Positions 1 through 64,000 of a DNA stretch of 64,000 nucleotides are shown here, piece after piece (the first letter of the stretch is position 1; each line of letters starts with the position of its first letter). The position numbers and the translations under genes are program-made. The notes beneath the pieces are model-generated. The model searched no databases. It was not told the origin of the DNA and saw only the letters and a list, made by a program, of their open reading frames with translations. The DNA comes from Pseudalgibacter alginicilyticus (lineage in GTDB: Bacteria > Bacteroidota > Bacteroidia > Flavobacteriales > Flavobacteriaceae), in contig NZ_CP012898.1 of assembly GCF_001310225.1 (NCBI RefSeq), positions 248,001-312,000 on the forward strand, read 5' to 3'.

Positions 1-1
1 T

Positions 2-1102
2 CAAGGAGATTGGACTGAAGTAGCAACGGGTATAATAGCAAAAAATTATACGGTTAATGATCCCACAGGAAATGTATATCAGTTTAGGGTAAAATCAATG
101 ATTGATGGTGTGTATTATGTTAATTCATGGTCTGAGACAGAAGTATATGCTGTTCAAAAAGCTTTTGATGGTTTTGGGAAATTTGGGGGAAGCCAGTATG
201 CTTATGCACGTCAAACGCCTAACAACACTTTAGATTTTACGGGTGATTATACGTTTGAAACATGGATTCGACTAAAGGATGGTAATAGTAATGGTAATGT
301 TATTTTAGATCAACAGCCAGTTTTTGGTATAGAAATAACAGATGTTGGTGTTACAGATTATTCGGTTAAATTCATTTCACACAGTACTAATGCTACCTTA
401 AATTCAAACACAACAGGAGCTAAATTAAATAATAATGAATGGGTACACATAGCTATCTCGCATTCTGGAAACATAACAAAACTTTTTGTTGATGGGGTGA
501 TGCGCCAAGAGGATACTAGTTCAAATTTTAATTTAATAAGTTCTAATTCTGCACTTAATTTAGCAGAACGCTATAGCGGTGGATATTCAGGGATGATTAA
601 AGCGGATTTAGATCAAATTAGAATTTCTAATGTGGCAAGATTTACATCAAATTTTACACCTGTAAAAGAAGAAATGTATGAGGTAGATAATAACACCTTA
701 TTGTATCTGCCTTTTCAGAATGTTCATAATATTAGATTAAAAGACCAATCTAATAATTTAAGCTTTATTGTGAGTAATGTTGCAAATTATGTTGAATGGA
801 GTTTTGATGAAATTAGCGGAACGTTATCAAATGAAGATTTTGAACTTATTAAATCATCACTTACAGTTTCTCCTAACCCTGTAACAAACAATAGAATAGA
901 TATTTCTTTTAGTCAAAAAGTAAGCCTTCAACAAGTACATTTTGAATTATTTGATTTACAAGGAAGAAAAATGAATGTAAATGCTTCTGAAAAAACTTAT
1001 AACACTTGGGGTTTAATATTTCCAAACATCAATTCTGGAATGTATGTTTTACAGGTTAGAGGTGATAGTTTTTTGGCAACAAAAAAAATAATGATAAAAT
1101 AA
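2..1102 (+). CDS. LamG-like T9SS type A surface protein, 5'-truncated by window edge
   Basis: The reading frame is open from base 2, so the true start lies upstream of the window; 366 residues are visible. The first 30 or so residues look like the end of a fibronectin type III-like module. Next comes a concanavalin A/LamG-like region (residues about 50-240, with FETWIRLKDG and EWVHIAISHSGNITKLFVDG). The last 80 residues are a T9SS type A sorting domain (SPNPVTNN..., FELFDLQGRKM, SGMYVLQV, KKIMIK). The protein is therefore expected to be exported through the T9SS and attached to or released from the cell surface. LamG modules often bind or accompany glycan-active domains; the catalytic part, if any, is outside the window. 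The next gene begins 27 bases downstream and has the same fold, so the two are probably co-transcribed. Confidence 0.9.
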   Translation, partial: QGDWTEVATGIIAKNYTVNDPTGNVYQFRVKSMIDGVYYVNSWSETEVYAVQKAFDGFGKFGGSQYAYARQTPNNTLDFTGDYTFETWIRLKDGNSNGNVILDQQPVFGIEITDVGVTDYSVKFISHSTNATLNSNTTGAKLNNNEWVHIAISHSGNITKLFVDGVMRQEDTSSNFNLISSNSALNLAERYSGGYSGMIKADLDQIRISNVARFTSNFTPVKEEMYEVDNNTLLYLPFQNVHNIRLKDQSNNLSFIVSNVANYVEWSFDEISGTLSNEDFELIKSSLTVSPNPVTNNRIDISFSQKVSLQQVHFELFDLQGRKMNVNASEKTYNTWGLIFPNINSGMYVLQVRGDSFLATKKIMIK

Positions 1103-1129
1103 TTAACTAATCCAAATAACCCTTAAATT

Positions 1130-2173
1130 ATGAAAAAACAATTACTCACAATTTTAATAGTGACTATGTTTACTTTAGTTACTAACGCTCAAGATGATTA
1201 TGTGCTTCAGTTTGATGCCTCCAATTCACAACGCTTAAGGTATCTTACAACAGAACATGATGTTTTGGATACTAAATTGAATGGAGCAACAGATTACACA
1301 ATTGAGGTTTGGGTAAAACCAACAAGCACAGAAATCAATAATACTGTAGTGCTAAAAAGGTGGAATCAATTTGCAATTACTTTGTATCAAGATGATAAAA
1401 AGAGATTTTATTTTACACATTATTCAGCATCAGGGAATAAATTTGTTAATAGCCAGTATAATGTTATTAATATAAATGAATGGAATCATCTGGTTGTTAT
1501 TTGTAATTCTAATACAAATTCTATTAAATTATTTGCCAATGGGGTTGAGGTTACTGGTGATTCATTAGGAAATCCAACAACAGAAGGTGCTTTAGCATTA
1601 GAAACGTCACCAATCGGTACTAATAATTTTTATATAGGAGCCAGTGGTTCTGGTACCTCTTATTTTACGGGGCAAGTAGATAAAATAAGAGTGAAAAATG
1701 AAGCCTTAAATATAGGGGATTTACAATCTGATATAACGGATGCTGATTATATCGCAGATAGTAATACGGCTATACTTTATAATTTTAATGAAGGTGCTGG
1801 CCTAATAGCAGTTAATGAAGCAGATTCTCAAAATGCCTCGTTGCAATGTAGTTCTAACGATTGTATTTCTGGAGAAACTTGGTGGGTGAATTTAAGTGAA
1901 ACATTGTCTACTAAAAAGATTTCTGAGACTGGTGGTTTTAGCTTATATCCTAATCCAACGGAAAATAAGTCTTTTACAATTGAAACCACAAATAACGAAA
2001 GTATTCAACAGATTGAAATATATGATGCATTAGGTAAACGTGTAAATAAGACTGCTTTTAAAGAAAATACTTTGTTAGTACATTTAGGAGTTGAATTTTT
2101 AAAGTCTGGTATTTATATTGTAAAAACAAAAACAAATAAAGGAATATCAATTAAAAAACTAATTGTTAAATAA
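1130..2173 (+). CDS. secreted LamG-domain protein with T9SS type A sorting domain
   Basis: This 347-residue protein has a clear signal peptide (MKKQLLTILIVTMFTLVTNA, cut before QDD). A LamG/concanavalin A-like domain covers residues about 25-215 (YTIEVWVKPTS, EWNHLVVICNSNTNSIKLFANG). The C-terminal 75 residues form a type A T9SS sorting domain (FSLYPNPTENKSF, IEIYDALGKRV, GIYIVKTKTNKG, SIKKLIVK). It resembles the downstream half of the preceding gene and probably arose by duplication of the LamG-CTD unit. No catalytic residues are recognised, so a glycan-binding or structural surface role is an inference. A rho-independent terminator follows the stop codon. Confidence 0.9.
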   Translation: MKKQLLTILIVTMFTLVTNAQDDYVLQFDASNSQRLRYLTTEHDVLDTKLNGATDYTIEVWVKPTSTEINNTVVLKRWNQFAITLYQDDKKRFYFTHYSASGNKFVNSQYNVININEWNHLVVICNSNTNSIKLFANGVEVTGDSLGNPTTEGALALETSPIGTNNFYIGASGSGTSYFTGQVDKIRVKNEALNIGDLQSDITDADYIADSNTAILYNFNEGAGLIAVNEADSQNASLQCSSNDCISGETWWVNLSETLSTKKISETGGFSLYPNPTENKSFTIETTNNESIQQIEIYDALGKRVNKTAFKENTLLVHLGVEFLKSGIYIVKTKTNKGISIKKLIVK

Positions 2174-2206
2174 GGTAATAAAATAAAACCTTTGTTAAAT
2201 CAATAA

Positions 2207-2238
2207 AAAGCTGGAATATAATAATATTCTGGCTTTTT
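2207..2238 (+). terminator. rho-independent terminator after the LamG gene pair
   Basis: An imperfect stem AAAGC-tg-GAATAT pairs with ATATTC-tg-GCTTT around the loop AATA and runs into a T tract. It lies 34 bases after the stop codon of the second LamG gene. Confidence 0.7.
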
Positions 2239-2533
2239 GTCTTTAGTGTTAGTGGTTGAATGTGTATTAATGGTTTTTATAAAATCTACTTAATAATCAT
2301 TTCCGCATACATTTATTTATAGTTGGTTTAAAAAATCTGTTTTTTTACATACTTTTAATTATTTCAAAACATTCTCTCAAATCTTGTAATTATACGGTTT
2401 TACTTGATTGATAATCAGAGTTGTACTTGTTTGTTGTTGAGGAGTTATACGTACTTATTGTTTTAAGTAATTTAATTTTGATAACTGTAAATATTTAATA
2501 TTCATAAATTTTATTAAATATTCGACAAAACGC

Positions 2534-2563
2534 TTGTTTTTTACGATTAATTGCATAAATTTG
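2534..2563 (+). promoter_or_regulatory. Bacteroidota-type promoter for the small secreted protein gene
   Basis: TTG (2534-2536), a 19-bp spacer and TAAATTTG (2556-2563) fit the Bacteroidota -33/-7 consensus TTG/TAnnTTTG. Transcription would start near 2570, 20 bases before the ATG at 2590. This rules out the TTG codon at 2551 as a start because it lies inside the promoter. Confidence 0.7.
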
Positions 2564-2589
2564 TTTTTTCAAACCCTAAAATCGTACAC

Positions 2590-3036
2590 ATGAAAATGAA
2601 GATTATTTTATTAAGTTTTAGCTTTTTCTTAGCAATGGGAGTTGGTTATGCTCAAAAAAAGAATGAGCCTAAGAGTATTATTAGTGATAATGTTGCAATA
2701 AAAAAATATCACAATAAAGAGGAATTAGACCGTATGCAAAAAGGAGAGTTGTTAGAACTGTATAAAGAGCGAATTGAAAGTCTTGTTAAATTATTGCCAT
2801 ATATAGCATTTGCAACTAAACCAGGGGTTACAATGACTACTTTAGGAATACCTAATGATAGTGATAATAGAAAAGCTTTAGATGATCAATTTGAAGCAAC
2901 CGATGACTTTATTAAAAGCACCGTTGAATTCCAAAATAGAATTTTGCCCTATTCAGACACAAATAATTTAATATCGGCTATTTTATTTTATGAAGAAACA
3001 ATGAAATCATTACATGAATATAGTGAGTTTCATTAA
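2590..3036 (+). CDS. small secreted protein of unknown function
   Basis: This 148-residue protein begins at the ATG at 2590; a second ATG two codons on (2596) is equally possible. A signal peptide (IILLSFSFFLAMGVGYAQ) is followed by a lysine-rich linker and an alpha-helical body (RMQKGELLELYKERIESLVKLLPYIAFATKPG). No family was recognised. It stands alone, with its own promoter upstream and an unrelated beta-rich secreted protein downstream. It has no T9SS sorting domain, so it is probably periplasmic. Confidence 0.8.
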   Translation: MKMKIILLSFSFFLAMGVGYAQKKNEPKSIISDNVAIKKYHNKEELDRMQKGELLELYKERIESLVKLLPYIAFATKPGVTMTTLGIPNDSDNRKALDDQFEATDDFIKSTVEFQNRILPYSDTNNLISAILFYEETMKSLHEYSEFH

Positions 3037-3176
3037 CTGTGAATTTAATTACTTTAAAATAGGATTTTTCCTAATAATTTAATCTGTGAATTTTAATATT
3101 TTTTATATAACATGATGTCGTTCGTCGATTATTATCTTTATCAAAACCATATGATAAATGTATTTTAACGAAAAAA

Positions 3177-3207
3177 TTGGTATTTCATGGAATTTTTTCT
3201 ATTTTTG
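3177..3207 (+). promoter_or_regulatory. Bacteroidota-type promoter for the beta-helix-like protein gene
   Basis: TTG (3177-3179), a 20-bp spacer and TATTTTTG (3200-3207) match the -33/-7 consensus. The implied transcript start near 3214 supports translation from the ATG at 3259 and not from 3187. Confidence 0.65.
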
Positions 3208-3258
3208 GACACTCATAAGAATAAAACAAATTTTGTTTTAACAGTAAATATTTTGACT

Positions 3259-4572
3259 ATGAAAAATTTTACCCAAATCATTTTCATATTTCTTTTTGTA
3301 ACAGGTCATATTTTTGCCCAACAAGAAAAAGGGATTATAGGAGCCGATAACTGGCTAAATAATTGGACACAATTTAAACCAAATCAAGAAGACTATGGTG
3401 AACCTACACAGATTCTGGCAGGAACTATTTCTGAAGACACCAAGTTATATAAGAAGGATGTATATCTTTTATTAGGAAACGTATTTGTTACCAATGAAGC
3501 AACGCTTACTATTGAGCCTGGTACAGTAATTATTGGGGATTATAAAACTAAAGGTTCTCTAACAATTACAAAAGGATCAGCAATAGTTGCAAATGGCTTG
3601 GAAACAGATCCTATTGTTTTTACTTCAAATAGAAGTGTAAAGAGACCAGGTGACTGGGGAGGAATAATAATATTAGGTAATGCGCCTACTAATAAGTTTG
3701 GAAATGGATCTGTAGCTTCTTATTATTCACAACCTAATTCAACCATATATCAAAATTCAAACTATGGTGGTGAAAATCCTTTAAGTAATTCAGGTATATT
3801 ACGTTGTGTACGTATAGAATATGCAGGAAATAGAATTAATACTACCGATTATTTTAGTGGTTTGTTATTGGCTGGAGTAGGAAATGAAACTGTGTTAGAA
3901 AATATTATGGTAAGCTACTCTGCTGGGAATTCTTTTGATATCTGGGGTGGAAATGTTGATTTACATCAAGCGGTTTCATATAAATCTAGTCAAAATGATT
4001 TTAAATTTAATTTAGGAGCTCAAAGTAAATTACTAAACTCTTTAGCTGTTCGGTCTCCATATATTTCTAGTAGTAGCCGGTCTAGATGTTTACAGGTTAT
4101 TTCCTATGAAAAAAAGGAGGAGGTAGATTTTACCAAGAAAGGAACATCTGTAATTGCTCAAAATTTAACCTTGTTGAATGATAGTGATGATGTGCAGGCA
4201 GATATTGACAAAGGTTTAGTAAATGAGGGTGTGTATGTTGGTCAAAATGCTTCGCTTGACATGAGTAAAAGTGTTATTTCAGGGTTTAATCCAGCTGTTT
4301 TGTATGATGAAAATATTGTTATCAATCAGGAAAATTTAGAAAAAATAAGGTTTACATCTATGTATTTCAATAATTGTAATGGAAATATTTTTGTTGATAA
4401 TTATTCTAATAATGACGATTTGGAAAACTGGTATGGAAATAGTGCTTTTTTTAATGTGTATTCTAAAAGTGATAATTCTGAAACATTTATAGATTTGAAA
4501 AACCAGAAACGACCAGATTTCAGGTTGCGTATCAATAAAATTATAGCATCAAATGATGTTGATCGGGATTAA
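3259..4572 (+). CDS. secreted beta-helix-like surface protein
   Basis: The product has 437 residues from the ATG at 3259, which begins a good signal peptide (MKNFTQIIFIFLFVTGHIFAQQ). An upstream in-frame ATG at 3187 would put 24 extra residues before it and overlaps the promoter. The mature part has a motif common in Bacteroidota exported proteins (LTIEPGTVIIGDYKTKGSL, then PIVFTSNR, then GDWGGIIILGNAP) and repeated beta-strand signatures suggesting a right-handed parallel beta-helix. The family has no settled function. Unlike many relatives it ends without a recognisable T9SS sorting domain (last residues IIASNDVDRD), so it may stay in the periplasm or be a shortened version. Confidence 0.8.
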   Translation: MKNFTQIIFIFLFVTGHIFAQQEKGIIGADNWLNNWTQFKPNQEDYGEPTQILAGTISEDTKLYKKDVYLLLGNVFVTNEATLTIEPGTVIIGDYKTKGSLTITKGSAIVANGLETDPIVFTSNRSVKRPGDWGGIIILGNAPTNKFGNGSVASYYSQPNSTIYQNSNYGGENPLSNSGILRCVRIEYAGNRINTTDYFSGLLLAGVGNETVLENIMVSYSAGNSFDIWGGNVDLHQAVSYKSSQNDFKFNLGAQSKLLNSLAVRSPYISSSSRSRCLQVISYEKKEEVDFTKKGTSVIAQNLTLLNDSDDVQADIDKGLVNEGVYVGQNASLDMSKSVISGFNPAVLYDENIVINQENLEKIRFTSMYFNNCNGNIFVDNYSNNDDLENWYGNSAFFNVYSKSDNSETFIDLKNQKRPDFRLRINKIIASNDVDRD

Positions 4573-4729
4573 AAAAAATAGAATCATAAATAGCAAAACT
4601 TAATATAACTATAAGTAAATCATAATTTATTGTTTGAATTTTATGTGTTAGAATAATTTCTATTACTATAAAAAGAATGATGATTATTGTATCTGAGAAG
4701 AATTTGTTTATTAATGTAAATAATATTGA

Positions 4730-6169
4730 ATGAAGAATTTTTTACGTATTAAAATTGCTGTTTTTGTTCTGTTTTGTTTCTCTCAAATTGTTAATGCTCA
4801 AATGATTATAGGGAAGCCTAGTTTGGGTTTTACGCAAGCTTGTGCAAGTCCTTCATTTAATACATATTATGTAACATTCACTTTTTCAGAAGCAGAATTA
4901 GGTGTTTCAAATCAGTTTATTTTAGAGCTTTCTGATGAAACAGGAAGTTTTTCAAATCCTACAACAGTATTTAGTTCAACAACAGGAAGTGTAACGGCTT
5001 CTCCTGCAACTTTAAGTTTTGAATTACCAGATACCGCATCTGGTGAGGCTTATAAAATTAGAGTTAAAAGTACAGATCCAATAGCTTTAAGTGGAAATTC
5101 TAATGGGTTTCCGGCTTATTATAAAATTCAGGATTCGCCATTTTCAATCAATAATTTAATAGAAACAGGGGTTTATTGTTCAGGAGGAAGTTATTTGTTA
5201 ACAATTGATAACCCTGGTGATGATATGAATGATTCGCCATTACAATATCCAGCTCTTACATTTAATTGGTATAAAGAAACAAGTCCAACCACTTCTGTTT
5301 TTGTTGCCTCAGGAAATAGTTTATCTGTAGATGAGCCAGGAACTTATTTTGCAGAAACCAACTACGGTACCTGTACATCCAATTCTTTTTCAAATAGAGT
5401 AACTATTAGCCAAGCAACTTCGGGAACCGTAACAACAGAAATTACCTCTAGTTTAGGAAATCCTTTTTGCCCTAGTGATGGAGCGACTGTATTGAGTGTG
5501 GGTGCTGGTAATGGTTTTCAATGGTTCAAAGATGGAGCTGAAATTTCTGGAGCTACAACTCAAACATATGAAACGAATGTGTCTGGAATTTATTCAGTAA
5601 ATATAGATTTAGGAGGTTGTTCAGCTAGTGCAAGTATAGATTTAAGAAATATAGATTTTATGAGCGAGGTGGATGTGCCTGAGATTAATTATGTAGAGGA
5701 AGGTGAGTCTTTGGTTGTTACGGTTACTACAGATGCTATTAATCCAGAGTTTGAATGGTTTTATAATGAAAATACCATTTCGGGAGAGATTACTAACAGT
5801 TATGAAGCCACACAGGCAGGAAATTATAGCGTAGTTGTCTCTCAAACAACAGGTTGTTTAGCATCTGTTGAACATATTTTTAGTGTTAGTGAGCAATTTC
5901 CAAATGTAAATAATATACCCAATTTTATAAGTCCAAATGGTGATTCTAAAAATGAGAAATGGATAATTCCACAAGAATATGTAAGTGGAACAAATACAGA
6001 AATTACAATATTTGATTATAGAGGTAACATCGTTTTTAAAACTGATAATTATCAAAATAATTGGCCAGAAAGCACCTTGGATTTTAAAGATGTAAATCCT
6101 GTTTATTATTACATCATTACAACTCAAGATCAAAAAACAAAAAAAGGATCAATAACGGTTATAAAATAA
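4730..6169 (+). CDS. T9SS type B sorting-domain adhesin-like protein
   Basis: This 479-residue protein has a signal peptide (MKNFLRIKIAVFVLFCFSQIVNAQ). Several Ig/PKD-like beta-sandwich repeats follow, each with the pattern 'FxWYK/FQWFKDG...I.GAT...YEtn.sGxYsV'. The last 85 residues are a gliding motility-associated type B sorting domain (IPNFISPNGDSKNEKW, ITIFDYRGNIVFKTD, YYYIITTQDQKTKKGSITVIK). Type B substrates are exported by the T9SS and usually need a partner PorP/SprF protein, and exactly such a gene starts 1 base after this stop. The pair is therefore a self-contained surface-protein module and is probably translationally coupled. Confidence 0.9.
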   Translation: MKNFLRIKIAVFVLFCFSQIVNAQMIIGKPSLGFTQACASPSFNTYYVTFTFSEAELGVSNQFILELSDETGSFSNPTTVFSSTTGSVTASPATLSFELPDTASGEAYKIRVKSTDPIALSGNSNGFPAYYKIQDSPFSINNLIETGVYCSGGSYLLTIDNPGDDMNDSPLQYPALTFNWYKETSPTTSVFVASGNSLSVDEPGTYFAETNYGTCTSNSFSNRVTISQATSGTVTTEITSSLGNPFCPSDGATVLSVGAGNGFQWFKDGAEISGATTQTYETNVSGIYSVNIDLGGCSASASIDLRNIDFMSEVDVPEINYVEEGESLVVTVTTDAINPEFEWFYNENTISGEITNSYEATQAGNYSVVVSQTTGCLASVEHIFSVSEQFPNVNNIPNFISPNGDSKNEKWIIPQEYVSGTNTEITIFDYRGNIVFKTDNYQNNWPESTLDFKDVNPVYYYIITTQDQKTKKGSITVIK

Positions 6170-6170
6170 A

Positions 6171-8633
6171 ATGCTGAAAAACATACTACATATAGCATTG
6201 GTTTTCTGTTTTGTACAGGTGTCTTTTTCACAAGAGGATGGTGTTGTTGCCCTTAATCTACCTGTCAGAAATTCTTTAAAATTTAATCAATATGTAGTTA
6301 ATCCTACCTTTAGTTTTGTAAGACAGCAAAATAAATACATCAGTTTTTCTAATAAAAGAGAGTGGATGCAGTTTGATGATGCACCACAAACATATCTGTT
6401 CAGTTATTCTGGTAGATTTAAAGAAAACTCAGGAATGGGAGTTGGTTTTTTTCAGCAAAATTACGGTGTACTAACAACCTTTGGAGGTGTACTAAACTAT
6501 GCCTATAATGCAGTCTTGAACCGAGATAGTAATTTAACTTTTGGTATGAATTTAGCTTTTTATCAAAGTGGTTTGAATACAGGTAGGTTAATTGGAGATG
6601 TGTCAGATGCTTCTTTAGATAATACCCCTACTAATTCTATAATTACAGTTAACCCTGGTATTAATTATGGTACTGGTTTTTTTGACTTTGGGGTGTCTTT
6701 AAATAACATAGTCTCATATAATTTAAAAACATCAAAGATGCTTGAGGACAATCCGGAGCAAAGTATTCAAGGACATATTATGTATACGGGGTATGTTGAT
6801 AGCCGAGGTTTTTTTGATGAAAGTAAGTTTTCAAGCTTAGTTAGATCGGAATTTAAAAATGATATAACTGTTATTTCTGGAATAGTAATGTTAACGGTTC
6901 CTAAAGGTATTTGGGCACAAGCAGGATATAATACGCTTTATGGATTTTCAGCTGGAGTAGGTTTTAATATAAGCTCCCAAATTGCTTTAGAATATAATTA
7001 TGAAAAAAGTATAGATGCTTTTTCTAATTTCGGGAGTTCTCATGATATTACATTAGCCTATAAATTTAAAAATAAATACAGATATGATTACAGTGGAGAT
7101 GATGATGAGGAAGCTTTTATTATTCCTAAGAAAAAGACAAACCGCGCAGTAGCTAAAAGAAAGGTAACTAATACTGGAAATGTAGATAGACAAGCTATAG
7201 CTGAGGCAAAAATTAGAGCCAGAGCTGAAGCGGAAGAAAAAGCAAAAGCCAAGGCGGCTGATAGAGCTAAGTTGGTAGAGGCGGTAAAAGCAGAAAGAGA
7301 GGCCTTAGTTCAGGAGAAAGTGCAAGTAGCATCAGTTCCTGAAACAGAAGCAGCTATTGAGATTGAAGAAGATAATCAAGCCAAATTAGAAGAAGCAGCA
7401 AGGTTAAAGGCAGAAGAAGAAGAAGCAAGATTAAAAGCTGAAGAAGCAAATAGAGTGCGATTGGCAGAGGAGGCTAAGGCTAAGCTAGAAGAAGAAGCTC
7501 AACAATTAGCGGCAGCAAAAGCAGCCGAGGAAGCGCAAGCTAAGTTAGCAGAAGCAGCAAGGTTAAAGGCAGAAGAAGAAGCAAGATTAAAAGCTGAAGA
7601 AGCAAATAGATTACGATTGGCTGAAGAGGCTAAGGCTAAGTTAGAAGAAGAAGCTCAACAATTGGCAGCAGCAAAAGCAGCTGAGGAAGCGCAAGCTAAA
7701 TTAGCAGAGTCAGAAAGAGTTAAAACAGAAGAGGTGTCTAATAGTGTGGTTCCTGAGCCCATTGATGCAGCATCAAGAGCTATGAGTGATTTAGCAAAAT
7801 CCACTGAAGATTCAAGAATAATTCAGCAGGAATTGATAGAAAGATTGACGGAATCTGTTGCTATAAAAGAACAAGATCTTAAAGATTTAAAAGAAGAAAA
7901 TGATTTGAGCGAACAGGGTATTTTTAGTGCGCCAAAAGCATTTAAAAGTGTTACAGCAGAAAATGCAGCATTGGAGTCTTTAAAAGAAGAAATTGATAAC
8001 GTTTTAGAATCTCAAGGTACCCAGATAGCAGAGTTAGAAAAATTATACAATGCTAGAATCAAGGAGTTGCCAAATAAAAATGACGAAATAAACGCTTATT
8101 ATTTAAAAACAATTGAAGAGTTAAAAGCAGATCAGTCTGAAGTAATTAGGATAAAACAAAACTTAGTTTCAGAGTTAGAAAGTATCAAAATTGCAACTGA
8201 TTTTGAAAGAAAACGACGTATAAAACGTGCTGCATATGATAATGAGCAAGACCGCTATGTGAAGGATAGAGCAGCTTTAAAGCAAATACAAGAGTTTACT
8301 CCACAGAGCTCTGAGCCATTAAGTGTTGAAGATTTTGATTTTGGAGAAGAACAAAATAAAAACATTCAAATTTTAAAGGATGTTAAAAATGTTGAAAACG
8401 GCTATTATTTAGTTTTAGCGGTGCATAGTGATGTTGCTAAAAGAGATGAGTTTTTAACCAAAGCAGTATCTCTTGGTCAGACTAATATAGACTTCTTTTA
8501 TGATGTAAATACAAGTAAGTATTTCATTTACTACAATAAATTTAATGATGTAGAAGCTGCTAGACAAGCAATGGAATCTAAGGAGAGTGCCCCATATAAC
8601 GATAGGATGTCTATGGTTAAAATAGAAAATTAA
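6171..8633 (+). CDS. PorP/SprF-family outer-membrane protein with coiled coil and SPOR-like C-terminus
   Basis: This 820-residue protein has a signal peptide (cut near VSFSQED). Residues about 25-300 are a PorP/SprF domain, an outer-membrane beta barrel that assists export or attachment of type B T9SS substrates (LNLPVRNSLKFNQYVVNPTF, W.Q.DDAPQTY, ALEYNYE..ID). Residues about 320-540 are a charged A/E/K-rich coiled coil containing two near-identical tandem units. More helix follows (540-730). The last 75 residues (GYYLVLAVHSDVAKRDEF, KYFIYYNKFNDVEAARQAM) resemble a SPOR or SPOR-like fold. Ordinary SprF proteins are about 300-350 residues, so this one has about 500 extra, probably periplasmic, residues. 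It starts 1 base after the adhesin gene and is followed by a strong terminator. Confidence 0.88.
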   Translation: MLKNILHIALVFCFVQVSFSQEDGVVALNLPVRNSLKFNQYVVNPTFSFVRQQNKYISFSNKREWMQFDDAPQTYLFSYSGRFKENSGMGVGFFQQNYGVLTTFGGVLNYAYNAVLNRDSNLTFGMNLAFYQSGLNTGRLIGDVSDASLDNTPTNSIITVNPGINYGTGFFDFGVSLNNIVSYNLKTSKMLEDNPEQSIQGHIMYTGYVDSRGFFDESKFSSLVRSEFKNDITVISGIVMLTVPKGIWAQAGYNTLYGFSAGVGFNISSQIALEYNYEKSIDAFSNFGSSHDITLAYKFKNKYRYDYSGDDDEEAFIIPKKKTNRAVAKRKVTNTGNVDRQAIAEAKIRARAEAEEKAKAKAADRAKLVEAVKAEREALVQEKVQVASVPETEAAIEIEEDNQAKLEEAARLKAEEEEARLKAEEANRVRLAEEAKAKLEEEAQQLAAAKAAEEAQAKLAEAARLKAEEEARLKAEEANRLRLAEEAKAKLEEEAQQLAAAKAAEEAQAKLAESERVKTEEVSNSVVPEPIDAASRAMSDLAKSTEDSRIIQQELIERLTESVAIKEQDLKDLKEENDLSEQGIFSAPKAFKSVTAENAALESLKEEIDNVLESQGTQIAELEKLYNARIKELPNKNDEINAYYLKTIEELKADQSEVIRIKQNLVSELESIKIATDFERKRRIKRAAYDNEQDRYVKDRAALKQIQEFTPQSSEPLSVEDFDFGEEQNKNIQILKDVKNVENGYYLVLAVHSDVAKRDEFLTKAVSLGQTNIDFFYDVNTSKYFIYYNKFNDVEAARQAMESKESAPYNDRMSMVKIEN
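7380..7694 (+). repeat. tandem coding repeat (53- and 52-codon units) in the SprF-like coiled coil
   Basis: Two adjacent units, 7380-7538 and 7539-7694, encode near-identical A/K/E/L-rich helices starting AKLEEAARLKAEEEE and AKLAEAARLKAEEE and ending QQLAAAKAAEEAQ. They differ by one codon in length and a few substitutions. The DNA similarity points to a fairly recent internal duplication, so unit number may vary among strains. Confidence 0.9.
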
Positions 8634-8687
8634 TTGTTGTTGCTGCTGCTACCTCTCATTTTTTATCTAAAAAAATAAATTTTTAAT

Positions 8688-8733
8688 AAAGGCAGAACAG
8701 AGTGTATCATTCAATCTGTTCTGCCTTTTTTTT
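8688..8733 (+). terminator. strong rho-independent terminator after the first SprF module
   Basis: GGCAGAACAGA (8691-8701) pairs perfectly with TCTGTTCTGCC (8715-8725) and is followed by a run of eight or more T. It separates the first adhesin/SprF module from the giant adhesin gene. The rest of 8634-9064 is AT-rich and shows no gene; a weak promoter-like TTTG...TAAATTTA pair lies at 8958-8990. Confidence 0.92.
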
Positions 8734-9064
8734 AAAAATTTTATACTTCAGTTTTCTTCATAATTTCATCAAATATTTAAGAAAATTATCAAAAACTACT
8801 AACTGTATTTAATTACTTACATATATATTATTATTTTTAGATAAAAGGAAATATTTAACGTTGAATAGTGTTAATTATTGTTTCTGTTTTCATTTTTTCA
8901 TTTTTTTTTACGATATTTACACGTTGAAAAACATTAAAATCGGATGAAATGCATTTTTTTGAAAGAATACACTTATATATTATAAATTTATTTACTAAAG
9001 TTAATCCTAAGTGTCTTTTCTTTTTATAAGCCCTAATAGAGAAGAAAGACTAAATATCCTTACT

Positions 9065-12000
9065 ATGAAAAAAACTACTTTTTTTAAACTGATATGCTCA
9101 TTTTTATATCATTTATTTTGTGAATCAGATAAGTCGCTTAAAGTATTAGTTTCTCATAAATTATTATTAAAGCATTTGTCAACCGATAATTCTTTTTATC
9201 AACCGAAAAGAGTAATTAACAAATTAATTTTTTCAATAATATTTTTAATTGGATTTATAAGTGTTGCTCAAGTAGCAGCTCCATTCACACCTAGATTGCC
9301 AGGTGGAAGTATAAAAGTAAAAGGAGATGTTGTTTTAATTGGGAATCAAATTATAACAGCTAAAGGTTTGTCGCTTCCATATACAGGGAGTAGTAATAAT
9401 AATAGTTATGAAGGGGTTTATGTAAATGTGGCTAGTGGGGGCGATCCTAATATTTTTAGTTCAAGTAGTGCGGACTTAGATATAGATAATTCTTGTAAAA
9501 AAATATTATATGCTGGGTTATACTGGGCATCGGTATATCCAAATGAAATTGGTGATGGAAGTAGCTTTGGGGGTACGCAAAGGTATGATGATTGGAATGA
9601 AATTAAATTTAAATTGCCAACAGGTGGTTTTATAGATTTAGTGGCGGATAATGATCCGGACCCCTCGGGTGAGGAAGACGATATTATTTTTGATGGTTAT
9701 GATTATTCCAATATTAATAATTCATTCAAGGATTCTCCTATAATTTGTTATAAAAATGTAACAGGTTTATTACAAGGTTTAACGGAATCAAATGGAGAAT
9801 ATACGGTGGCAAATGTAAGAGCAACTAGAGGAAAGAGAATTGGAGGTTGTTCAGCTGGTTGGACCTTAGTGGTTGTTTATGAAAGTCCAACACTTCCTAG
9901 TAAATTTATTACACTATTTGATGGTTATGCGGGGGTGAAAAGTGGTGCGGAACTTCCTATTCCAATTTCTGGATTTCAAACACTTCCATCGCCATTACCT
10001 GTAAATGCTAATTTAGGGGTTGCTGCTTTGGAAGGCGATATTGGTCTTAGTGGAGATTCTTTTCAATTTAAAGCGAGTACATCAGGATCTTTTACACGAA
10101 TTAGTGATGCGTTAAATTCAAGTTCTAATTTCTTTAATTCAAGAATTACAAGAAATGGGGTTCATGTTCTTAACAGAAATCCTGCCAGTACAAATACATT
10201 AGGTTTGGACATTAATGATGTTAAATTACCTAACCCAGGTAATATTGTTTTGCCAAATGACGCAACTGATGGAGATTTGAAATTAACAACAAGTGGCGAT
10301 GGTTATGGTGCTTTTTTAGCAACTTTTTCAGTTGAAATTATTGAGCCTAAAATCACACTTACTAAAATTGTTGAAGATCCTTATGGTAATGATATAAGTA
10401 ATGCAGTAGTTAATCTTGGTGATGAGTTAAACTATGTGATTGGTTTTCAGAATACAGGAAATGATGATGCTAAAAATTTAATAATAAGAGATATACTGCC
10501 AAATAATATTGATTTTGATATTTCTACTGATTTAGAAGCACTGCCAAGTGGTGTAACAATACAAAGCTATGATCCAATAAATAGAGAAATAATTTTTGCA
10601 GTAGATGATAATGTTGTAAAACAAAATGATCCTGTAAAAGAAATTAGATTTAAGGTTTCTGTAGTTACCTCATGTAGTTTATTAAATGATGCTTGTGATA
10701 ATATTGTTAGTAATCAGGCTTATGTTACCTATAACGGAACCGTTAATTCAGATTTTGCTATTTCAGACGATCCCAGCTATAGCACTAATACTGGCTGCTT
10801 AATAACACCAGCAGCAACAAATTTTTTAGCAGACCTTGATGATTGTATTTTTGAAGAAGAAGTGATATTATGTGGAGCAAGTACTGAATTAAGAGCTGGT
10901 GATGGCTATGATTCTTATTCATGGTCTACAAGCCCAACAGGTACACCAGTTATTGGAGATACACAGAGCATAACCGTGACAGAAATAGGTACATATTATG
11001 TGAATAACACAGCTTTAGCTCCTTGCCAATCTTCACAGCAAATATTTGAGGTTAAGAGATTTGGAACAACAGTTGATAATCCTGTTTTACCCTACGCAGA
11101 TGAAGTGGTTACTTGTCCTAATGATGGAAAAAAATTGCCAAATATTTTTATGTGTGGAGCCAATGATACCAGATTGATTCAAACAGGTATTTCTGATACT
11201 TCTTCCATGATTTGGGAAAAATTAAATGAATCGAGTTGTACCGCAGTAGTTAATCAAGATTGTGCCAATGAAGGAGATACTTGTGCCTGGGTTCCGGTTG
11301 GATCAGGACCTGATTTTTTAGTAGATACTTCGGGACAATATAGGTTGACCTTAAATTATTCAGGAGGATGTTTTAATCAATTTTATTTTAATGTTTATAC
11401 CAATTTATTAGTACCTACGGTTTCTTCACATGATATTGTGTGTACAACTCTTGGAGAAATAACTGTTGGAGGTGTACCGAGCGGATATGAGTATAGTATT
11501 GATGGTGTGAACTATCAAGATGAAAATGTGTTTTCAATTTCAACCCCAGATGTATATACAGTATATGTTAAACAGAAAAATGTAAGTCCCAATCCTTGTA
11601 TTTTTACTGTACCAGATGTTCAAATAAGACAGCGTAATTTTACAGTTTCAAAAATTATTGAACAGCCATTTTGTAATGGAGATAAGGGAAATATAATTTT
11701 GGCAGCTAATGATGCACGTCCTCAATATACTTTTACTATTTCCCAAGGCGCTACAGTAGTAAATAGTACAGGCTTGATTGTAGATGGAAATTATGTATTT
11801 GAAAATTTAAACCCAGGAATCTATACAGTAGATGTTACTACTGAAGATGGTTGTGCCTTTACTGATGATATTGAAATAATTGAGCCAGATTTATTAACAG
11901 CAACGTCAGCTCTTACCAAACCTATAACTTGTACAGATGGAGAGATTACAGTGTACCCAGTAGGAGGTACGGCACCATATTTTTATTTTGTTAATAGTAG

Positions 12001-15000
12001 TACAGAATTTCAAACGGAACCAGAAATTGTAGTAACAACTTCAGGAGTTTATGATATTACGGTAGTAGATTCTAATAATTGTACAACCGAAACTTCCATT
12101 ACAGTAAATCAAATGGATATACCTGACTTTACTGTTAATTCAATAGATTTATTGTGTTATGGTTCAAATGCTGGAGAAATAGAGTTTAATGTTACTGATG
12201 CAAATGGTTATGCCATTGAGTACAGTATAGATGATGGTGCATCATATAGTGCAACACCAATATTTTCTAATTTAGAAGCTGGTACATATCAAACTATTAT
12301 TAAGTATAGTATAGATGGTTATGAGTGTTTTAGTACTGCTCAGGAAATAATTATAACACAACCTGATGAAACTTTAACAGCTTCAAGTGGCGTTTCAGAG
12401 TTAGCAGGCTGCGGCCCTTCAGGCGAAGGTAAAATACGTATCACCAATCCGCAAGGGGGAACTCCATTTTCAGGACCGAATCCATATGAGTATAGTTTTG
12501 ATAATCAAGCAACTTGGGTAACAACTAACGAGGCAACTGTTATGCCTGGAAATTATACATTATATATCAGAGATGCTAATGGATGTATTTACTCTATGCC
12601 AAATATTGTTTTAAATCCTGAGCCAGTAGCACCAACCATTACAGTGGATGATCCCATTTTTAATTGCGATGGTACAGCTGGTACTACGGTAACGATAACT
12701 AATCCGGGTAGTGATTCTTTTACTTATAATTATTTTTTAGATGGTGTTGAAAATCCAAATACTTCTGACCCTAAAACGTTTTTAAATGTGCCAGAAGGTT
12801 CTCATACCATCACTGTTGAGTATGTTTTATCTACAGTGCCAACATATAGTAATTTATTATATGAAACTTTTGGATACGGTGAAGATACGTCGTCACCTGG
12901 AATAAATCCAACTTATTACTGTTTTGAACGTCAGGTGGCAGCAACCCAATGTAAAAATAGTATTAGTATTAATGATGGAGATTATTCTGTTACAGCAAAT
13001 ATTGTAAGTCCTTTTGGTAGCTGGATGAATCCTGTAGATCATACACCACAAACAACCCCTCCAACTCCAAAGGGTAGGTATTTGGTAGTGAATATTGGAG
13101 CTACTATTCCTGCAACTGAAATTTTATATGAAAAAATGATTAATGATATTATTCCTAATCAACCAATAAATGTAGAGTTTTTTGCTATGAACTTGCTGAA
13201 ATCTGGTAATCAGTATGATCCAAATTTAACAGTAGCATTAGTGGATGGATCTGGGTCAGAGATTTCTTCATTTAATACTGGAGAAATTCCAAAATCTCAA
13301 GTTTGGGAAAATTATCCTAAAACACCAATGACTTTAGATCCTGGTTCAAATACAAGTTTAAAATTTATAGTAAGGTCTAATGTGCAACAAACTAATGGAA
13401 ATGATGTGGCGATTGATGATATCAGGGTGTTTCAACTCCCTGAAGTATGTACTACTCAAGTTGAGTTTCCATTTTTTGTAAATTCAGGAAATGCTTTTAC
13501 AGCCGAAATAACAGGATATAGTGATGTTACTTGTACTGGTGCTAATACTGGTACAATTGTAATAGCAGCTCAAAATTTTGATGCTACAAATGGTTATCAA
13601 TATTCTATAGATAATGGTGTTAATTGGATTACGCAAACAACATCACCATATACTATTACAGGATTGTCAGCTGGTACTTATGATGTTTTAATACGTTATG
13701 ACGATACATCTACAGGTTGCGAATATAGTTTTACACCAACAATTTCAGAACCTACTTCTTTAGGGGTGGATGTTGATGTAACACCAGCAACATGTCTTAC
13801 TGGAGCAACTATTACTGCAACAGGAACAGGAGGTACTGCTGCTTATACTTATGAATTATTAGATGATGTAACATTAAATCTTGTTTCAGATTTTCCTCAA
13901 AATGGTGTTTTAACGAACGTTAGTACAGGTGATTATGTTATAAGGGTTACAGATAGTAATGGATGTACTGCAACCTCACTATTAAGTTTAACAAACCCGT
14001 CACCTCCTACGGCAACTATTGAAACAACCTCAGATTTATGTTATGATATAAATAATGGCGCAACACTTGAAGTCTTGGCTTCAGGAGGACAAACGCCTTA
14101 TGAATACCGTATTAATGGTGGTTCGTTTGGACCGAGCAATGTGTTTGATAATTTAACACCAGGAAATTATGATATAACAGTAAGAGATGCTAATGGTTGT
14201 GAGTTTGATTTGGCAACACAAACTATTGCTGAACAATTACTGGTTAGTACCATTTTAACAAAAGATTTAGACTGTACAGTTTCTCCTGATGCTGTAATTA
14301 CAGGGACTATTTCAGGAGGTTATGCACCTTATACTTATGAAGTTTCAATAAATGGAGCTGCGTTTGCATCTTTAGGATCAGCAGGTACGCCATTTACATA
14401 CTCAACACCAAATGATGGTACATATCAATTTAAAATTACAGATGCACAAGGGTGTGAAGCTTTATCAACAGTAACTACTGTAAACGTACTAACCTTGCCA
14501 GAAATTAATTCAGTAACTGAAGTGCAATCTATTTTATGTCATGGAGGTAGTGATGCTGCCATTCTAGTAGATATCAACAATACAGTGGGTACGCCAGCAT
14601 TTACTATAAATGTATATAATAATACCACTTCAACAGATTACGGTACTCAAACATCAGGCCTGCCAGCTGGTGAATATATTGTAACCTTAACAGATGACAA
14701 GTCTTGTGAAGATACCGAAACCATAACTATTACCGAACCAGATCCTTTAGTTTTAGATTATGATGTGGATCCTATTACATGTAATGAGATAACGGGAGAG
14801 TCTTTAGGTAAAATAACGATAAATAGTGTAATCGGCGGAACACATGATTATACATATCATATAACAGGAAATGGAATAGATGAAGCGTTTACAGGGCAAA
14901 CAGGGGGTACTCAATTTGTTGAAGTGGTTGATTTTGGTTTGTATGAAATTATTATTACCGATGCCAATGGTTGTTCTGAAATAGTTCAAGATGTATTGGT

Positions 15001-18000
15001 GGCATCTCCACCAGATGATTTGGAAATTAACATTAATACTGTCGCTGTAGATTGTTTAACAGGAGGAACAGCAGAGATATCTGTAGGAACACCTTTAGCA
15101 GGTTCGGGGCCTTATTATTTTGCTATTTATACAGGACTAGGAATGACTTATCCGGGAGTAGAATGGCAAGCTGAAGACCCTTTGAATCCCGGACAAACAA
15201 CATTTGATAATTTAATACCAGGAATTACCTATACATTCATTGTTTATGATAGTTATACAGGGTGTTATTATTATGAAACTGCTGATATAGCTGTGGAAAC
15301 CAATTCTGAGTTGATTGTAGATGCAGTAACATCAAACAATATTACTTGTAAAGGCAGTGCAGATGGTAATGTTAGTTTTGATATAACGAGTACTTATGCT
15401 ACAGATACCAATGTTAGCTATGAGGTATTGAATTCATTAACATTGGCGCCCATAGTAGGTGTTTCAGGTGTAGGGGTAGTCCCCGCAAGTGGTACTTTGT
15501 CTGTAACAGATTTAGGACCGCTGCCATTTGGTAATTATATAGTAGTAGTAACTGAAGGAGTAGGCGCTGATAATGAAGGGTGTAATGCGGTAACAGAAAC
15601 ACCTTTTAATATTACAGAATCAGCTATTCCTCTATCAATTTCTACTTCAATAACTAAAAATGCTAATTGTAATCCAGACTCTGGTGTTATTAGTGCTATA
15701 GGAAAAGATGGTACAGCACCTTATACTTATCAATTAACAACATCATCAACGGCACCAGCGGCAACAGATGCTAATTGGGATTCTACAAGTGTTTTTAATG
15801 TAGGTGCAGGGACTTATTATATATATGTTAAAGATGCATATGGTTGTATTGTATCTGGTACAGAAACGGTTGTTGAAGACCCAACTCCTGTGGTTGCTGC
15901 TTCTGTAAATACTCAATGTAATGTTGCAGAAGGTGATTTTTCAATAGATGTAACTTTACCTACTTCAGGTATTACCCCACATAGTTTTAGTATCAATGGT
16001 GGTGCTTTTCAAGTAAGAACGACCCCTTTTACTATTGACAATTTATCGTCAGGAACACATACTATTGAAGTTCAAGATGCTAATGGTTGTGGAAATCTAG
16101 TAACAGTTGAAATTGAACAGCCTTTAGGTTTAACGTCTAAAATTAATGCTTTAGCAACTTGTTATGCCGATGATGGAGAAATATCTGTAACAGCCTATGG
16201 AGGAACAGGGAATTATAGTTATGAAATAATTTCACCTATTGTAGTAGCTGCCCAACCGTCTAATATTTTTACAGGATTGGCAGATGGCACTTATACTATT
16301 AGGGTTAATGATACATCAACAGGATGTAATACCGAGGTAATTGTTACTTTAATACCACCAACTCCAGTAACCTTTACGACGAGTACGACAGATGTAACTT
16401 GTAACGGAGGAAATGATGGTACGATTACGGTAACATTACCTGTAACTAATGATAACCCAATTTATACTTACGAAATTACAGCACCAGCAGCTTCTGCGGT
16501 TGGTCCTCAAACTTCGAATGTATTTGCAGGTTTAAGTGCAGGTACTTATACCGTACAAGTAAACTCAGGTAGAGGGTGTATTGCTACAGAAGATGTTGTA
16601 GTGTCAGAAGCCGTTGCAATAACTATAGATGCCACTTCAGTTGTAGAATATGCCTGTTCTGCAGGCTTAAATGCTGTAAACTATGCATCAATAAGTGTGT
16701 CAACAGTAAGTGGAGGTTCAGGAACTTATACAAACTATGAGTTTATTAAAGGAGGGACTATCTTACAGTTTGGCCCTCAAACAACTTATACAGAAACTGA
16801 CTTTTCTGGGGGGACTTATACTATAAATGTATATGATGACAAAGGATGCTTAGGAACTACTACAGAAACTATTACGCCTTTTACATCTTTAGAAACTTTA
16901 AGTGTTGTGGTTGATACTGATATAACATGTACTAATGATGAGGATATTACCGTATCTGTAACAAGTACAGGACCAACTCCTACTAATTTAGAATTTGTTG
17001 TTGAAGATATAGATGCAAGCGGTACGCTAGGAGGTATATATTCTGCTACGAATGCAACAGGTGTGTTTACTGGATTACCAATTGGAAATTATTCTATTAT
17101 AGTTACAAATTTAGATACAAATTGTACGCTTCAAACAGTACATTATGTAAATGATCCAAATACATTCGATCTTACTATTGACTCGGTTGTAGATGTTACC
17201 TGTTTTGGTGATAATAACGGTAGTGTTGATGTTACATTTGTTGATAGAACACCTACACCTACAGATAATTCAGGGCCTTTTGATTATACTATTGAGGATA
17301 GTTTAGGAAACCCTGTTACAAGTGGTACCATACTAAATGCTGGTCCAGCTACAATTAATGGATTAACTGCTGGAATATATACAATCACAGCTACTTTAAC
17401 TAATACTCCATTTTGTACGGTAGCAAAAAACTTTACTATATCAGAGCCATCAGAAGCTTTAGCAATAACAGAAACACATACAGAAATTACTTGTGTAAGC
17501 GGTAATAATGATGGTTCCATTTCTGTTTCAGCTACTGGAGGTTGGCCAGGTGCTTACCAATATCAATTAGCCACTGCAAGTGGAACTGTAATTGTTCCTT
17601 TTGGAGATGTATTTAACTTTACTGGTTTAGTTGAAGATGATTATATTGTTAGTGTTGAGGATGGAAGAGGTTGTATAGCTACAATAGATGTTCGTTTAGT
17701 AAATCCACCACCAATAGTAGTTACACTTGTGCCAGATGCTCTTATGTTAGATTGTTTTGGAGATACTGATGGAAGAATAACAGTAAATGCAACAGGAGGA
17801 CAAGGAAGTAATTATACATATACATTAAATAGTCTTGCACCAACAGTTAGTAGCTCAGGGCCACAAATTTCAAATATATTTGATGGTTTACCTGCGGGAA
17901 CATATAATGTTTCTGTTACTGATGGTTATAATTGTAGTAGCACTTCAGATGATATTATTATTGAAGAACCAAATCAAGTAAAAGCAGCTTTAGTTTTAGA

Positions 18001-19699
18001 AACATCTCAAACTTGTGAAGTAGAATCTTTAATTACGTTAAGTGCGACTGGCGGTACAGGAGATTATGAGTATAGTGAAACAGCTTCCTTTGCTTCAATT
18101 TTAGGGACATTTACAACATCTACTACGTTTCAAGTACCAGTAGGAACGTATCAATATTATGTAAGAGATACCAATGGTTGTACAGCAAGTGTATCCAATC
18201 AAATAACAATAGATCCGCTTGCAGATGTAACTGTTGAATTAGAGGTGATAAATTCATTTATTAATTGTGCAGGAGATATGACGGGAGCTTTTACAGCAAC
18301 GGCATCCGGTGGTTTAGGTAATTATATTTATACATTACAGGATGAAACTGGAACGGATATTTTACCAGCACCTATCCAAAGTAGTCCAGGTGTTTTTGCA
18401 GACCTTCCCGCAGGAACTTATCAAGTACAAGTTGATAGTGATGATTGTTCTGGAGTAAGTGAACAAATTACAATCACGGAACCAGCTAATGCATTATCAC
18501 TTGTTCATACAGTTACAGATGTAACCTGTTCAGGTGAAAATAATGGTCGTTTAGAAATTACAGCTTCTGGTGGAACAGGAGAAATAAGATACGCCATTTC
18601 ACCACAATTAAATCAGTTTTTTGAAACATCAATTTTTGAAAATTTATCTCCAGGAATATATCAAGCTATGGCTCAAGATGAATATGGGTGTTTTGTGTTA
18701 ATTGATTTTGAGATTGAAGAGCCTTCACCTGTTATGGTAAATATAGTACCTAATTCAATATTTCCAGAAATCTGTCAAGGTGATGAAAACGGTGAATTTA
18801 GTATTGATATTTCAGGAGGAACCATGCCTTACAGCGTTGCTTTAGATGATGATAATGGTGCTTATTTAACAGGAGGAATAACCCAAACTCAATTTGATTT
18901 TACAGGGTTAGTTGGAGGAGATCACATTGTGTATGTGGTTGATGCTTTAGGTTGTGAGTCAGAATGGAATATTACGTTCCCTGAATCTGTATTGATAGAG
19001 TCGGAAGTAGATGTAGAATTTGGGTGTATCAATAATTTATCAACAAACACCGTTACCGTAAAGGTAGATGATACTACATTAAACCTTTCAGATTTAGATT
19101 ATTCATTAAATGGAGGTCCTTATCAAGTTAGTAATGTGTTTATTGATGTGGCACCAGGAATAGATCATTATATAGATGTAAGACATACTAATGGCTGTAT
19201 TAAAAGAACAGAACTTTTTGATATTGCTCAATATAATCCATTACAACTTGTTTTAGAAGATGGTGAACTAAATGAAATTGTTGCTGTTGCTACAGGAGGA
19301 ACAGGGACTTATGAATATGCAATAAATGGTGAGCCTTATGTAGATACAAATACCTTTCTTATTTATGCTTCTGGAGATTATACTGTAACAGTTACTGACA
19401 GTAATGGGTGTGTGGCTTCAGCTACCAGATATTTTGAGTTTATTGATGTATGTATCCCTAATTATTTTACTCCAAATACAGAAGGATGGGGTCCAGGATG
19501 TACTTCGCAATACAAAGCGCTAACGGTAGATGTTTTTGATAGATATGGTAGAAAAATAGCCACTTTAAAAGTTGATGAAAAATGGGATGGTAGATACAAT
19601 GGAAAAGAATTACCAACTGGTGATTATTGGTATATTTTGAAACTAAATGACGAGAAATATGACCGAGATTTTGTTGGACACTTTACACTTTATAGATAA
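9065..19699 (+). CDS. giant SprB-like gliding/adhesion protein, T9SS type B substrate (3,544 aa)
   Basis: The chosen start is the ATG at 9065 (MKKTTFFKLICSF). The frame is also open back to 9011. The hydrophobic export segment (LIFSIIFLIGFISVAQ) comes only at about residue 70, an unusually long leader. After an N-terminal domain (residues about 90-440) comes a DUF11-like repeat (ITLTKIVEDPYG... NYVIGFQNTGNDDAKNLIIRDILP). From about residue 800 to 3,440 there are many SprB-type repeats with the pattern 'C.G...G.I.v...GG...Y.Y.i......F..L..GtY.v.V.D.nGC'. One non-repeat domain interrupts them (residues about 1265-1465). The last 85 residues are a type B sorting domain (CIPNYFTPNTEGWGPG, VDVFDRYGRKIATL, GKELPTGDYWYILKL). 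SprB family proteins are cell-surface adhesins moved by the gliding motor. A PorP/SprF gene follows 34 bases downstream. Confidence 0.93.
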   Translation: MKKTTFFKLICSFLYHLFCESDKSLKVLVSHKLLLKHLSTDNSFYQPKRVINKLIFSIIFLIGFISVAQVAAPFTPRLPGGSIKVKGDVVLIGNQIITAKGLSLPYTGSSNNNSYEGVYVNVASGGDPNIFSSSSADLDIDNSCKKILYAGLYWASVYPNEIGDGSSFGGTQRYDDWNEIKFKLPTGGFIDLVADNDPDPSGEEDDIIFDGYDYSNINNSFKDSPIICYKNVTGLLQGLTESNGEYTVANVRATRGKRIGGCSAGWTLVVVYESPTLPSKFITLFDGYAGVKSGAELPIPISGFQTLPSPLPVNANLGVAALEGDIGLSGDSFQFKASTSGSFTRISDALNSSSNFFNSRITRNGVHVLNRNPASTNTLGLDINDVKLPNPGNIVLPNDATDGDLKLTTSGDGYGAFLATFSVEIIEPKITLTKIVEDPYGNDISNAVVNLGDELNYVIGFQNTGNDDAKNLIIRDILPNNIDFDISTDLEALPSGVTIQSYDPINREIIFAVDDNVVKQNDPVKEIRFKVSVVTSCSLLNDACDNIVSNQAYVTYNGTVNSDFAISDDPSYSTNTGCLITPAATNFLADLDDCIFEEEVILCGASTELRAGDGYDSYSWSTSPTGTPVIGDTQSITVTEIGTYYVNNTALAPCQSSQQIFEVKRFGTTVDNPVLPYADEVVTCPNDGKKLPNIFMCGANDTRLIQTGISDTSSMIWEKLNESSCTAVVNQDCANEGDTCAWVPVGSGPDFLVDTSGQYRLTLNYSGGCFNQFYFNVYTNLLVPTVSSHDIVCTTLGEITVGGVPSGYEYSIDGVNYQDENVFSISTPDVYTVYVKQKNVSPNPCIFTVPDVQIRQRNFTVSKIIEQPFCNGDKGNIILAANDARPQYTFTISQGATVVNSTGLIVDGNYVFENLNPGIYTVDVTTEDGCAFTDDIEIIEPDLLTATSALTKPITCTDGEITVYPVGGTAPYFYFVNSSTEFQTEPEIVVTTSGVYDITVVDSNNCTTETSITVNQMDIPDFTVNSIDLLCYGSNAGEIEFNVTDANGYAIEYSIDDGASYSATPIFSNLEAGTYQTIIKYSIDGYECFSTAQEIIITQPDETLTASSGVSELAGCGPSGEGKIRITNPQGGTPFSGPNPYEYSFDNQATWVTTNEATVMPGNYTLYIRDANGCIYSMPNIVLNPEPVAPTITVDDPIFNCDGTAGTTVTITNPGSDSFTYNYFLDGVENPNTSDPKTFLNVPEGSHTITVEYVLSTVPTYSNLLYETFGYGEDTSSPGINPTYYCFERQVAATQCKNSISINDGDYSVTANIVSPFGSWMNPVDHTPQTTPPTPKGRYLVVNIGATIPATEILYEKMINDIIPNQPINVEFFAMNLLKSGNQYDPNLTVALVDGSGSEISSFNTGEIPKSQVWENYPKTPMTLDPGSNTSLKFIVRSNVQQTNGNDVAIDDIRVFQLPEVCTTQVEFPFFVNSGNAFTAEITGYSDVTCTGANTGTIVIAAQNFDATNGYQYSIDNGVNWITQTTSPYTITGLSAGTYDVLIRYDDTSTGCEYSFTPTISEPTSLGVDVDVTPATCLTGATITATGTGGTAAYTYELLDDVTLNLVSDFPQNGVLTNVSTGDYVIRVTDSNGCTATSLLSLTNPSPPTATIETTSDLCYDINNGATLEVLASGGQTPYEYRINGGSFGPSNVFDNLTPGNYDITVRDANGCEFDLATQTIAEQLLVSTILTKDLDCTVSPDAVITGTISGGYAPYTYEVSINGAAFASLGSAGTPFTYSTPNDGTYQFKITDAQGCEALSTVTTVNVLTLPEINSVTEVQSILCHGGSDAAILVDINNTVGTPAFTINVYNNTTSTDYGTQTSGLPAGEYIVTLTDDKSCEDTETITITEPDPLVLDYDVDPITCNEITGESLGKITINSVIGGTHDYTYHITGNGIDEAFTGQTGGTQFVEVVDFGLYEIIITDANGCSEIVQDVLVASPPDDLEININTVAVDCLTGGTAEISVGTPLAGSGPYYFAIYTGLGMTYPGVEWQAEDPLNPGQTTFDNLIPGITYTFIVYDSYTGCYYYETADIAVETNSELIVDAVTSNNITCKGSADGNVSFDITSTYATDTNVSYEVLNSLTLAPIVGVSGVGVVPASGTLSVTDLGPLPFGNYIVVVTEGVGADNEGCNAVTETPFNITESAIPLSISTSITKNANCNPDSGVISAIGKDGTAPYTYQLTTSSTAPAATDANWDSTSVFNVGAGTYYIYVKDAYGCIVSGTETVVEDPTPVVAASVNTQCNVAEGDFSIDVTLPTSGITPHSFSINGGAFQVRTTPFTIDNLSSGTHTIEVQDANGCGNLVTVEIEQPLGLTSKINALATCYADDGEISVTAYGGTGNYSYEIISPIVVAAQPSNIFTGLADGTYTIRVNDTSTGCNTEVIVTLIPPTPVTFTTSTTDVTCNGGNDGTITVTLPVTNDNPIYTYEITAPAASAVGPQTSNVFAGLSAGTYTVQVNSGRGCIATEDVVVSEAVAITIDATSVVEYACSAGLNAVNYASISVSTVSGGSGTYTNYEFIKGGTILQFGPQTTYTETDFSGGTYTINVYDDKGCLGTTTETITPFTSLETLSVVVDTDITCTNDEDITVSVTSTGPTPTNLEFVVEDIDASGTLGGIYSATNATGVFTGLPIGNYSIIVTNLDTNCTLQTVHYVNDPNTFDLTIDSVVDVTCFGDNNGSVDVTFVDRTPTPTDNSGPFDYTIEDSLGNPVTSGTILNAGPATINGLTAGIYTITATLTNTPFCTVAKNFTISEPSEALAITETHTEITCVSGNNDGSISVSATGGWPGAYQYQLATASGTVIVPFGDVFNFTGLVEDDYIVSVEDGRGCIATIDVRLVNPPPIVVTLVPDALMLDCFGDTDGRITVNATGGQGSNYTYTLNSLAPTVSSSGPQISNIFDGLPAGTYNVSVTDGYNCSSTSDDIIIEEPNQVKAALVLETSQTCEVESLITLSATGGTGDYEYSETASFASILGTFTTSTTFQVPVGTYQYYVRDTNGCTASVSNQITIDPLADVTVELEVINSFINCAGDMTGAFTATASGGLGNYIYTLQDETGTDILPAPIQSSPGVFADLPAGTYQVQVDSDDCSGVSEQITITEPANALSLVHTVTDVTCSGENNGRLEITASGGTGEIRYAISPQLNQFFETSIFENLSPGIYQAMAQDEYGCFVLIDFEIEEPSPVMVNIVPNSIFPEICQGDENGEFSIDISGGTMPYSVALDDDNGAYLTGGITQTQFDFTGLVGGDHIVYVVDALGCESEWNITFPESVLIESEVDVEFGCINNLSTNTVTVKVDDTTLNLSDLDYSLNGGPYQVSNVFIDVAPGIDHYIDVRHTNGCIKRTELFDIAQYNPLQLVLEDGELNEIVAVATGGTGTYEYAINGEPYVDTNTFLIYASGDYTVTVTDSNGCVASATRYFEFIDVCIPNYFTPNTEGWGPGCTSQYKALTVDVFDRYGRKIATLKVDEKWDGRYNGKELPTGDYWYILKLNDEKYDRDFVGHFTLYR

Positions 19700-19733
19700 A
19701 AAAATAGTGGTAAAAATTTCTAAATTAAGAATT

Positions 19734-20714
19734 ATGCAAATAAGAAAATCTATCATATACCTGCTTCTTTTTGTTATGGCTGATAGCTATAGTCAAGAGT
19801 TAAACTTACCTGTATTTACACAATACTTGGCAGATAATAACTTTGTAGTTTCCCCAACGTACGCTGGTATTGGAGACAATTTAAAAATACGAGCCAATGC
19901 ATTAACGCAGTGGGTAGGGATAAAAGACGCACCAGATAATCAATCTATTTATGGTGATGTTAGAATTGCTGATCGTAGTGGTGTTGGTTTATCATTTTAT
20001 AATGATAAAAATGGAAACACCATTCAAACAGGGGCTAAATTTTCTTTTGCCCACCATTTAATTTTGGATTATTACTCCAAGCAGTATTTATCTTTGGGGT
20101 TGTCTTATAATATTAATAACTTTAGAGTAGATACTAATAATTTTACTAATGGGGATAGCTCACCAATAAGTAATTCATACATAACGGATGATAGAAGGAC
20201 ATCTAATAACAATTTTGATGTTGGTGTGTTGTATAGGTTTAAAGGTTTTTTTGCAAGTTTTAATGCTAATAATATTTTAAATAAAAACATTGATGAGGAT
20301 ATTAGAAGAGCCGAACCTAATTTGATTTTGAATTATCAATTGTATTCTGGTTATACTTTTAGAGGACCTAAGAAAAGCGGTTTGGAATTTGAACCTTCAG
20401 TTTTCTATCAAATGTTTAGTAGTGATAACCGTTCTAGTACTGATGTTAATTTTAAATTTAGAAAATTTGATAGAAAAGAAGATTATTTTTGGGCAGGGAT
20501 ATCCTATCGTTTTTTAAATGATCAATTTTTAAAGCCTTTGAATATAGGGCCTATGGTAGGATTTCAAAAATCTATTTTTTATTTTGGATATGCTTACCAA
20601 GTCACTACAAATGAATTGTCTGGGTATAATTCAGGAACACACGTTGTTACTATAGGATTAAACTTTTTACAAGGAATCAGTAACTGTCCATGTACTCAGA
20701 GTCCAATACATTAG
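19734..20714 (+). CDS. PorP/SprF-family T9SS partner protein
   Basis: This 326-residue protein starts at the ATG at 19734, which begins a signal peptide (MQIRKSIIYLLLFVMADSYSQ). A longer frame back to 19647 overlaps the end of the adhesin gene and is rejected. The mature sequence has the family pattern (LPVFTQYLADNNFVVSPTYAGIG, ALTQWVGIKDAP, GVGLSFYNDKNG, QYLSLGLSYNINNF). It ends with the usual outer-membrane strand and a short NCPCTQSP tail. It is normal in length for SprF, in contrast to the 820-residue relative at 6171. Gene order 'SprB-like adhesin then SprF' is the classical arrangement, and the protein is inferred to be needed for secretion or anchoring of the adhesin just upstream. Confidence 0.92.
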   Translation: MQIRKSIIYLLLFVMADSYSQELNLPVFTQYLADNNFVVSPTYAGIGDNLKIRANALTQWVGIKDAPDNQSIYGDVRIADRSGVGLSFYNDKNGNTIQTGAKFSFAHHLILDYYSKQYLSLGLSYNINNFRVDTNNFTNGDSSPISNSYITDDRRTSNNNFDVGVLYRFKGFFASFNANNILNKNIDEDIRRAEPNLILNYQLYSGYTFRGPKKSGLEFEPSVFYQMFSSDNRSSTDVNFKFRKFDRKEDYFWAGISYRFLNDQFLKPLNIGPMVGFQKSIFYFGYAYQVTTNELSGYNSGTHVVTIGLNFLQGISNCPCTQSPIH

Positions 20715-20751
20715 TGATTGCTCTTTTTTAATTACTTTTTTTCAAGATATT

Positions 20752-20789
20752 AAAATCATCTTTTTATTTTTAATTAGATGATTTTTTTT
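20752..20789 (+). terminator. rho-independent terminator after the SprB/SprF-like pair
   Basis: AAATCATCT (20753-20761) pairs with AGATGATTT (20776-20784), followed by an eight-T run. It ends the gliding and surface block. Confidence 0.85.
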
Positions 20790-20836
20790 ATACATAAATC
20801 AATCATTTTTTTATCAAGTCTATTTTAATTTTTTAT

Positions 20837-20971
20837 AGTAAAAAAGAAGAACTATCCATCTTTTCTTGGAAAGAAACTTGGTACAATAAAAGAAGAATTC
20901 ACTCTACTTTGGGGTATAAAACTATTAACGAATTTGAAACAGAAATGTATAACCAAAATGTAGCTGCTTAA
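20837..20971 (+). pseudogene. C-terminal remnant of an IS3-family transposase (orfB)
   Basis: A 44-codon open stretch ending at a TAA (20969-20971) reads KETWYNKRRIHSTLGYKTI then NEFETEMYNQNVAA. This is the typical end of IS3/IS150-group orfB transposases (WYN..R.HSTLGY.tP.eFE). The DDE catalytic part, orfA and the left end are missing, so the element is dead. The following bases (about 20972-21010, containing TTGTCCAACTTTTTGTTGCA) look like the former right end. Its sequence differs from the IS3 element at 58318-59646. The rest of 20715-21234 is AT-rich and shows no gene. Confidence 0.8.
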
Positions 20972-21234
20972 ATCTCGCAATTAATTGTCCAACTTTTTGT
21001 TGCAAGCCCAGTGTTTTTAAGCCTACTTTTTACTACATAAACCTAAGTGAGTTCATTTAACATTTTTTTAAGGAAATTTAGCAGATTATATAGATATTTT
21101 AGTGAAAATAAACAAATAGAGCATGTATTTGATTAATTTGAGCATATAATTAAAATTCTATTTAATGAATTTTGCCAATCAAAATTATTAAACTTATAAG
21201 TTACATGCAGGTAATTACTGTATGATTTTTATTT

Positions 21235-24200
21235 ATGAAATTAACAGTATCTATAGCTAGCATTTTCACTTTGATTTTATTATCACTCATTGTATTTCCT
21301 TTAAATCCTGAAGGACGTAATGATATTGTTTTGTTTTTTGGAAATTTTCATCCATTAATTCTTCATATACCTATAGGAGCATTAATAGGTGTACTTGTTT
21401 TAGAATTAGTAAATCTTATAAAGCCACAATTAAATTTAGACAACGGAAGTAAAATATTGCTCTGGTTTACGGCTATTAGTGTTGTGCCTGCAGTCGTTTT
21501 TGGTTTTTTTCTTGCTTCAAGTGGAGGTTATAATGAAGAGGTGTTATCATTTCATAAATGGTTGGGGTTGGCTACAGCATTGTTATGCATTTGGTTATTG
21601 GTGTTTCGGTTATGGGCTTATACACAATCAACAAAACAGATTAAAGTCTATCAATTTTTATTATTAATAAATGTTATTTTACTTTCATTTGCAGGTCATT
21701 ACGGTGGGTCTTTAACCCATGGTTCAAATTATTTAACAAAAGACATGCCTTTAGGTATGAAATCTTTTTTGGGAGTTGAAGCCACAGAAGCAGAACGTAT
21801 GGTGTCTTCAATTAAAGAACAATCAGCAGAAGGTGCTATATCTCAACTTGCCTTAACTTTTGCAGATACCATTCAACCATTAATGACTAAATATTGTTTT
21901 GATTGCCATAATGCAAACAAACAAAAAGGCGATATCCGATTAGATATTTTAGGTTGGGATATGAAAAAGGTAGAGCATGTTAAGCATTGGCGAATTGCAT
22001 TAGATGAGGTTGTAAACAGAAATATGCCTCCTGAAGATGAAAAACAGTTAACAGAAGTAGAAAGGAAAAACATTATAGATTGGATTACAAATTCTTTAAA
22101 TGAAATTAGTCCAGAAATTAAAGATCAAGAAATTAAGCTCGCAGAAGAAGAAAAAGCTAAGGAAGAAGAGGCATTAACCATGGTATTGCCTAAATTAGAT
22201 CCAAACGTTAAAATGCCTACCCAGGCTTTAAAGTATGTTAATGACGTTCAGCCTATATTGCAAAAATACTGTTATGAATGTCATGGGTCAAGCAAACAAA
22301 AAGGAAACATCCGCTTAGATATTTTAAATTGGGATATGGTACATGGTGGAGATGCAGAAAAATGGTACTCAGCTCTTGATGAAATTAATGCAGGACAAAT
22401 GCCCCCAAAGAAACAGCCACAATTAACAACTGAAGAACGAAGAATGGTAGTAGATTGGGTAACAAATTCTTTAAACCTTGCCGCAGATGTTAAAAGTGCC
22501 ACTAATAAAGAAGTAACAAGAAGGCTTACTAAATCTCAATACACAAATTCATTGAATCAATTATTAGACTTGCCAATAAATTTTGGAAATGTGTTACCTG
22601 ATGATGGCAAGTCAAAAATGGGCTTTACTAATAATGGTGACATTCTCCAAATATCTTCATTGCACATTGATTATTATCAAAAAATAGCACGTGAAGCTTT
22701 AAATGAAGCGATAGTAACAGGAAAAAAGCCTGAAACAAAAAAATATAAAATCACATTTGGTGCTGGTATTGGAGAAGGAAAAGAAGCAGCTGAGTATGGA
22801 GGTTATCAATCGGCAGCTGTTAAAAAAGAAGATTTTACAGTTGATGTTCTAAGTGAACAAGGAGAAAACATAGATGTAGACGATACCATAAAAAAGTTAA
22901 TAGGTGTTGATATGAGAGGTTCTGCAAGTGATAGATATAGTATTGAAAAAAATGGTCTTGTTTTGTATTCGGCATTACCACATAAAGATGTGCCTCCAAA
23001 GTCATGGCAAGGACCATCTCCAAATGCTAAGGTTTTAATTAAAAATAATTACCCTAAATCAGGAAATTTTGTTTTAAGAGTTGAAGCATCAAAAGGAAAT
23101 GCAATTACATTAAAAGAAGGACTTATTGAATTACGAGAAAACAAGCCAGCCATTCTGTCTTCTGAAACCATACATTTACTAGCTTCAGATGCTACACAAC
23201 TTACTAATCTTTTACTCAAAGATAATGTGTCATTAGTGCCGTCTCAAATTGATGCATTTACTTCTGCTCGCTATAAATTAACAATTCCTTCTGATGGATT
23301 TTATCAAGTAGATTTTGTTCATCCTTTTGTAGCTATGGAAAATATGCCTTCTTTTTTATTAGAAATAGGAACTTTTAATAAAATTCAAGAGCGTTTAAAA
23401 TTTTCTAAAGAGCAGGAAAATGAACAACAGATAGTCACTCCTGTGACTTTAGCATACTTAAAAAAGGGAGATTATAAATTACGAATAGGGGGTGATTTTT
23501 TTGTTGGTTTTAGTGAAATTAGAATTACACCATTAGATGAAGATAGTGAATTAACTAAAATTCTGAAATCGGAAGCAGCAAAAAATCAAGAGAAATATGA
23601 AGATTTAATTCCATCAATAAAGACTTTTATAGGAACCCGAACAGATGATGGCATGGATTATAGTACGTTTGGGCCAACAAAAGAAGTTACTTCAGATGTA
23701 GGCGATTTTAAAACATTTGAATTTACAGGTCGTTTAGAAAATTTGCCAGTTCCTGTTTTTGACCCTGTTGAAACAGAAATTTTTGCAAATACCATGATTG
23801 TTGGTCTTTGGAACAATCATTTAGTCAAAAACAAAGGAGAAAATGGACCTGCGTTATTAGTAAAATCTATAGAGCTTGAAGCTCCTTACCATCCTGTTTG
23901 GCCTCCAAAAAGTCACACAACTATATTTTTTGATTCTCCAAATAAACAAAATTATGAGATTTATACAGCTGAAGTTTTAAAGTCGTTTATGGAAAAAGCT
24001 TTCAGACGTCCGTTAATAGAAGGGGAGTTAGAGCGTTATATGGAGTTTTGGAAATCTACAAAAGACAACTTTAATAGTTATGAAGATAGTGTTAAAGAAG
24101 TTTTAGTTGCAATTTTGTGTTCACCTAATTTTTTATATTTATTGGAGTCGGATAATTCTAAAGAAAAAAAATCCAATGATCAATATTTGTTAGCTTCCAA

Positions 24201-25212
24201 AATGGCCTATTTTTTATGGAATTCGCCACCAGATGATACTTTAATAGAACTAGCGGAAAAGGGAGTATTGAATAAAGAGTTATCAAACGAAGTTTCTAGG
24301 ATGATAAAAAGTCCTAAAATATTAAAAATGATTGAAGCTTTTGCTTACGAATGGTTGCGTATTGATAGGTTAAATGGCATGAGTGCCAATATGAATATGT
24401 ATCCGGATTTTACACGATTTGTAAAGCAAGATATGGCTAAAGAGACCTATAATTTTATTTATTATGTTTTAGATGAAAATAAAAGTATTTTAAACTTTAT
24501 TGATTCAGATTTTGCAATGTTAAATCAAAATTTAGCAGAGTTTTATGGGATTGATGGCGTTATTGGAAATAATTTCAGGCCTGTAAGTATTCCAAGAGAG
24601 AAAAATAGAGGAGGCTTATTGTCACAAGGAGCTTTTTTAACAGGGCATTCAGATGGTGTTCATGCGCATCCCATTAAACGTGCTGTTTGGTTAAAAGAGA
24701 AAATATTAGGAGATACACCGCCACCGCCACCACCAAATGTTCCAGAGCTGGATCCTGAAACTCCTGGTTTTGAAAACCTAACATTAAAAGAGCAATTAGA
24801 ATTACATAGAAATAAAGCGTCTTGTATTGATTGTCATTTAAAAATAGATCCTTATGGTGTTGTTTTTGAAAATTATGATGCAGTAGGTAGATTTCACGAA
24901 AAGTTTAAAGGCAGTCTTATTGATTCCAAATCAATACTGCCAGATGGAACAGAAGTAGAAGGTATTAAAGGGATAAAAGAATATATATTAACAAAAAAGA
25001 AAGATGCTTTTACAAAATCACTTGTAGAACATTTATTTGCTTATGCTTTAGGGCGTGATGTTAGTTTTTCTGATGAAAAAGAACTGAATACTATTGTAGA
25101 AAAAGTGAAGGCAAAGGATTTTAAATTTCAGTCGGTTATTGAGGAAATTATACTTAGTGAATCTTTTTCAAAACATACCAATAAAGTTGATAATAGATTA
25201 GCAAAAAACTAA
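21235..25212 (+). CDS. membrane-anchored tri-haem DUF1587/1592/1588/1585 protein with two PSCyt1 domains
   Basis: This 1,325-residue protein has four to five N-terminal membrane segments (residues about 5-165; FHPLILHIPIGALIGVLVLE resembles DUF2231). Two tandem planctomycete-type cytochrome c (PSCyt1) domains follow, with haem motifs CFDCH (about 221) and CYECH (about 346), each with QKG(D/N)IRLD and a MPP ligand region. Then come DUF1587 (RRLTKSQYTNSLNQLL), a long beta-rich middle, and DUF1595/DUF1592 (FRRPLIEGELERY, SPNFLYLLE). DUF1588 carries a third haem motif CIDCH (about 1197) and is followed by DUF1585 (LVEHLFAYALGRDVSF). These domains occur together in Planctomycetes and Bacteroidota. 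A redox role in the periplasm is inferred, and the substrate is unknown. It forms an operon with the DUF1552 gene, 4 bases downstream. Confidence 0.9.
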   Translation: MKLTVSIASIFTLILLSLIVFPLNPEGRNDIVLFFGNFHPLILHIPIGALIGVLVLELVNLIKPQLNLDNGSKILLWFTAISVVPAVVFGFFLASSGGYNEEVLSFHKWLGLATALLCIWLLVFRLWAYTQSTKQIKVYQFLLLINVILLSFAGHYGGSLTHGSNYLTKDMPLGMKSFLGVEATEAERMVSSIKEQSAEGAISQLALTFADTIQPLMTKYCFDCHNANKQKGDIRLDILGWDMKKVEHVKHWRIALDEVVNRNMPPEDEKQLTEVERKNIIDWITNSLNEISPEIKDQEIKLAEEEKAKEEEALTMVLPKLDPNVKMPTQALKYVNDVQPILQKYCYECHGSSKQKGNIRLDILNWDMVHGGDAEKWYSALDEINAGQMPPKKQPQLTTEERRMVVDWVTNSLNLAADVKSATNKEVTRRLTKSQYTNSLNQLLDLPINFGNVLPDDGKSKMGFTNNGDILQISSLHIDYYQKIAREALNEAIVTGKKPETKKYKITFGAGIGEGKEAAEYGGYQSAAVKKEDFTVDVLSEQGENIDVDDTIKKLIGVDMRGSASDRYSIEKNGLVLYSALPHKDVPPKSWQGPSPNAKVLIKNNYPKSGNFVLRVEASKGNAITLKEGLIELRENKPAILSSETIHLLASDATQLTNLLLKDNVSLVPSQIDAFTSARYKLTIPSDGFYQVDFVHPFVAMENMPSFLLEIGTFNKIQERLKFSKEQENEQQIVTPVTLAYLKKGDYKLRIGGDFFVGFSEIRITPLDEDSELTKILKSEAAKNQEKYEDLIPSIKTFIGTRTDDGMDYSTFGPTKEVTSDVGDFKTFEFTGRLENLPVPVFDPVETEIFANTMIVGLWNNHLVKNKGENGPALLVKSIELEAPYHPVWPPKSHTTIFFDSPNKQNYEIYTAEVLKSFMEKAFRRPLIEGELERYMEFWKSTKDNFNSYEDSVKEVLVAILCSPNFLYLLESDNSKEKKSNDQYLLASKMAYFLWNSPPDDTLIELAEKGVLNKELSNEVSRMIKSPKILKMIEAFAYEWLRIDRLNGMSANMNMYPDFTRFVKQDMAKETYNFIYYVLDENKSILNFIDSDFAMLNQNLAEFYGIDGVIGNNFRPVSIPREKNRGGLLSQGAFLTGHSDGVHAHPIKRAVWLKEKILGDTPPPPPPNVPELDPETPGFENLTLKEQLELHRNKASCIDCHLKIDPYGVVFENYDAVGRFHEKFKGSLIDSKSILPDGTEVEGIKGIKEYILTKKKDAFTKSLVEHLFAYALGRDVSFSDEKELNTIVEKVKAKDFKFQSVIEEIILSESFSKHTNKVDNRLAKN

Positions 25213-25216
25213 CATT

Positions 25217-26566
25217 ATGAGTAGAAAATCATGGCATTTAAATCGTAGAAGTTTTATTAAAGGTGTAGGTGCAGCCTGCATGCTTCCATATTTAGAATGT
25301 ATGGGAATGGGGACACTTACTAATTTTTATGAACCTTTTGCACCAAAGCGGCTTTGTTTCTTATCTTTTCCAAACGGTGTTAGTATGTCTGAAGGTGAAA
25401 ATTCCAAACATAAGGAATGGAATTGGTTTCCTCATAAAACGGGAACAGGTTATGAGCTAACAAATTCATTATCGCCCTTAGAGCCTTATAGAAAAAATAT
25501 GTCCATATTAGGTGGGTTGAGTCACCCCAATAGTAGGAATGTGTTAGGTCATATGGCTGGAGACACATTTTTAACGGGAGGAGATTTACGTGGGGATAAG
25601 TATTTAAATACAATCTCTATTGATCAAATTGCAGCCCAAAAACTTAATAAATACACAAGAATTCCTTCTTTAATACTTTCTACAGATGGAGGTGTGGGGT
25701 ATAAATCTAGGACTTCAACTTTATCGTTTGATGCCCAAGGAAAAGCCATTCCAGCAGAGCATCGTCAGCGTGAAATATTTGAACGTTATTTTTCACCAAC
25801 TGGAGGTTCAACTTCTATAGAACGTCGTAAAAGTTTACAACAAGATAAAAAAATTGTTGATTTGGTACTGGAGGATAGCAAACGTTTAAAAAAGCGATTA
25901 GGGGCTAATGATAAGTCTAAATTGGATGAATACATGTCATCTTTAAATAGAGTGGAAGAGCAAGTAAAACGCAATGAAAAATGGCTGGATGTTCCCATGA
26001 AAGAATTTGATGCATCTCATATAAATTTAAATGTTGACGCTACAGTAGATCCTGAATCATATTTACGCTCTACCATGGATTTAATGATTCTTGCTTTTCA
26101 GACAGATTTAACTCGTGTAGCAACTTACATGATGGCCCGTGAAGACGGTATGGGCTTTGGTGATGCCTTTCCAAAATTAGCTTTAAATTTAGGAGGACAC
26201 CATAGTATGACACATGATAGAAAATCGGGGTATCAAGAGCGTTTAGGGAAATATGACCAATGGTTGTCTAAGCAATTTGCTTACTTCATAGATCGTATGG
26301 AAAATACTTTTGATGAGCATGGTTCGTTATTAGACAATACCTTAATATTATATGGGAGCCCATGTAGTTCAACACATAACGCTAACAACTGCCCGTTGAT
26401 TCTTGCTGGAGGTTCCAAGTTAGGAGTAAAGCATGGTTCCTATGAAACATTTGATGCTAAAAAAATACATCTATCCAATTTATTTGTAAGTATGTTAAAT
26501 GCGGTAGGCATAGAAACTGAAAGTTTTGCAGACAGTACAGGTCGTTTACCATCTATAATTACATAA
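25217..26566 (+). CDS. DUF1552 family Tat-exported protein
   Basis: This 449-residue protein begins with a twin-arginine-type leader (LNRRSFIKGVGAACMLPYLE, arginines 10 and 11), so it is probably exported folded. The body matches the DUF1552 family (FLSFPNGVSM, LGGLSHPN, HMAGDTFLTG, SIDQIAAQKL, LGGHHSMTHD), which is related to the alkaline phosphatase/sulfatase-like DUF1501 proteins. DUF1552 and DUF1592 genes are habitually adjacent. The 4-base gap to the tri-haem gene implies one operon and a joint periplasmic function. The enzymatic reaction is not established. A terminator follows. Confidence 0.9.
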   Translation: MSRKSWHLNRRSFIKGVGAACMLPYLECMGMGTLTNFYEPFAPKRLCFLSFPNGVSMSEGENSKHKEWNWFPHKTGTGYELTNSLSPLEPYRKNMSILGGLSHPNSRNVLGHMAGDTFLTGGDLRGDKYLNTISIDQIAAQKLNKYTRIPSLILSTDGGVGYKSRTSTLSFDAQGKAIPAEHRQREIFERYFSPTGGSTSIERRKSLQQDKKIVDLVLEDSKRLKKRLGANDKSKLDEYMSSLNRVEEQVKRNEKWLDVPMKEFDASHINLNVDATVDPESYLRSTMDLMILAFQTDLTRVATYMMAREDGMGFGDAFPKLALNLGGHHSMTHDRKSGYQERLGKYDQWLSKQFAYFIDRMENTFDEHGSLLDNTLILYGSPCSSTHNANNCPLILAGGSKLGVKHGSYETFDAKKIHLSNLFVSMLNAVGIETESFADSTGRLPSIIT

Positions 26567-26598
26567 TTATTTTGATTTATTAGTTATGTTTAAATATT

Positions 26599-26632
26599 CC
26601 GCAGATTTATAAAAATCGCGGTTATTTTTTTT
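26599..26632 (+). terminator. rho-independent terminator after the DUF1592/DUF1552 operon
   Basis: CCGC-A-GATTT pairs with AAATC-GCGG (one bulged A) around ATAA, followed by a T-rich run. The sugar permease downstream is therefore likely to have its own promoter. Confidence 0.75.
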
Positions 26633-26682
26633 ATTAAAAACTAAAGAGGAATAAGCACTATAAAACCAACTAAAATAAATTT

Positions 26683-28014
26683 ATGAGTAACCAAAAAAGA
26701 GTTCCAATTGTAAGCAAGGATTTGTTTTTCCCTTTTATTATTATAACATCATTATTTGCTTTATGGGGTATAGCTAACGACCTCACAAACCCAATGGTTT
26801 CAGCATTTAAAAAAGTAATGCCTGAACTTACCAATATTCAAGCCTCTTTAGTTCAGTTTGCCTTTTATTTTGGATATTTCTTTATGGCATTACCCGCAGC
26901 ATTATTTATTAGAAAATTCACCTATAAATCGGGTATTCTTTTAGGTTTAACACTTTATGCTATTGGTGCGTTTATGTTTTATCCTGCAGCGGCATATGAA
27001 GATTATAACTTCTTTTTAATATCCTTGTGGGTTATTACTTGTGGCCTTGCTTTTTTAGAAACTACAGCAAACCCATTAGTTTTAGCTTTGGGAGCTAAAG
27101 AAACAGCTACGCAACGATTAAATTTAGCCCAAGCATTTAATCCTGTAGGTTCCTTAACAGGTATGATTATAGCTCAGGTATTTGTTATCAGTGCCTTGCG
27201 GTCTGATGATTATACTGTGGAAGCATACAATGCTTTAGCTTCGAATGAATTGGCTGCTATTAGAGAGAATGATTTAGGTGTTATTAGTGTGCCTTATATT
27301 AGCTTAGGGGTATTGGTTTTGGTAATTATGACTGTCATATTTTTTACAAAAATTCCCAAAACACCAGTTGAAGAAAAAATGAGTTTATCTGCTTCATTCA
27401 AAAAATTATTTGCTAATAAAACCTACTTAGGAGGTGTTTTAGCGCAAGCAGCTTGTGTGGGGTCTCAAATTATGTGTTGGACTTATATTTTTCAATATGT
27501 TGATAATTTAAATGAAGTCACAGGTATGAGTTTAACCGCAACAAACTATAATATTGCTGCCATGATTTTATTTTTAAGTGGAAGATGGATTGGAACAGGT
27601 TTAATGAGACGTTTAAATCCTTCAAAAGTATTGATGATATTTGGAACAGGTGGTGCTCTTTGTGCTATTGGAGCTATTACATTACCAGGTATGACAGGAT
27701 TAATATCTTTGGTTGGTATTTCTATTTTTATGTCTATTATGTTTCCAACCATATATGGTATCGCATTAAATAATATGGGAGACGAAGCAAAAATAGGATC
27801 TGCAGGTTTGGTCATGGCTATTGTGGGTGGTGCCTTTTTACCAGTTGTTCAAGGTGCTATTTTGGACATGGGAGGTGATGGTTTTGCCGACGTGAAATTT
27901 TTAGGATATATTCCTGAAATTAACTTTTCATTTATACTTCCAGCTTTATGTTTGGCTATAGTTGCGTTATATGGTTATACAACGCTTATTAAAAGTAAGG
28001 TGGCTATAAGTTAA
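26683..28014 (+). CDS. FucP-type sugar MFS transporter
   Basis: This 443-residue protein has about 12 membrane segments. It carries marks of the FucP (L-fucose:proton symporter; glucose/galactose transporter) branch of the major facilitator superfamily: FALWGIANDLTNPMVSAFKK near the N-terminus, QFAFYFGYFFMALPAAL, and LETTANPLVLALG followed by RLNLAQAFNPVGSLTG. The length is normal for the family. It probably imports a hexose or deoxyhexose across the inner membrane. It lies just downstream of the DUF1592/DUF1552 pair, which hints that the haem proteins act on the same sugar-derived compound, but the terminator between them argues against one transcript. Confidence 0.92.
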   Translation: MSNQKRVPIVSKDLFFPFIIITSLFALWGIANDLTNPMVSAFKKVMPELTNIQASLVQFAFYFGYFFMALPAALFIRKFTYKSGILLGLTLYAIGAFMFYPAAAYEDYNFFLISLWVITCGLAFLETTANPLVLALGAKETATQRLNLAQAFNPVGSLTGMIIAQVFVISALRSDDYTVEAYNALASNELAAIRENDLGVISVPYISLGVLVLVIMTVIFFTKIPKTPVEEKMSLSASFKKLFANKTYLGGVLAQAACVGSQIMCWTYIFQYVDNLNEVTGMSLTATNYNIAAMILFLSGRWIGTGLMRRLNPSKVLMIFGTGGALCAIGAITLPGMTGLISLVGISIFMSIMFPTIYGIALNNMGDEAKIGSAGLVMAIVGGAFLPVVQGAILDMGGDGFADVKFLGYIPEINFSFILPALCLAIVALYGYTTLIKSKVAIS

Positions 28015-28440
28015 ATGTTTTTCCTTGTTTTTAATACATAATCAGATTCATTTTAAACAAAAAACTAAATGACTTGTGAGAGAAATTGTAAGTATTTCTG
28101 TTCCCTTAGAACTCAGAAGGCAACAGAGTTTAATAATAGTTCTGTATTTAGTACGTTGTTTAGGCATAAATTTTGAGTCAAAGGCATATAATGACAATTA
28201 GTGTTATCATTAAATAAATTAGTTATAACCCCCTAGAAGTATAAAATGTTTATTAGCATTGGATGAATAAATTGTAACATTATAATATTCATAAATAATA
28301 TCAACTATTTAATAGATAAAAACGACTTATAATACACCAGTTACTCTGTGTGTTATAAAACAGCCTTTATTTTTTCAAACAAAAATAGCGTGTAATTAAA
28401 TTTGTCTTCTTAAATTGCCATAAAGATAAATCCTACTTTT
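28015..28440 (+). other. 426-bp intergenic region with an inverted repeat and a possible promoter
   Basis: No gene is seen. An 11-bp inverted repeat, TTATAATACAC (28327-28337) and GTGTGTTATAA (28348-28358), with one G:T pair and a 10-base loop, could be an operator or RNA hairpin. TAAATTTG at 28397-28404 matches the -7 consensus and lies 37 bases before the ATG of the membrane PAS sensor, but no good -33 box precedes it. Confidence 0.4.
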
Positions 28441-30513
28441 ATGGATATTTATGTTCAAATCCTTATAGAATTTATATTTGTTTCTGCAAGTATCCTTTTT
28501 TTGTTTAGACTTAGAACTAAATTAGGATTAGCGCCTCTTTATATTTTATTAGGTTCTATACAGTATTTGCAGGCGACTTTAGGAGGGAGAGTGCATTTTG
28601 AATTTCTTGATACTTACACCATCCATCCTGGGTCGGTTATATTATTTAGTGCCGTTTTATTTGGCTTATTATTAATTTATATAAAAGAAGGCGTTTTAAG
28701 TGCAAAGTCGTTAATCATAGGTGTTATAATATCAAATTTTATTGTTACACTATTATTTGGTTTAACACATTCACAAGAGTTGATAATTAATGAATTACAG
28801 CAAGTACAAGCTAGTGCAAATTCAATTTTCAAAATAAATTATAAGATTTTTATTATTGGAACTTTCGTTCTATTATTAGATTTTTTGGTGTTGATTGTTG
28901 TTTATCAATTTTTAATATCTAAAATTAGAACTCGTTATTTCTTTTTCATTCTATTTTTATCATTGTTTACAGTTTTAATGTTTGATTCCATTCTTTTTAA
29001 CGTGGCATTATTTTATAATACTGTTGAATTTAAATCAACCATTCTAGGGCATATCATAGGAAAAACATTTGCTTCATTTGCTTTTGCATTTCTTTTATAC
29101 ATCTACCTAAAACTTGTTGATAAGAGCGCTTTGAAATCAACATTTATAGCCAATCAACAAAGAGACCTTTTTTCAATTCTTTCCACTAGGAAGAAAATAA
29201 AACATTTAGAAACCGAAAAGAAAGAAATTGAGAAAAAACTAACATTTAGATTAGAAACAACATTAAATAATATATCTGATGGTTTTATTTCATTAGATAC
29301 CAATTGGTGTTACACTTATGTAAATAAAAAGGCAGGTGAATTTTTAGGAATATCAGCTAATGATTTATTAGGAAAACATATTTGGACAGAGTTTTCAGAA
29401 TATGTTAATCGTCCCATTTATAACATTTATAACGAGGCATTTGAAACTCAAAAAACAAAATACTACCAAGAGTATATAGAATCTCGTGATAAATGGATTG
29501 AAAATAGAATTTATCCTTCGCCTGAAGGCTTAACTATTTATTTTACAGATATAACGGAGCAGAAAAAAGCAGAAAAACTTATAGTTAAAAATGAAAAATA
29601 TCTTAATAATATTATAAACAATATTGGGGATCCTATTTTTGTAAAAGACGAACAAAGTCGATTGTTGCTTATTAATGATGCATTTTGTAAAATTTTCCAC
29701 CTTAATAGAGAAGAAATAATAGGAAAAACACTTGCAGAGGATGTGCCAGTTGAAGAAAGAGAAAGTTTTTTAAAAATTGATAAGCAAGTATTATCTACAG
29801 GTATAGAGAACATTAATGAAGAAACTCTTTCTGTTAAAGGAGAAAATACTTTAATTATATCAACAAAAAAATCAAGGTTTTTTGACGATAATGGCAATAA
29901 ATTTTTAATAGGAATAATTAGAGATATAACAGATCGTATCAAGTCTGAACAAAAAATAATAGAAAATGAAGAGAAATTTTCTAAAGCCTTTGAGTCAAAA
30001 GTAATAGGGAAAGCTATTCTTGATAATGATAAAAAGATTATTGAAATAAATGAAGCCTTAACAAACATTGTTGGACTTAAAAGAGAAAACATGTTGGGAA
30101 AAACGGCCGAAGAGATAGGTTTTTTTAAACTAAACAACCAAACAAATTTAGATAATGAAAATTTGCTTTGGAGTACATTTAAAAAAGAGGGGTATGTGTT
30201 AAATATGGAATTAAAATATCTCTTACATACAGAAGCTGTTATATTTATTTCCCTGTCATTACAACCTCTTTTATTAAATAATAAAGATCATATTTTGATT
30301 ACTATTTTGGATATAACTGAAAAGAAAAATGCAGAGGCTGAATTAGAAATATATAGAGATAACTTAGAAGAATTAATAAAAACAAGAACAGAAGAAGTAA
30401 ATTTAAAAAATGCAGAGCTGCAACGTATGAATAAACTGTTTGTAGGTAGGGAGTTAAAAATGAAAGAACTGAAAAACATTATTAAAGAAATGAAGTTAAA
30501 AAATGATAAGTAG
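28441..30513 (+). CDS. multi-pass membrane PAS-domain sensor without a kinase domain
   Basis: This 690-residue protein has an N-terminal block of about seven membrane helices (residues 1-230, including APLYILLGSIQYLQATLGG and HPGSVILFSAVLFGLLLIY). Three PAS domains follow (about 275-380, 385-500 and 510-625; each ends in the typical D-I-T-(E/D)-(Q/R/K)-K motif). The end is a coiled coil (LEELIKTRTEEVNLKNAELQRM) of the type that normally leads into a HisKA domain. The frame stops there, at KEMKLKNDK, with no HisKA or HATPase. It must therefore signal through a partner, most simply the histidine kinase starting 42 bases downstream. It is the first gene of a five-gene signalling cluster. Confidence 0.88.
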   Translation: MDIYVQILIEFIFVSASILFLFRLRTKLGLAPLYILLGSIQYLQATLGGRVHFEFLDTYTIHPGSVILFSAVLFGLLLIYIKEGVLSAKSLIIGVIISNFIVTLLFGLTHSQELIINELQQVQASANSIFKINYKIFIIGTFVLLLDFLVLIVVYQFLISKIRTRYFFFILFLSLFTVLMFDSILFNVALFYNTVEFKSTILGHIIGKTFASFAFAFLLYIYLKLVDKSALKSTFIANQQRDLFSILSTRKKIKHLETEKKEIEKKLTFRLETTLNNISDGFISLDTNWCYTYVNKKAGEFLGISANDLLGKHIWTEFSEYVNRPIYNIYNEAFETQKTKYYQEYIESRDKWIENRIYPSPEGLTIYFTDITEQKKAEKLIVKNEKYLNNIINNIGDPIFVKDEQSRLLLINDAFCKIFHLNREEIIGKTLAEDVPVEERESFLKIDKQVLSTGIENINEETLSVKGENTLIISTKKSRFFDDNGNKFLIGIIRDITDRIKSEQKIIENEEKFSKAFESKVIGKAILDNDKKIIEINEALTNIVGLKRENMLGKTAEEIGFFKLNNQTNLDNENLLWSTFKKEGYVLNMELKYLLHTEAVIFISLSLQPLLLNNKDHILITILDITEKKNAEAELEIYRDNLEELIKTRTEEVNLKNAELQRMNKLFVGRELKMKELKNIIKEMKLKNDK

Positions 30514-30555
30514 AACAGTAATTAAAATAGAGGTTTCATTTAATTTTGTTTTATT

Positions 30556-33063
30556 ATGAAAAGTAATGTTCTTTATCTTTTTTTAAAAAAACCTTTAGTT
30601 GCAGGTTTATCAACTTTTATATTGCTATTTATTATTACCCAATATATTGCATATCAACAATATTTAATAAATGAAAATGAGCAAAAAAAGGAAATAAATA
30701 ATCAAGTAGATTTAATAGAAGAGAAATTACATACATTAATCATGTACAGCTATTCTGCAACTAAATCTTTGGCTTATATTGTTGAAAGAAATGGCATTCC
30801 TACTGATTTTGATAATATAGCCATTGAATTATTAGCTAGAAATAAATATTTTAATGTTGTAGAATTAGTAGATGGTAATGGCGTTATAACTCATGTGTAT
30901 CCACTAAAAAACAACAATGTAATAGGACTTAATATTTTAACAAGGTCTGAGTCAAGCAGTGGAGCCAAAACGACTATTAATAGGAAAGATTTTTTTATTT
31001 CAGGACCGGTTAATTTAAAACAAGGAGGTATAGGTATAATAAGTCGGCAGCCCATTTTTATAGATAATGAGTTTTCTGGATTTTCAGCCGTTGTTACCAA
31101 GCTTTCCACTTTTTTAAATGACTTAAATATTGATACTACTAATAATCGTTTTATTTATCAATTATCAAGAGTTAATTTTGAAACAGGAAATGAAGAATTC
31201 TTTTTAGAAAAAGACATGTCTTCTTTTAAAGAATATGCTGTACCAATTGAAATACCTTCTGGTGAATGGAAATTATACGTTGTTCCAGCCCAACGCACAC
31301 TTAATGAGGCAATATGGTTTGCTATATTTGGGTTTGTAATTACAATTTTTGGTAGTTGGGGAGCATGGTTTTTTGTTGGACAATCAGAAAGATTAAATAA
31401 ATTAATTAAAGATAAATTAGTAGAACAAGAAACTCAATTAAAATTAATTTATGAAACCACTAAAAAACAAATAAAAAAAAGTGAATTAAACTTAATTAAA
31501 GCACAACAGATTGCTAAACTTGGAAGTTGGGAATTTGACATTAAAAAGAAGGATATGTCTTGGTCTAAAGAAATGTATCGAATATTTGAAAAAGACCCTA
31601 AGCAATTTGAAGTCAATCAAGAGTCCATGCTAAGTGTTGTTCATCCTGATGATAGAGATTTACTATTTAATACATACAATTATTCAGTTAAAAACAAGAA
31701 GCCTTTTAAAATCACTTTTCGCCTAAAGTTTGATGGTAGACGAATTAAATATGTTGAAAAACAAGGAGAAACAATTTATGATACAAACCAAGTTCCTAAA
31801 AAATCTTTTGGTACAATACAAGATGTAACAGATAGAAAAAAGAATGAACTAGAGTTGAAAAATAGTGAGCTCTTATACCGTAGTCTTACTACTAATGCAC
31901 CCGTTGCTATTTTTAATTTAAATGAAGTTGGAGAATGTACCTATGTAAATGAGCAATGGATAAAATACTCTGGATTGACTTTTACTGAAGCTATGGGAGA
32001 TGGTTGGCAAAATGCTTTACATCCTGATGATAAAGTTCGTGTTTTAAGTGAATTGCAAAAAGCAATAAAAACAAATATGGCCTTTAAGTCTGAAATGCGA
32101 TTCCAAGATAAAAAGGGTAACATTAGATATCTTTCTGTAAAAATCACAAAACTATTTGATGCAAATAACAATATTTATGGTCATATTGGTATTGCGTCCG
32201 ACATTACTGAGAGAATTGAAAACGAAAAAGAATTATTAAACTATAAAAATAATTTAGAGGAGTTAGTAAGCTTGAGAACAGAAGAGCTTAATGATAGTAA
32301 AGATGCTTTATTAAACCTTTTAGAAGATATAAATTCTCAATCCATTGAATTAGAAAAAGAAAAAATAAAAGCACAGTCGGCAGACTTAATGAAGTCTGCT
32401 TTTTTAGCAACCATGTCACACGAATTAAGAACACCTATGAATTCTATTATTGGTTTTACCAGTATTTTGCTTAAAGAATTTGCAGGGCCTTTAAATGAAG
32501 AACAGTTAAAACAAATAGGCATGGTGAAAAAAAGTGGTCAACATTTATTAGGTTTAATAAATGATGTACTGGATATTTCTAAAATTGAAGCTGGTGAGTT
32601 AAAAGTATCAAATTACCCTTTTAATTATGTGGTTTCATTACAAAAAACAGTTGATTTTTTAATACCTCAAGCTTTAAAAAAAGGATTGAACATTGAATCT
32701 GAAATTTCTGAAACTAATATACCCATAGTTAGTGATGAAAGACGCGTAGAACAAGTATTATTAAATTTACTTTCCAACGCTATTAAATTTTCAAATGAAG
32801 GGGTTATTCGAGTTAAGGTTGATGTTAAGGATAATTTAGTTGTTACTCAAGTCATAGATCAAGGTATTGGTATAAGTAAAAAAGACATTAATAAGTTGTT
32901 TGTTCCTTTTATTCAATTGGAAGGAGGCTTAAGTAGAAGTCATGAAGGTACTGGATTAGGTTTAGCTATTTCAAAAAATTTAATCTTAAAATTAGGAGGA
33001 ACAATTCAGGTAGAAAGTAAGTTAGGTGTAGGTAGTACCTTTACCTTTACATTACCTTTGTAA
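30556..33063 (+). CDS. CHASE-PAS-PAS sensor histidine kinase
   Basis: This 835-residue kinase has a first membrane helix (residues about 12-32) and a periplasmic CHASE-like domain (about 60-240; ELLARNKYFNVVELVDGNGVI, GLNILTRSESS, SRQPIF). A second helix (about 255-280) and a short coiled coil lead into two PAS domains (about 315-430 and 435-555). Then come HisKA with the phospho-acceptor histidine in FLATMSHELRTPMNSIIGF (about 620) and HATPase_c with N box NLLSNAIKFS, G1 DQGIGISKKD and G2 GTGLGLAIS. All catalytic motifs are intact. It has no receiver of its own, but a single-domain CheY-like regulator follows 58 bases downstream. The pair probably senses a small molecule in the periplasm. 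Confidence 0.93.
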   Translation: MKSNVLYLFLKKPLVAGLSTFILLFIITQYIAYQQYLINENEQKKEINNQVDLIEEKLHTLIMYSYSATKSLAYIVERNGIPTDFDNIAIELLARNKYFNVVELVDGNGVITHVYPLKNNNVIGLNILTRSESSSGAKTTINRKDFFISGPVNLKQGGIGIISRQPIFIDNEFSGFSAVVTKLSTFLNDLNIDTTNNRFIYQLSRVNFETGNEEFFLEKDMSSFKEYAVPIEIPSGEWKLYVVPAQRTLNEAIWFAIFGFVITIFGSWGAWFFVGQSERLNKLIKDKLVEQETQLKLIYETTKKQIKKSELNLIKAQQIAKLGSWEFDIKKKDMSWSKEMYRIFEKDPKQFEVNQESMLSVVHPDDRDLLFNTYNYSVKNKKPFKITFRLKFDGRRIKYVEKQGETIYDTNQVPKKSFGTIQDVTDRKKNELELKNSELLYRSLTTNAPVAIFNLNEVGECTYVNEQWIKYSGLTFTEAMGDGWQNALHPDDKVRVLSELQKAIKTNMAFKSEMRFQDKKGNIRYLSVKITKLFDANNNIYGHIGIASDITERIENEKELLNYKNNLEELVSLRTEELNDSKDALLNLLEDINSQSIELEKEKIKAQSADLMKSAFLATMSHELRTPMNSIIGFTSILLKEFAGPLNEEQLKQIGMVKKSGQHLLGLINDVLDISKIEAGELKVSNYPFNYVVSLQKTVDFLIPQALKKGLNIESEISETNIPIVSDERRVEQVLLNLLSNAIKFSNEGVIRVKVDVKDNLVVTQVIDQGIGISKKDINKLFVPFIQLEGGLSRSHEGTGLGLAISKNLILKLGGTIQVESKLGVGSTFTFTLPL

Positions 33064-33121
33064 TAAATTGCTATATTTATAAATAATTCAATAAAAAGTT
33101 AAATATTATTCTCTCATAACT

Positions 33122-33496
33122 ATGAATTTATCAATTTTAATAATTGAAGATAATGAACAAAATATGTATATGCTATCGTATCTTCTTAAAAAAAGTAATT
33201 ATAATGTCATTAAAGCTTATAATGGAAACGACGGCTTAAAATTAGCGCATGAACATAAACCTGATATTATTTTAATTGATATTCAATTACCTGATATGGA
33301 TGGTTATGAAATATGTAGTAAGTTGGCTTTTAACGGTTTGCCAAAAAATACCGTTTATATTACTGTAACCTCTTACGCTATGGGTGGAGATAAAGAAAAA
33401 TCAATAGAAGCTGGAGCAGATGGTTACATAGAAAAACCAATAGACCCTGATATTTTCGTTAAACAAATGGAAAGTATCTATAAAACAAAAAATTAA
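33122..33496 (+). CDS. single-domain CheY-like response regulator
   Basis: This 124-residue protein is a lone receiver domain. The acidic pocket is IIEDNEQN, the phospho-acceptor aspartate is in IILIDIQLPDMDGYEI, the T/S position is in VYITVTSYAM, and the lysine is in GYIEKPIDP. It has no output domain, so it acts by protein interaction or as a phosphate shuttle. It starts 58 bases after the CHASE kinase and ends 4 bases before the next kinase, which fits one operon. Confidence 0.92.
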   Translation: MNLSILIIEDNEQNMYMLSYLLKKSNYNVIKAYNGNDGLKLAHEHKPDIILIDIQLPDMDGYEICSKLAFNGLPKNTVYITVTSYAMGGDKEKSIEAGADGYIEKPIDPDIFVKQMESIYKTKN

Positions 33497-33500
33497 GTAA

Positions 33501-35579
33501 ATGAAAACCATACTCATTGTTGATGATAATATTGAAAACCTCTACTTGCTTAGAGTCATTCTTGAAAAAAATGGCTATTTAGTTGTAGATGCTAAAGATG
33601 GAAAAGAAGGTTTATCAAAATTGCATCATACAAAAGTTGATTTAATTATTTCAGATATTTTAATGCCAATAATGGATGGCTATATGTTCTGTCAAGCCTG
33701 TAAAAAGGAAAAAGATTTAAAAAAAATACCCTTTGTATTTTATACATCCACATATACAGAAAAACCTGATGAAGAATTTGCATTAAAATTAGGAGCTGCA
33801 AAATTTATAAAAAAACCGATTGATCACGAAGCTTTATTATTTATTGTTGAAGATATTTTTGATAAAATAACCTCTAAAAAAGCATATGTTAGAAGGGCTA
33901 GAATTAATGATGAGGAAGTTTTAAAACTTTATAGTGAACGTTTAATTAATAAATTAGAAGAAAAAACATTAGAATTAAAAAACGAAATTGTAGAACGAAA
34001 AAAGGCAGAACAAGTTTTAACCCATGAAAATCAAATCATGGATTTAATTACTGAAAACACAAAGCTTGATAAAATTTTAGATCATATATTGATTAATTTT
34101 GAATCAATGCACTCTGATTATTTTGGATCTATCAATGTAATGCAACCTGATGGAATACATTTAGAATTGATGTCAGCTCCATCACTTCCTAAAGGTTATC
34201 GAAAAGCTGTAAAACGTGTGAGAATTGGAGAGCAAGTTGGATCTTGTGGTACAGCTGCTTTTATAAAAAAACCAGTAATTGTATCAGACATTGATATAGA
34301 TCCTCGATGGAGTAATTATAAAGATATTGCGTTAAAACATCATTTAAAATCTTGTTGGTCTATTCCTATCCTTTCTAAAAGTAATGAAGTGTTAGGTACT
34401 TTTGCTATTTATAGTAATAGGGTTAAAATGCCTTCTTTAGATGAAATAAACACTTTAAGTTTTTCTGTTAATTTGGCAAATATTGCTATTGAAAAATATA
34501 ATATAGCTCAAGAGGTTAAAAAAATTGATGAATCATATCAATCTTTAATAGAACAAGCTAGTGATGCTATAATTACTTATTCATTTGATGGAACAATTCA
34601 CGATTTCAATAAATCGGCTTGTGAATCTTTAGGTTATACTTCTGAAGAGTTTAAAAAATTAAAAACCAGAGATTTTGTTGTAGGGGGACTGACGGAAATG
34701 CCTAAAAGTGTGGAGAAGATGAAAAGTGGCGACTCTTTATTTATTTACAGACAATTAATTAGAAAAGATGGGAGTTTAATTGAGGCTGAAATATCTGCTA
34801 AATTACAAAGTGATGGTAAAATTCTTGGTATTGCACGCGACATTACAGAACGTAAAAAAGCAGAGGTAACCTTAAAAGAAAAAAATATTGAATTAATAAA
34901 GAGTAATGAAGAACTTGATAGATTTGTATATAGCGCGTCCCATGACCTAAGAGCACCTTTAACTTCTTTAAGGGGCTTGATAAACATCTCTGAGTCTGGA
35001 TTGTACGCTGAACAAGATGAATTAAAAGCACACTTAAAAATGATGTCACAAACCATTGATAAAATGGATACGTTTATTGAAGATATTTTAGATTATTCTA
35101 GAAATACTAGAACACTGGTTAAGAATGTAAAAATTGATTTTGACGAATTAATACATTTTTCTTGTAATAATTTAAAATTTATGAATGTTAAGTTGAAGCA
35201 TAAAACATTTGTGGAAGTAAACCAACAAGTAGATTTTTATTCTGATAAAAAAAGATTAGAAATTATCCTAAACAATATTATTTCCAATGCTTTTAAATAT
35301 TATGATGAAAATAAAAAAGAACATTTTATACATATATCAGTAAACACAGATTCTGAAAAAGCAGTAATTGAAATTGCAGATAATGGGGTAGGCATAGCAA
35401 AAAAACATTTGAATAAAATTTTTGACATGTTTTATAGGGCAACAAAGTATTCTAAGGGTTCAGGAATGGGTATGTATATTGTAAAGGAAACGGTTGACAA
35501 ATTAAGAGGCACTATAAATGTTGAATCTGAAATAAATAAGGAAACAAAATTCACAATTATTTTGCCGAATACTAAATAA
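33501..35579 (+). CDS. REC-GAF-PAS hybrid histidine kinase
   Basis: This 692-residue soluble kinase has an N-terminal receiver domain (1-125; ILIVDDNIENL, DLIISDILMPIMDGY, KFIKKPID). A coiled coil (about 145-175) is followed by a GAF domain (about 185-330; VGSCGTAAFIKKPVIVSDI, SCWSIPILSKSNEVLGTFAIY) and a PAS domain (about 345-455). HisKA has the histidine in FVYSASHDLRAPLTSLRGL, and HATPase_c follows (NNIISNAFKY, ADNGVGIAKKHLNKIF, GSGMGMYIVKETV). There are no membrane segments. The receiver at the N-terminus would let the upstream CHASE kinase control it. The next gene, a lone receiver, is 11 bases downstream and is the likely output. Confidence 0.92.
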   Translation: MKTILIVDDNIENLYLLRVILEKNGYLVVDAKDGKEGLSKLHHTKVDLIISDILMPIMDGYMFCQACKKEKDLKKIPFVFYTSTYTEKPDEEFALKLGAAKFIKKPIDHEALLFIVEDIFDKITSKKAYVRRARINDEEVLKLYSERLINKLEEKTLELKNEIVERKKAEQVLTHENQIMDLITENTKLDKILDHILINFESMHSDYFGSINVMQPDGIHLELMSAPSLPKGYRKAVKRVRIGEQVGSCGTAAFIKKPVIVSDIDIDPRWSNYKDIALKHHLKSCWSIPILSKSNEVLGTFAIYSNRVKMPSLDEINTLSFSVNLANIAIEKYNIAQEVKKIDESYQSLIEQASDAIITYSFDGTIHDFNKSACESLGYTSEEFKKLKTRDFVVGGLTEMPKSVEKMKSGDSLFIYRQLIRKDGSLIEAEISAKLQSDGKILGIARDITERKKAEVTLKEKNIELIKSNEELDRFVYSASHDLRAPLTSLRGLINISESGLYAEQDELKAHLKMMSQTIDKMDTFIEDILDYSRNTRTLVKNVKIDFDELIHFSCNNLKFMNVKLKHKTFVEVNQQVDFYSDKKRLEIILNNIISNAFKYYDENKKEHFIHISVNTDSEKAVIEIADNGVGIAKKHLNKIFDMFYRATKYSKGSGMGMYIVKETVDKLRGTINVESEINKETKFTIILPNTK

Positions 35580-35590
35580 CAAATTGAGCT

Positions 35591-35989
35591 ATGAACCTAG
35601 AAGAAGTTTTGTTGATAGATGATAATAATATTGATAATTATATCAATAAATTTATTGTAGGAAAATCAAAAATAACAACTAAAATAACAGTACAATGTTC
35701 ACCCGTTGAAGCGTTAGATTATCTTAAACATATGGAAGGTAAATTTCCAAAGTTAATTTTTTTAGATATAAAAATGCCTGAAATGGATGGTTTTGGTTTC
35801 TTAGAAATCTTTGACAAATTTCCAGCACAAAAAAAAGAAAATTGCAATATTGTTATGCTCACATCGTCACACAATCAATTTGATATTGAAAGAGCAAATA
35901 ATAATCCTTATGTTAAAAAATATCTCATAAAGCCTTTAGATTTAACCAAACTAAAAGACGTCTTAAAAGATGTTTTTGCTTACGTATAA
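35591..35989 (+). CDS. Rcp1-like single-domain response regulator
   Basis: This 132-residue lone receiver has the acidic pair in VLLIDDNNID, the phospho-acceptor aspartate in LIFLDIKMPEMDGFGFL, the T/S position in IVMLTSSHNQFD and the lysine in KYLIKPLD. It resembles the short regulators paired with Bacteroidota and cyanobacterial phytochrome-type kinases. It is the last gene of the cluster and lies tail-to-tail with the glutaminyl cyclase gene, 10 bases apart. No DNA-binding output exists in any of the five genes. Confidence 0.92.
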   Translation: MNLEEVLLIDDNNIDNYINKFIVGKSKITTKITVQCSPVEALDYLKHMEGKFPKLIFLDIKMPEMDGFGFLEIFDKFPAQKKENCNIVMLTSSHNQFDIERANNNPYVKKYLIKPLDLTKLKDVLKDVFAYV

Positions 35990-35999
35990 TTATTTAATA

Positions 36000-37034
36000 T
36001 TAGTTCTTTATAATTTCAACTTCAAACAACTTATCCCAACGTTTTCCTGTAACAAAAATGGTTTTAGTTTCGGGATTATAGGCAATACCATTTAAAACAT
36101 CTAATCCTTCATGTTGAGTAACCAGTTTTTTTAGTGGTGAAAAATCAATAACACCAATAATGGCCCCATTTTTTGGATTAATGATTGCCACACCATCTTT
36201 TTGGTAGCGATTTGCATAAATATTTCCATCAATCCATTCCATTTCATTAATACCTACAATTTTTCCTTTATTGGTATAAACTTGAATGTAATCTTCTTCA
36301 ACTAAGGTTTCTGGATTTAATAGCCAGATTTTTTCAGTACCATCACTTTTGTAAATAACATTATCATTATTACACAAACCCCAGCCTTCTTTACTATTAC
36401 CGTATTTAAAACTGCTTAGTTTTTCAAAAGTTGTTACATCGTAAACAAAACCAGTACCTTCTTTCCAAGTTAATTGGTAAATTTTGTTTTTTAAAATGGT
36501 GAGACCTTCTCCAAAATATTCATCAGCCAAATCAATATTTCTAATAACCTTACCAGTTTTATAATCTACTTTTCTAAGTTTCGATTCTTTATATTGCCCC
36601 GTGCTTTCATATAAAGTATCGTTATAAAATTCAATACCTTGTGTGTATGAAGTTATATCATGAGGGTATTCATTAATGATTTTATAATTGTATATTTTTG
36701 GAGTTTCGTTATTTAATATTGTAATGCTTGTTGAAACTACTTGTTTTTCGTTGTTAAAATAAACGGTAGCTTCTACGGTTTGTTTCCCCAATTTTTTATT
36801 TTTTAAACTAGAAGTAGCATTAATTTTTTTTCCATTTAAGGAGAAGGAAACCGAATCAATTGTATGATTTTTTTTGTTATCTAAAGAAAGATTTAAATCT
36901 TCATCAATTGAAATATCGCCTTTGTTAGCATTGGTTTTAATAAAAAAATCATTTTTTTTCTGTCCAGCATTCGAACCGCAAGAAATAATAATAATTCCTA
37001 AAATTATGATTGTGAGAGCTTTGAATATTTTCAT
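36000..37034 (-). CDS. glutaminyl-peptide cyclotransferase, lipoprotein
   Basis: This 344-residue protein has a lipoprotein signal peptide (IILGIIIISCGSNAG, lipid-modified cysteine near residue 19). An Ig-like or bacterial OB-type domain (about 30-110) is followed by the plant-type glutaminyl cyclase beta-propeller (TQGIEFYNDTLYESTGQY, FGEGLTILKNKIYQLTWKEG, GWGLCNNDNVIYKSDGT, GINEMEWIDGNIYANRY, HEGLDVLNGIAYNP). The enzyme turns N-terminal glutamine into pyroglutamate. In T9SS-bearing bacteria this is a common modification of exported proteins after signal-peptide cleavage before Q, and several substrates in this window do begin with Q after the predicted cut. Confidence 0.9.
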   Translation of the reverse strand: MKIFKALTIIILGIIIISCGSNAGQKKNDFFIKTNANKGDISIDEDLNLSLDNKKNHTIDSVSFSLNGKKINATSSLKNKKLGKQTVEATVYFNNEKQVVSTSITILNNETPKIYNYKIINEYPHDITSYTQGIEFYNDTLYESTGQYKESKLRKVDYKTGKVIRNIDLADEYFGEGLTILKNKIYQLTWKEGTGFVYDVTTFEKLSSFKYGNSKEGWGLCNNDNVIYKSDGTEKIWLLNPETLVEEDYIQVYTNKGKIVGINEMEWIDGNIYANRYQKDGVAIINPKNGAIIGVIDFSPLKKLVTQHEGLDVLNGIAYNPETKTIFVTGKRWDKLFEVEIIKN

Positions 37035-37087
37035 TGGTGCTTTAAATTTTAAGCAAGATATTTATTTAAAATCAGTTTAAAAAATCA

Positions 37088-37117
37088 TTGTGAAATTTTT
37101 AAAAGGTTGTATCTTTG
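37088..37117 (+). promoter_or_regulatory. consensus Bacteroidota promoter for SRP RNA
   Basis: TTG (37088-37090), a 19-bp spacer and TATCTTTG (37110-37117) form a textbook -33/-7 pair. The RNA begins 5-6 bases after the -7 box. Confidence 0.85.
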
Positions 37118-37122
37118 CAACC

Positions 37123-37220
37123 GGCAAGTCCTACACAACCAGCTCCTGTTGAATCCTCCAGGGCGGGAACGCAGCAAAGGTAAATGGTCGTAGCGGTGTG
37201 ATGTAGGTAGCTTGCCTTTT
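37123..37220 (+). ncRNA. ffs: signal recognition particle RNA (4.5S type)
   Basis: The ends GGCAAGTCCTACAC and TGATGTAGGTAGCTTGCC pair to close a long hairpin. The centre holds the conserved Ffh-binding tip (CTCCAGGGCGGGAACGCAGCAA region, given here only by its key parts: GGCGGGAACGCAGC). A run of T after 37216 acts as terminator. Size (about 98 nt) and tip sequence fit the short bacterial SRP RNA. A consensus promoter lies immediately upstream. Confidence 0.95.
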
Positions 37221-37328
37221 TTTTGTTCTTAAATATGAACAGCAAATATTTCCATCGTAAAGATGCCAGGTATTCTTCGTAAATTAAAAATCAATCAACA
37301 TATTAATAAATATTGAAGTTAAGCAAAT

Positions 37329-37336
37329 TACTTTTG
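37329..37336 (+). promoter_or_regulatory. possible -7 box for the SDR gene
   Basis: TACTTTTG matches TAnnTTTG and lies 36 bases upstream of the ATG at 37373. No convincing -33 box precedes it. If used, it excludes the TTG codon at 37313 as the start. Confidence 0.4.
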
Positions 37337-37372
37337 TTTAATTTTACATTTTTAATTTTTCAATGCAATTAC

Positions 37373-38176
37373 ATGTCTAAAGTTGTTTTAATCACAGGAG
37401 GTTCTTCTGGAATTGGTAAGTCTATTGGTGAGTTTTTAACAGAAAAAGGTTTTAAGGTTTATGGAACCAGTAGAACTCCAGAAAATTATAAGAACAGCCA
37501 GTTTGATATTTTAACTTTAGATGTCAAGAAAATTGAAACCATATCTCAAGCAGTTCAAGAAATTATAAGGAAAGAGGGAAGGCTTGATGTTTTAATAAAT
37601 AATGCAGGAGCGGGTATTACAGGACCAATTGAAGAAATTCCAGATGCTGAAATTAAAGCTAATTTTGAAACTAATTTTTTTGGCCCCATAAATGTAATAA
37701 AAGCTGTATTACCTCAAATGCGAAAACAAAAAGCAGGCTTGATTTTGAATATTACATCCATTGCAGGCTATATGGGCTTGCCATATCGGGGTATATACAG
37801 CGCAAGTAAAGGAGCTTTGGAATTAGTAACTGAAGCATTTAGGATGGAACTGAAAGAATTCAATATTCAAATGACAAATGTAGCTCCTGGAGATTTTGCT
37901 ACTAATATTGCTGCTGGACGTTATCATGCACCACTGTTAAATGATTCGCCATATAAAAAACCGTATGGTGATACTTTAAATTTAATGAATGACCATGTGG
38001 ATGCTGGAAGCAATCCATATATGATGGCTGAAGCTGTGTATAAAATTATGAATACATCCACTCCAAAGGTGCATTATAAAGTAGGGGCGTTTATGCAGAA
38101 ATTTTCTATTGTTTTAAAACGTATCTTACCAGATAAACTCTACGAAAAAATACTGATGAATCACTATAAATTGTGA
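37373..38176 (+). CDS. short-chain dehydrogenase/reductase (SDR)
   Basis: This 267-residue protein starts at the ATG at 37373 (MSKVVLITGG). The longer frame from a TTG at 37313 is rejected because it lies upstream of a possible promoter and adds a non-conserved hydrophobic stretch. It is a classical SDR with the NAD(P)-binding motif TGGSSGIG near the N-terminus, NNAG in VLINNAGAGITGP, the catalytic serine in ILNITSIAGYMG, and YSASK supplying tyrosine and lysine. The substrate cannot be told from sequence. It stands alone between the SRP RNA and a convergent lipoprotein gene. Confidence 0.92.
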   Translation: MSKVVLITGGSSGIGKSIGEFLTEKGFKVYGTSRTPENYKNSQFDILTLDVKKIETISQAVQEIIRKEGRLDVLINNAGAGITGPIEEIPDAEIKANFETNFFGPINVIKAVLPQMRKQKAGLILNITSIAGYMGLPYRGIYSASKGALELVTEAFRMELKEFNIQMTNVAPGDFATNIAAGRYHAPLLNDSPYKKPYGDTLNLMNDHVDAGSNPYMMAEAVYKIMNTSTPKVHYKVGAFMQKFSIVLKRILPDKLYEKILMNHYKL

Positions 38177-38247
38177 ATAAAATGAGTGAGTATGTTATAA
38201 ACAATACAAGTAACAATTAGATTAATTACATCTTGTTTTTTTACGCA

Positions 38248-39669
38248 CTATTGATTGATTAACCCTAATAATTCCTGTTCAAAACCTACAGCAAAAATAT
38301 TAGCATTATTGTTTACAATTCTGTTGTGTTTATTGACAACTATAACTTTAGTCATAGGGTGGATGGCTAATAAATTTCTGGAAGCTTCAGGAGTTTTAAA
38401 TTGATATTCACCTTTTAAAGGAAATTTATTTTTTTCTAAAGTAGAAACCCATTTACCTGTGCCATAGTCATCTATATTAATAATAATAAAATTAATTTCA
38501 GGATATTTTACTCTTAACTCTTTAATTTTATTATGACTTTTTCTGAAATGCTCGTAGAATGAGTGTGACCAAAAACAAATAGCGGTGGGGGCATTTATTA
38601 ATGAGTTACTATTAAATTCAGTATTTTGATAGTTAACTATTTTTATATTAGGAAATACTTGGCCTGGCCTTAAATTGTTTAAGGACGCTACATATTGGGA
38701 TACTACTGTTTTATTTTTTTCGTCGGTACTTTTCTCTAAAAAAGATTTTAAAACAACACTGTTATTATCTAAATTCTTGTTTTTTGCTAAAAAAGACATG
38801 GTGTTGTGGTAAAGTAAATCATTTTTTATAGTTTCATTACTAACTAAGCTGTCAATAATATTAAGTCTATCAAGATTATAACAGAGGGAGTTCCTTTTAA
38901 CTTGGCATTCCTTAGTGTGTTTAAAATGCTGCTTAAGTGCCAAATTATTTAAATTAGATCTCAAAAAATCATTGTAACTAAAATAATCTTTTAAAAAATC
39001 ATCATTATAATCAATATTTTTGCGATAGCTATAAAAACTATCAGGTAATGAATTTATGATATTATGCTTGCCTTCTCCATAATGGACAAAAGGATAAATT
39101 TCTTTACGAGTATAATATTTATAATCAATGTTGGCTTGTGCAATCCTGTTAAATAAAGAAGAGGTTTTGTGCTTCTTAGAAAAACGTTGCAATTTTTTAT
39201 TTTTAATATTTCTAAGGGAGTCTATTTTATGTTCAAAAGCCAATGGTTCTAATTGACAGTATTTAAAAATATCAGATTCTAAACTTTCATTTTTTAAAAA
39301 CTCATTCATAAAATAGTTATTCTTTTTTGCTCCAATACCAGTATAAACTAATGATTCGTCAAACTCCAAGGTATTAAGCCTAAAAATAATACTATCCATA
39401 GGCTCTAAAAATACCATTTGTACTTCACTACCGTGTTTAAAGGTGTATAAACCAGGTTTTAAATGTTTTAACTTATAAGAAAATCTATTGTTCTTATCGA
39501 GTAAGATAGTATCAAACACTTTGTCAGACTTACCAATAACAACAAAATTTGTATTGGGGTTTATTATTTCTCCACCAAAATAGGCCACTTCACCCTCGTC
39601 CTGTTGGATGTTTTTTTTGCAACCTACAAGTGAAATAAGTATGATTAAAAACCAAAAATATAATTTCAT
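38248..39669 (-). CDS. TlpA-like thioredoxin-fold lipoprotein lacking the CxxC motif
   Basis: This 473-residue protein has a lipoprotein signal (FLIILISLVGCKK). The N-terminal 110 residues are a beta-rich DUF4369-like domain, the middle 220 are helical, and residues about 335-473 are a TlpA/AhpC-type thioredoxin fold (LRPGQVFPNIKIVNYQNTEF, PTAICFWSHSFYEHFRKSH, NFIIINID). Where TlpA proteins have WCxxC this one has HSFYEH, so the redox cysteine pair is absent. The only nearby cysteine precedes the motif (ICFW). It is therefore unlikely to be a thiol oxidoreductase. Cysteine-less relatives are known in Flavobacteriia, but their role is unknown. Its promoter region faces the ABC-F gene. Confidence 0.85.
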   Translation of the reverse strand: MKLYFWFLIILISLVGCKKNIQQDEGEVAYFGGEIINPNTNFVVIGKSDKVFDTILLDKNNRFSYKLKHLKPGLYTFKHGSEVQMVFLEPMDSIIFRLNTLEFDESLVYTGIGAKKNNYFMNEFLKNESLESDIFKYCQLEPLAFEHKIDSLRNIKNKKLQRFSKKHKTSSLFNRIAQANIDYKYYTRKEIYPFVHYGEGKHNIINSLPDSFYSYRKNIDYNDDFLKDYFSYNDFLRSNLNNLALKQHFKHTKECQVKRNSLCYNLDRLNIIDSLVSNETIKNDLLYHNTMSFLAKNKNLDNNSVVLKSFLEKSTDEKNKTVVSQYVASLNNLRPGQVFPNIKIVNYQNTEFNSNSLINAPTAICFWSHSFYEHFRKSHNKIKELRVKYPEINFIIINIDDYGTGKWVSTLEKNKFPLKGEYQFKTPEASRNLLAIHPMTKVIVVNKHNRIVNNNANIFAVGFEQELLGLINQ

Positions 39670-39688
39670 CTATTGTTTTTCATTTTAA

Positions 39689-39720
39689 TAAACGTACCTA
39701 CGTTATTGCTTTTTAGCAAA
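39689..39720 (-). promoter_or_regulatory. possible promoter of the TlpA-like lipoprotein gene
   Basis: Read on the minus strand: TTTG (39720-39717), a 20-bp spacer and TACGTTTA (39696-39689), one base off TAnnTTTG. It lies 20 bases upstream of the start codon. Confidence 0.4.
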
Positions 39721-39880
39721 TAGTGAGGAATTTGCAAAGCTGTATTTTATGTCTTACAGTTGGTTATAAAAAAATAATATACAAAAATATGTTTTGCTTT
39801 TAAATTGTGCTGTTAATGCGCTGTTAAATGTTTAATTTCAGCTATAAACTAAAAAATAAGTGACAGATCTAACGCCTTAA

Positions 39881-41548
<1,668 letters not shown>

Positions 41549-41551
41549 TTT

Positions 41552-41794
41552 TTAATCTTTTTGCAATTCTGAAGTAATATTTTTAACGATAGGAAGTGCT
41601 TTGTCAAGTTCATCTTTATGTACAAAAAGTTCCTGGTAATCTGAATTGGAGCCGCCAAATACAGGAATAAGCAAGCCTGATTCTGTTTGCTCTTTTACAA
41701 TAGCGTGAATATTAGCTTTTTTTAATTCAGAGACAATGCGTTGAGCAATAATTAAATTACCGGAATATATTATGGTATAATTAGAGTCATTCAT
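41552..41794 (-). CDS. DUF2007-family small protein (paralogue 1 of 3)
   Basis: This 80-residue protein (MNDSNYTIIYSGNLIIAQRI...) has the DUF2007 pattern: a beta strand with a G(D/N)xxxAQR motif, a helix, I.A.VK.QTES, and a C-terminal 'ELFVHKDELDKALPIV' segment. The family is annotated as a putative signal-transducing protein with a ferredoxin-like fold; no activity is proven. It is the last of three tandem paralogues, 10 bases downstream of the second. It ends 3 bases from the ABC-F stop (convergent). Confidence 0.82.
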   Translation of the reverse strand: MNDSNYTIIYSGNLIIAQRIVSELKKANIHAIVKEQTESGLLIPVFGGSNSDYQELFVHKDELDKALPIVKNITSELQKD

Positions 41795-41804
41795 AGTTTT
41801 AAGT

Positions 41805-42065
41805 TTAGTGATTGAATTCGTGGTCTTGCGTTTCTAATTCAAAAGTTATACTTTCTATTATTGGAAGTGCTTTTTCAAGTTGATCTTTATGAACAAAAAC
41901 TTGTTGAAACCCTGGAATTAAACCTCCACCAAATCCTGCTAATCTTGCAGATTCAGTTTGATCTTTAACAATAGGCTTTATATTAGTGTTTTCTAAATCG
42001 AAAATAACACGTTGAACAATGATTGAACTTCCAGTAAAAATTTTTACGAAATCAAGGGGCCTCAT
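41805..42065 (-). CDS. DUF2007-family small protein (paralogue 2 of 3)
   Basis: This 86-residue middle copy has IFTGSSIIVQRVIFDLE, VKDQTESARLAGFGGG and QQVFVHKDQLEKALPI. It shares the central (D/E)(Q/E)(T/S)ESARLAGFG motif with paralogue 3, which paralogue 1 has lost (QTESGLLIPVFGG). It lies between the other two copies and is probably in the same transcript. Confidence 0.82.
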   Translation of the reverse strand: MRPLDFVKIFTGSSIIVQRVIFDLENTNIKPIVKDQTESARLAGFGGGLIPGFQQVFVHKDQLEKALPIIESITFELETQDHEFNH

Positions 42066-42094
42066 AATTAGAGTTTTAAATTAAAATTGATATT

Positions 42095-42337
42095 TTAGTT
42101 TTGAGTTTCCATTTCAGAAGAAATATTTTCAACTATGGAAGTTGCTCTTTTTAGTTCATCTTTATGAACATGTATTTCTTGAACCCCTTGGATAGACGCG
42201 CCAAAACCAGCTAATCTAGCTGACTCAGATTCGTCTTTAATAATAGCACAAATATTTTCACTTTCAAGCGCAAGAAAGATGCGTTGAACTGAAATAAAAT
42301 CTCCCATAAATACTCTTATGTAGTTTGACGTTTTCAT
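42095..42337 (-). CDS. DUF2007-family small protein (paralogue 3 of 3)
   Basis: This 80-residue protein is read from MKTSNYIRVFMGD. The open frame extends 16 codons further upstream, but the other two copies begin at the equivalent position, so the start at 42337 is chosen. Shared motifs are VFMGDFISVQRIFLALE, KDESESARLAGFG and QEIHVHKDELKRATSIV. It is the first gene of the three-copy array. The 120 bases upstream (42386-42505) hold no gene. Confidence 0.82.
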   Translation of the reverse strand: MKTSNYIRVFMGDFISVQRIFLALESENICAIIKDESESARLAGFGASIQGVQEIHVHKDELKRATSIVENISSEMETQN

Positions 42338-42505
42338 AATATTATCTTTTAAGGGTTCCTTCTTAAAGGTACGAAAATTTTTCAATAAAAAATCTGATTT
42401 AACGCGGTTTTAGGTTTTTGATTTTTTAGAATTGGCAAAAATCAGGTTTACTTCATTAGGGATGGTGAATATGGTTTTGCTATGTGTACTTGGTTGAATA
42501 TAAAA

Positions 42506-43357
42506 TTAAAAACGACCTATAACTCCAATTTGGTTAGGGGTAAACGCTAAATTCCAAGTTATTTTGTGATTGTTTTTGTCTGAATGATAAGTTTGGCTTT
42601 TGTGAAGAAACTTATCAATACTATCAACCACAATAATACTTATTGCAGTACTGAATGCTATATCGGTCAACCAATGTGCATTTGCGGTTAGCCTAGAAAG
42701 TGGGGGAATAGCACCAATAGAATATACGGCAACTTTAGACCAACTACTATTAAATTGTTTTGCTATTGCATGAGCCATAGTAATAGATAAAATAGTATGG
42801 CCTGAAGGAAAAGAATGAAAATCTCCTTCACTAGAAAAAAATCGAAATTCATACGGATCATAGCCGCTGTTAGGGCGTGCTCTTCCTATTACATTTTTTG
42901 TAATGGACTGTATGAGACCACTGGTTACAGAAGAAGAAATTATTAAAACACTTGTTTTTCTTATTTTTTCATTTTTTGTAAATAAACCAAAGCCGTAAAG
43001 ACCAGCATTCACCATAAAATAATTTTGAGGACTTCCAAAATACCAGCCAAAATCTTTTAATAATTTGGGAGCGTTTTGTTCTTGTTTTATGAAATATGAA
43101 TTTGCACTTTCATCTAAAAGGGAAAGCCCTGCTGTTCCTGCTAACAGAAAACTCAATTTTTTAAAATCTTGCCCCTTCCAATGAATAGGTCTTAAAGTGG
43201 AGTGCTTAATACCGCCCCAAGTACTTTTTGAATCTTGTTTTAATAAGTTCCATGTACTGGTAGTGTCAGTATGGGTTATTAAATCTACATTTTGAGCAGT
43301 ACTACACAATCCAAATGCAATGCAAATGATAAGTAAAAAGTATTTGGTTAAACTCAT
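42506..43357 (-). CDS. PAP2-family phosphatase, exported
   Basis: This 283-residue protein has an N-terminal signal peptide (MSLTKYFLLIICIAFGLCSTAQ). It has the three acid-phosphatase/PAP2 motifs: KNVIGRARP, FPSGHT, and SRLTANAHWLTD with the catalytic histidine and aspartate. Hydrophobic helices surround them. The family removes phosphate from lipid or undecaprenyl-type phosphates. It lies 6 bases downstream of pheT and is probably read from the same transcript. Confidence 0.9.
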   Translation of the reverse strand: MSLTKYFLLIICIAFGLCSTAQNVDLITHTDTTSTWNLLKQDSKSTWGGIKHSTLRPIHWKGQDFKKLSFLLAGTAGLSLLDESANSYFIKQEQNAPKLLKDFGWYFGSPQNYFMVNAGLYGFGLFTKNEKIRKTSVLIISSSVTSGLIQSITKNVIGRARPNSGYDPYEFRFFSSEGDFHSFPSGHTILSITMAHAIAKQFNSSWSKVAVYSIGAIPPLSRLTANAHWLTDIAFSTAISIIVVDSIDKFLHKSQTYHSDKNNHKITWNLAFTPNQIGVIGRF

Positions 43358-43363
43358 TACGTT

Positions 43364-45790
43364 CTATCTCAATTCAGCTCCAAGCTCTTTTTCAAAACTA
43401 AACTGCAGCTTATTCATGATTTTATCTATCTGTTTATCGGTAAGCGTTTTGTTTTCATCTTGTAAGGTGAAGCTAATTGCATAGCTTTTTTTACCATTAG
43501 GAAGGTTTTTTCCTTGATATACATCAAATAAATTTACATTTTTAAGCAGTTGTTTTTCACTTTGCTTAGCTAGTTTATAAATAGACTCGAACGAAACATT
43601 TTCATCTAAAAGTAATGCAAAATCACGGCGTACTTCTGGATATTTAGAAATGGGTTTAAAGGTAATTTTATTACGCTTTATAATATCTAAAACAGCATCC
43701 CAGTTAAAGTCAGCAAATAATACATCTTGTGAAATATCAAAATGTTTTAAAATAGATTTTTTAACCAATCCAAAATCAACTAATATCGTTTTTCCTAAGC
43801 TAAAACTAATACCTTCTGAAATCACATCATTCTTTGTAGGGGTTTCTCTATAACGAGAAATTCCTAAACGTTCTAAAACGGAAATAATACTTCCTTTTAA
43901 AAAGAAAAAATCGCTTTTTTGTCCAGAGTTTATCCAGTTTTCCTGTGATTGATTTCCAGTTGCAAATATTGCTAAATGTTTAAATTCTTCTCGTTTTTCG
44001 TGGTAACCGTGATAGGTTTTTCCGAATTCAAATAGTTTTAAATCTGAACGCTTTCGGTTGATGTTGAAAGATAAAGCCTCTAATCCGGAAAACAGTGCCG
44101 ATTGTCTTAAAACAGATAGGTCCTTACTTAAAGGATTTAAGATTGTAATGTTATTAGAAGCTTCTAACTGTTCGCTTAAAGCTGTATAATTAGGTGTTGT
44201 AAGTGAATTGGAAAGGATTTCATAAAAACCTTGTGAAGCCAATTGGTTGCCAATAATATTTTGAACCTTATAATCTTCAAAGCGTGATGAAGTAGAAATT
44301 GAGGCATTTAGTTTTTTAGTAGTTTCTATATTGTTATAGCCGTAAACACGTAATATTTCCTCAATAATATCAGCCTCACGTTGCACATCATTTCTATAGG
44401 CAGGAACCGTCAAACCTAATCCAGCTTCGGTAACATTATTTACTTTAATATCAAGTGACGATAAAATGCTTTTAATAGTTTCTTTAGGGATTTCTTCTCC
44501 AATTAATTTTTTTGCATTTTCAAAACTCAATCGCACTTGAAAATCTTCAATTTTTTTAGGATAAAAATCACCAATATCACTTGTAATTTCGCCTCCAGCT
44601 ACTTCCTGAATTAATAAGGCAGCACGTTTTAAGGCATATTCAGTTATGTTTGGGTCAATTCCACGTTCAAATCTGAAAGATGCATCCGTATTTAGTCCAT
44701 GACGTTTTGCAGATTTTCTAATACTTACTGGGTTAAAATACGCACTTTCCAAGAAAATACTTGTTGTAGTTTCTGAAACTCCAGAATAAATACCTCCAAA
44801 GATACCAGCAATACACATTGGCTTTTCTGCATCACAAATCATTAAATCATCTTCGTGCAATTCTCGTTCAATTCCATCTAAAGTGATGAATTTTGTACCT
44901 GATTCTAATGTTTTTACTTCAATTTTATTTCCGGATATTTTAGCTGTATCAAAAGCATGCAATGGCTGGCCCAATTCATGAAGTACATAATTGGTAACAT
45001 CTACTATATTATTAAGTGGTTTTAATCCAATGGCTTTTAAACGATGTTGAAGCCAAGATGGGGATTCTTTGACTTTTATACCTGAAATAGTTAAGCCACA
45101 ATAACGTGGTGCTAAGTTTTTATCTTTTACCTCCACATCCATTTTTAAGGTGCGGTTTTCAACGTGAAATGCACTAACCGAAGGCGTAATAAGTTCTAAA
45201 TTAATTTCTTTTTGTGTAAGTCCTGCTTTTAAGTCGCGAGCAGTGCCAAAATGACTCATGGCATCAGCTCTATTTGGAGTTAGTCCAATTTCAAAAACTT
45301 GATCGTTTTCAATATCAAAAATGCTTGAAACTGCTGTGCCTACTTTGGTGTTTTCATCTAAAACTAAAATACCATCATGTGATTTCCCTAAGCCTAATTC
45401 ATCTTCAGCACAAATCATTCCGTAGCTTTCTTCACCTCTAATTTTTCCTTTTTTAATAGTCCAAGAGTCACCAGTTTCGGTATATAAAGTAGTTCCAATA
45501 GTGGCAACTGGTACTTTTTGTCCTGCAGCTACATTGGGAGCTCCACAAACAATCTGTAAAGGAGCTTCAGTTCCAATATTTACAGTTGTTACTTTCAATT
45601 TATCTGCGTTTGGGTGTTGGATACAAGTTAAAACTTCACCAACAATAATACCTTCTAACCCGCCTTTAACAGATTGGTAGGCTTCTATGCCTTCTACTTC
45701 TAATCCTAAATCTGTAAGTAATTCACTCGTTTGTTCTGGTGTCCAATCTGTTTTGATAAATTGTTTTAACCAATTATATGAAATCTTCAT
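43364..45790 (-). CDS. pheT: phenylalanine-tRNA ligase beta subunit
   Basis: This 808-residue protein is full length. The start at 45790 (MKISYNWLKQFIKTDWTPEQ) is the family start; an upstream extension to 45847 overlaps the promoter and is rejected. Domains in order: N-terminal tRNA-binding OB fold (about 40-150; IVGEVLTCIQHPNADKLKV, CGAPNVAAGQKVPVA), B3/B4 editing region (about 210-390; NNIVDVTNYVLHELGQPLHAFD), B5 (about 400-480), the catalytic-like core (about 490-680), and the C-terminal FDX-ACB anticodon-binding domain (about 715-808; KYPEVRRDFALLLDE). It charges tRNA-Phe together with PheS, which is not in the window. A PAP2 gene follows within 6 bases. Confidence 0.97.
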   Translation of the reverse strand: MKISYNWLKQFIKTDWTPEQTSELLTDLGLEVEGIEAYQSVKGGLEGIIVGEVLTCIQHPNADKLKVTTVNIGTEAPLQIVCGAPNVAAGQKVPVATIGTTLYTETGDSWTIKKGKIRGEESYGMICAEDELGLGKSHDGILVLDENTKVGTAVSSIFDIENDQVFEIGLTPNRADAMSHFGTARDLKAGLTQKEINLELITPSVSAFHVENRTLKMDVEVKDKNLAPRYCGLTISGIKVKESPSWLQHRLKAIGLKPLNNIVDVTNYVLHELGQPLHAFDTAKISGNKIEVKTLESGTKFITLDGIERELHEDDLMICDAEKPMCIAGIFGGIYSGVSETTTSIFLESAYFNPVSIRKSAKRHGLNTDASFRFERGIDPNITEYALKRAALLIQEVAGGEITSDIGDFYPKKIEDFQVRLSFENAKKLIGEEIPKETIKSILSSLDIKVNNVTEAGLGLTVPAYRNDVQREADIIEEILRVYGYNNIETTKKLNASISTSSRFEDYKVQNIIGNQLASQGFYEILSNSLTTPNYTALSEQLEASNNITILNPLSKDLSVLRQSALFSGLEALSFNINRKRSDLKLFEFGKTYHGYHEKREEFKHLAIFATGNQSQENWINSGQKSDFFFLKGSIISVLERLGISRYRETPTKNDVISEGISFSLGKTILVDFGLVKKSILKHFDISQDVLFADFNWDAVLDIIKRNKITFKPISKYPEVRRDFALLLDENVSFESIYKLAKQSEKQLLKNVNLFDVYQGKNLPNGKKSYAISFTLQDENKTLTDKQIDKIMNKLQFSFEKELGAELR

Positions 45791-45816
45791 TTGTGATGTC
45801 CTAAATTTTCTGTGGG

Positions 45817-45848
45817 CAAAGATAAAATATTGAAATGTAGCATTCAAA
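45817..45848 (-). promoter_or_regulatory. consensus promoter of pheT
   Basis: On the minus strand TTTG (45848-45845), a 20-bp spacer and TATCTTTG (45824-45817) match the Bacteroidota consensus exactly. The transcript would start near 45811, some 20 bases before the chosen pheT start. Confidence 0.78.
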
Positions 45849-45980
45849 CAAAGCGTAATTATTTGTGTATAAAATTCAATGATTGGTAGAATTTAATCAT
45901 GTTTTATTTGAAAACAATTAGCAATGACAGGGGGTGAGAGATTGGTAGGTGTTTTAAAACAAATTTTTAGTTTAAAAAAA

Positions 45981-46562
45981 CTAACCATGAATGGTTTCAG
46001 ATTTACCATAATTTTGAATAACCTTAGCTTCAAAGTTTATAAGTTCTTGCCAACGTTTATCAACATCAATGTCTTTGCCGTACTTACGAGCAAACCCAAT
46101 GAAGGTTGTGTAATGACCTGCCTCACTAATCATTAAATCATGATAAAATTTTGAAAGTTTAGGGTCTTTTATTTTTTTTGATAATAATTTAAAGCGTTCA
46201 CAACTTCTGGCTTCAATCATAGCAGAAAATAATAGCCTGTCTACCATGCTTTGTTGTCTATTACCGCCTTTATTCATAAACTTATATAGTTCATTAACAT
46301 AACTATCTTTACGTTCTCTACCTAATTTGTAACCTCGTTGTTTGATGATATCATGAACCATTTGAAAATGCTCTAATTCTTCTTTGGCTAACGCAAGTAA
46401 ATCGGTAACTAAATCTTCATGTTCAGAATTATGTGTGATTATAGTTATAGCATTGGTGGCGGCTTTTTGCTCACACCACGCATGATCTGTAAGGATTTCT
46501 TCTATATTAGACTCCACTATATTTACCCAACGTGGGTCGGTTGCTAATTTTAAACCAAGCAT
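45981..46562 (-). CDS. miaE: tRNA-(ms2io6A)-hydroxylase
   Basis: This 193-residue protein is a ferritin-like di-iron enzyme of the MiaE family. Metal-ligand motifs are KEELEHFQMVH, a glutamate in SAMIEARSCERF, and SEAGHYTTF, all at the spacing expected for the four-helix bundle. MiaE hydroxylates the isopentenyl group of ms2i6A at tRNA position 37. Length is normal. It sits alone between pheT and recG, all on the minus strand. Confidence 0.9.
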   Translation of the reverse strand: MLGLKLATDPRWVNIVESNIEEILTDHAWCEQKAATNAITIITHNSEHEDLVTDLLALAKEELEHFQMVHDIIKQRGYKLGRERKDSYVNELYKFMNKGGNRQQSMVDRLLFSAMIEARSCERFKLLSKKIKDPKLSKFYHDLMISEAGHYTTFIGFARKYGKDIDVDKRWQELINFEAKVIQNYGKSETIHG

Positions 46563-46609
46563 ATTATTAATTTTCTGTAAATGTAGTTATAAGTTCCTTT
46601 AATAAAAGG

Positions 46610-48712
46610 TTAGCTAATATAATTCCAGATATTTTTATACTTACTAAGTTGTTTGTAGGTATTAAGAATTATTAGATTTTCAGGTAGAGAAAGTTTTTTG
46701 TCTTTTTTAAGAATTGTTTTTGCATGGTATCTGGCTAGTTGTAAAATATCATTGTCTTTAATAATGTCTGCTATTTTAAGGTTTAAAATCCCGCTTTGTT
46801 GCGTGCCCATAATATCACCAGGGCCACGTAAACGCAAATCAACTTCGGCAATTTCAAAACCATCACTAGTTTTAACCATGGTTTCTAATCTTGTTTTACT
46901 ATCGTTACTAAGTTTGTGCCCAGTCATTAAAATGCAATAACTTTGTTCTGCACCGCGTCCTACGCGTCCACGAAGTTGGTGTAGTTGTGATAAGCCAAAT
47001 CTTTCAGCACTTTCAATTATCATTACAGAGGCGTTGGGTACATTTACGCCAACTTCAATAACCGTTGTTGCAACCATAATTTGAGTTTCTCCTTTAATAA
47101 AGCGTTGCATTTCAAAATCTTTATCGGCGGCTTTCATTTTTCCGTGAACAATTGATATTTGGTAATCGGGCATAGGGAATTCTCTGGAAATACTTTCATA
47201 GCCATCCATCAAATCTTTGTAATCCATATTTTCACTTTCTTGAATTAATGGATAGACAATATAAATTTGCCGGCCTTTTGCAATTTCATCACGAATAAAT
47301 CGAAACACATTTAACCGATTTTTATCATACCGATGGACAGTTTTTATAGACTGTCTTCCTGGTGGTAATTCGTCAATAATTGAGATGTCCAAATCGCCAT
47401 AAACAGACATAGCTAAAGTGCGAGGAATTGGTGTTGCAGTCATTACTAAAACGTGGGGAGGTGATATGTTTTTATGCCATAATTTACTTCTTTGTGCTAC
47501 TCCAAATCGATGTTGTTCGTCTATAATTGCGAGACCTAAATTTTTAAACTTTACCTTGTCTTCAAGTAAGGCGTGGGTGCCAACTATTACTTGTAAGTCT
47601 CCATTTTCAAGTGATTTGTGTATTTCTCTTCTTTTTAAAGTTTTAGTTGAACCTGTTAGTAGTTGTATTTTGATTTTTAGTTTGTTACATAGTTCGAGTA
47701 GTCCATTGTAGTGCTGGACTGACAAAATTTCAGTCGGTGCCATCATACAGGCTTGAAAACCATTGTCAAGTGCTATTAACATTGACATAAAAGCCACTAT
47801 AGTCTTTCCAGATCCTACATCGCCTTGTAAAAGTCGATTCATTTGAGCATTGCTACCTAAATCAGAACGAATTTCCCTTAAAACGCGTTTCTGAGCACCT
47901 GTTAATTCGAAGGGTAAATAGTCTTTAAAAAAGCTATTGAAATAGGTGTCAACTTTTTCAAAAGGAAAGCCTTTAATTTTTGATTTATGAATTAAATTTT
48001 TAATAATTAATTGCAGTTGAATGTAAAATAATTCTTCAAATTTTAATCGAAATTGGGCTTTAGAAAGTAACTCCTGGTTTTTCGGAAAATGGATATTAAA
48101 AAGCGCTTCACTTTTGTTAACTAATTTTAGTTCTAATCGTAAATTATCTGGTAAAGTTTCAATGAATTTCCCTTTGGTTTCAATGAATAATTGTTGCATG
48201 ATTTTGCTAATCATTCGATTTGATATTCCTTTACTCAATAATTTTTCAGTAGAGGGATAAACAGGTTGCATGGCTGAGCGAAGGTTTTTTTCATGATCTT
48301 CTTGTAGTTCCATTTCTGGATGTGCGATGTTAAATTTCCCATTAAACCAATTGGGTTTTCCAAAAGCAACATAGGTTTTGTTGAGCTTTAAGTTTTCGCG
48401 AATCCACTTTTGTCCTCGAAACCAGACCAATTCCATAACACCTGTTTCGTCAACAAATGTAGCAAGTAAACGTTTGCCACGTTTTTGTGCTACTTCTTTA
48501 AATTCAATTATTTTCCCAATGACTTGAATATCTGCATTGTTTCGTTGTAATTGGTTAATTTTATAATAATGCGTCCGGTCTATATATCTATTTGGAAATA
48601 AGTTGATTAAATCTTGGTAAGTATGAATGCCTAATTCTGAACGCAGTAAATTAGCACGATTAGAGCCAACGCCTTTTAAATAATCTATGGGTGTTTGAAG
48701 GTTAACAGACAT
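46610..48712 (-). CDS. recG: ATP-dependent DNA helicase RecG
   Basis: This 700-residue protein has a full RecG layout. An N-terminal wedge/OB domain (about 1-200; PIDYLKGVGSNRANLL) is followed by the helicase core: GDVGSGKTIVA (motif I), APTEILSVQHY (Ia), IIDEQHRFG (II), TATPIPRTLAMSVYGDLD (III), TTVIEVGVNVPNASVM (V) and QLRGRVGRG (VI). The C-terminal RecG-specific region includes RLRGPGDIMGTQQSG. It remodels stalled forks and Holliday junctions. It is divergent from the aminopeptidase gene, with 98 bases between the start codons. Confidence 0.97.
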   Translation of the reverse strand: MSVNLQTPIDYLKGVGSNRANLLRSELGIHTYQDLINLFPNRYIDRTHYYKINQLQRNNADIQVIGKIIEFKEVAQKRGKRLLATFVDETGVMELVWFRGQKWIRENLKLNKTYVAFGKPNWFNGKFNIAHPEMELQEDHEKNLRSAMQPVYPSTEKLLSKGISNRMISKIMQQLFIETKGKFIETLPDNLRLELKLVNKSEALFNIHFPKNQELLSKAQFRLKFEELFYIQLQLIIKNLIHKSKIKGFPFEKVDTYFNSFFKDYLPFELTGAQKRVLREIRSDLGSNAQMNRLLQGDVGSGKTIVAFMSMLIALDNGFQACMMAPTEILSVQHYNGLLELCNKLKIKIQLLTGSTKTLKRREIHKSLENGDLQVIVGTHALLEDKVKFKNLGLAIIDEQHRFGVAQRSKLWHKNISPPHVLVMTATPIPRTLAMSVYGDLDISIIDELPPGRQSIKTVHRYDKNRLNVFRFIRDEIAKGRQIYIVYPLIQESENMDYKDLMDGYESISREFPMPDYQISIVHGKMKAADKDFEMQRFIKGETQIMVATTVIEVGVNVPNASVMIIESAERFGLSQLHQLRGRVGRGAEQSYCILMTGHKLSNDSKTRLETMVKTSDGFEIAEVDLRLRGPGDIMGTQQSGILNLKIADIIKDNDILQLARYHAKTILKKDKKLSLPENLIILNTYKQLSKYKNIWNYIS

Positions 48713-48810
48713 AAAAGCGAATTTAATTAATTCTCATGAAAATGGAAATCTGATTGTGTTATTACTTTTTAAAAATGTATTTTGGTATCATCGTTGCTAT
48801 CATTCTATTT

Positions 48811-50784
48811 ATGAAATATTTTTTGCTGTTTTTTGTTTTCTCTTTTTTTTCTTTTTCTCAACAATCTGAATATGTTGATTTTAAGACTGCTAAAGCAGAT
48901 ATTGCTTTTGGAGACTTAACAAAAAAAGAGGTTTTTGGAACTGTTTTGTATGAGTTTGAGATTTTAAAAGACACTGATTCTATTTTTTTAGATGCAGAAA
49001 ATTTTAAAAGTATCAATTATGTTTTAGACGCTAAATTTTCAGGTAGTTTATATAATGGAAATCAATTGATTGTCAAGTACTCTTTTAAAGCTAATACACA
49101 GCATACTTTGTATGTCACTTGGAGAGTTAATCCTAATAAAGCCATGTATTTTATTGATTGGGAGCAAGATGAATTGAGCCTTGAGCGTGGTCAAGATATC
49201 ATTAATAAGCAAGTTTGGACTCAAGGACAAGGTAAGTACACGAGTAATTGGTTGCCGAGCATTGATGATATGAATGATAAAATTGAATTTGATTTGTCGG
49301 TAACTTTTGATTCTGATTATGAAGTTATTGCCAATGGGAAACTCATTAATAAGCAAGTTGCAGATTCAGTAAGCAAATGGTATTACGATATGCAGCATCC
49401 TATGTCCAGCTATTTAGTCGCTTTAGCTATAGGGAAATATAATAAAAAAGTTGAAATTTCTAATAGTGGAGTTCCTTTAGAAATGTATTATTATCCTCAA
49501 GATTCTATAAAGTTTGAATCCACTTATCGCTACACCAAGCAGATGTTTGATTTTTTAGAAGACGAAATTGGCGTACCGTATCCTTGGCAAAATTACAAAC
49601 AGGTACCTGTTAAGGATTTTTTATATGCTGGAATGGAAAACACAAGTACCACTATTTTTTCGGATGCTTTTATGGTAGATTCCATAGCATTTATTGATAA
49701 AAATTATGTAAATGTTAATGCTCATGAATTGGCGCATCAATGGTTTGGAAATTTAATTACAGAAACTTCAGGAACGCATCATTGGCTTCAAGAAGGTTTT
49801 GCTACCTATTATGCGTTGTTGGCTGAGCGTAATGTATTTGGAGATGATTATTACTATTGGAGTTTATACCAATATGCTCAAGAATTATTAGATCAAGATA
49901 GAATAGGGGAGAGTACGTCGCTTTTAGATCCAAAATCTACAAGTATTACGTTTTATAAAAAAGGGGCTTTGGTGTTGCATTTATTGCGAGAGAAAATAGG
50001 TAATGTTGCCTTTAAAAAGGCTGTAAAAAACTATATTGAAAAGCATGAATTTAACAATGTAGAAACAAATGATTTTATCCGTGAAGTGGAAAAGGAGAGC
50101 GGAAAAAGTTTGGGTGAATTTGTTGAATTGTGGTTGAAAGAAAAGGATTTTAAATATGATTTGGCTTTAGAGAGTTTAAAAAAATCTGTTTTTATTCAAG
50201 AATATTTGATGGTTGATTGTGAGGTATTTATATCAAGATGTAAAGACTATCTGAATTCAGGAATTTCAGATGAAGCAAAATCAAAAATAGTTTCTCAAAG
50301 TTCTAATTATATACAAAAAGAAGATTTTAAAAATAGTTTGAAAGTTCGTCAAACAATAGCTCAGTCTTTGACAGAAATTCCCATAGAATTAAAGAAAGCA
50401 TATGAATCTCTTTTAAAAGATGAATCTTATATTACTAAAGAAATTGCTTTATTTAATTTATGGAAGAACTTTCCAGAAGAACGAAAAAAATATTTAAATA
50501 AAACAAGAGAAATTCAGGGGTTTAATGATAAAAATATTAGGACATTATGGCTAACCTTGGCTTTAATTACTGATGATTTTGAGTTAGAAAAAAAATCTTA
50601 TTATTTTAATGAATTAACAGATTATACAAGTGCTAAATACGGTTTTGAAACTCGTATAAATGCTTTTCGGTATCTAACTCAAATACAAGCATGTCAGGAT
50701 ATTTGTAAAGAAAACTTAGAAAAAGCAACAACGCATCATAACTGGCAATTTGCTAAGTTGGCAAAGGAGTTATTAAAAAACTAA
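48811..50784 (+). CDS. M1-family metallo-aminopeptidase, exported
   Basis: This 657-residue protein is read from the ATG at 48811, which begins a signal peptide (MKYFLLFFVFSFFSFSQQ). The open frame starts at a TTG at 48754, and an ATG at 48775 is a less likely alternative. It is a gluzincin with the exopeptidase motif YAGMENTST (GAMEN-like), zinc motif HELAHQ (about residue 305) and the downstream zinc glutamate in LQEGFATYYALL. The N-terminal beta-saddle domain (about 20-210) and a C-terminal helical region complete the M1 layout. It trims amino-terminal residues from peptides in the periplasm or at the surface. Confidence 0.93.
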   Translation: MKYFLLFFVFSFFSFSQQSEYVDFKTAKADIAFGDLTKKEVFGTVLYEFEILKDTDSIFLDAENFKSINYVLDAKFSGSLYNGNQLIVKYSFKANTQHTLYVTWRVNPNKAMYFIDWEQDELSLERGQDIINKQVWTQGQGKYTSNWLPSIDDMNDKIEFDLSVTFDSDYEVIANGKLINKQVADSVSKWYYDMQHPMSSYLVALAIGKYNKKVEISNSGVPLEMYYYPQDSIKFESTYRYTKQMFDFLEDEIGVPYPWQNYKQVPVKDFLYAGMENTSTTIFSDAFMVDSIAFIDKNYVNVNAHELAHQWFGNLITETSGTHHWLQEGFATYYALLAERNVFGDDYYYWSLYQYAQELLDQDRIGESTSLLDPKSTSITFYKKGALVLHLLREKIGNVAFKKAVKNYIEKHEFNNVETNDFIREVEKESGKSLGEFVELWLKEKDFKYDLALESLKKSVFIQEYLMVDCEVFISRCKDYLNSGISDEAKSKIVSQSSNYIQKEDFKNSLKVRQTIAQSLTEIPIELKKAYESLLKDESYITKEIALFNLWKNFPEERKKYLNKTREIQGFNDKNIRTLWLTLALITDDFELEKKSYYFNELTDYTSAKYGFETRINAFRYLTQIQACQDICKENLEKATTHHNWQFAKLAKELLKN

Positions 50785-50835
50785 ATTATATAGTTGTACA
50801 TGGTAACTGTTTCTGCAATTGATAGTATGTTTGTT

Positions 50836-51303
50836 TTAGTCCCAAATATTAGGTCTATTAACTCCCATAGCTCTTAAATAGGATAAAAATTGACCAGTGT
50901 GGACAGATTCGTGATATGCAATCCGCAATAAATATTTTCCCAGGGTTTTCTTTTTTCCGTTTCCGGGATGTATGATTTTAGTTTCAGCTAGCTCTGTTTC
51001 TGAAAATTGTTTAATGCTTTCTAAGAAGGCTTTGCGATATGGCTTAGCAAATTGTAGTTCGTCAGAAACACTTAGGTAAGGCCTGTTTTCCCAAGGTGAT
51101 ACATAATTAGACATATCTTTTTGGTTGATGATTAGATTCCATCCATAATCAGCTTGAAGTACATGTCTAATCATTTCAATAGCTGACATTGCTTTTTGGT
51201 CTGGCTTCCAATTATAATAACTCTCAGGAAGTCCACTCCAAAGCATTGTACTTCTTCTTCTTGTTTCTGTAAAATTTGAAATTATGAGTGCAGATTGAGT
51301 CAT
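50836..51303 (-). CDS. DinB-family protein
   Basis: This 155-residue protein has the DinB/YfiT four-helix metal-binding fold, with a first-helix histidine in MIRHVLQADYGWNL and the HESVHTGQFLSYLRAMG motif near the C-terminus supplying two further histidines. DinB-like proteins are often thiol-dependent transferases, and the substrate is unknown. It lies tail-to-tail with the aminopeptidase gene. Confidence 0.88.
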   Translation of the reverse strand: MTQSALIISNFTETRRRSTMLWSGLPESYYNWKPDQKAMSAIEMIRHVLQADYGWNLIINQKDMSNYVSPWENRPYLSVSDELQFAKPYRKAFLESIKQFSETELAETKIIHPGNGKKKTLGKYLLRIAYHESVHTGQFLSYLRAMGVNRPNIWD

Positions 51304-52018
51304 ATTATTTGTTTTGGTGCATGTAATTTTTAAATGTTAGATTAAGCATATGGCTTGATAGGGTTTGTAAAACTTTAACTTTTAACATTACCTATTACTT
51401 ATATTTTCGACAGTTTGGTTTTATTTTTTTTCAGTTACTCTATAGAAAAAGCATTTGTTTATCATTTTCTATTGCGATAGTTGAAGGGGTTATTTTGAAA
51501 AAAAAAGTTTCTTGTAACAATCAAAGTTAGGTTTTGATATTTGTCCTATTTTTTCAAGCTTTCGTTTACTGTCACTTTGGAACGAGGAAATGGATGTTTT
51601 TTTATATAGGTCATAAGCTTTATAAGTTAGTCGTATTTATAGATGCACATAGCTAAAAGATTCAGCTCTTCAGTTGCCATTTTTCATTTAGTTCTGTCTA
51701 TATTAAACACAACGGTTAGTATAAACTATAAGTTTTGTAGATGTTGCACAAGGTATTAAAAAGTTGCTATTGTAAAAAAAAGCTGATTTTGTTTCTTTAA
51801 ATCTACAGGAAAAAATAATGCGCGGTCATTTATTTTAAGGGGTTTGAGTTAAATATATCCCTTTATAGGCTCTTAAATAAAAGAAAAATAATAAGCGTTC
51901 ATTATTTGTACATTTAGTTTTCTGTCAAACTTAAAATATTAAAAAACTACTTAATTATTTAAGTAGATAACAGTAGCAATCGTCCAAAAAAAACGATTTT
52001 TCAAATCATTTGGTTATT
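51304..52018. other. 715-bp intergenic region without a recognisable gene
   Basis: It is AT-rich and broken by stops in all frames. A stretch near 51708-51760 (AACACAACGGTTAGTATAAA ... ATGTTGCACAAGG) faintly recalls the outer arms of the palindromic repeats found after 57 kb, but it does not fold as a full copy. The right edge holds the terminator of the peroxiredoxin-like gene. Confidence 0.5.
51986..52009 (-). terminator. rho-independent terminator of the peroxiredoxin-like gene
   Basis: On the minus strand ATGATTT (52009-52003) pairs with AAATCGT (51999-51993) around GAA, with one G:T pair, and runs into eight T. Confidence 0.7.
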
Positions 52019-52672
52019 TTATTTTATGATATTTTTCAAAGCTTCAATTATCTCATCAGGTTCTGAACGAGTTCTATAATCAACATTCACATAGCTCCAT
52101 TTGACTATCTGATCATTTCCTATTATAAAAGTTGCAGGAATAGGTAGTATATTACCATTTCCATTATTAATTTTTTTTAAATCAAGATTTCTATCTATTT
52201 GCATATGATCTAATAAAAATTCAGGAACTTCCCAAGCAACTCCATACTGTGAAGCAACTTTAGCGTCTTGGTCAGACAATACAATAAATTCCATTTCACT
52301 AATTTCATTTTTTGTCATTGATGAATCAGGTACTTCAGGACTTATAGCTACTAATGTGGCACCAAGTTTTTGAATATCACTTAATTTATTTTGTAAAGCT
52401 CTAAGCTGTAAATTACAGTATGGGCACCAACTGCCACGATAAAATGTAATAACAAGGGGTCCTTTATTTAACAAGCTTGATAATGATATTGGGTTTCCAA
52501 GAGGGTCAGGCAATTCAAAATTAGGAGCCTTTTCACCAATATTAATGGCTTTATCTCCTTGTTGAAATGCTTTTGCTTTAATAATTATATCATCAACCCC
52601 TTGCATAAACTCAGGGTTTTTTTTTCGACCTGCAGCTATTTTAGCATCAGTTTGTTCTTTTAATTTTTGCAT
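52019..52672 (-). CDS. peroxiredoxin-like AhpC/TSA-family protein
   Basis: This 217-residue protein has an N-terminal helical segment and then an AhpC/TSA thioredoxin fold (INIGEKAPNFELPDPLGN). The active site is FYRGSWCPYC (cysteines 83 and 86), and RALQNKLSDIQKLGATLVAISPE follows. The CPYC arrangement and the length fit the 'peroxiredoxin-like' group rather than typical 2-Cys AhpC. It probably reduces peroxides or acts as a thiol oxidoreductase in the cytoplasm, as no signal peptide is present. Confidence 0.9.
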   Translation of the reverse strand: MQKLKEQTDAKIAAGRKKNPEFMQGVDDIIIKAKAFQQGDKAINIGEKAPNFELPDPLGNPISLSSLLNKGPLVITFYRGSWCPYCNLQLRALQNKLSDIQKLGATLVAISPEVPDSSMTKNEISEMEFIVLSDQDAKVASQYGVAWEVPEFLLDHMQIDRNLDLKKINNGNGNILPIPATFIIGNDQIVKWSYVNVDYRTRSEPDEIIEALKNIIK

Positions 52673-53014
52673 TATTCTATTAATTAAAGATATTTAAATG
52701 TCATATTTTTACGTATGGCGTTTGTTGTGTATACCGTATTTGTGAGTTAGTAATTTGTAAAAGTACTAAAGTTAGTAAAAAGGGGTGAACCAGAGAGGAA
52801 TTCAGAGAATTTTCGATTAACCTAAAAATATTTCAAGCCATTTTACTGGCTTTTTATCACAGTATTTAGTTGATAGTACTGCTTATGTTACTTTAAATTC
52901 CGATACGTTCATTTCGACACTAAATCTAACGTTTTCTTTATTTTTTTTAAGTGTTGCTGACATTATGTTGAATATTCATATGCCTCATTCCGTTATGTTT
53001 AAAGAAAAAAATAT
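52673..53014. other. 342-bp intergenic region with an orphan terminator-like hairpin
   Basis: No intact gene is present. AAGCCA (52835-52840) and TGGCTT (52847-52852) form a stem followed by T on the + strand, although no + strand gene precedes it. This suggests a lost gene. CCGTTATG at 52990-52997 weakly matches the reverse complement of CACAACGG at 54679, which would be the other end of a cassette holding the Sel1-repeat gene. Confidence 0.35.
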
Positions 53015-54589
53015 CTAATGTAAATGTGTGATTTCTTTATAATTAGAAGGGATTGATTCAATAATATAATTTCTTGGTATATTTTGATAAGGTTTACATT
53101 TAAGATAACCAAAACCATTACAGATTCTACATTGCTCTGTATTATTTCTATATGTTTCTGTTTTCCCGAGCCCATCACAAGTGTCGCAACTAACCCTTCC
53201 TTTAGTATCACAGTTCCAACAATAAATATGTTTAGCATAAGCTTTTTCTAAACTAAGGCAATAATCAGAATTTTCTGTTTTGGATTTTTTACATAAACTA
53301 AAATATAAATAATAAAACGCGTCATAATCTTTATCATATTCAGAGCTTCTTTCAAAACTATTTTTGGCTAACTGATAAGCTTTGGTAATATTCTTATCTA
53401 TACCGTTGCCAGTTGCTAAAGCTATAATTGTAGAAATTTCTGTATTAGAATTTTCGTAAAGATCTGCCTTAAGTTCCCAAAAATTTGCTTTTTTCGAATT
53501 TTTAATATGTTGATATGCAGAACCTCGGTAAATTTTAGATAATTCTCTTGCAAACTGATTATCATTGGTAGCGGCTTTCTCCATAACTTCTACTCCAGTT
53601 TTAGCCAAATAAATATCACCTCTAAGATAATTTTTATAATAGAGGTTATGGCCGTAGTACCAATCATCTTCATTTACAGAGTAATCAACAGTATCTTTGT
53701 ATTTTTTATAATAATTAATTGCTTCTTGTGTTTGATCCCAAGTTCTACTTGCATAATTACTTCTAAGAAGAATTTTAGAGTAATCATAGTAAAATTCTGG
53801 AGTTAATTTGGAAGAATTACGATTTATAGATTCTCGGTATAGGTAACTTAAAGCATCATAAGAATGACCTTCTAATTCAATAAGCTTTTTTTTAACACTT
53901 ACTTTTGATTCAGAATATAGTAAACTTATAAGTTGATTTTGGCTATTATGGAACCTAATTTTTTCATGAAAAATTTCAACTGCTTTTAAGGTGTCTTTTT
54001 TTATATTATAGCCATTAAGGTAGATTTCGCCAAGTACTACTTTAGCTAATGGCTGTACTAATTTATCTCTTCTTGATAATATAAGATATGATCCTTTGTC
54101 TATGTTTTTTTCTAAACCATAACCTCTATAAAAACAATAACCTAATACTTCACGAGCAGGTTCAAAACCTTCTTCCAACAACTCACTAAAAATAGTAACG
54201 GCAGTATTATAATCCTGTTCTATTCCGTAACCAAATAAATAAAACAACCCAATATTATATTTTGCTTCTTTATCTCCTAAATTAGATGCGGCCATAAACC
54301 AAGAAAATGAAGCTCCTTTGCTTAAATTATATTTCTTTTTATCTCCAAAATAAAAATCTAAATATTTGAAAAAAGCTACTTTCTTTAAAAAATCTATGTT
54401 CTTTTGCTTTAGTAATTTGTTTATCTTATTTTGGCCGTAGTTTCTAGTATATGTACCTGACTTGTAATTAAACCTATCATACTCTTTTTCAGTCATTGTA
54501 TTACCTAATAGTTCAAAAACATAATTTTGTCCATTTAAATAAAATGTTCCCAAAAGAAATATATATAAGACGTATTTTTTATAAATCAT
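53015..54589 (-). CDS. secreted Sel1-repeat protein with C-terminal DnaJ-type zinc finger
   Basis: This 524-residue protein has a signal peptide (MIYKKYVLYIFLLGTFYLNGQ). Residues about 85-420 hold Sel1-like (TPR-type) repeats with the usual 'A..nlG..Y..GyGi..d...A...f' pattern (AKYNIGLFYLFGYGIEQDYN, LGYCFYRGYGLEKN, LGEIYLNGYNIKKD). The last 60 residues form a zinc-binding module like the DnaJ cysteine-rich domain (CWNCDTKGRVSCDTCDGLG, CRICNGFGYLKC). The repeats serve protein-protein contacts. Sel1 plus a DnaJ-type finger in an exported protein is uncommon, and its partner is unknown. A truncated IS end lies 59-81 bases upstream of the start. Confidence 0.85.
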   Translation of the reverse strand: MIYKKYVLYIFLLGTFYLNGQNYVFELLGNTMTEKEYDRFNYKSGTYTRNYGQNKINKLLKQKNIDFLKKVAFFKYLDFYFGDKKKYNLSKGASFSWFMAASNLGDKEAKYNIGLFYLFGYGIEQDYNTAVTIFSELLEEGFEPAREVLGYCFYRGYGLEKNIDKGSYLILSRRDKLVQPLAKVVLGEIYLNGYNIKKDTLKAVEIFHEKIRFHNSQNQLISLLYSESKVSVKKKLIELEGHSYDALSYLYRESINRNSSKLTPEFYYDYSKILLRSNYASRTWDQTQEAINYYKKYKDTVDYSVNEDDWYYGHNLYYKNYLRGDIYLAKTGVEVMEKAATNDNQFARELSKIYRGSAYQHIKNSKKANFWELKADLYENSNTEISTIIALATGNGIDKNITKAYQLAKNSFERSSEYDKDYDAFYYLYFSLCKKSKTENSDYCLSLEKAYAKHIYCWNCDTKGRVSCDTCDGLGKTETYRNNTEQCRICNGFGYLKCKPYQNIPRNYIIESIPSNYKEITHLH

Positions 54590-54647
54590 TATTAGTAGTT
54601 TAACTTGTTTAAATATTTTTTAATCAATCCGTTTATTTAAAATTATT

Positions 54648-54670
54648 TAGCCTTTATTCAAGGCGGGTCA
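54648..54670. mobile_element. solitary IS3-type terminal repeat (remnant)
   Basis: TAGCC(T)TTATTCA.GGCGGGTCA closely matches the right end of the IS3 element at 59624-59646 (TAGCC.ATATTCAGGACGGGTCA). No transposase is nearby, so this is an orphan end left after deletion. Confidence 0.65.
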
Positions 54671-54676
54671 AGCTTC

Positions 54677-54700
54677 TGCACAACGGTTTCGGCTCGTATG
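54677..54700. repeat. possible truncated arm of a palindromic cassette repeat (C type)
   Basis: CACAACGG...GCTCGTATG resembles the left arm of repeat C (TACAACGGCCTCGTATAA at 60987). The matching right arm is missing. It adjoins the IS3 remnant. Confidence 0.4.
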
Positions 54701-54720
54701 TTTACAAGCCTATAGTTATT

Positions 54721-56001
54721 TTAATGTCTTATCCTTAACAATTCGGTTTCTAATGCTTCTTTAGACCTTCTTTCAATAGTATTTAGATTGGCATTCAGTA
54801 TGTTGTTTTTTTCGTAAGGATCATTAATGAGGTTATACATTTCTTCTATACCATTAGCAAATACGATGAGCTTATAGGTGCCATTACTAATGGTCCAAGC
54901 ATCATTTTTTTCATTCTTCATTTCAGAATACTGATACTTTCTGATTGATTTTTTTTCAGAGAATAGCGACTTAAAACTTTTGCTGTCGTTTATTTCATCA
55001 ATTTCCACTCCTGCTATTTCGGCTATTGTGGCAAACATATCAGTGCTCGTAATTAAATTGTTATCTGTCCCTTTTCTTTCCACGCCTTTACCAGATACAA
55101 ATAGGGGCATATTAATACCCCCTTGATAAAGACTTCTCTTCACCTGATTTGAAGCATATGGCGCTTGTGTTACAAGGGGTTCGGTGCCATTATCACCCAT
55201 AAAAATGATAAGCGTATTTTCTTTTTCTTCTTCTGATAATGAACTTAACAGTTGTCCTATTTGATAATCCATGGCCTCAATTGAAGCCATAAAGTAAGGT
55301 GTTGGGTCTACACCTTCTTTGTAAGTCGGTAAATTTCCTTGACTATGCATTTCTGCAGGAGGAATATGGAAAGGTGTATGTGGAGCATTATATGCTAACC
55401 ACATAAACCAAGGTTTGTCTTGTTTTTGAATCCAATGAGAAGCCAAATTGGTAAACTTTTTTGAGGTGTACTCATTGCTTATGGATTGTTTCCCATTATT
55501 GGATAATGGCCAGTTGTAATAATCTTTTACAGAGCCTATAAAAATACCTTCATAATAATCAATACCAAAGGTTTCTGGATTAATTGTTGCATCGTATCCA
55601 GATACATGCCATTTACCAATTACAGCGGTTGCATAGCTATTGTTGGTGTGGTCGTTGATATATTTTTGTAACAGGATTTCATTTTCGCTTAATTTTTGAT
55701 TTGCCCACCTTACACCGGTTCTGTATCCATATTTACCGGTAATCATTGATGCTCTGGTAGGCGAGCACGTTGGATAGGTCCAAAAGTTTGTGAAATTCAC
55801 CCCCTTTTTTCTAATCGCATCGATGTTTGGAATGTGTGGTTTTACTTCCCCTTCTTTAAAGCCGGCTAAAGCATCTTTCCCCATATCGTCTGCTATGATT
55901 AATAATATGTTTGGGGAACTTTCAACCTCTTTAATCGTCTGATTGTTTTTGCAGGATAGTAAGGAAATTGTTAGCCCAGTAAGTATTATATATTTCTTCA
56001 T
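54721..56001 (-). CDS. type I sulfatase, lipoprotein
   Basis: This 426-residue protein has a lipobox (LTISLLSCKNN, cysteine 17), so it is membrane-anchored. The sulfatase fold shows the metal-binding aspartates in LLIIADDMGKD (38-39). The formylglycine site CSPTR (cysteine 79) must be converted by a maturase for activity. Further active-site residues include the lysine/histidine pair in GKWHVSG, NAPHTPFH, and the metal ligands in FMGDNGTEP. It would remove sulfate esters from glycans or aryl compounds. An alpha/beta hydrolase gene ends 17 bases upstream, so the two form an operon. Confidence 0.93.
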   Translation of the reverse strand: MKKYIILTGLTISLLSCKNNQTIKEVESSPNILLIIADDMGKDALAGFKEGEVKPHIPNIDAIRKKGVNFTNFWTYPTCSPTRASMITGKYGYRTGVRWANQKLSENEILLQKYINDHTNNSYATAVIGKWHVSGYDATINPETFGIDYYEGIFIGSVKDYYNWPLSNNGKQSISNEYTSKKFTNLASHWIQKQDKPWFMWLAYNAPHTPFHIPPAEMHSQGNLPTYKEGVDPTPYFMASIEAMDYQIGQLLSSLSEEEKENTLIIFMGDNGTEPLVTQAPYASNQVKRSLYQGGINMPLFVSGKGVERKGTDNNLITSTDMFATIAEIAGVEIDEINDSKSFKSLFSEKKSIRKYQYSEMKNEKNDAWTISNGTYKLIVFANGIEEMYNLINDPYEKNNILNANLNTIERRSKEALETELLRIRH

Positions 56002-56018
56002 GAAGCGTTTAACTGAAC

Positions 56019-57020
56019 TTAATTTTGCAAGAACTTTATTAAGGGAGAAATAAAAGCTTCAAATTTTTCGATGTGAGGAAGATGCCCTACATTTTCTAAC
56101 TCTACTAATTTAGCATGAGGTATTTTATTGTGCGTTTCTTTTCCTAACTGATTATACAAACCCATAGTTTTTCTTACCTCCTCACTTACAAGCGGTTTAC
56201 CAAGTGCGGTTCTGTCTCTGGTTCCAATAATTAGTAAAGTAGGGGCAGTGATATTTTTAAACTCGTATACAACGGGCTGTGTAAAAATCATATCATACGT
56301 TAAGGCATTGTTCCAAGCTATGGTTTCATAATCGGAATTCAACGTCCAACCGGCCAATAAATTTACCCATTGATCATATTCGGGTTTCCAATTGTTGTCA
56401 TAGTAATTCACCAATTGATATTTCTTTATCCCTTCATAACTTTTTTTGAGTTCATTTTTATACCACCATTCTACAGGTTTGTAAGGTACTTTTAGTTTCC
56501 AGTCTTCCAAGCCAATGGGGTTTTCTAGAATAAACTTTTCTGTTATTTCTGGATACATTAAGGTAAATCTAGTGGCTAGCATTCCGCCCATTGAATGTCC
56601 TAAAATGGCTGTTTTTTCAATACCCAATGTGTCTAAAAGTGATTTTGTGTTTTGTGCTAATTGCTGAAAGGTATAATGAAAATGTAATGGCTTAGACGAT
56701 TTCCCGAAGCCTATTTGGTCTGGGACGATTACACGAAACCCTGCATTAGTTAAGGCTTTAATGGTTGTTTCCCAATAAGCACCATTAAAATTTTTACCGT
56801 GAAAAAGCACAATGTTTTTGCCGTTATATGCTTCTGGCTTAACGTCCATATACGCCATTTTTAGGTTTTGTTCTTGAATCGTTAATTCCAAAAACGAAAC
56901 TTCGTACGGATATTGGTAATTGGACAATTCAATATCTAACCATTGTAACTTTTCGGTTTGTGCTGTTACAAAATGGAAATTCGCCAACAAATAAACCCAA
57001 AATATTATTTTTTTTACCAT
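56019..57020 (-). CDS. exported alpha/beta hydrolase
   Basis: This 333-residue protein has a signal peptide (IIFWVYLLANFHFVTAQ). The alpha/beta-hydrolase core has the oxyanion region VLFHGKNFNGAYWE, the nucleophile in ILGHSMGGMLATRF, an acid in LLIIGTRDRTALG and the catalytic histidine in LENVGHLPHIEKFEAF. The cap domain includes several tryptophan/tyrosine-rich stretches. The substrate is unknown. Pairing with a sulfatase lipoprotein 17 bases downstream suggests degradation of a sulfated ester or glycan. Confidence 0.9.
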   Translation of the reverse strand: MVKKIIFWVYLLANFHFVTAQTEKLQWLDIELSNYQYPYEVSFLELTIQEQNLKMAYMDVKPEAYNGKNIVLFHGKNFNGAYWETTIKALTNAGFRVIVPDQIGFGKSSKPLHFHYTFQQLAQNTKSLLDTLGIEKTAILGHSMGGMLATRFTLMYPEITEKFILENPIGLEDWKLKVPYKPVEWWYKNELKKSYEGIKKYQLVNYYDNNWKPEYDQWVNLLAGWTLNSDYETIAWNNALTYDMIFTQPVVYEFKNITAPTLLIIGTRDRTALGKPLVSEEVRKTMGLYNQLGKETHNKIPHAKLVELENVGHLPHIEKFEAFISPLIKFLQN

Positions 57021-57323
57021 TTTATTTTTCTACATTATAGTGCCATTTGCACAAATTACTTAATTCAAAATCTATTTAGAATCGTCGCTTGCTAAAATAG
57101 TACAATTCTAACAATATCAGTAGGTTCTGCTTTACAATTTTGTATTCTACTTGATTTACAAGTATTGACATTGATTAAGTTATTGAATGTAGGTAAAACC
57201 TTTTTAATTAAAACCAATGGTTTTGTGTGTGATTTCGTTGCGTGTTTTAGCAAATAAAAAACGAATAGAATATTCCTGCGGAATATTCGTAAGTAGGCTA
57301 AAACCAGCAATTAATTTTATACG

Positions 57324-57629
57324 TCTTAAGTTTGATTTCTATTAAATTAGGTGTAAATCAGAAAGAACAAAAGAGAGAATTGCGTATAGTAAACAAAGGA
57401 AAGAGCAAGAAAGTGGCATTAATAGCTGTAGCTAATAAGCTGATTAAACAATGCTTTGCAATTGCGAAATCAGGCAGAGCGTATGATGAAACTTACGTTT
57501 CTGTATTGCTTAAGTAATTAAAAAAAATAGAATAAAAAAGCAAACAAAATCAACTACTTGAATTTGTAAGCCCAATATAATAGTGTCTAATATTTTGAAG
57601 AAATGACTTGTTTTTTACCTCAGTTCTTT
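57324..57629 (+). mobile_element. decayed IS110-family element inserted in repeat A
   Basis: It holds the C-terminus of an IS110-type transposase and a distinctive non-coding right end (from about 57544 to 57629, starting AAAATCAACTACTTGAATTT). The same right end and the same 40-bp left end recur in repeat B. Insertion is in the outer right arm of the palindrome just after TATACG, identical in both copies. Confidence 0.7.
57332..57517 (+). pseudogene. IS110-family transposase, C-terminal fragment
   Basis: The open stretch of 61 codons ends at TAA. Residues NKGKSKKVALIAVANKLIKQ and CFAIAKSGRAYDETY match the end of IS110/IS116/IS902-type transposases (K.G...K.ALIAVANKLLKQ.FAIAKSG..Y). The DEDD catalytic domain and the rest of the C-terminal serine domain are missing. 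Confidence 0.78.
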
Positions 57630-57644
57630 GTTGGCAACAGTATT

Positions 57645-58316
57645 TTATTCAGTTAGAAATTTTGTCGTATAATTTATTACAAAATCAGAAATAAATGATT
57701 TTATAAATTCATCATCGTTATATTCATCGTTTTCTTTTAATTCCGCATATAGTTTTTTGTATTCTTCAGTTTTTTCAAACTTTTCGAACTGACGTTTTTT
57801 GAATTTTACAAACTCCTTATTTTTATATTTTCGAGCTTCATTAAAGTTTCCTTTATCAATTTCGAGAAGCCAATATTTGCTAAAAGTCGATGCGTAACCC
57901 ATATGAACATATTCGACCATTTTTCCGTGTGGTATTATCAGAATTCCAGTATACCAATCTATTTTAGCTTTCTCTTTATTTGGAAAAACTTGTTTAAATG
58001 CAGAAATCCATTTTGTTTCATAATCATCATCTGAATCTTTATCCGAAACTTCAATTTTAATATCAGTCAAGAATAATTGCTCATCAATAATTTCAAAGAA
58101 TGCAATATATCCACGCCACAAAGCAGTAGACATCATTCCGCCTTGAGGTCGTTTGTCAGGGTGTTTTTCGAAATATGGTTCGAGTGGATTTGAATTTAGA
58201 TTGTATTCAGTTCCTTTGAATGTAATTTTATCAGGATATTGAGCTGTAACAATGTTTTCAGCTTTTAATATTCCAATTGTACAAGTGATTAATATTAGTA
58301 AGAGTGTTTTTTTCAT
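57645..58316 (-). CDS. exported protein of unknown function (cassette 1)
   Basis: This 223-residue protein has a signal peptide (MKKTLLLILITCTIGILKAE). The mature part begins with a beta-rich region (KITFKGTEYNLNSNPLEPYF, PQGGMMSTALWRGYIAFFEI) and ends in a charged helical tail. No family was recognised. Its stop codon lies 5 bases after the end of repeat A. Its start codon lies 1 base from the left end of an IS3 element, so its native upstream region, presumably adjoining repeat B, is now 1.3 kb away. The coding part looks complete. Confidence 0.8.
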   Translation of the reverse strand: MKKTLLLILITCTIGILKAENIVTAQYPDKITFKGTEYNLNSNPLEPYFEKHPDKRPQGGMMSTALWRGYIAFFEIIDEQLFLTDIKIEVSDKDSDDDYETKWISAFKQVFPNKEKAKIDWYTGILIIPHGKMVEYVHMGYASTFSKYWLLEIDKGNFNEARKYKNKEFVKFKKRQFEKFEKTEEYKKLYAELKENDEYNDDEFIKSFISDFVINYTTKFLTE

Positions 58317-58356
58317 ATGTCTCGTCCTGAAATATGGCTACAGGTTAAAATTGTTT

Positions 58357-59238
58357 TTAAGCTGATAATTTATATACCATATTCGGTGTTTTGAAGTCTA
58401 AAGATAAATGTAATCTTATTTGGTTGTATAAATTAATTGCATTTTTTGTAGCTCTTTTCGCGTGATCCACGTTATCAAAGGTCTGGTCGAGATAAAATTC
58501 ATCTTTTAATATGCCGTTTACACGCTCTGCCATGGCATTTTCGTAACAATGGTTTTCTTCCGTCATACTAATATCTATCTTATTTCTTTTAAGAACTTGT
58601 GTGTATACATTACTGCAATACTGTATGCCTCTGTCTGAATGATGTATTAAATCTTTAGTGCTCTTTGTTTGGTACAGAGCTTTGTTTAGAGCTCTAACAC
58701 ATCCTTTTAGTTCCAGGCTATCACTTAGATCATAACCGACAATTTTCCTAGAATACATATCTGTTATTAGTGCTAAGTAACAAAATCCTTTAATGGTTCT
58801 TATGTAGGTAATATCGCTTACCCACACCTGATTTGGCCTTGTAATTTTTCTATCTTTTATCAGGTTATTGTATTTATAAAAGCGATGATAAGAGTTTGTA
58901 GTTCTGGCACTGGTTTTCTTTCTTAGTGTGAGCATATTATACTTTCTAAGTACGCTAAATAAAGAGTCTCTGCCGACTTTAATATTGGCTTTGTAAAACT
59001 CATTGTCTAACGATTTAATGAGTTTTCTCACACCTTCTCTAGGAAGGGATTTACGTTTTCTACTGACTATTTTTATAATTTGTTGTTCCTGTATTAACCG
59101 CTTATCAGCTCTAGATTTGTATTTATAATACGCATCACGTTTAAGACCAAAACAACGCGTTATAGTTGTTAAAGATGTAAATCCCTTAGATTTCTCTTTA
59201 GCTTTAATTAAGGCTTTATACTTAGCTTTTTTTTTAGT
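58357..59238 (-). CDS. IS3-family transposase, orfB frame (DDE catalytic part)
   Basis: The frame is open over about 293 codons. It has no obvious own start at its upstream edge and would be read by -1 frameshifting from orfA at a run of nine A followed by G (minus strand, 59235-59226); a GTG at 59031 is internal. It holds an HTH_21-like region and the rve core with the DDE triad: VWVSDITYIRT, IHHSDRGIQY and ENAMAERVNGILKDEF. All catalytic residues are intact. Because orfA is broken, the fused transposase probably cannot be made. Confidence 0.87.
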   Translation of the reverse strand, partial: TKKKAKYKALIKAKEKSKGFTSLTTITRCFGLKRDAYYKYKSRADKRLIQEQQIIKIVSRKRKSLPREGVRKLIKSLDNEFYKANIKVGRDSLFSVLRKYNMLTLRKKTSARTTNSYHRFYKYNNLIKDRKITRPNQVWVSDITYIRTIKGFCYLALITDMYSRKIVGYDLSDSLELKGCVRALNKALYQTKSTKDLIHHSDRGIQYCSNVYTQVLKRNKIDISMTEENHCYENAMAERVNGILKDEFYLDQTFDNVDHAKRATKNAINLYNQIRLHLSLDFKTPNMVYKLSA

Positions 59239-59607
59239 TCAGCTACAGATTTATAGCCTAAGTCTTCGGCAGCTACCTCAAGGTATGAATCTAAAACCAA
59301 AGTATCTAAATCCTTTTTAATCAGTAGTTTTTTAAGCTGTTCAATCTCTTTTTGAAGTGCTTTAATTCTAGATATTTAGCTTCGCTGAACCACTTCGTTA
59401 GGTTTCGTCTTTTGTTTCCACTTTTACTCTGGTGTTCATTAGATCTTTACGATTGTACTTTTTAATCCACTCGTTGACCGTTGTTGGAGCAATGGAGTAG
59501 AGTTTACAAAGTTCGCTCTTTGTGTGTTTACCGGTTGTAAGTTCGGCTAAAATTTTCAGTTTGAAAGGTTCTGAATACCGTCTGATTACTTTGTCATTTT
59601 TGTACAT
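59208..59607 (-). pseudogene. IS3-family orfA, disrupted by a 28-bp insertion
   Basis: The first 69 codons (MYKNDKVIRRYSEPFKLKIL...) encode the HTH_8-type DNA-binding domain and stop at a TAA at 59398. Downstream, in another frame, RIKALQKEIEQLKKLLIKKD continues the leucine-zipper part and ends KKLSIKP at 59208. Removing 28 bases (59376-59403) restores a single frame reading ...TKDE-ISRIKALQ..., which is the expected family sequence. The insertion shifts the frame and adds stop codons. Confidence 0.8.
59376..59403. repeat. 28-bp insertion inside IS3 orfA
   Basis: The extra bases begin TTAGCTTCGCTGAACC and end ACTTCGTTAGGT. They contain CGAAG twice (minus strand: CGAAGTGGTTCAGCGAAG). The exact boundaries are ambiguous by a few bases. 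Confidence 0.6.
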
Positions 59608-59650
59608 AATGTTTAAAATTATGTAGCCTATATTCAGGACGGGTCAAAAT

Positions 59651-59930
59651 GGTTTGCAACGTGTTTGTATATGGTTTGTTGCGTGGTTAAGCACGTAATT
59701 TAGCAAATAAAAACCGAATAGAAAATACGCGAGTATTTTCGTAAGTAGGCTAGAACCAGCAATAAATTATATACGGCTTAAGTTTGAAATCTATTAAATT
59801 AGATATAAATCAGAAAGCATAAAAAAAAGCTTACAAAATCAACTACTTGAATTTGTAAGCCCAATATAATAGTGTCTAATATTTTTGAAGAAATGACTTG
59901 TTTTTTACCTCAGTTCTTTGTTGTATGGCG
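59651..59930. repeat. palindromic cassette repeat B, interrupted by a short IS110-type derivative
   Basis: Left arm TTTGCAACGTGTTTGTATATGG. Inner hairpin GAAAATAC (59721-59728), loop GCGA, GTATTTTC (59733-59740). Right arm CAGCAATAAATTATATACG. The distal end, GTTGTATGGCG (59920-59930), follows a 144-bp foreign segment. Confidence 0.78.
59776..59919. mobile_element. IS110-type deletion derivative in repeat B
   Basis: It shares its left 40 bases (CTTAAGTTTGAAATCTATTA...) and right 95 bases (AAAATCAACTACTTGAATTT ... CAGTTCTTT) with the element in repeat A but lacks all coding sequence. It is inserted at the same point of the palindrome. Confidence 0.7.
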
Positions 59931-59933
59931 TTT

Positions 59934-60968
59934 TTATCCTAATTTTTCGTTTAAAGTTTCTATAAATGAGTTGTTGATGTTTTTAGCTAATTTAAATTCT
60001 TTAATTATTTGATTGGAAACTTCTAAAAATTTTAATCTTGCTTTTTTCAGGTGTGCATTATTTTTAGGTAGTCCCGAAACAGAATTTCTCAAGAATTTCA
60101 TTGATTCAATAGATTCTCGCATATTCGGTTTGAGATTGATTAGTGAATCAAGTAAATCTTGAAGAGTTGCGTAATCTTGTTCGATGTGATATACAATTAT
60201 TGATACTTTTTCTTGAGCACTAAAAACTTTCGCAAAGTAATAGGCGAATTCTTCGATTTCGGCATTCAATTTATAAGTAATAGAATTCATCGATTCTGAA
60301 TAAACCTTAACACTCTTTTTAACTCTCTTGTCAAATTCAGATAAACCTTGGTCTACAAATTTGTCTATTTTAATTCTCTGATTTTTTGTTTCTTCTCCAA
60401 GTTTTGAAATTAAATCTGAAATTGTATTTAAGCTTTTTATACATTCACTGAATAAACCTGCATCTTCAACAATTTGGTCTATTTCAGATTGGCTCAATTC
60501 TCCGTTCTGAACTTGTAATTCGAAATCTGTTTGTTTGTTGCCAGATATGATTTTATTTAATTCATCAATAGAGTTTTCATTTAAGTTCTTTGATTTTGGT
60601 ATTAGAATTTTCCATTGAGTAGGTGTTTTTTTAAATGTTTCTTCATTTGCAATTTCCCAAGTTGTTTTATCTGTTTCAGGAAGATGAGCAATAATAATTA
60701 CGGGAAGATTTGAATTCAGCCAATAGTTGTAATGAATTTTAGTAACATAAAGTGTCAATGAGTTTTTAGAGTCGTGGAAATTCCCTTTACCAGTTTTTAT
60801 TTGTGCAGAAATAAATTTTCCAGTCGGTTCTCCATTTAGTTTTTGTTCGATTAAGGCATCTATTCCTACGTCTACAATTGGTTGTTCTCTGAAAATCCAA
60901 TCTAATTCTTTAGTAATTAAAAGGGCAGTAGCATAAACTCCAATTCTTTCAGTATTAATATCTCTCAT
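59934..60968 (-). CDS. DUF4365-domain protein, predicted PD-(D/E)XK nuclease-like (cassette 2)
   Basis: Residues about 1-140 of this 344-residue protein match DUF4365, a domain with a restriction-endonuclease-like fold. Conserved acidic and lysine positions are E7, D37 and E41 (VDVGIDALIE), and Q56-x-K58 (ISAQIKTG). The remaining 200 residues are helical and charged with coiled-coil character, and no second domain was recognised. DUF4365 proteins often occur with other defence genes, so an anti-phage or DNA-processing role is inferred and not shown. The gene fills the whole cassette: the stop is 3 bases after repeat B and the start is 15 bases before repeat C. Confidence 0.82.
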   Translation of the reverse strand: MRDINTERIGVYATALLITKELDWIFREQPIVDVGIDALIEQKLNGEPTGKFISAQIKTGKGNFHDSKNSLTLYVTKIHYNYWLNSNLPVIIIAHLPETDKTTWEIANEETFKKTPTQWKILIPKSKNLNENSIDELNKIISGNKQTDFELQVQNGELSQSEIDQIVEDAGLFSECIKSLNTISDLISKLGEETKNQRIKIDKFVDQGLSEFDKRVKKSVKVYSESMNSITYKLNAEIEEFAYYFAKVFSAQEKVSIIVYHIEQDYATLQDLLDSLINLKPNMRESIESMKFLRNSVSGLPKNNAHLKKARLKFLEVSNQIIKEFKLAKNINNSFIETLNEKLG

Positions 60969-60982
60969 TCCTTGTTTTAAAT

Positions 60983-61122
60983 GACATACAACGGCCTCGT
61001 ATAACCGTCAGTTACGGGTTAATATGCGTTAATTTTCGGTTTAGCACAGACGTTAGCAATTCCGAGTGGATTCGGACGTAGTCGAATCCGCCGTAATTGC
61101 GGTTATACATTGTTGTACTGCG
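60983..61122. repeat. palindromic cassette repeat C
   Basis: Left end GACATACAACG, arm GTATAACCG.CAGTTACGG. Right arm CCGTAATTGCGGTTATAC and end GTTGTACTGC. The interior (GTGGATTCGGACGTAGTCGAATCCGC at 61066-61091) forms its own hairpin, GGATTCG/CGAATCC. It belongs to a different sequence subtype from A, B, D, E and F but has the same architecture. Confidence 0.82.
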
Positions 61123-61678
61123 TTTTTTTATTCCATCGTACTGTTATTTTGTCGAACCACAAATCTCTTTCATTGACAACAAAATCGAACTCTTTTCCAT
61201 CGTCAGTTATTATTCTAATTCCGTTGTCAATTAGTTTTGCGGTTTTCCTCTTAACAATTTCTTTTATTGTCGAATATTCGATATCCGTTTGTCCTTTTTG
61301 AATATTTATTTTATGCGATTTGAAAATCACTTTTTTATTTGTCAAGAAAATTTTTCCGCCAACGCCTTCAATTCCGCGAAATAAGTTTGCGGGTCCTTCA
61401 ATCTCGATTTCTTCATTTAATTCAAGTTCTGGTTTAATTTGCATTCCCATTTTTTTCGAGAACTTTCCAGCAAATTTTTCATTCACGTAAGGAAATCCAA
61501 TTCCGAAAAAAATTCCGAAGAACACTCCTTGAAAAATCAAGCTGTTAATTGAATAAAGTTTTTCGTCAGAGAAATAATCAAAAGTCCAGAGTAAAAAAGT
61601 GTAAAGAATTGCAGTTCCGATTGCAAATATTATTCGGTACTTCCAACTAATTTTAATCATCTTATTTCCTATTTCCAT
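61103..61678 (-). CDS. membrane protein with GRAM-like domain (cassette 3)
   Basis: This 191-residue protein has two hydrophobic segments (about 13-32, IIFAIGTAILYTFLLWTFDY, and about 43-62). A cytoplasmic GRAM/bacterial-PH-like beta domain covers residues about 85-175 (GVGGKIFLTNKKVIFKSHKI, STIKEIVKRK, GIRIITDDGKEFDFVV). An alternative start is M7. The last six codons (TQYNNV) and the stop lie inside the right arm of repeat C, so the repeat encodes part of the protein. The function is unknown; GRAM-like domains often bind lipids. Confidence 0.82.
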   Translation of the reverse strand: MEIGNKMIKISWKYRIIFAIGTAILYTFLLWTFDYFSDEKLYSINSLIFQGVFFGIFFGIGFPYVNEKFAGKFSKKMGMQIKPELELNEEIEIEGPANLFRGIEGVGGKIFLTNKKVIFKSHKINIQKGQTDIEYSTIKEIVKRKTAKLIDNGIRIITDDGKEFDFVVNERDLWFDKITVRWNKKTQYNNV

Positions 61679-61694
61679 AATGTTTGTCTTAAAT

Positions 61695-61835
61695 GCAGTA
61701 CAACGTTTGGTGTATGGTTAGTTGCGTGTTTAAGCAACTAATTTAGTAAACAAAAACGAACGCGAGAAAATTCCGAAGGAATTTTCCAAGTAAGCACTCG
61801 CCAAAGCAATTAATTATACACGGTGTTACCCGACG
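61695..61835. repeat. palindromic cassette repeat D
   Basis: Left end GCAGTACAACG, arm TTTGGTGTATGGTTAGTTGC. Inner hairpin GAAAATTCC (61766-61774), loop GAA, GGAATTTTC (61778-61786). Right arm GCAATTAATTATACACGGT, end GTTACCCGACG. Confidence 0.88.
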
Positions 61836-61838
61836 TTT

Positions 61839-62207
61839 TTATTCTTTTTCTAATTTAACTATTAAGTCATCAATTGAATGCCCTTGATTTAATTCCAATT
61901 CCACAGTTTTAAATCCAACTTTTCTTATTTTGATTTTTACTGGATTATCGGGACAAAATCCATAACTGTCAGAATTCATAAAAAAAATGCCTGTCGAATC
62001 TGTTGCAAAAACACAATTTGTTTCAACATTTTGAGCTGTTGCTCTTACTAATTCTGTACATCTTATGTTCGTAAATTCAAGGAATGCTTTTTCAATCGGT
62101 TCTTTTGTGTTAGAGTCGATAACCTTTCCGTTAACAATTACCCAACAATCACAAGAAATTAGCACGAAAGAAATCAACATTCCAAAAATTAGCCTTTTAT
62201 ATTTCAT
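61839..62207 (-). CDS. small lipoprotein with carboxypeptidase-regulatory-like fold (cassette 4)
   Basis: This 122-residue protein has the lipobox LISFVLISCDC (lipid-modified cysteine 19). The mature part resembles a CarboxypepD_reg-like beta-sandwich (VNGKVIDSNTKEPIEKAFLE, TDSTGIFFMNSD, VKIKIRKVGFKTVELEL). It has several cysteines, unusual for these domains. It starts 4 bases after the stop of the membrane protein gene in the same cassette, so the two are co-translated. The stop lies 3 bases after repeat D. Confidence 0.83.
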   Translation of the reverse strand: MKYKRLIFGMLISFVLISCDCWVIVNGKVIDSNTKEPIEKAFLEFTNIRCTELVRATAQNVETNCVFATDSTGIFFMNSDSYGFCPDNPVKIKIRKVGFKTVELELNQGHSIDDLIVKLEKE

Positions 62208-62211
62208 TCGG

Positions 62212-62523
62212 TCAGTATGTTTTAGTCATTGCAATTGTCATCATTATTCCGATATACAAAAATGGAATTGCACTTAAAAAAATCCAAATCAGATTTTTTT
62301 TTAATTCAGATTTATGTTTAGAAATCAAAAGTATTGTGTTTATCAACGACCAGAAAATTCCACCATAAAACAAAATTAGGAATAGCCAATTTCCATAATT
62401 GTAAATCCAACTCCCTCTAAAAGGTTCAACTGCATATTTGATAAAAAGTCCAGTTAGGCAAATTCCAATAATTAGAATTCCACTTTTTTTAGTCCAATTT
62501 ATATTTCGAAGTGTTATGTTCAA
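62212..62523 (-). CDS. small three-helix membrane protein (cassette 4)
   Basis: The open frame begins inside repeat E (a TTG at 62580), which would make repeat sequence coding. The first usable codon outside the repeat is a TTG at 62523, 14 bases after the repeat edge, giving 103 residues. This matches the 8-17 base gap seen in the neighbouring cassettes; no in-frame ATG exists. Three hydrophobic helices are visible (SGILIIGICLTGLFIKYAV, WLFLILFYGGIFWSLINTI, LIWIFLSAIPFLYIGIMMTI). No family was recognised. The lipoprotein gene follows after 4 bases. Confidence 0.65.
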   Translation of the reverse strand: MNITLRNINWTKKSGILIIGICLTGLFIKYAVEPFRGSWIYNYGNWLFLILFYGGIFWSLINTILLISKHKSELKKNLIWIFLSAIPFLYIGIMMTIAMTKTY

Positions 62524-62536
62524 TGTTTGGTCAAAT

Positions 62537-62674
62537 GTTGGGTAACGTGTTTGTGTATGGTTAGTTGCGTGGTTAAGCAATTAATTTAGCAAATACAAAC
62601 CGAATAGAAAATCCGCGAGGATTTTCGTAAGTAGGCGAGTACTAGCAATGAATTATACACGGTGTTACCCACAG
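62537..62674. repeat. palindromic cassette repeat E
   Basis: Left end GTTGGGTAACG, arm TGTTTGTGTATGGTTAGTTGC. Inner hairpin GAAAATCC (62607-62614), loop GCGA, GGATTTTC (62619-62626). Right arm GCAATGAATTATACACGGT, end GTTACCCACAG. Confidence 0.9.
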
Positions 62675-62678
62675 TTTT

Positions 62679-63590
62679 TTATTTCAACATCCAATTTATT
62701 AAATCTTTTTCATTTACTATCGCCCAAGAATGTGGATGCCTTTCTCCATTTGCTCGATAACCTCGATTTTCGGTGTTTATTAATTCAACATTGTTTTCTC
62801 CAAATTCGATTTTTAATTTGTCTGATAATTTTTGAATGTAAAAAGCATTTAAATCTTCATATTCATTTTTTGCGTATTCTTTCCACCATTTTAAATCAGG
62901 TTCTGTATAAAACCTAATTTTTAATTTTTCCAATCCTTTTAGATTGTCAATATTTTCCGTTTTAAATGTATAAGGCGAATTCTGTTCGTAAGTATTAATT
63001 CCATTTGATGGATTTCCAAATTCTTTATCAAACATATTCTTAATCCAAGTAGATTCTTGGATAGATGATTCTGAAAAGTTAAGTTTTAAATTCTTTTCGG
63101 CAGTTCCATAAAGTCCAAGAAGGTCAATAGGTGAATCCACTATAAAAACTCCTTTCGGTTGAATTTGACTTTCATTCTTTACAAGATAATCACTAATTAA
63201 TAGACTTACATTTCCACCACTTGAGAATCCGCCTATAAAGATGTTCTCTTCGGATAAGTTTTTTTCCTTAACTATTCTTGTTAATTGTTCCGTTAATTCT
63301 TGTTTTTCTTTTTGGCTTAAAAATAATTTTTGGTTTAAGTTCATTGCTAAAACTGAAAAGTCATTTTTTACACTTATTTCCGTAATTTTAAATTCAGACA
63401 ATGTGTTCTCCGCATCACAAGGAAAACAAGGGAATAAAATCAATAATCCTCTTTGATTTTCGGCTTTTATCAATTCAAATTCGGCTGTCTTAATAATTTC
63501 AGGTTTTGGTCTTTCAGTCCGATTTATTTTCTCGGATTTTCCTTTGCAAGAAGTTATAATTAAAAGTAAAATTATGATGTATTTCGTCAT
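62679..63590 (-). CDS. lipoprotein alpha/beta hydrolase (cassette 5)
   Basis: This 303-residue protein has a lipobox (IIILLLIITSCKG, cysteine 15). The fold looks like an alpha/beta hydrolase or esterase, with the nucleophile elbow IFIGGFSSGGNVSLL (GxSxG), an acid candidate in FYTEPDLKWW and a histidine near the C-terminus (GERHPHSWAIV). The substrate is unknown. The start lies 8 bases inside the edge of repeat F and the stop 4 bases beyond repeat E, so the gene fills the cassette. Confidence 0.82.
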   Translation of the reverse strand: MTKYIIILLLIITSCKGKSEKINRTERPKPEIIKTAEFELIKAENQRGLLILFPCFPCDAENTLSEFKITEISVKNDFSVLAMNLNQKLFLSQKEKQELTEQLTRIVKEKNLSEENIFIGGFSSGGNVSLLISDYLVKNESQIQPKGVFIVDSPIDLLGLYGTAEKNLKLNFSESSIQESTWIKNMFDKEFGNPSNGINTYEQNSPYTFKTENIDNLKGLEKLKIRFYTEPDLKWWKEYAKNEYEDLNAFYIQKLSDKLKIEFGENNVELINTENRGYRANGERHPHSWAIVNEKDLINWMLK

Positions 63591-63598
63591 CTCTTAAA

Positions 63599-63741
63599 TT
63601 GTGGGTAACGTGTTTGTGTATGGTTAGTTGCGTGGTTAGGCAACTAAGTTAACAAACATTTACGAACCCGTGAAAATTCCGCAGGAATTTTCGCAAGTAG
63701 GGAAGAACCTAGCAATTAATTATACACGTTGTTACCTATAG
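63599..63741. repeat. palindromic cassette repeat F
   Basis: Left end TTGTGGGTAACG, arm TGTTTGTGTATGGTTAGTTGC. Inner hairpin GAAAATTCC (63672-63680), loop GCA, GGAATTTTC (63684-63692). Right arm GCAATTAATTATACACG, end GTTACCTATAG. The 258 bases from here to the window end show no gene; they may be the downstream part of a sixth cassette. Confidence 0.9.
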
Positions 63742-64000
63742 TTTTTTTTTATTTAGGCAGATTTCAAGTGTTGAAATTTTCCTTTAAATTCATTTTGGAA
63801 CTTTAATTCTCGCAAGAGTTTTAGCGTATTACTCCGTTTTACGAATCCAGATTAGTTTAGATTAGTTTTCCTGCGTGTAGTTCAACCGTAACGATAAACG
63901 TTAGCTTTTCAAACTTGGTTTCCTTTATCAATCTATTTAATCTAGATTTATCTTAGTTGTTTTAATTCTCAAAATAGAGAAGAGTTATTTAATTTGGATT

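Follow-up and report, generated by a model that had tools for sequence, protein, structure and literature searches.

The gene cassettes in the window, the stretch of 64,000 nucleotides from Pseudalgibacter alginicilyticus that was analyzed, are part of an integron, a device with which bacteria collect genes, of a kind that seems to be common in one large bacterial family. With high confidence, we interpret the array as chromosomal gene capture of the integron type. It is most likely run by the tyrosine recombinase next to it, a member of a lineage distinct from canonical IntI. The unit is a gene together with a palindrome (Table 1). In the proposed mechanism, a cassette would comprise one gene and one 3′ attC-like hairpin site. 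Upon excision, the two cassette ends would meet, so that the outer 13-14 bases could pair again, and the folded bottom strand would serve as the substrate. The integrase would then join the cassette at a GTT triplet either to attI, about 100 bp past the integrase 3′ end, or to a further attC. Once a cassette is inserted, a site's outer right end would be part of the neighboring cassette, which would explain why ends agree across a gene but not across a palindrome.

Table 1. Cassettes, recombination sites and integrase of the array (window coordinates unless C1 is given).
Feature	Position	Strand	Description
attC-like site, left end replaced by inserted element	59649..59776	(-)	right end GTTGCAAACCAT
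Inserted element	about 59777-59919		separates cassette 2 from its own downstream attC
Cassette 2	59920..60992	(-)	single gene 59934-60968, DUF4365 protein; matched ends GTTGTATG / CATACAAC
attC-like site, cassettes 3/2	60981..61123	(-)	left end ACGCAGTACAAC, right end GTTGTATGTCAT
Cassette 3	61112..61704	(-)	gene 61103-61678, GRAM domain; ends GTTGTACTGC / GCAGTACAAC
attC-like site, cassettes 4/3	61693..61836	(-)	left end ACGTCGGGTAAC, right end GTTGTACTGCAT
Cassette 4	61825..62546	(-)	two short reading frames, 61839-62207 and one within 62212-62580; ends GTTACCCAAC / GTCGGGTAAC
attC-like site, cassettes 5/4	62535..62675	(-)	left end ACTGTGGGTAAC, right end GTTACCCAACAT
Cassette 5	62664..63609	(-)	gene 62679-63590; ends GTTACCCACA / TGTGGGTAAC
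attC-like site upstream of cassette 5	63598..63742	(-)	left end ACTATAGGTAAC, right end GTTACCCACAAT
Array beyond window	to C1:331.4 kb		followed by attI, then integrase
attI	C1 about 332,026		outside window
Integrase (tyrosine recombinase)	C1:332,151-333,284	minus	outside window

The cassette 3 gene runs into the attC, with its stop codon 9 bases inside. Ends of insertion elements recur at attC-like sites of the source genome, in 8 of the 45 copies per side.

A preliminary description of this DNA had proposed that the outermost bases match between the two sides of a gene, and this is borne out in all four cassettes when the minus strand is read in gene orientation. GTTGTATG matches at 8 of 8 positions in cassette 2, the far end of which is on the other side of the inserted element, from window position 59,920. 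Cassettes 3 (GTTGTACTGC) and 5 (GTTACCCACA) match at 10 of 10 positions each, and cassette 4 at 9 of 10 (GTTACCCAAC versus GTTACCCGAC). The stretches fetched from the source genome hold 45 repeat copies, of which 24 neighboring pairs with readable ends were taken for the across-gene count. Here, a mean of 5.71 of 7 variable bases match across the gene (24 cassettes; none of 10,000 shuffles as high) and 18 of 24 cassettes score 6 or 7. Within one palindrome the mean is 2.93 of 7 (30 repeats), a value reached by 969 of 10,000 shuffles, and over all end pairs it is 2.56 of 7; the two ends of a palindrome often disagree, as had also been noted. Six cassettes score less than 6. Five of them, with the lowest scores (0, 1, 3, 3, and 4), each have a gap of more than 1.5 kb; the sixth scores 5 with a gap of 786 bp.

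The comparison of both kinds of end pairs with shuffled pairs, suggested at the same time, was carried out on 20 sequences from 17 genomes, keeping 228 copies in which both ends could be located, and 169 cassettes of 100-1,500 bp. Ends match far better across genes (mean 6.44 of 7) than within palindromes (2.72) or in within-locus shuffles (3.19; maximum 3.61 among 1,000), with 6 or 7 matches in 154 of 169 cassettes and in 9 of 228 palindromes, all for ends positioned partly by the inner-stem match. Without the help of the inner stem, counting 132 repeats that each have a single possible start and end, the means are 5.19 of 7 across (73 cassettes) and 2.58 of 7 within. In the large set, the across-gene match extends to base 14 with the exception of base 11, where the right end carries A in 167 of 169 cassettes and the left end C in 154 of 169; the bottom strand forms a T.G pair there and the top strand a mismatch. 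Matching of ends across the gene was described early for integrons.

The cassettes are linked to the integrase by position and orientation. An attI-like site near the integrase 3′ end consists of GTT and 6-7 of 7 matching bases. In 14 of 21 loci it follows the integrase match at a distance of 51-177 bp (exactly 102 bp in five), and it was not found in the other 7. Within one genus, 9 of 11 platforms have an attI, and none was found in L180. Together with the divergence past GTT of the two platforms of genome G389 (see below), these counts identify a single attI beside the integrase that receives cassettes, as in an integron. A possible palindrome arm upstream of attI was flagged by a permissive test in 3 of the 14 loci (L063, L064, and the source genome), and a covariance model found no site upstream of attI in the source genome. 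The longest frame runs forward in 158 of 169 cassettes and in reverse in one, with no frame of 50 aa in 10, so that genes with a 3′ attC share one orientation. Furthermore, with a profile-free detector applied to 20 integrase loci, 173 linked cassettes were found on the downstream side (283.6 kb), with at least one in 17 of 20 loci, and zero upstream (13.7 kb), on the other strand or in the 20 sequences reversed. Among 80 named loci, two reverse-strand linked pairs occur, both outside Bacteroidota (L132 and L136), and several long relatives have zero linked cassettes in 10 kb downstream (e.g., L075, L078, L081, and L086).

It is improbable that these are true attC sites moved by another enzyme, such as a canonical IntI or XerC/XerD acting in trans, with the adjacent recombinase as a bystander. 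Such an arrangement would suit the further arrays of the source genome near 3.85, 1.63, and 1.14 Mb, which lie far from the integrase and have no PF00589 match within about 35 kb, as well as some genomes of another class in which like sites occur and a canonical IntI is encoded elsewhere (G184). However, no canonical IntI above the cut-off is present in the source genome, the attI-like junction keeps a nearly fixed distance from the adjacent integrase in many genera, and 7 other recombinase loci of the source genome have no such site within 1.5 kb. The adjacent enzyme is probably the catalyst, would act on the folded bottom strand and may be active today; the junctions suggest activity.

The notion that each boundary palindrome is a chimera of two half-repeats holds insofar as parts of two units are joined; the next unit gives only the outermost bases beyond GTT. 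A circularized cassette regains a matched hairpin, as had been anticipated: with sites of at least 240 bp excluded, 156 of 165 gain on rejoining and 3 are equal, and the mean bottom-strand energy is -29.4 for rejoined sites compared with -23.5 as found and -24.4 with a random end from the same sequence. The bottom strand is predicted to fold better than the top strand in 161 of 165 rejoined sites. The attC-like sites are imperfect palindromes that have the paired outer and inner boxes and the strand bias of integron sites.

Ends that match across genes and a circle that would regain its hairpin are also expected from a reciprocal exchange halfway along the palindrome, in which each half would move with its own gene, as first proposed, but this is very unlikely. 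The inner stems covary within the palindrome in 36 of 49 informative cases and across in 10 (3 equal), and copies of a cassette resemble each other over the entire downstream palindrome but not upstream of the first GTT. In detail, 8 of 23 pairs of like cassettes in different contexts were inspected. In 5 of the 8, with both ends inspected, the similarity begins at the upstream (C)GTT, takes in the entire downstream palindrome and stops at its (C)GTT; 2 further pairs fit at the downstream end, and one (84% identical) does not fit, its tags and attC being different. Two platforms of genome G389 are 97% identical over 1,394 bp and diverge immediately past GTT, and a block of 1,652 bp, 99.9% identical between the arrays of these two platforms, is bounded by CGTT at start and end. 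Nine platforms of one genus, that of G130 (L180 and L188 left out; the source's own genus and that of G056 comprise one genome each), show complete identity at the three GTT positions and 0.33-0.58 over the next six (36 pairs). Judged from these junctions, the exchange point is the GTT at the palindrome edge, and the proposed exchange in its middle is refuted. Just as unlikely are dispersed palindromic repeats, e.g., remnants of short transposable elements, with genes shuffled by homologous recombination: the repeats are similar within a genome and insertion-element ends recur at them, but homologous exchange, rejected since the junctions lie at GTT, would neither set junctions at one triplet nor keep a variable 7-base tag complementary at both unit ends, and the orientation is uniform.

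By its sequence, the recombinase implicated in integron-type capture differs from canonical IntI in lacking the IntI-specific insertion and in falling outside the IntI clade. Its match to the curated IntI model TIGR02249 is split by a gap into two stretches and scores 183.5 bits, below the cut-off of 265 bits, and IntI4 carries 43 additional residues that separate the two aligned blocks. The segment from R to HxLRH spans 58 residues in all 12 measurable enzymes among 20 linked to arrays and 100 in both measurable canonical IntI; the insertion (I2 helix) is absent in the alignment of all 20. In a quick tree of 58 rows, which covers part of the 80 loci and excludes L059 (L069 and L070 labeled array-less despite an attI match), 8 canonical IntI form one clade with a support of 100 and 29 array-linked rows fall outside, not as one clade (9 changes). 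The best NCBIfam model is recomb_XerA_Arch, and the integrase stays below the curated Xer cut-offs (XerA_Arch 201/220, XerD 173/329.6, and XerC 164.3/335.15 bits). IntI4 (E 2.2e-15) and XerA (E 2.4e-15) are matched almost equally well by its structural model. Moreover, it has an additional N-terminal domain of about 70 residues. Canonical IntI was rejected for the source genome, as none scored over the cut-off, and none did in the Flavobacteriaceae members of the phylum sample.

The system resembles canonical chromosomal integrons in several respects: attI and integrase are neighbors, one-gene cassettes are arrayed in a single orientation, the hairpin sites are edged by AAC/GTT, GTT is the point of exchange and the bottom strand folds better. 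Canonical IntI arrays of the phylum also show the long match across the gene, at least 9 bases in 10 of 12 cassettes, and hence we dropped the long outer match as a peculiarity of the present system. In contrast to canonical integrons, the integrase has no IntI-specific insertion, the attI lies on its 3′ side, and the core site is GTTR (167 of 169) and not GTTRRRY (12 of 169); the canonical GTTRRRY/RYYYAAC pattern is likewise found in 1 of 12 in the canonical IntI arrays of the phylum (counted by eye). In Treponema integrons (PMC3607928), the integrase is also transcribed toward attI, in the same direction as the cassettes, but is treated as intI; the present enzyme, without the IntI-specific insertion, is set apart from it by description and not by sequence. 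XerA, XerC, and XerD share the catalytic core and its length (58 residues from R to HxLRH), whereas the present enzyme has a cassette array and attI associated with it, contains the extra N-terminal domain and scores below all three cut-offs. The source genome's arrays near 3.85, 1.63, and 1.14 Mb resemble CALIN, i.e., attC clusters without integrase, a term used in PMC9024848; the array of the window differs in having integrase and attI.

On balance, we favor the broader view that folded attC sites are captured, in the manner of integrons, by a second tyrosine recombinase lineage without the I2 helix that is near-ubiquitous in Flavobacteriaceae and reaches other Bacteroidota. If true, integrons would have had two origins, or else the I2 helix was not their founding innovation. 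Gain of this helix is credited with directing integrases to single-strand attC recombination (PMC7790495), and a recombinase survey describes the insertion as incompletely conserved in its integron-like subgroup (PMC8138268). The present integron appears to be run by an enzyme without a part thought essential; if enzymes lacking I2 do the same job, the account of the helix needs revision, and natural enzymes make it testable. Integron surveys depend on IntI with the extra domain and on attC models. According to IntegronFinder 2.0, only integrase-only elements were known before in Bacteroidetes, and complete integrons were then found in the Bacteroidetes/Chlorobi group, with Salinibacter named (PMC9024848). 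Reviews count Bacteroidota among integron-bearing phyla, and a Tenacibaculum genome had no integron by IntegronFinder (PMC10013915). Among the literature matches listed (titles and abstract openings; few subscription journals, no preprints), no description of the present system was found.

Of 149 sampled Flavobacteriaceae genomes, one per genus, 131 carry matching sites, with up to 22 matches taken per genome; 15 of the 131 have fewer than 5 sites. Among the 18 family genomes without a site, 14 are 2.2 Mb or smaller. None of 10 control genomes outside Bacteroidota, a non-random set drawn from loci already studied, had a match. Sampling across the phylum gave a match in 89 of 247, and for many of these the number of hits was 1-3. 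Alignment A3 comprises 54 of 64 sampled sites.

Ends that match across each gene and not across each palindrome, as the preliminary description proposed, are found in this genome as well as in 169 cassettes from 20 sequences of 17 genomes. In the comparison with shuffled pairs, the seven variable bases at the cassette ends match at 6.44 of 7 across the gene, 2.72 within the palindrome and 3.19 when shuffled. The 169 ends carry 96 distinct 7-mers, and their complementarity extends to base 14 with the exception of base 11, where A faces C on the top strand, giving T.G on the bottom strand. Matching across the gene is a known trait of integrons, and it was found also beside canonical IntI. The hairpin that a circularised cassette was expected to regain appears in predicted folding: in 156 of 165 cases the bottom-strand energy falls when the two ends of a cassette are joined again, and the bottom strand folds better than the top strand in 161 of 165. 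According to a passage in PMC8946536, the attC bottom strand of published integrons recombines about a thousandfold better than the top strand.

Exchange in the middle of the palindrome, which had also been proposed, is not what we find; three lines of evidence (stems, cassette pairs and genome G389) point to exchange at the GTT on the palindrome's right edge. Of 49 informative cases, 36 have an inner stem that fits better inside the palindrome and 10 one that fits better across the gene, with 3 ties; for the outer bases it is the reverse, 36 across the gene and 10 inside the palindrome, again with 3 ties. The identical counts are due to chance, as a cross-table shows that different cases are involved. 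Eight pairs of like cassettes that differ in their neighbours were inspected. In five (one between loci L054 and L065, two each in L063 and L064) the likeness extends from the (C)GTT upstream, across the entire downstream palindrome, as far as the (C)GTT of the latter, and is lost outside these limits. In two pairs from L061 the upstream sites resemble each other, so that the pattern can be read at the downstream end alone, and one pair (L054/L060, 84% identical) does not fit, its tags and sites being different. In G389, two integron platforms (L183, L184) share 97% identity over 1,394 bp and diverge immediately past GTT, while their arrays have in common a 1,652-bp block (99.9% identical) with CGTT at both start and end. 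Cassette boundaries at GTT are known, as noted in part of PMC3053210.

Features of the arrays on contig NZ_CP012898.1 (C1)
Feature	Position	Strand	Description
Array continuing the window's cassettes	C1:~305.2-331.4 kb		window (C1:248,001-312,000) holds its downstream portion
attC-like repeat, 5' edge		minus (gene direction)	directly after stop codon: seven variable bases + AACA
attC-like repeat, 3' edge		minus (gene direction)	CGTT + seven variable bases
Insertion-element ends	window 57190-59805
Transposase frames rve and HTH_Tnp_1	window 58357-59607
Further arrays of the same sites (L015-L018)	C1:3,845-3,869 kb; 1,624-1,633 kb; 1,138-1,143 kb
nSTAND3/Mrr-like cassette gene	L014 5202-7496

To judge from these junctions, the system works like an integron, with the adjacent integrase as the putative catalyst of cassette movement. 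This tyrosine recombinase has 377 aa and a PF00589 score of 141.5 bits. The IntI family in its present definition does not include it, since tests for defining features came out negative. Its top curated models, recomb_XerA_Arch and integrase_gron, both score it under cut-off, and IntI has about 40 more residues between the active-site blocks. In a tree, eight canonical IntI rows form a separate clade; the 29 array-linked rows all fall outside it, yet are not a single clade themselves. An AlphaFold2 model of an Algibacter relative (pLDDT 84.6, pTM 0.58) is about as similar to DNA-bound IntI4 as to XerA. The model shows an extra N-terminal beta-beta-alpha-beta-beta-alpha domain (residues 1-72 in the L074 integrase), a feature of the long integrases, which gets no Pfam name at E 0.01 in the protein studied here and which short relatives, e.g. 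in genomes G184 and G192, lack.

A profile-free detector found 173 linked cassettes on the downstream side of 20 integrases; at these loci the upstream side and the opposite strand gave none. At least one linked cassette was present in 17 of the 20, a non-random choice of top or complete-genome matches. Among 80 named loci, many with short downstream sequence, 12 have linked cassettes (39 in total), including Algoriphagus, Arundinibacter and Aquiflexum from outside Flavobacteriaceae; some have 10 kb downstream and zero linked cassettes.

The array opens with GTTGTAGCCAAT, a sequence that matches the first attC at its left end and lies 128 bp beyond the end of the integrase match. The covariance model detects no palindrome at this attI position; under a permissive test, 3 of 14 attI loci, this one included, were flagged for a possible palindrome arm. 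These 14, out of 21 loci, have an attI-like sequence 51-177 bp beyond the integrase (7/7 bases in 11, 6/7 in 3), at exactly 102 bp in five. In one genus, attI lies at +102 in 9 of 11 platforms, with ATATAAC, two bases and GTT on its left side; it is absent from L180, and in L188 the integrase match stopped short. The integrase is directed towards attI, as described for Treponema integrons in part of PMC3607928; the usual attI position, as given in a passage of PMC2674596, is upstream of intI. Near-perfectly symmetric palindromes of ~18-20 bp and differing sequence stand directly upstream of attI in the sub-clade L066, L067, L072 and L073, and are candidate terminators or binding sites. The G389 chromosome carries its two near-identical platforms with different arrays, one block having been recently shared.

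With the covariance model of the sites, matches turn up in 131 of the 149 genomes sampled in the family (one per genus), and 116 of these have five matches or more; in the phylum sample 89 of 247 genomes match, and from outside the phylum none of 10 does. At E 1e-40, 99 of the 149 have an integrase homologue, in some cases matched over the catalytic part alone. Canonical IntI exceeds its cut-off in 70 of the 247, none listed as the same family. The novelty apparently lies in the enzyme lineage and in the near-ubiquity of the system in Flavobacteriaceae. In G184 (locus L178) and G192 (L179), of another class, sites scoring up to 114 bits with the covariance model have a short integrase relative in their neighbourhood, at a distance of ~2 and 7 kb and facing away, and G184 has canonical IntI on a different contig; this suggests transfer between classes of cassettes or of the system. 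Relatives of the integrase studied here, at 42 and 37% identity, occur on two contigs (L115, L135) of a MAG labelled Candidatus Undinarchaeales, and may reflect contamination or transfer.

The longest frame (median 193 aa) runs forward in 158 of the 169 cassettes and in reverse in one, while 10 lack a frame of 50 aa; a median of 15 bases separates the stop codon from the end of AAC. Named domains are rare among the cassette proteins scanned; the nSTAND3/Mrr-like protein of this array matches PDC-S73, a model for a candidate phage defence, at E 6.7e-265.

The fetched stretches of this 3.99-Mb, single-contig genome contain 45 repeat copies, 18 in the window's array and the others near 3.85, 1.63 and 1.14 Mb or as single copies. 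No recombinase match lies within ~35 kb of arrays L015-L018. Insertion-element ends recur at attC sites, in the window and in other copies. A fixed left junction (ending CTTAAG) adjoins the attC body in 8 of the 45 repeats, and a fixed right junction (CCTGAAT) directly follows the right end in 8; some element, one or two, seems to prefer attC sites.
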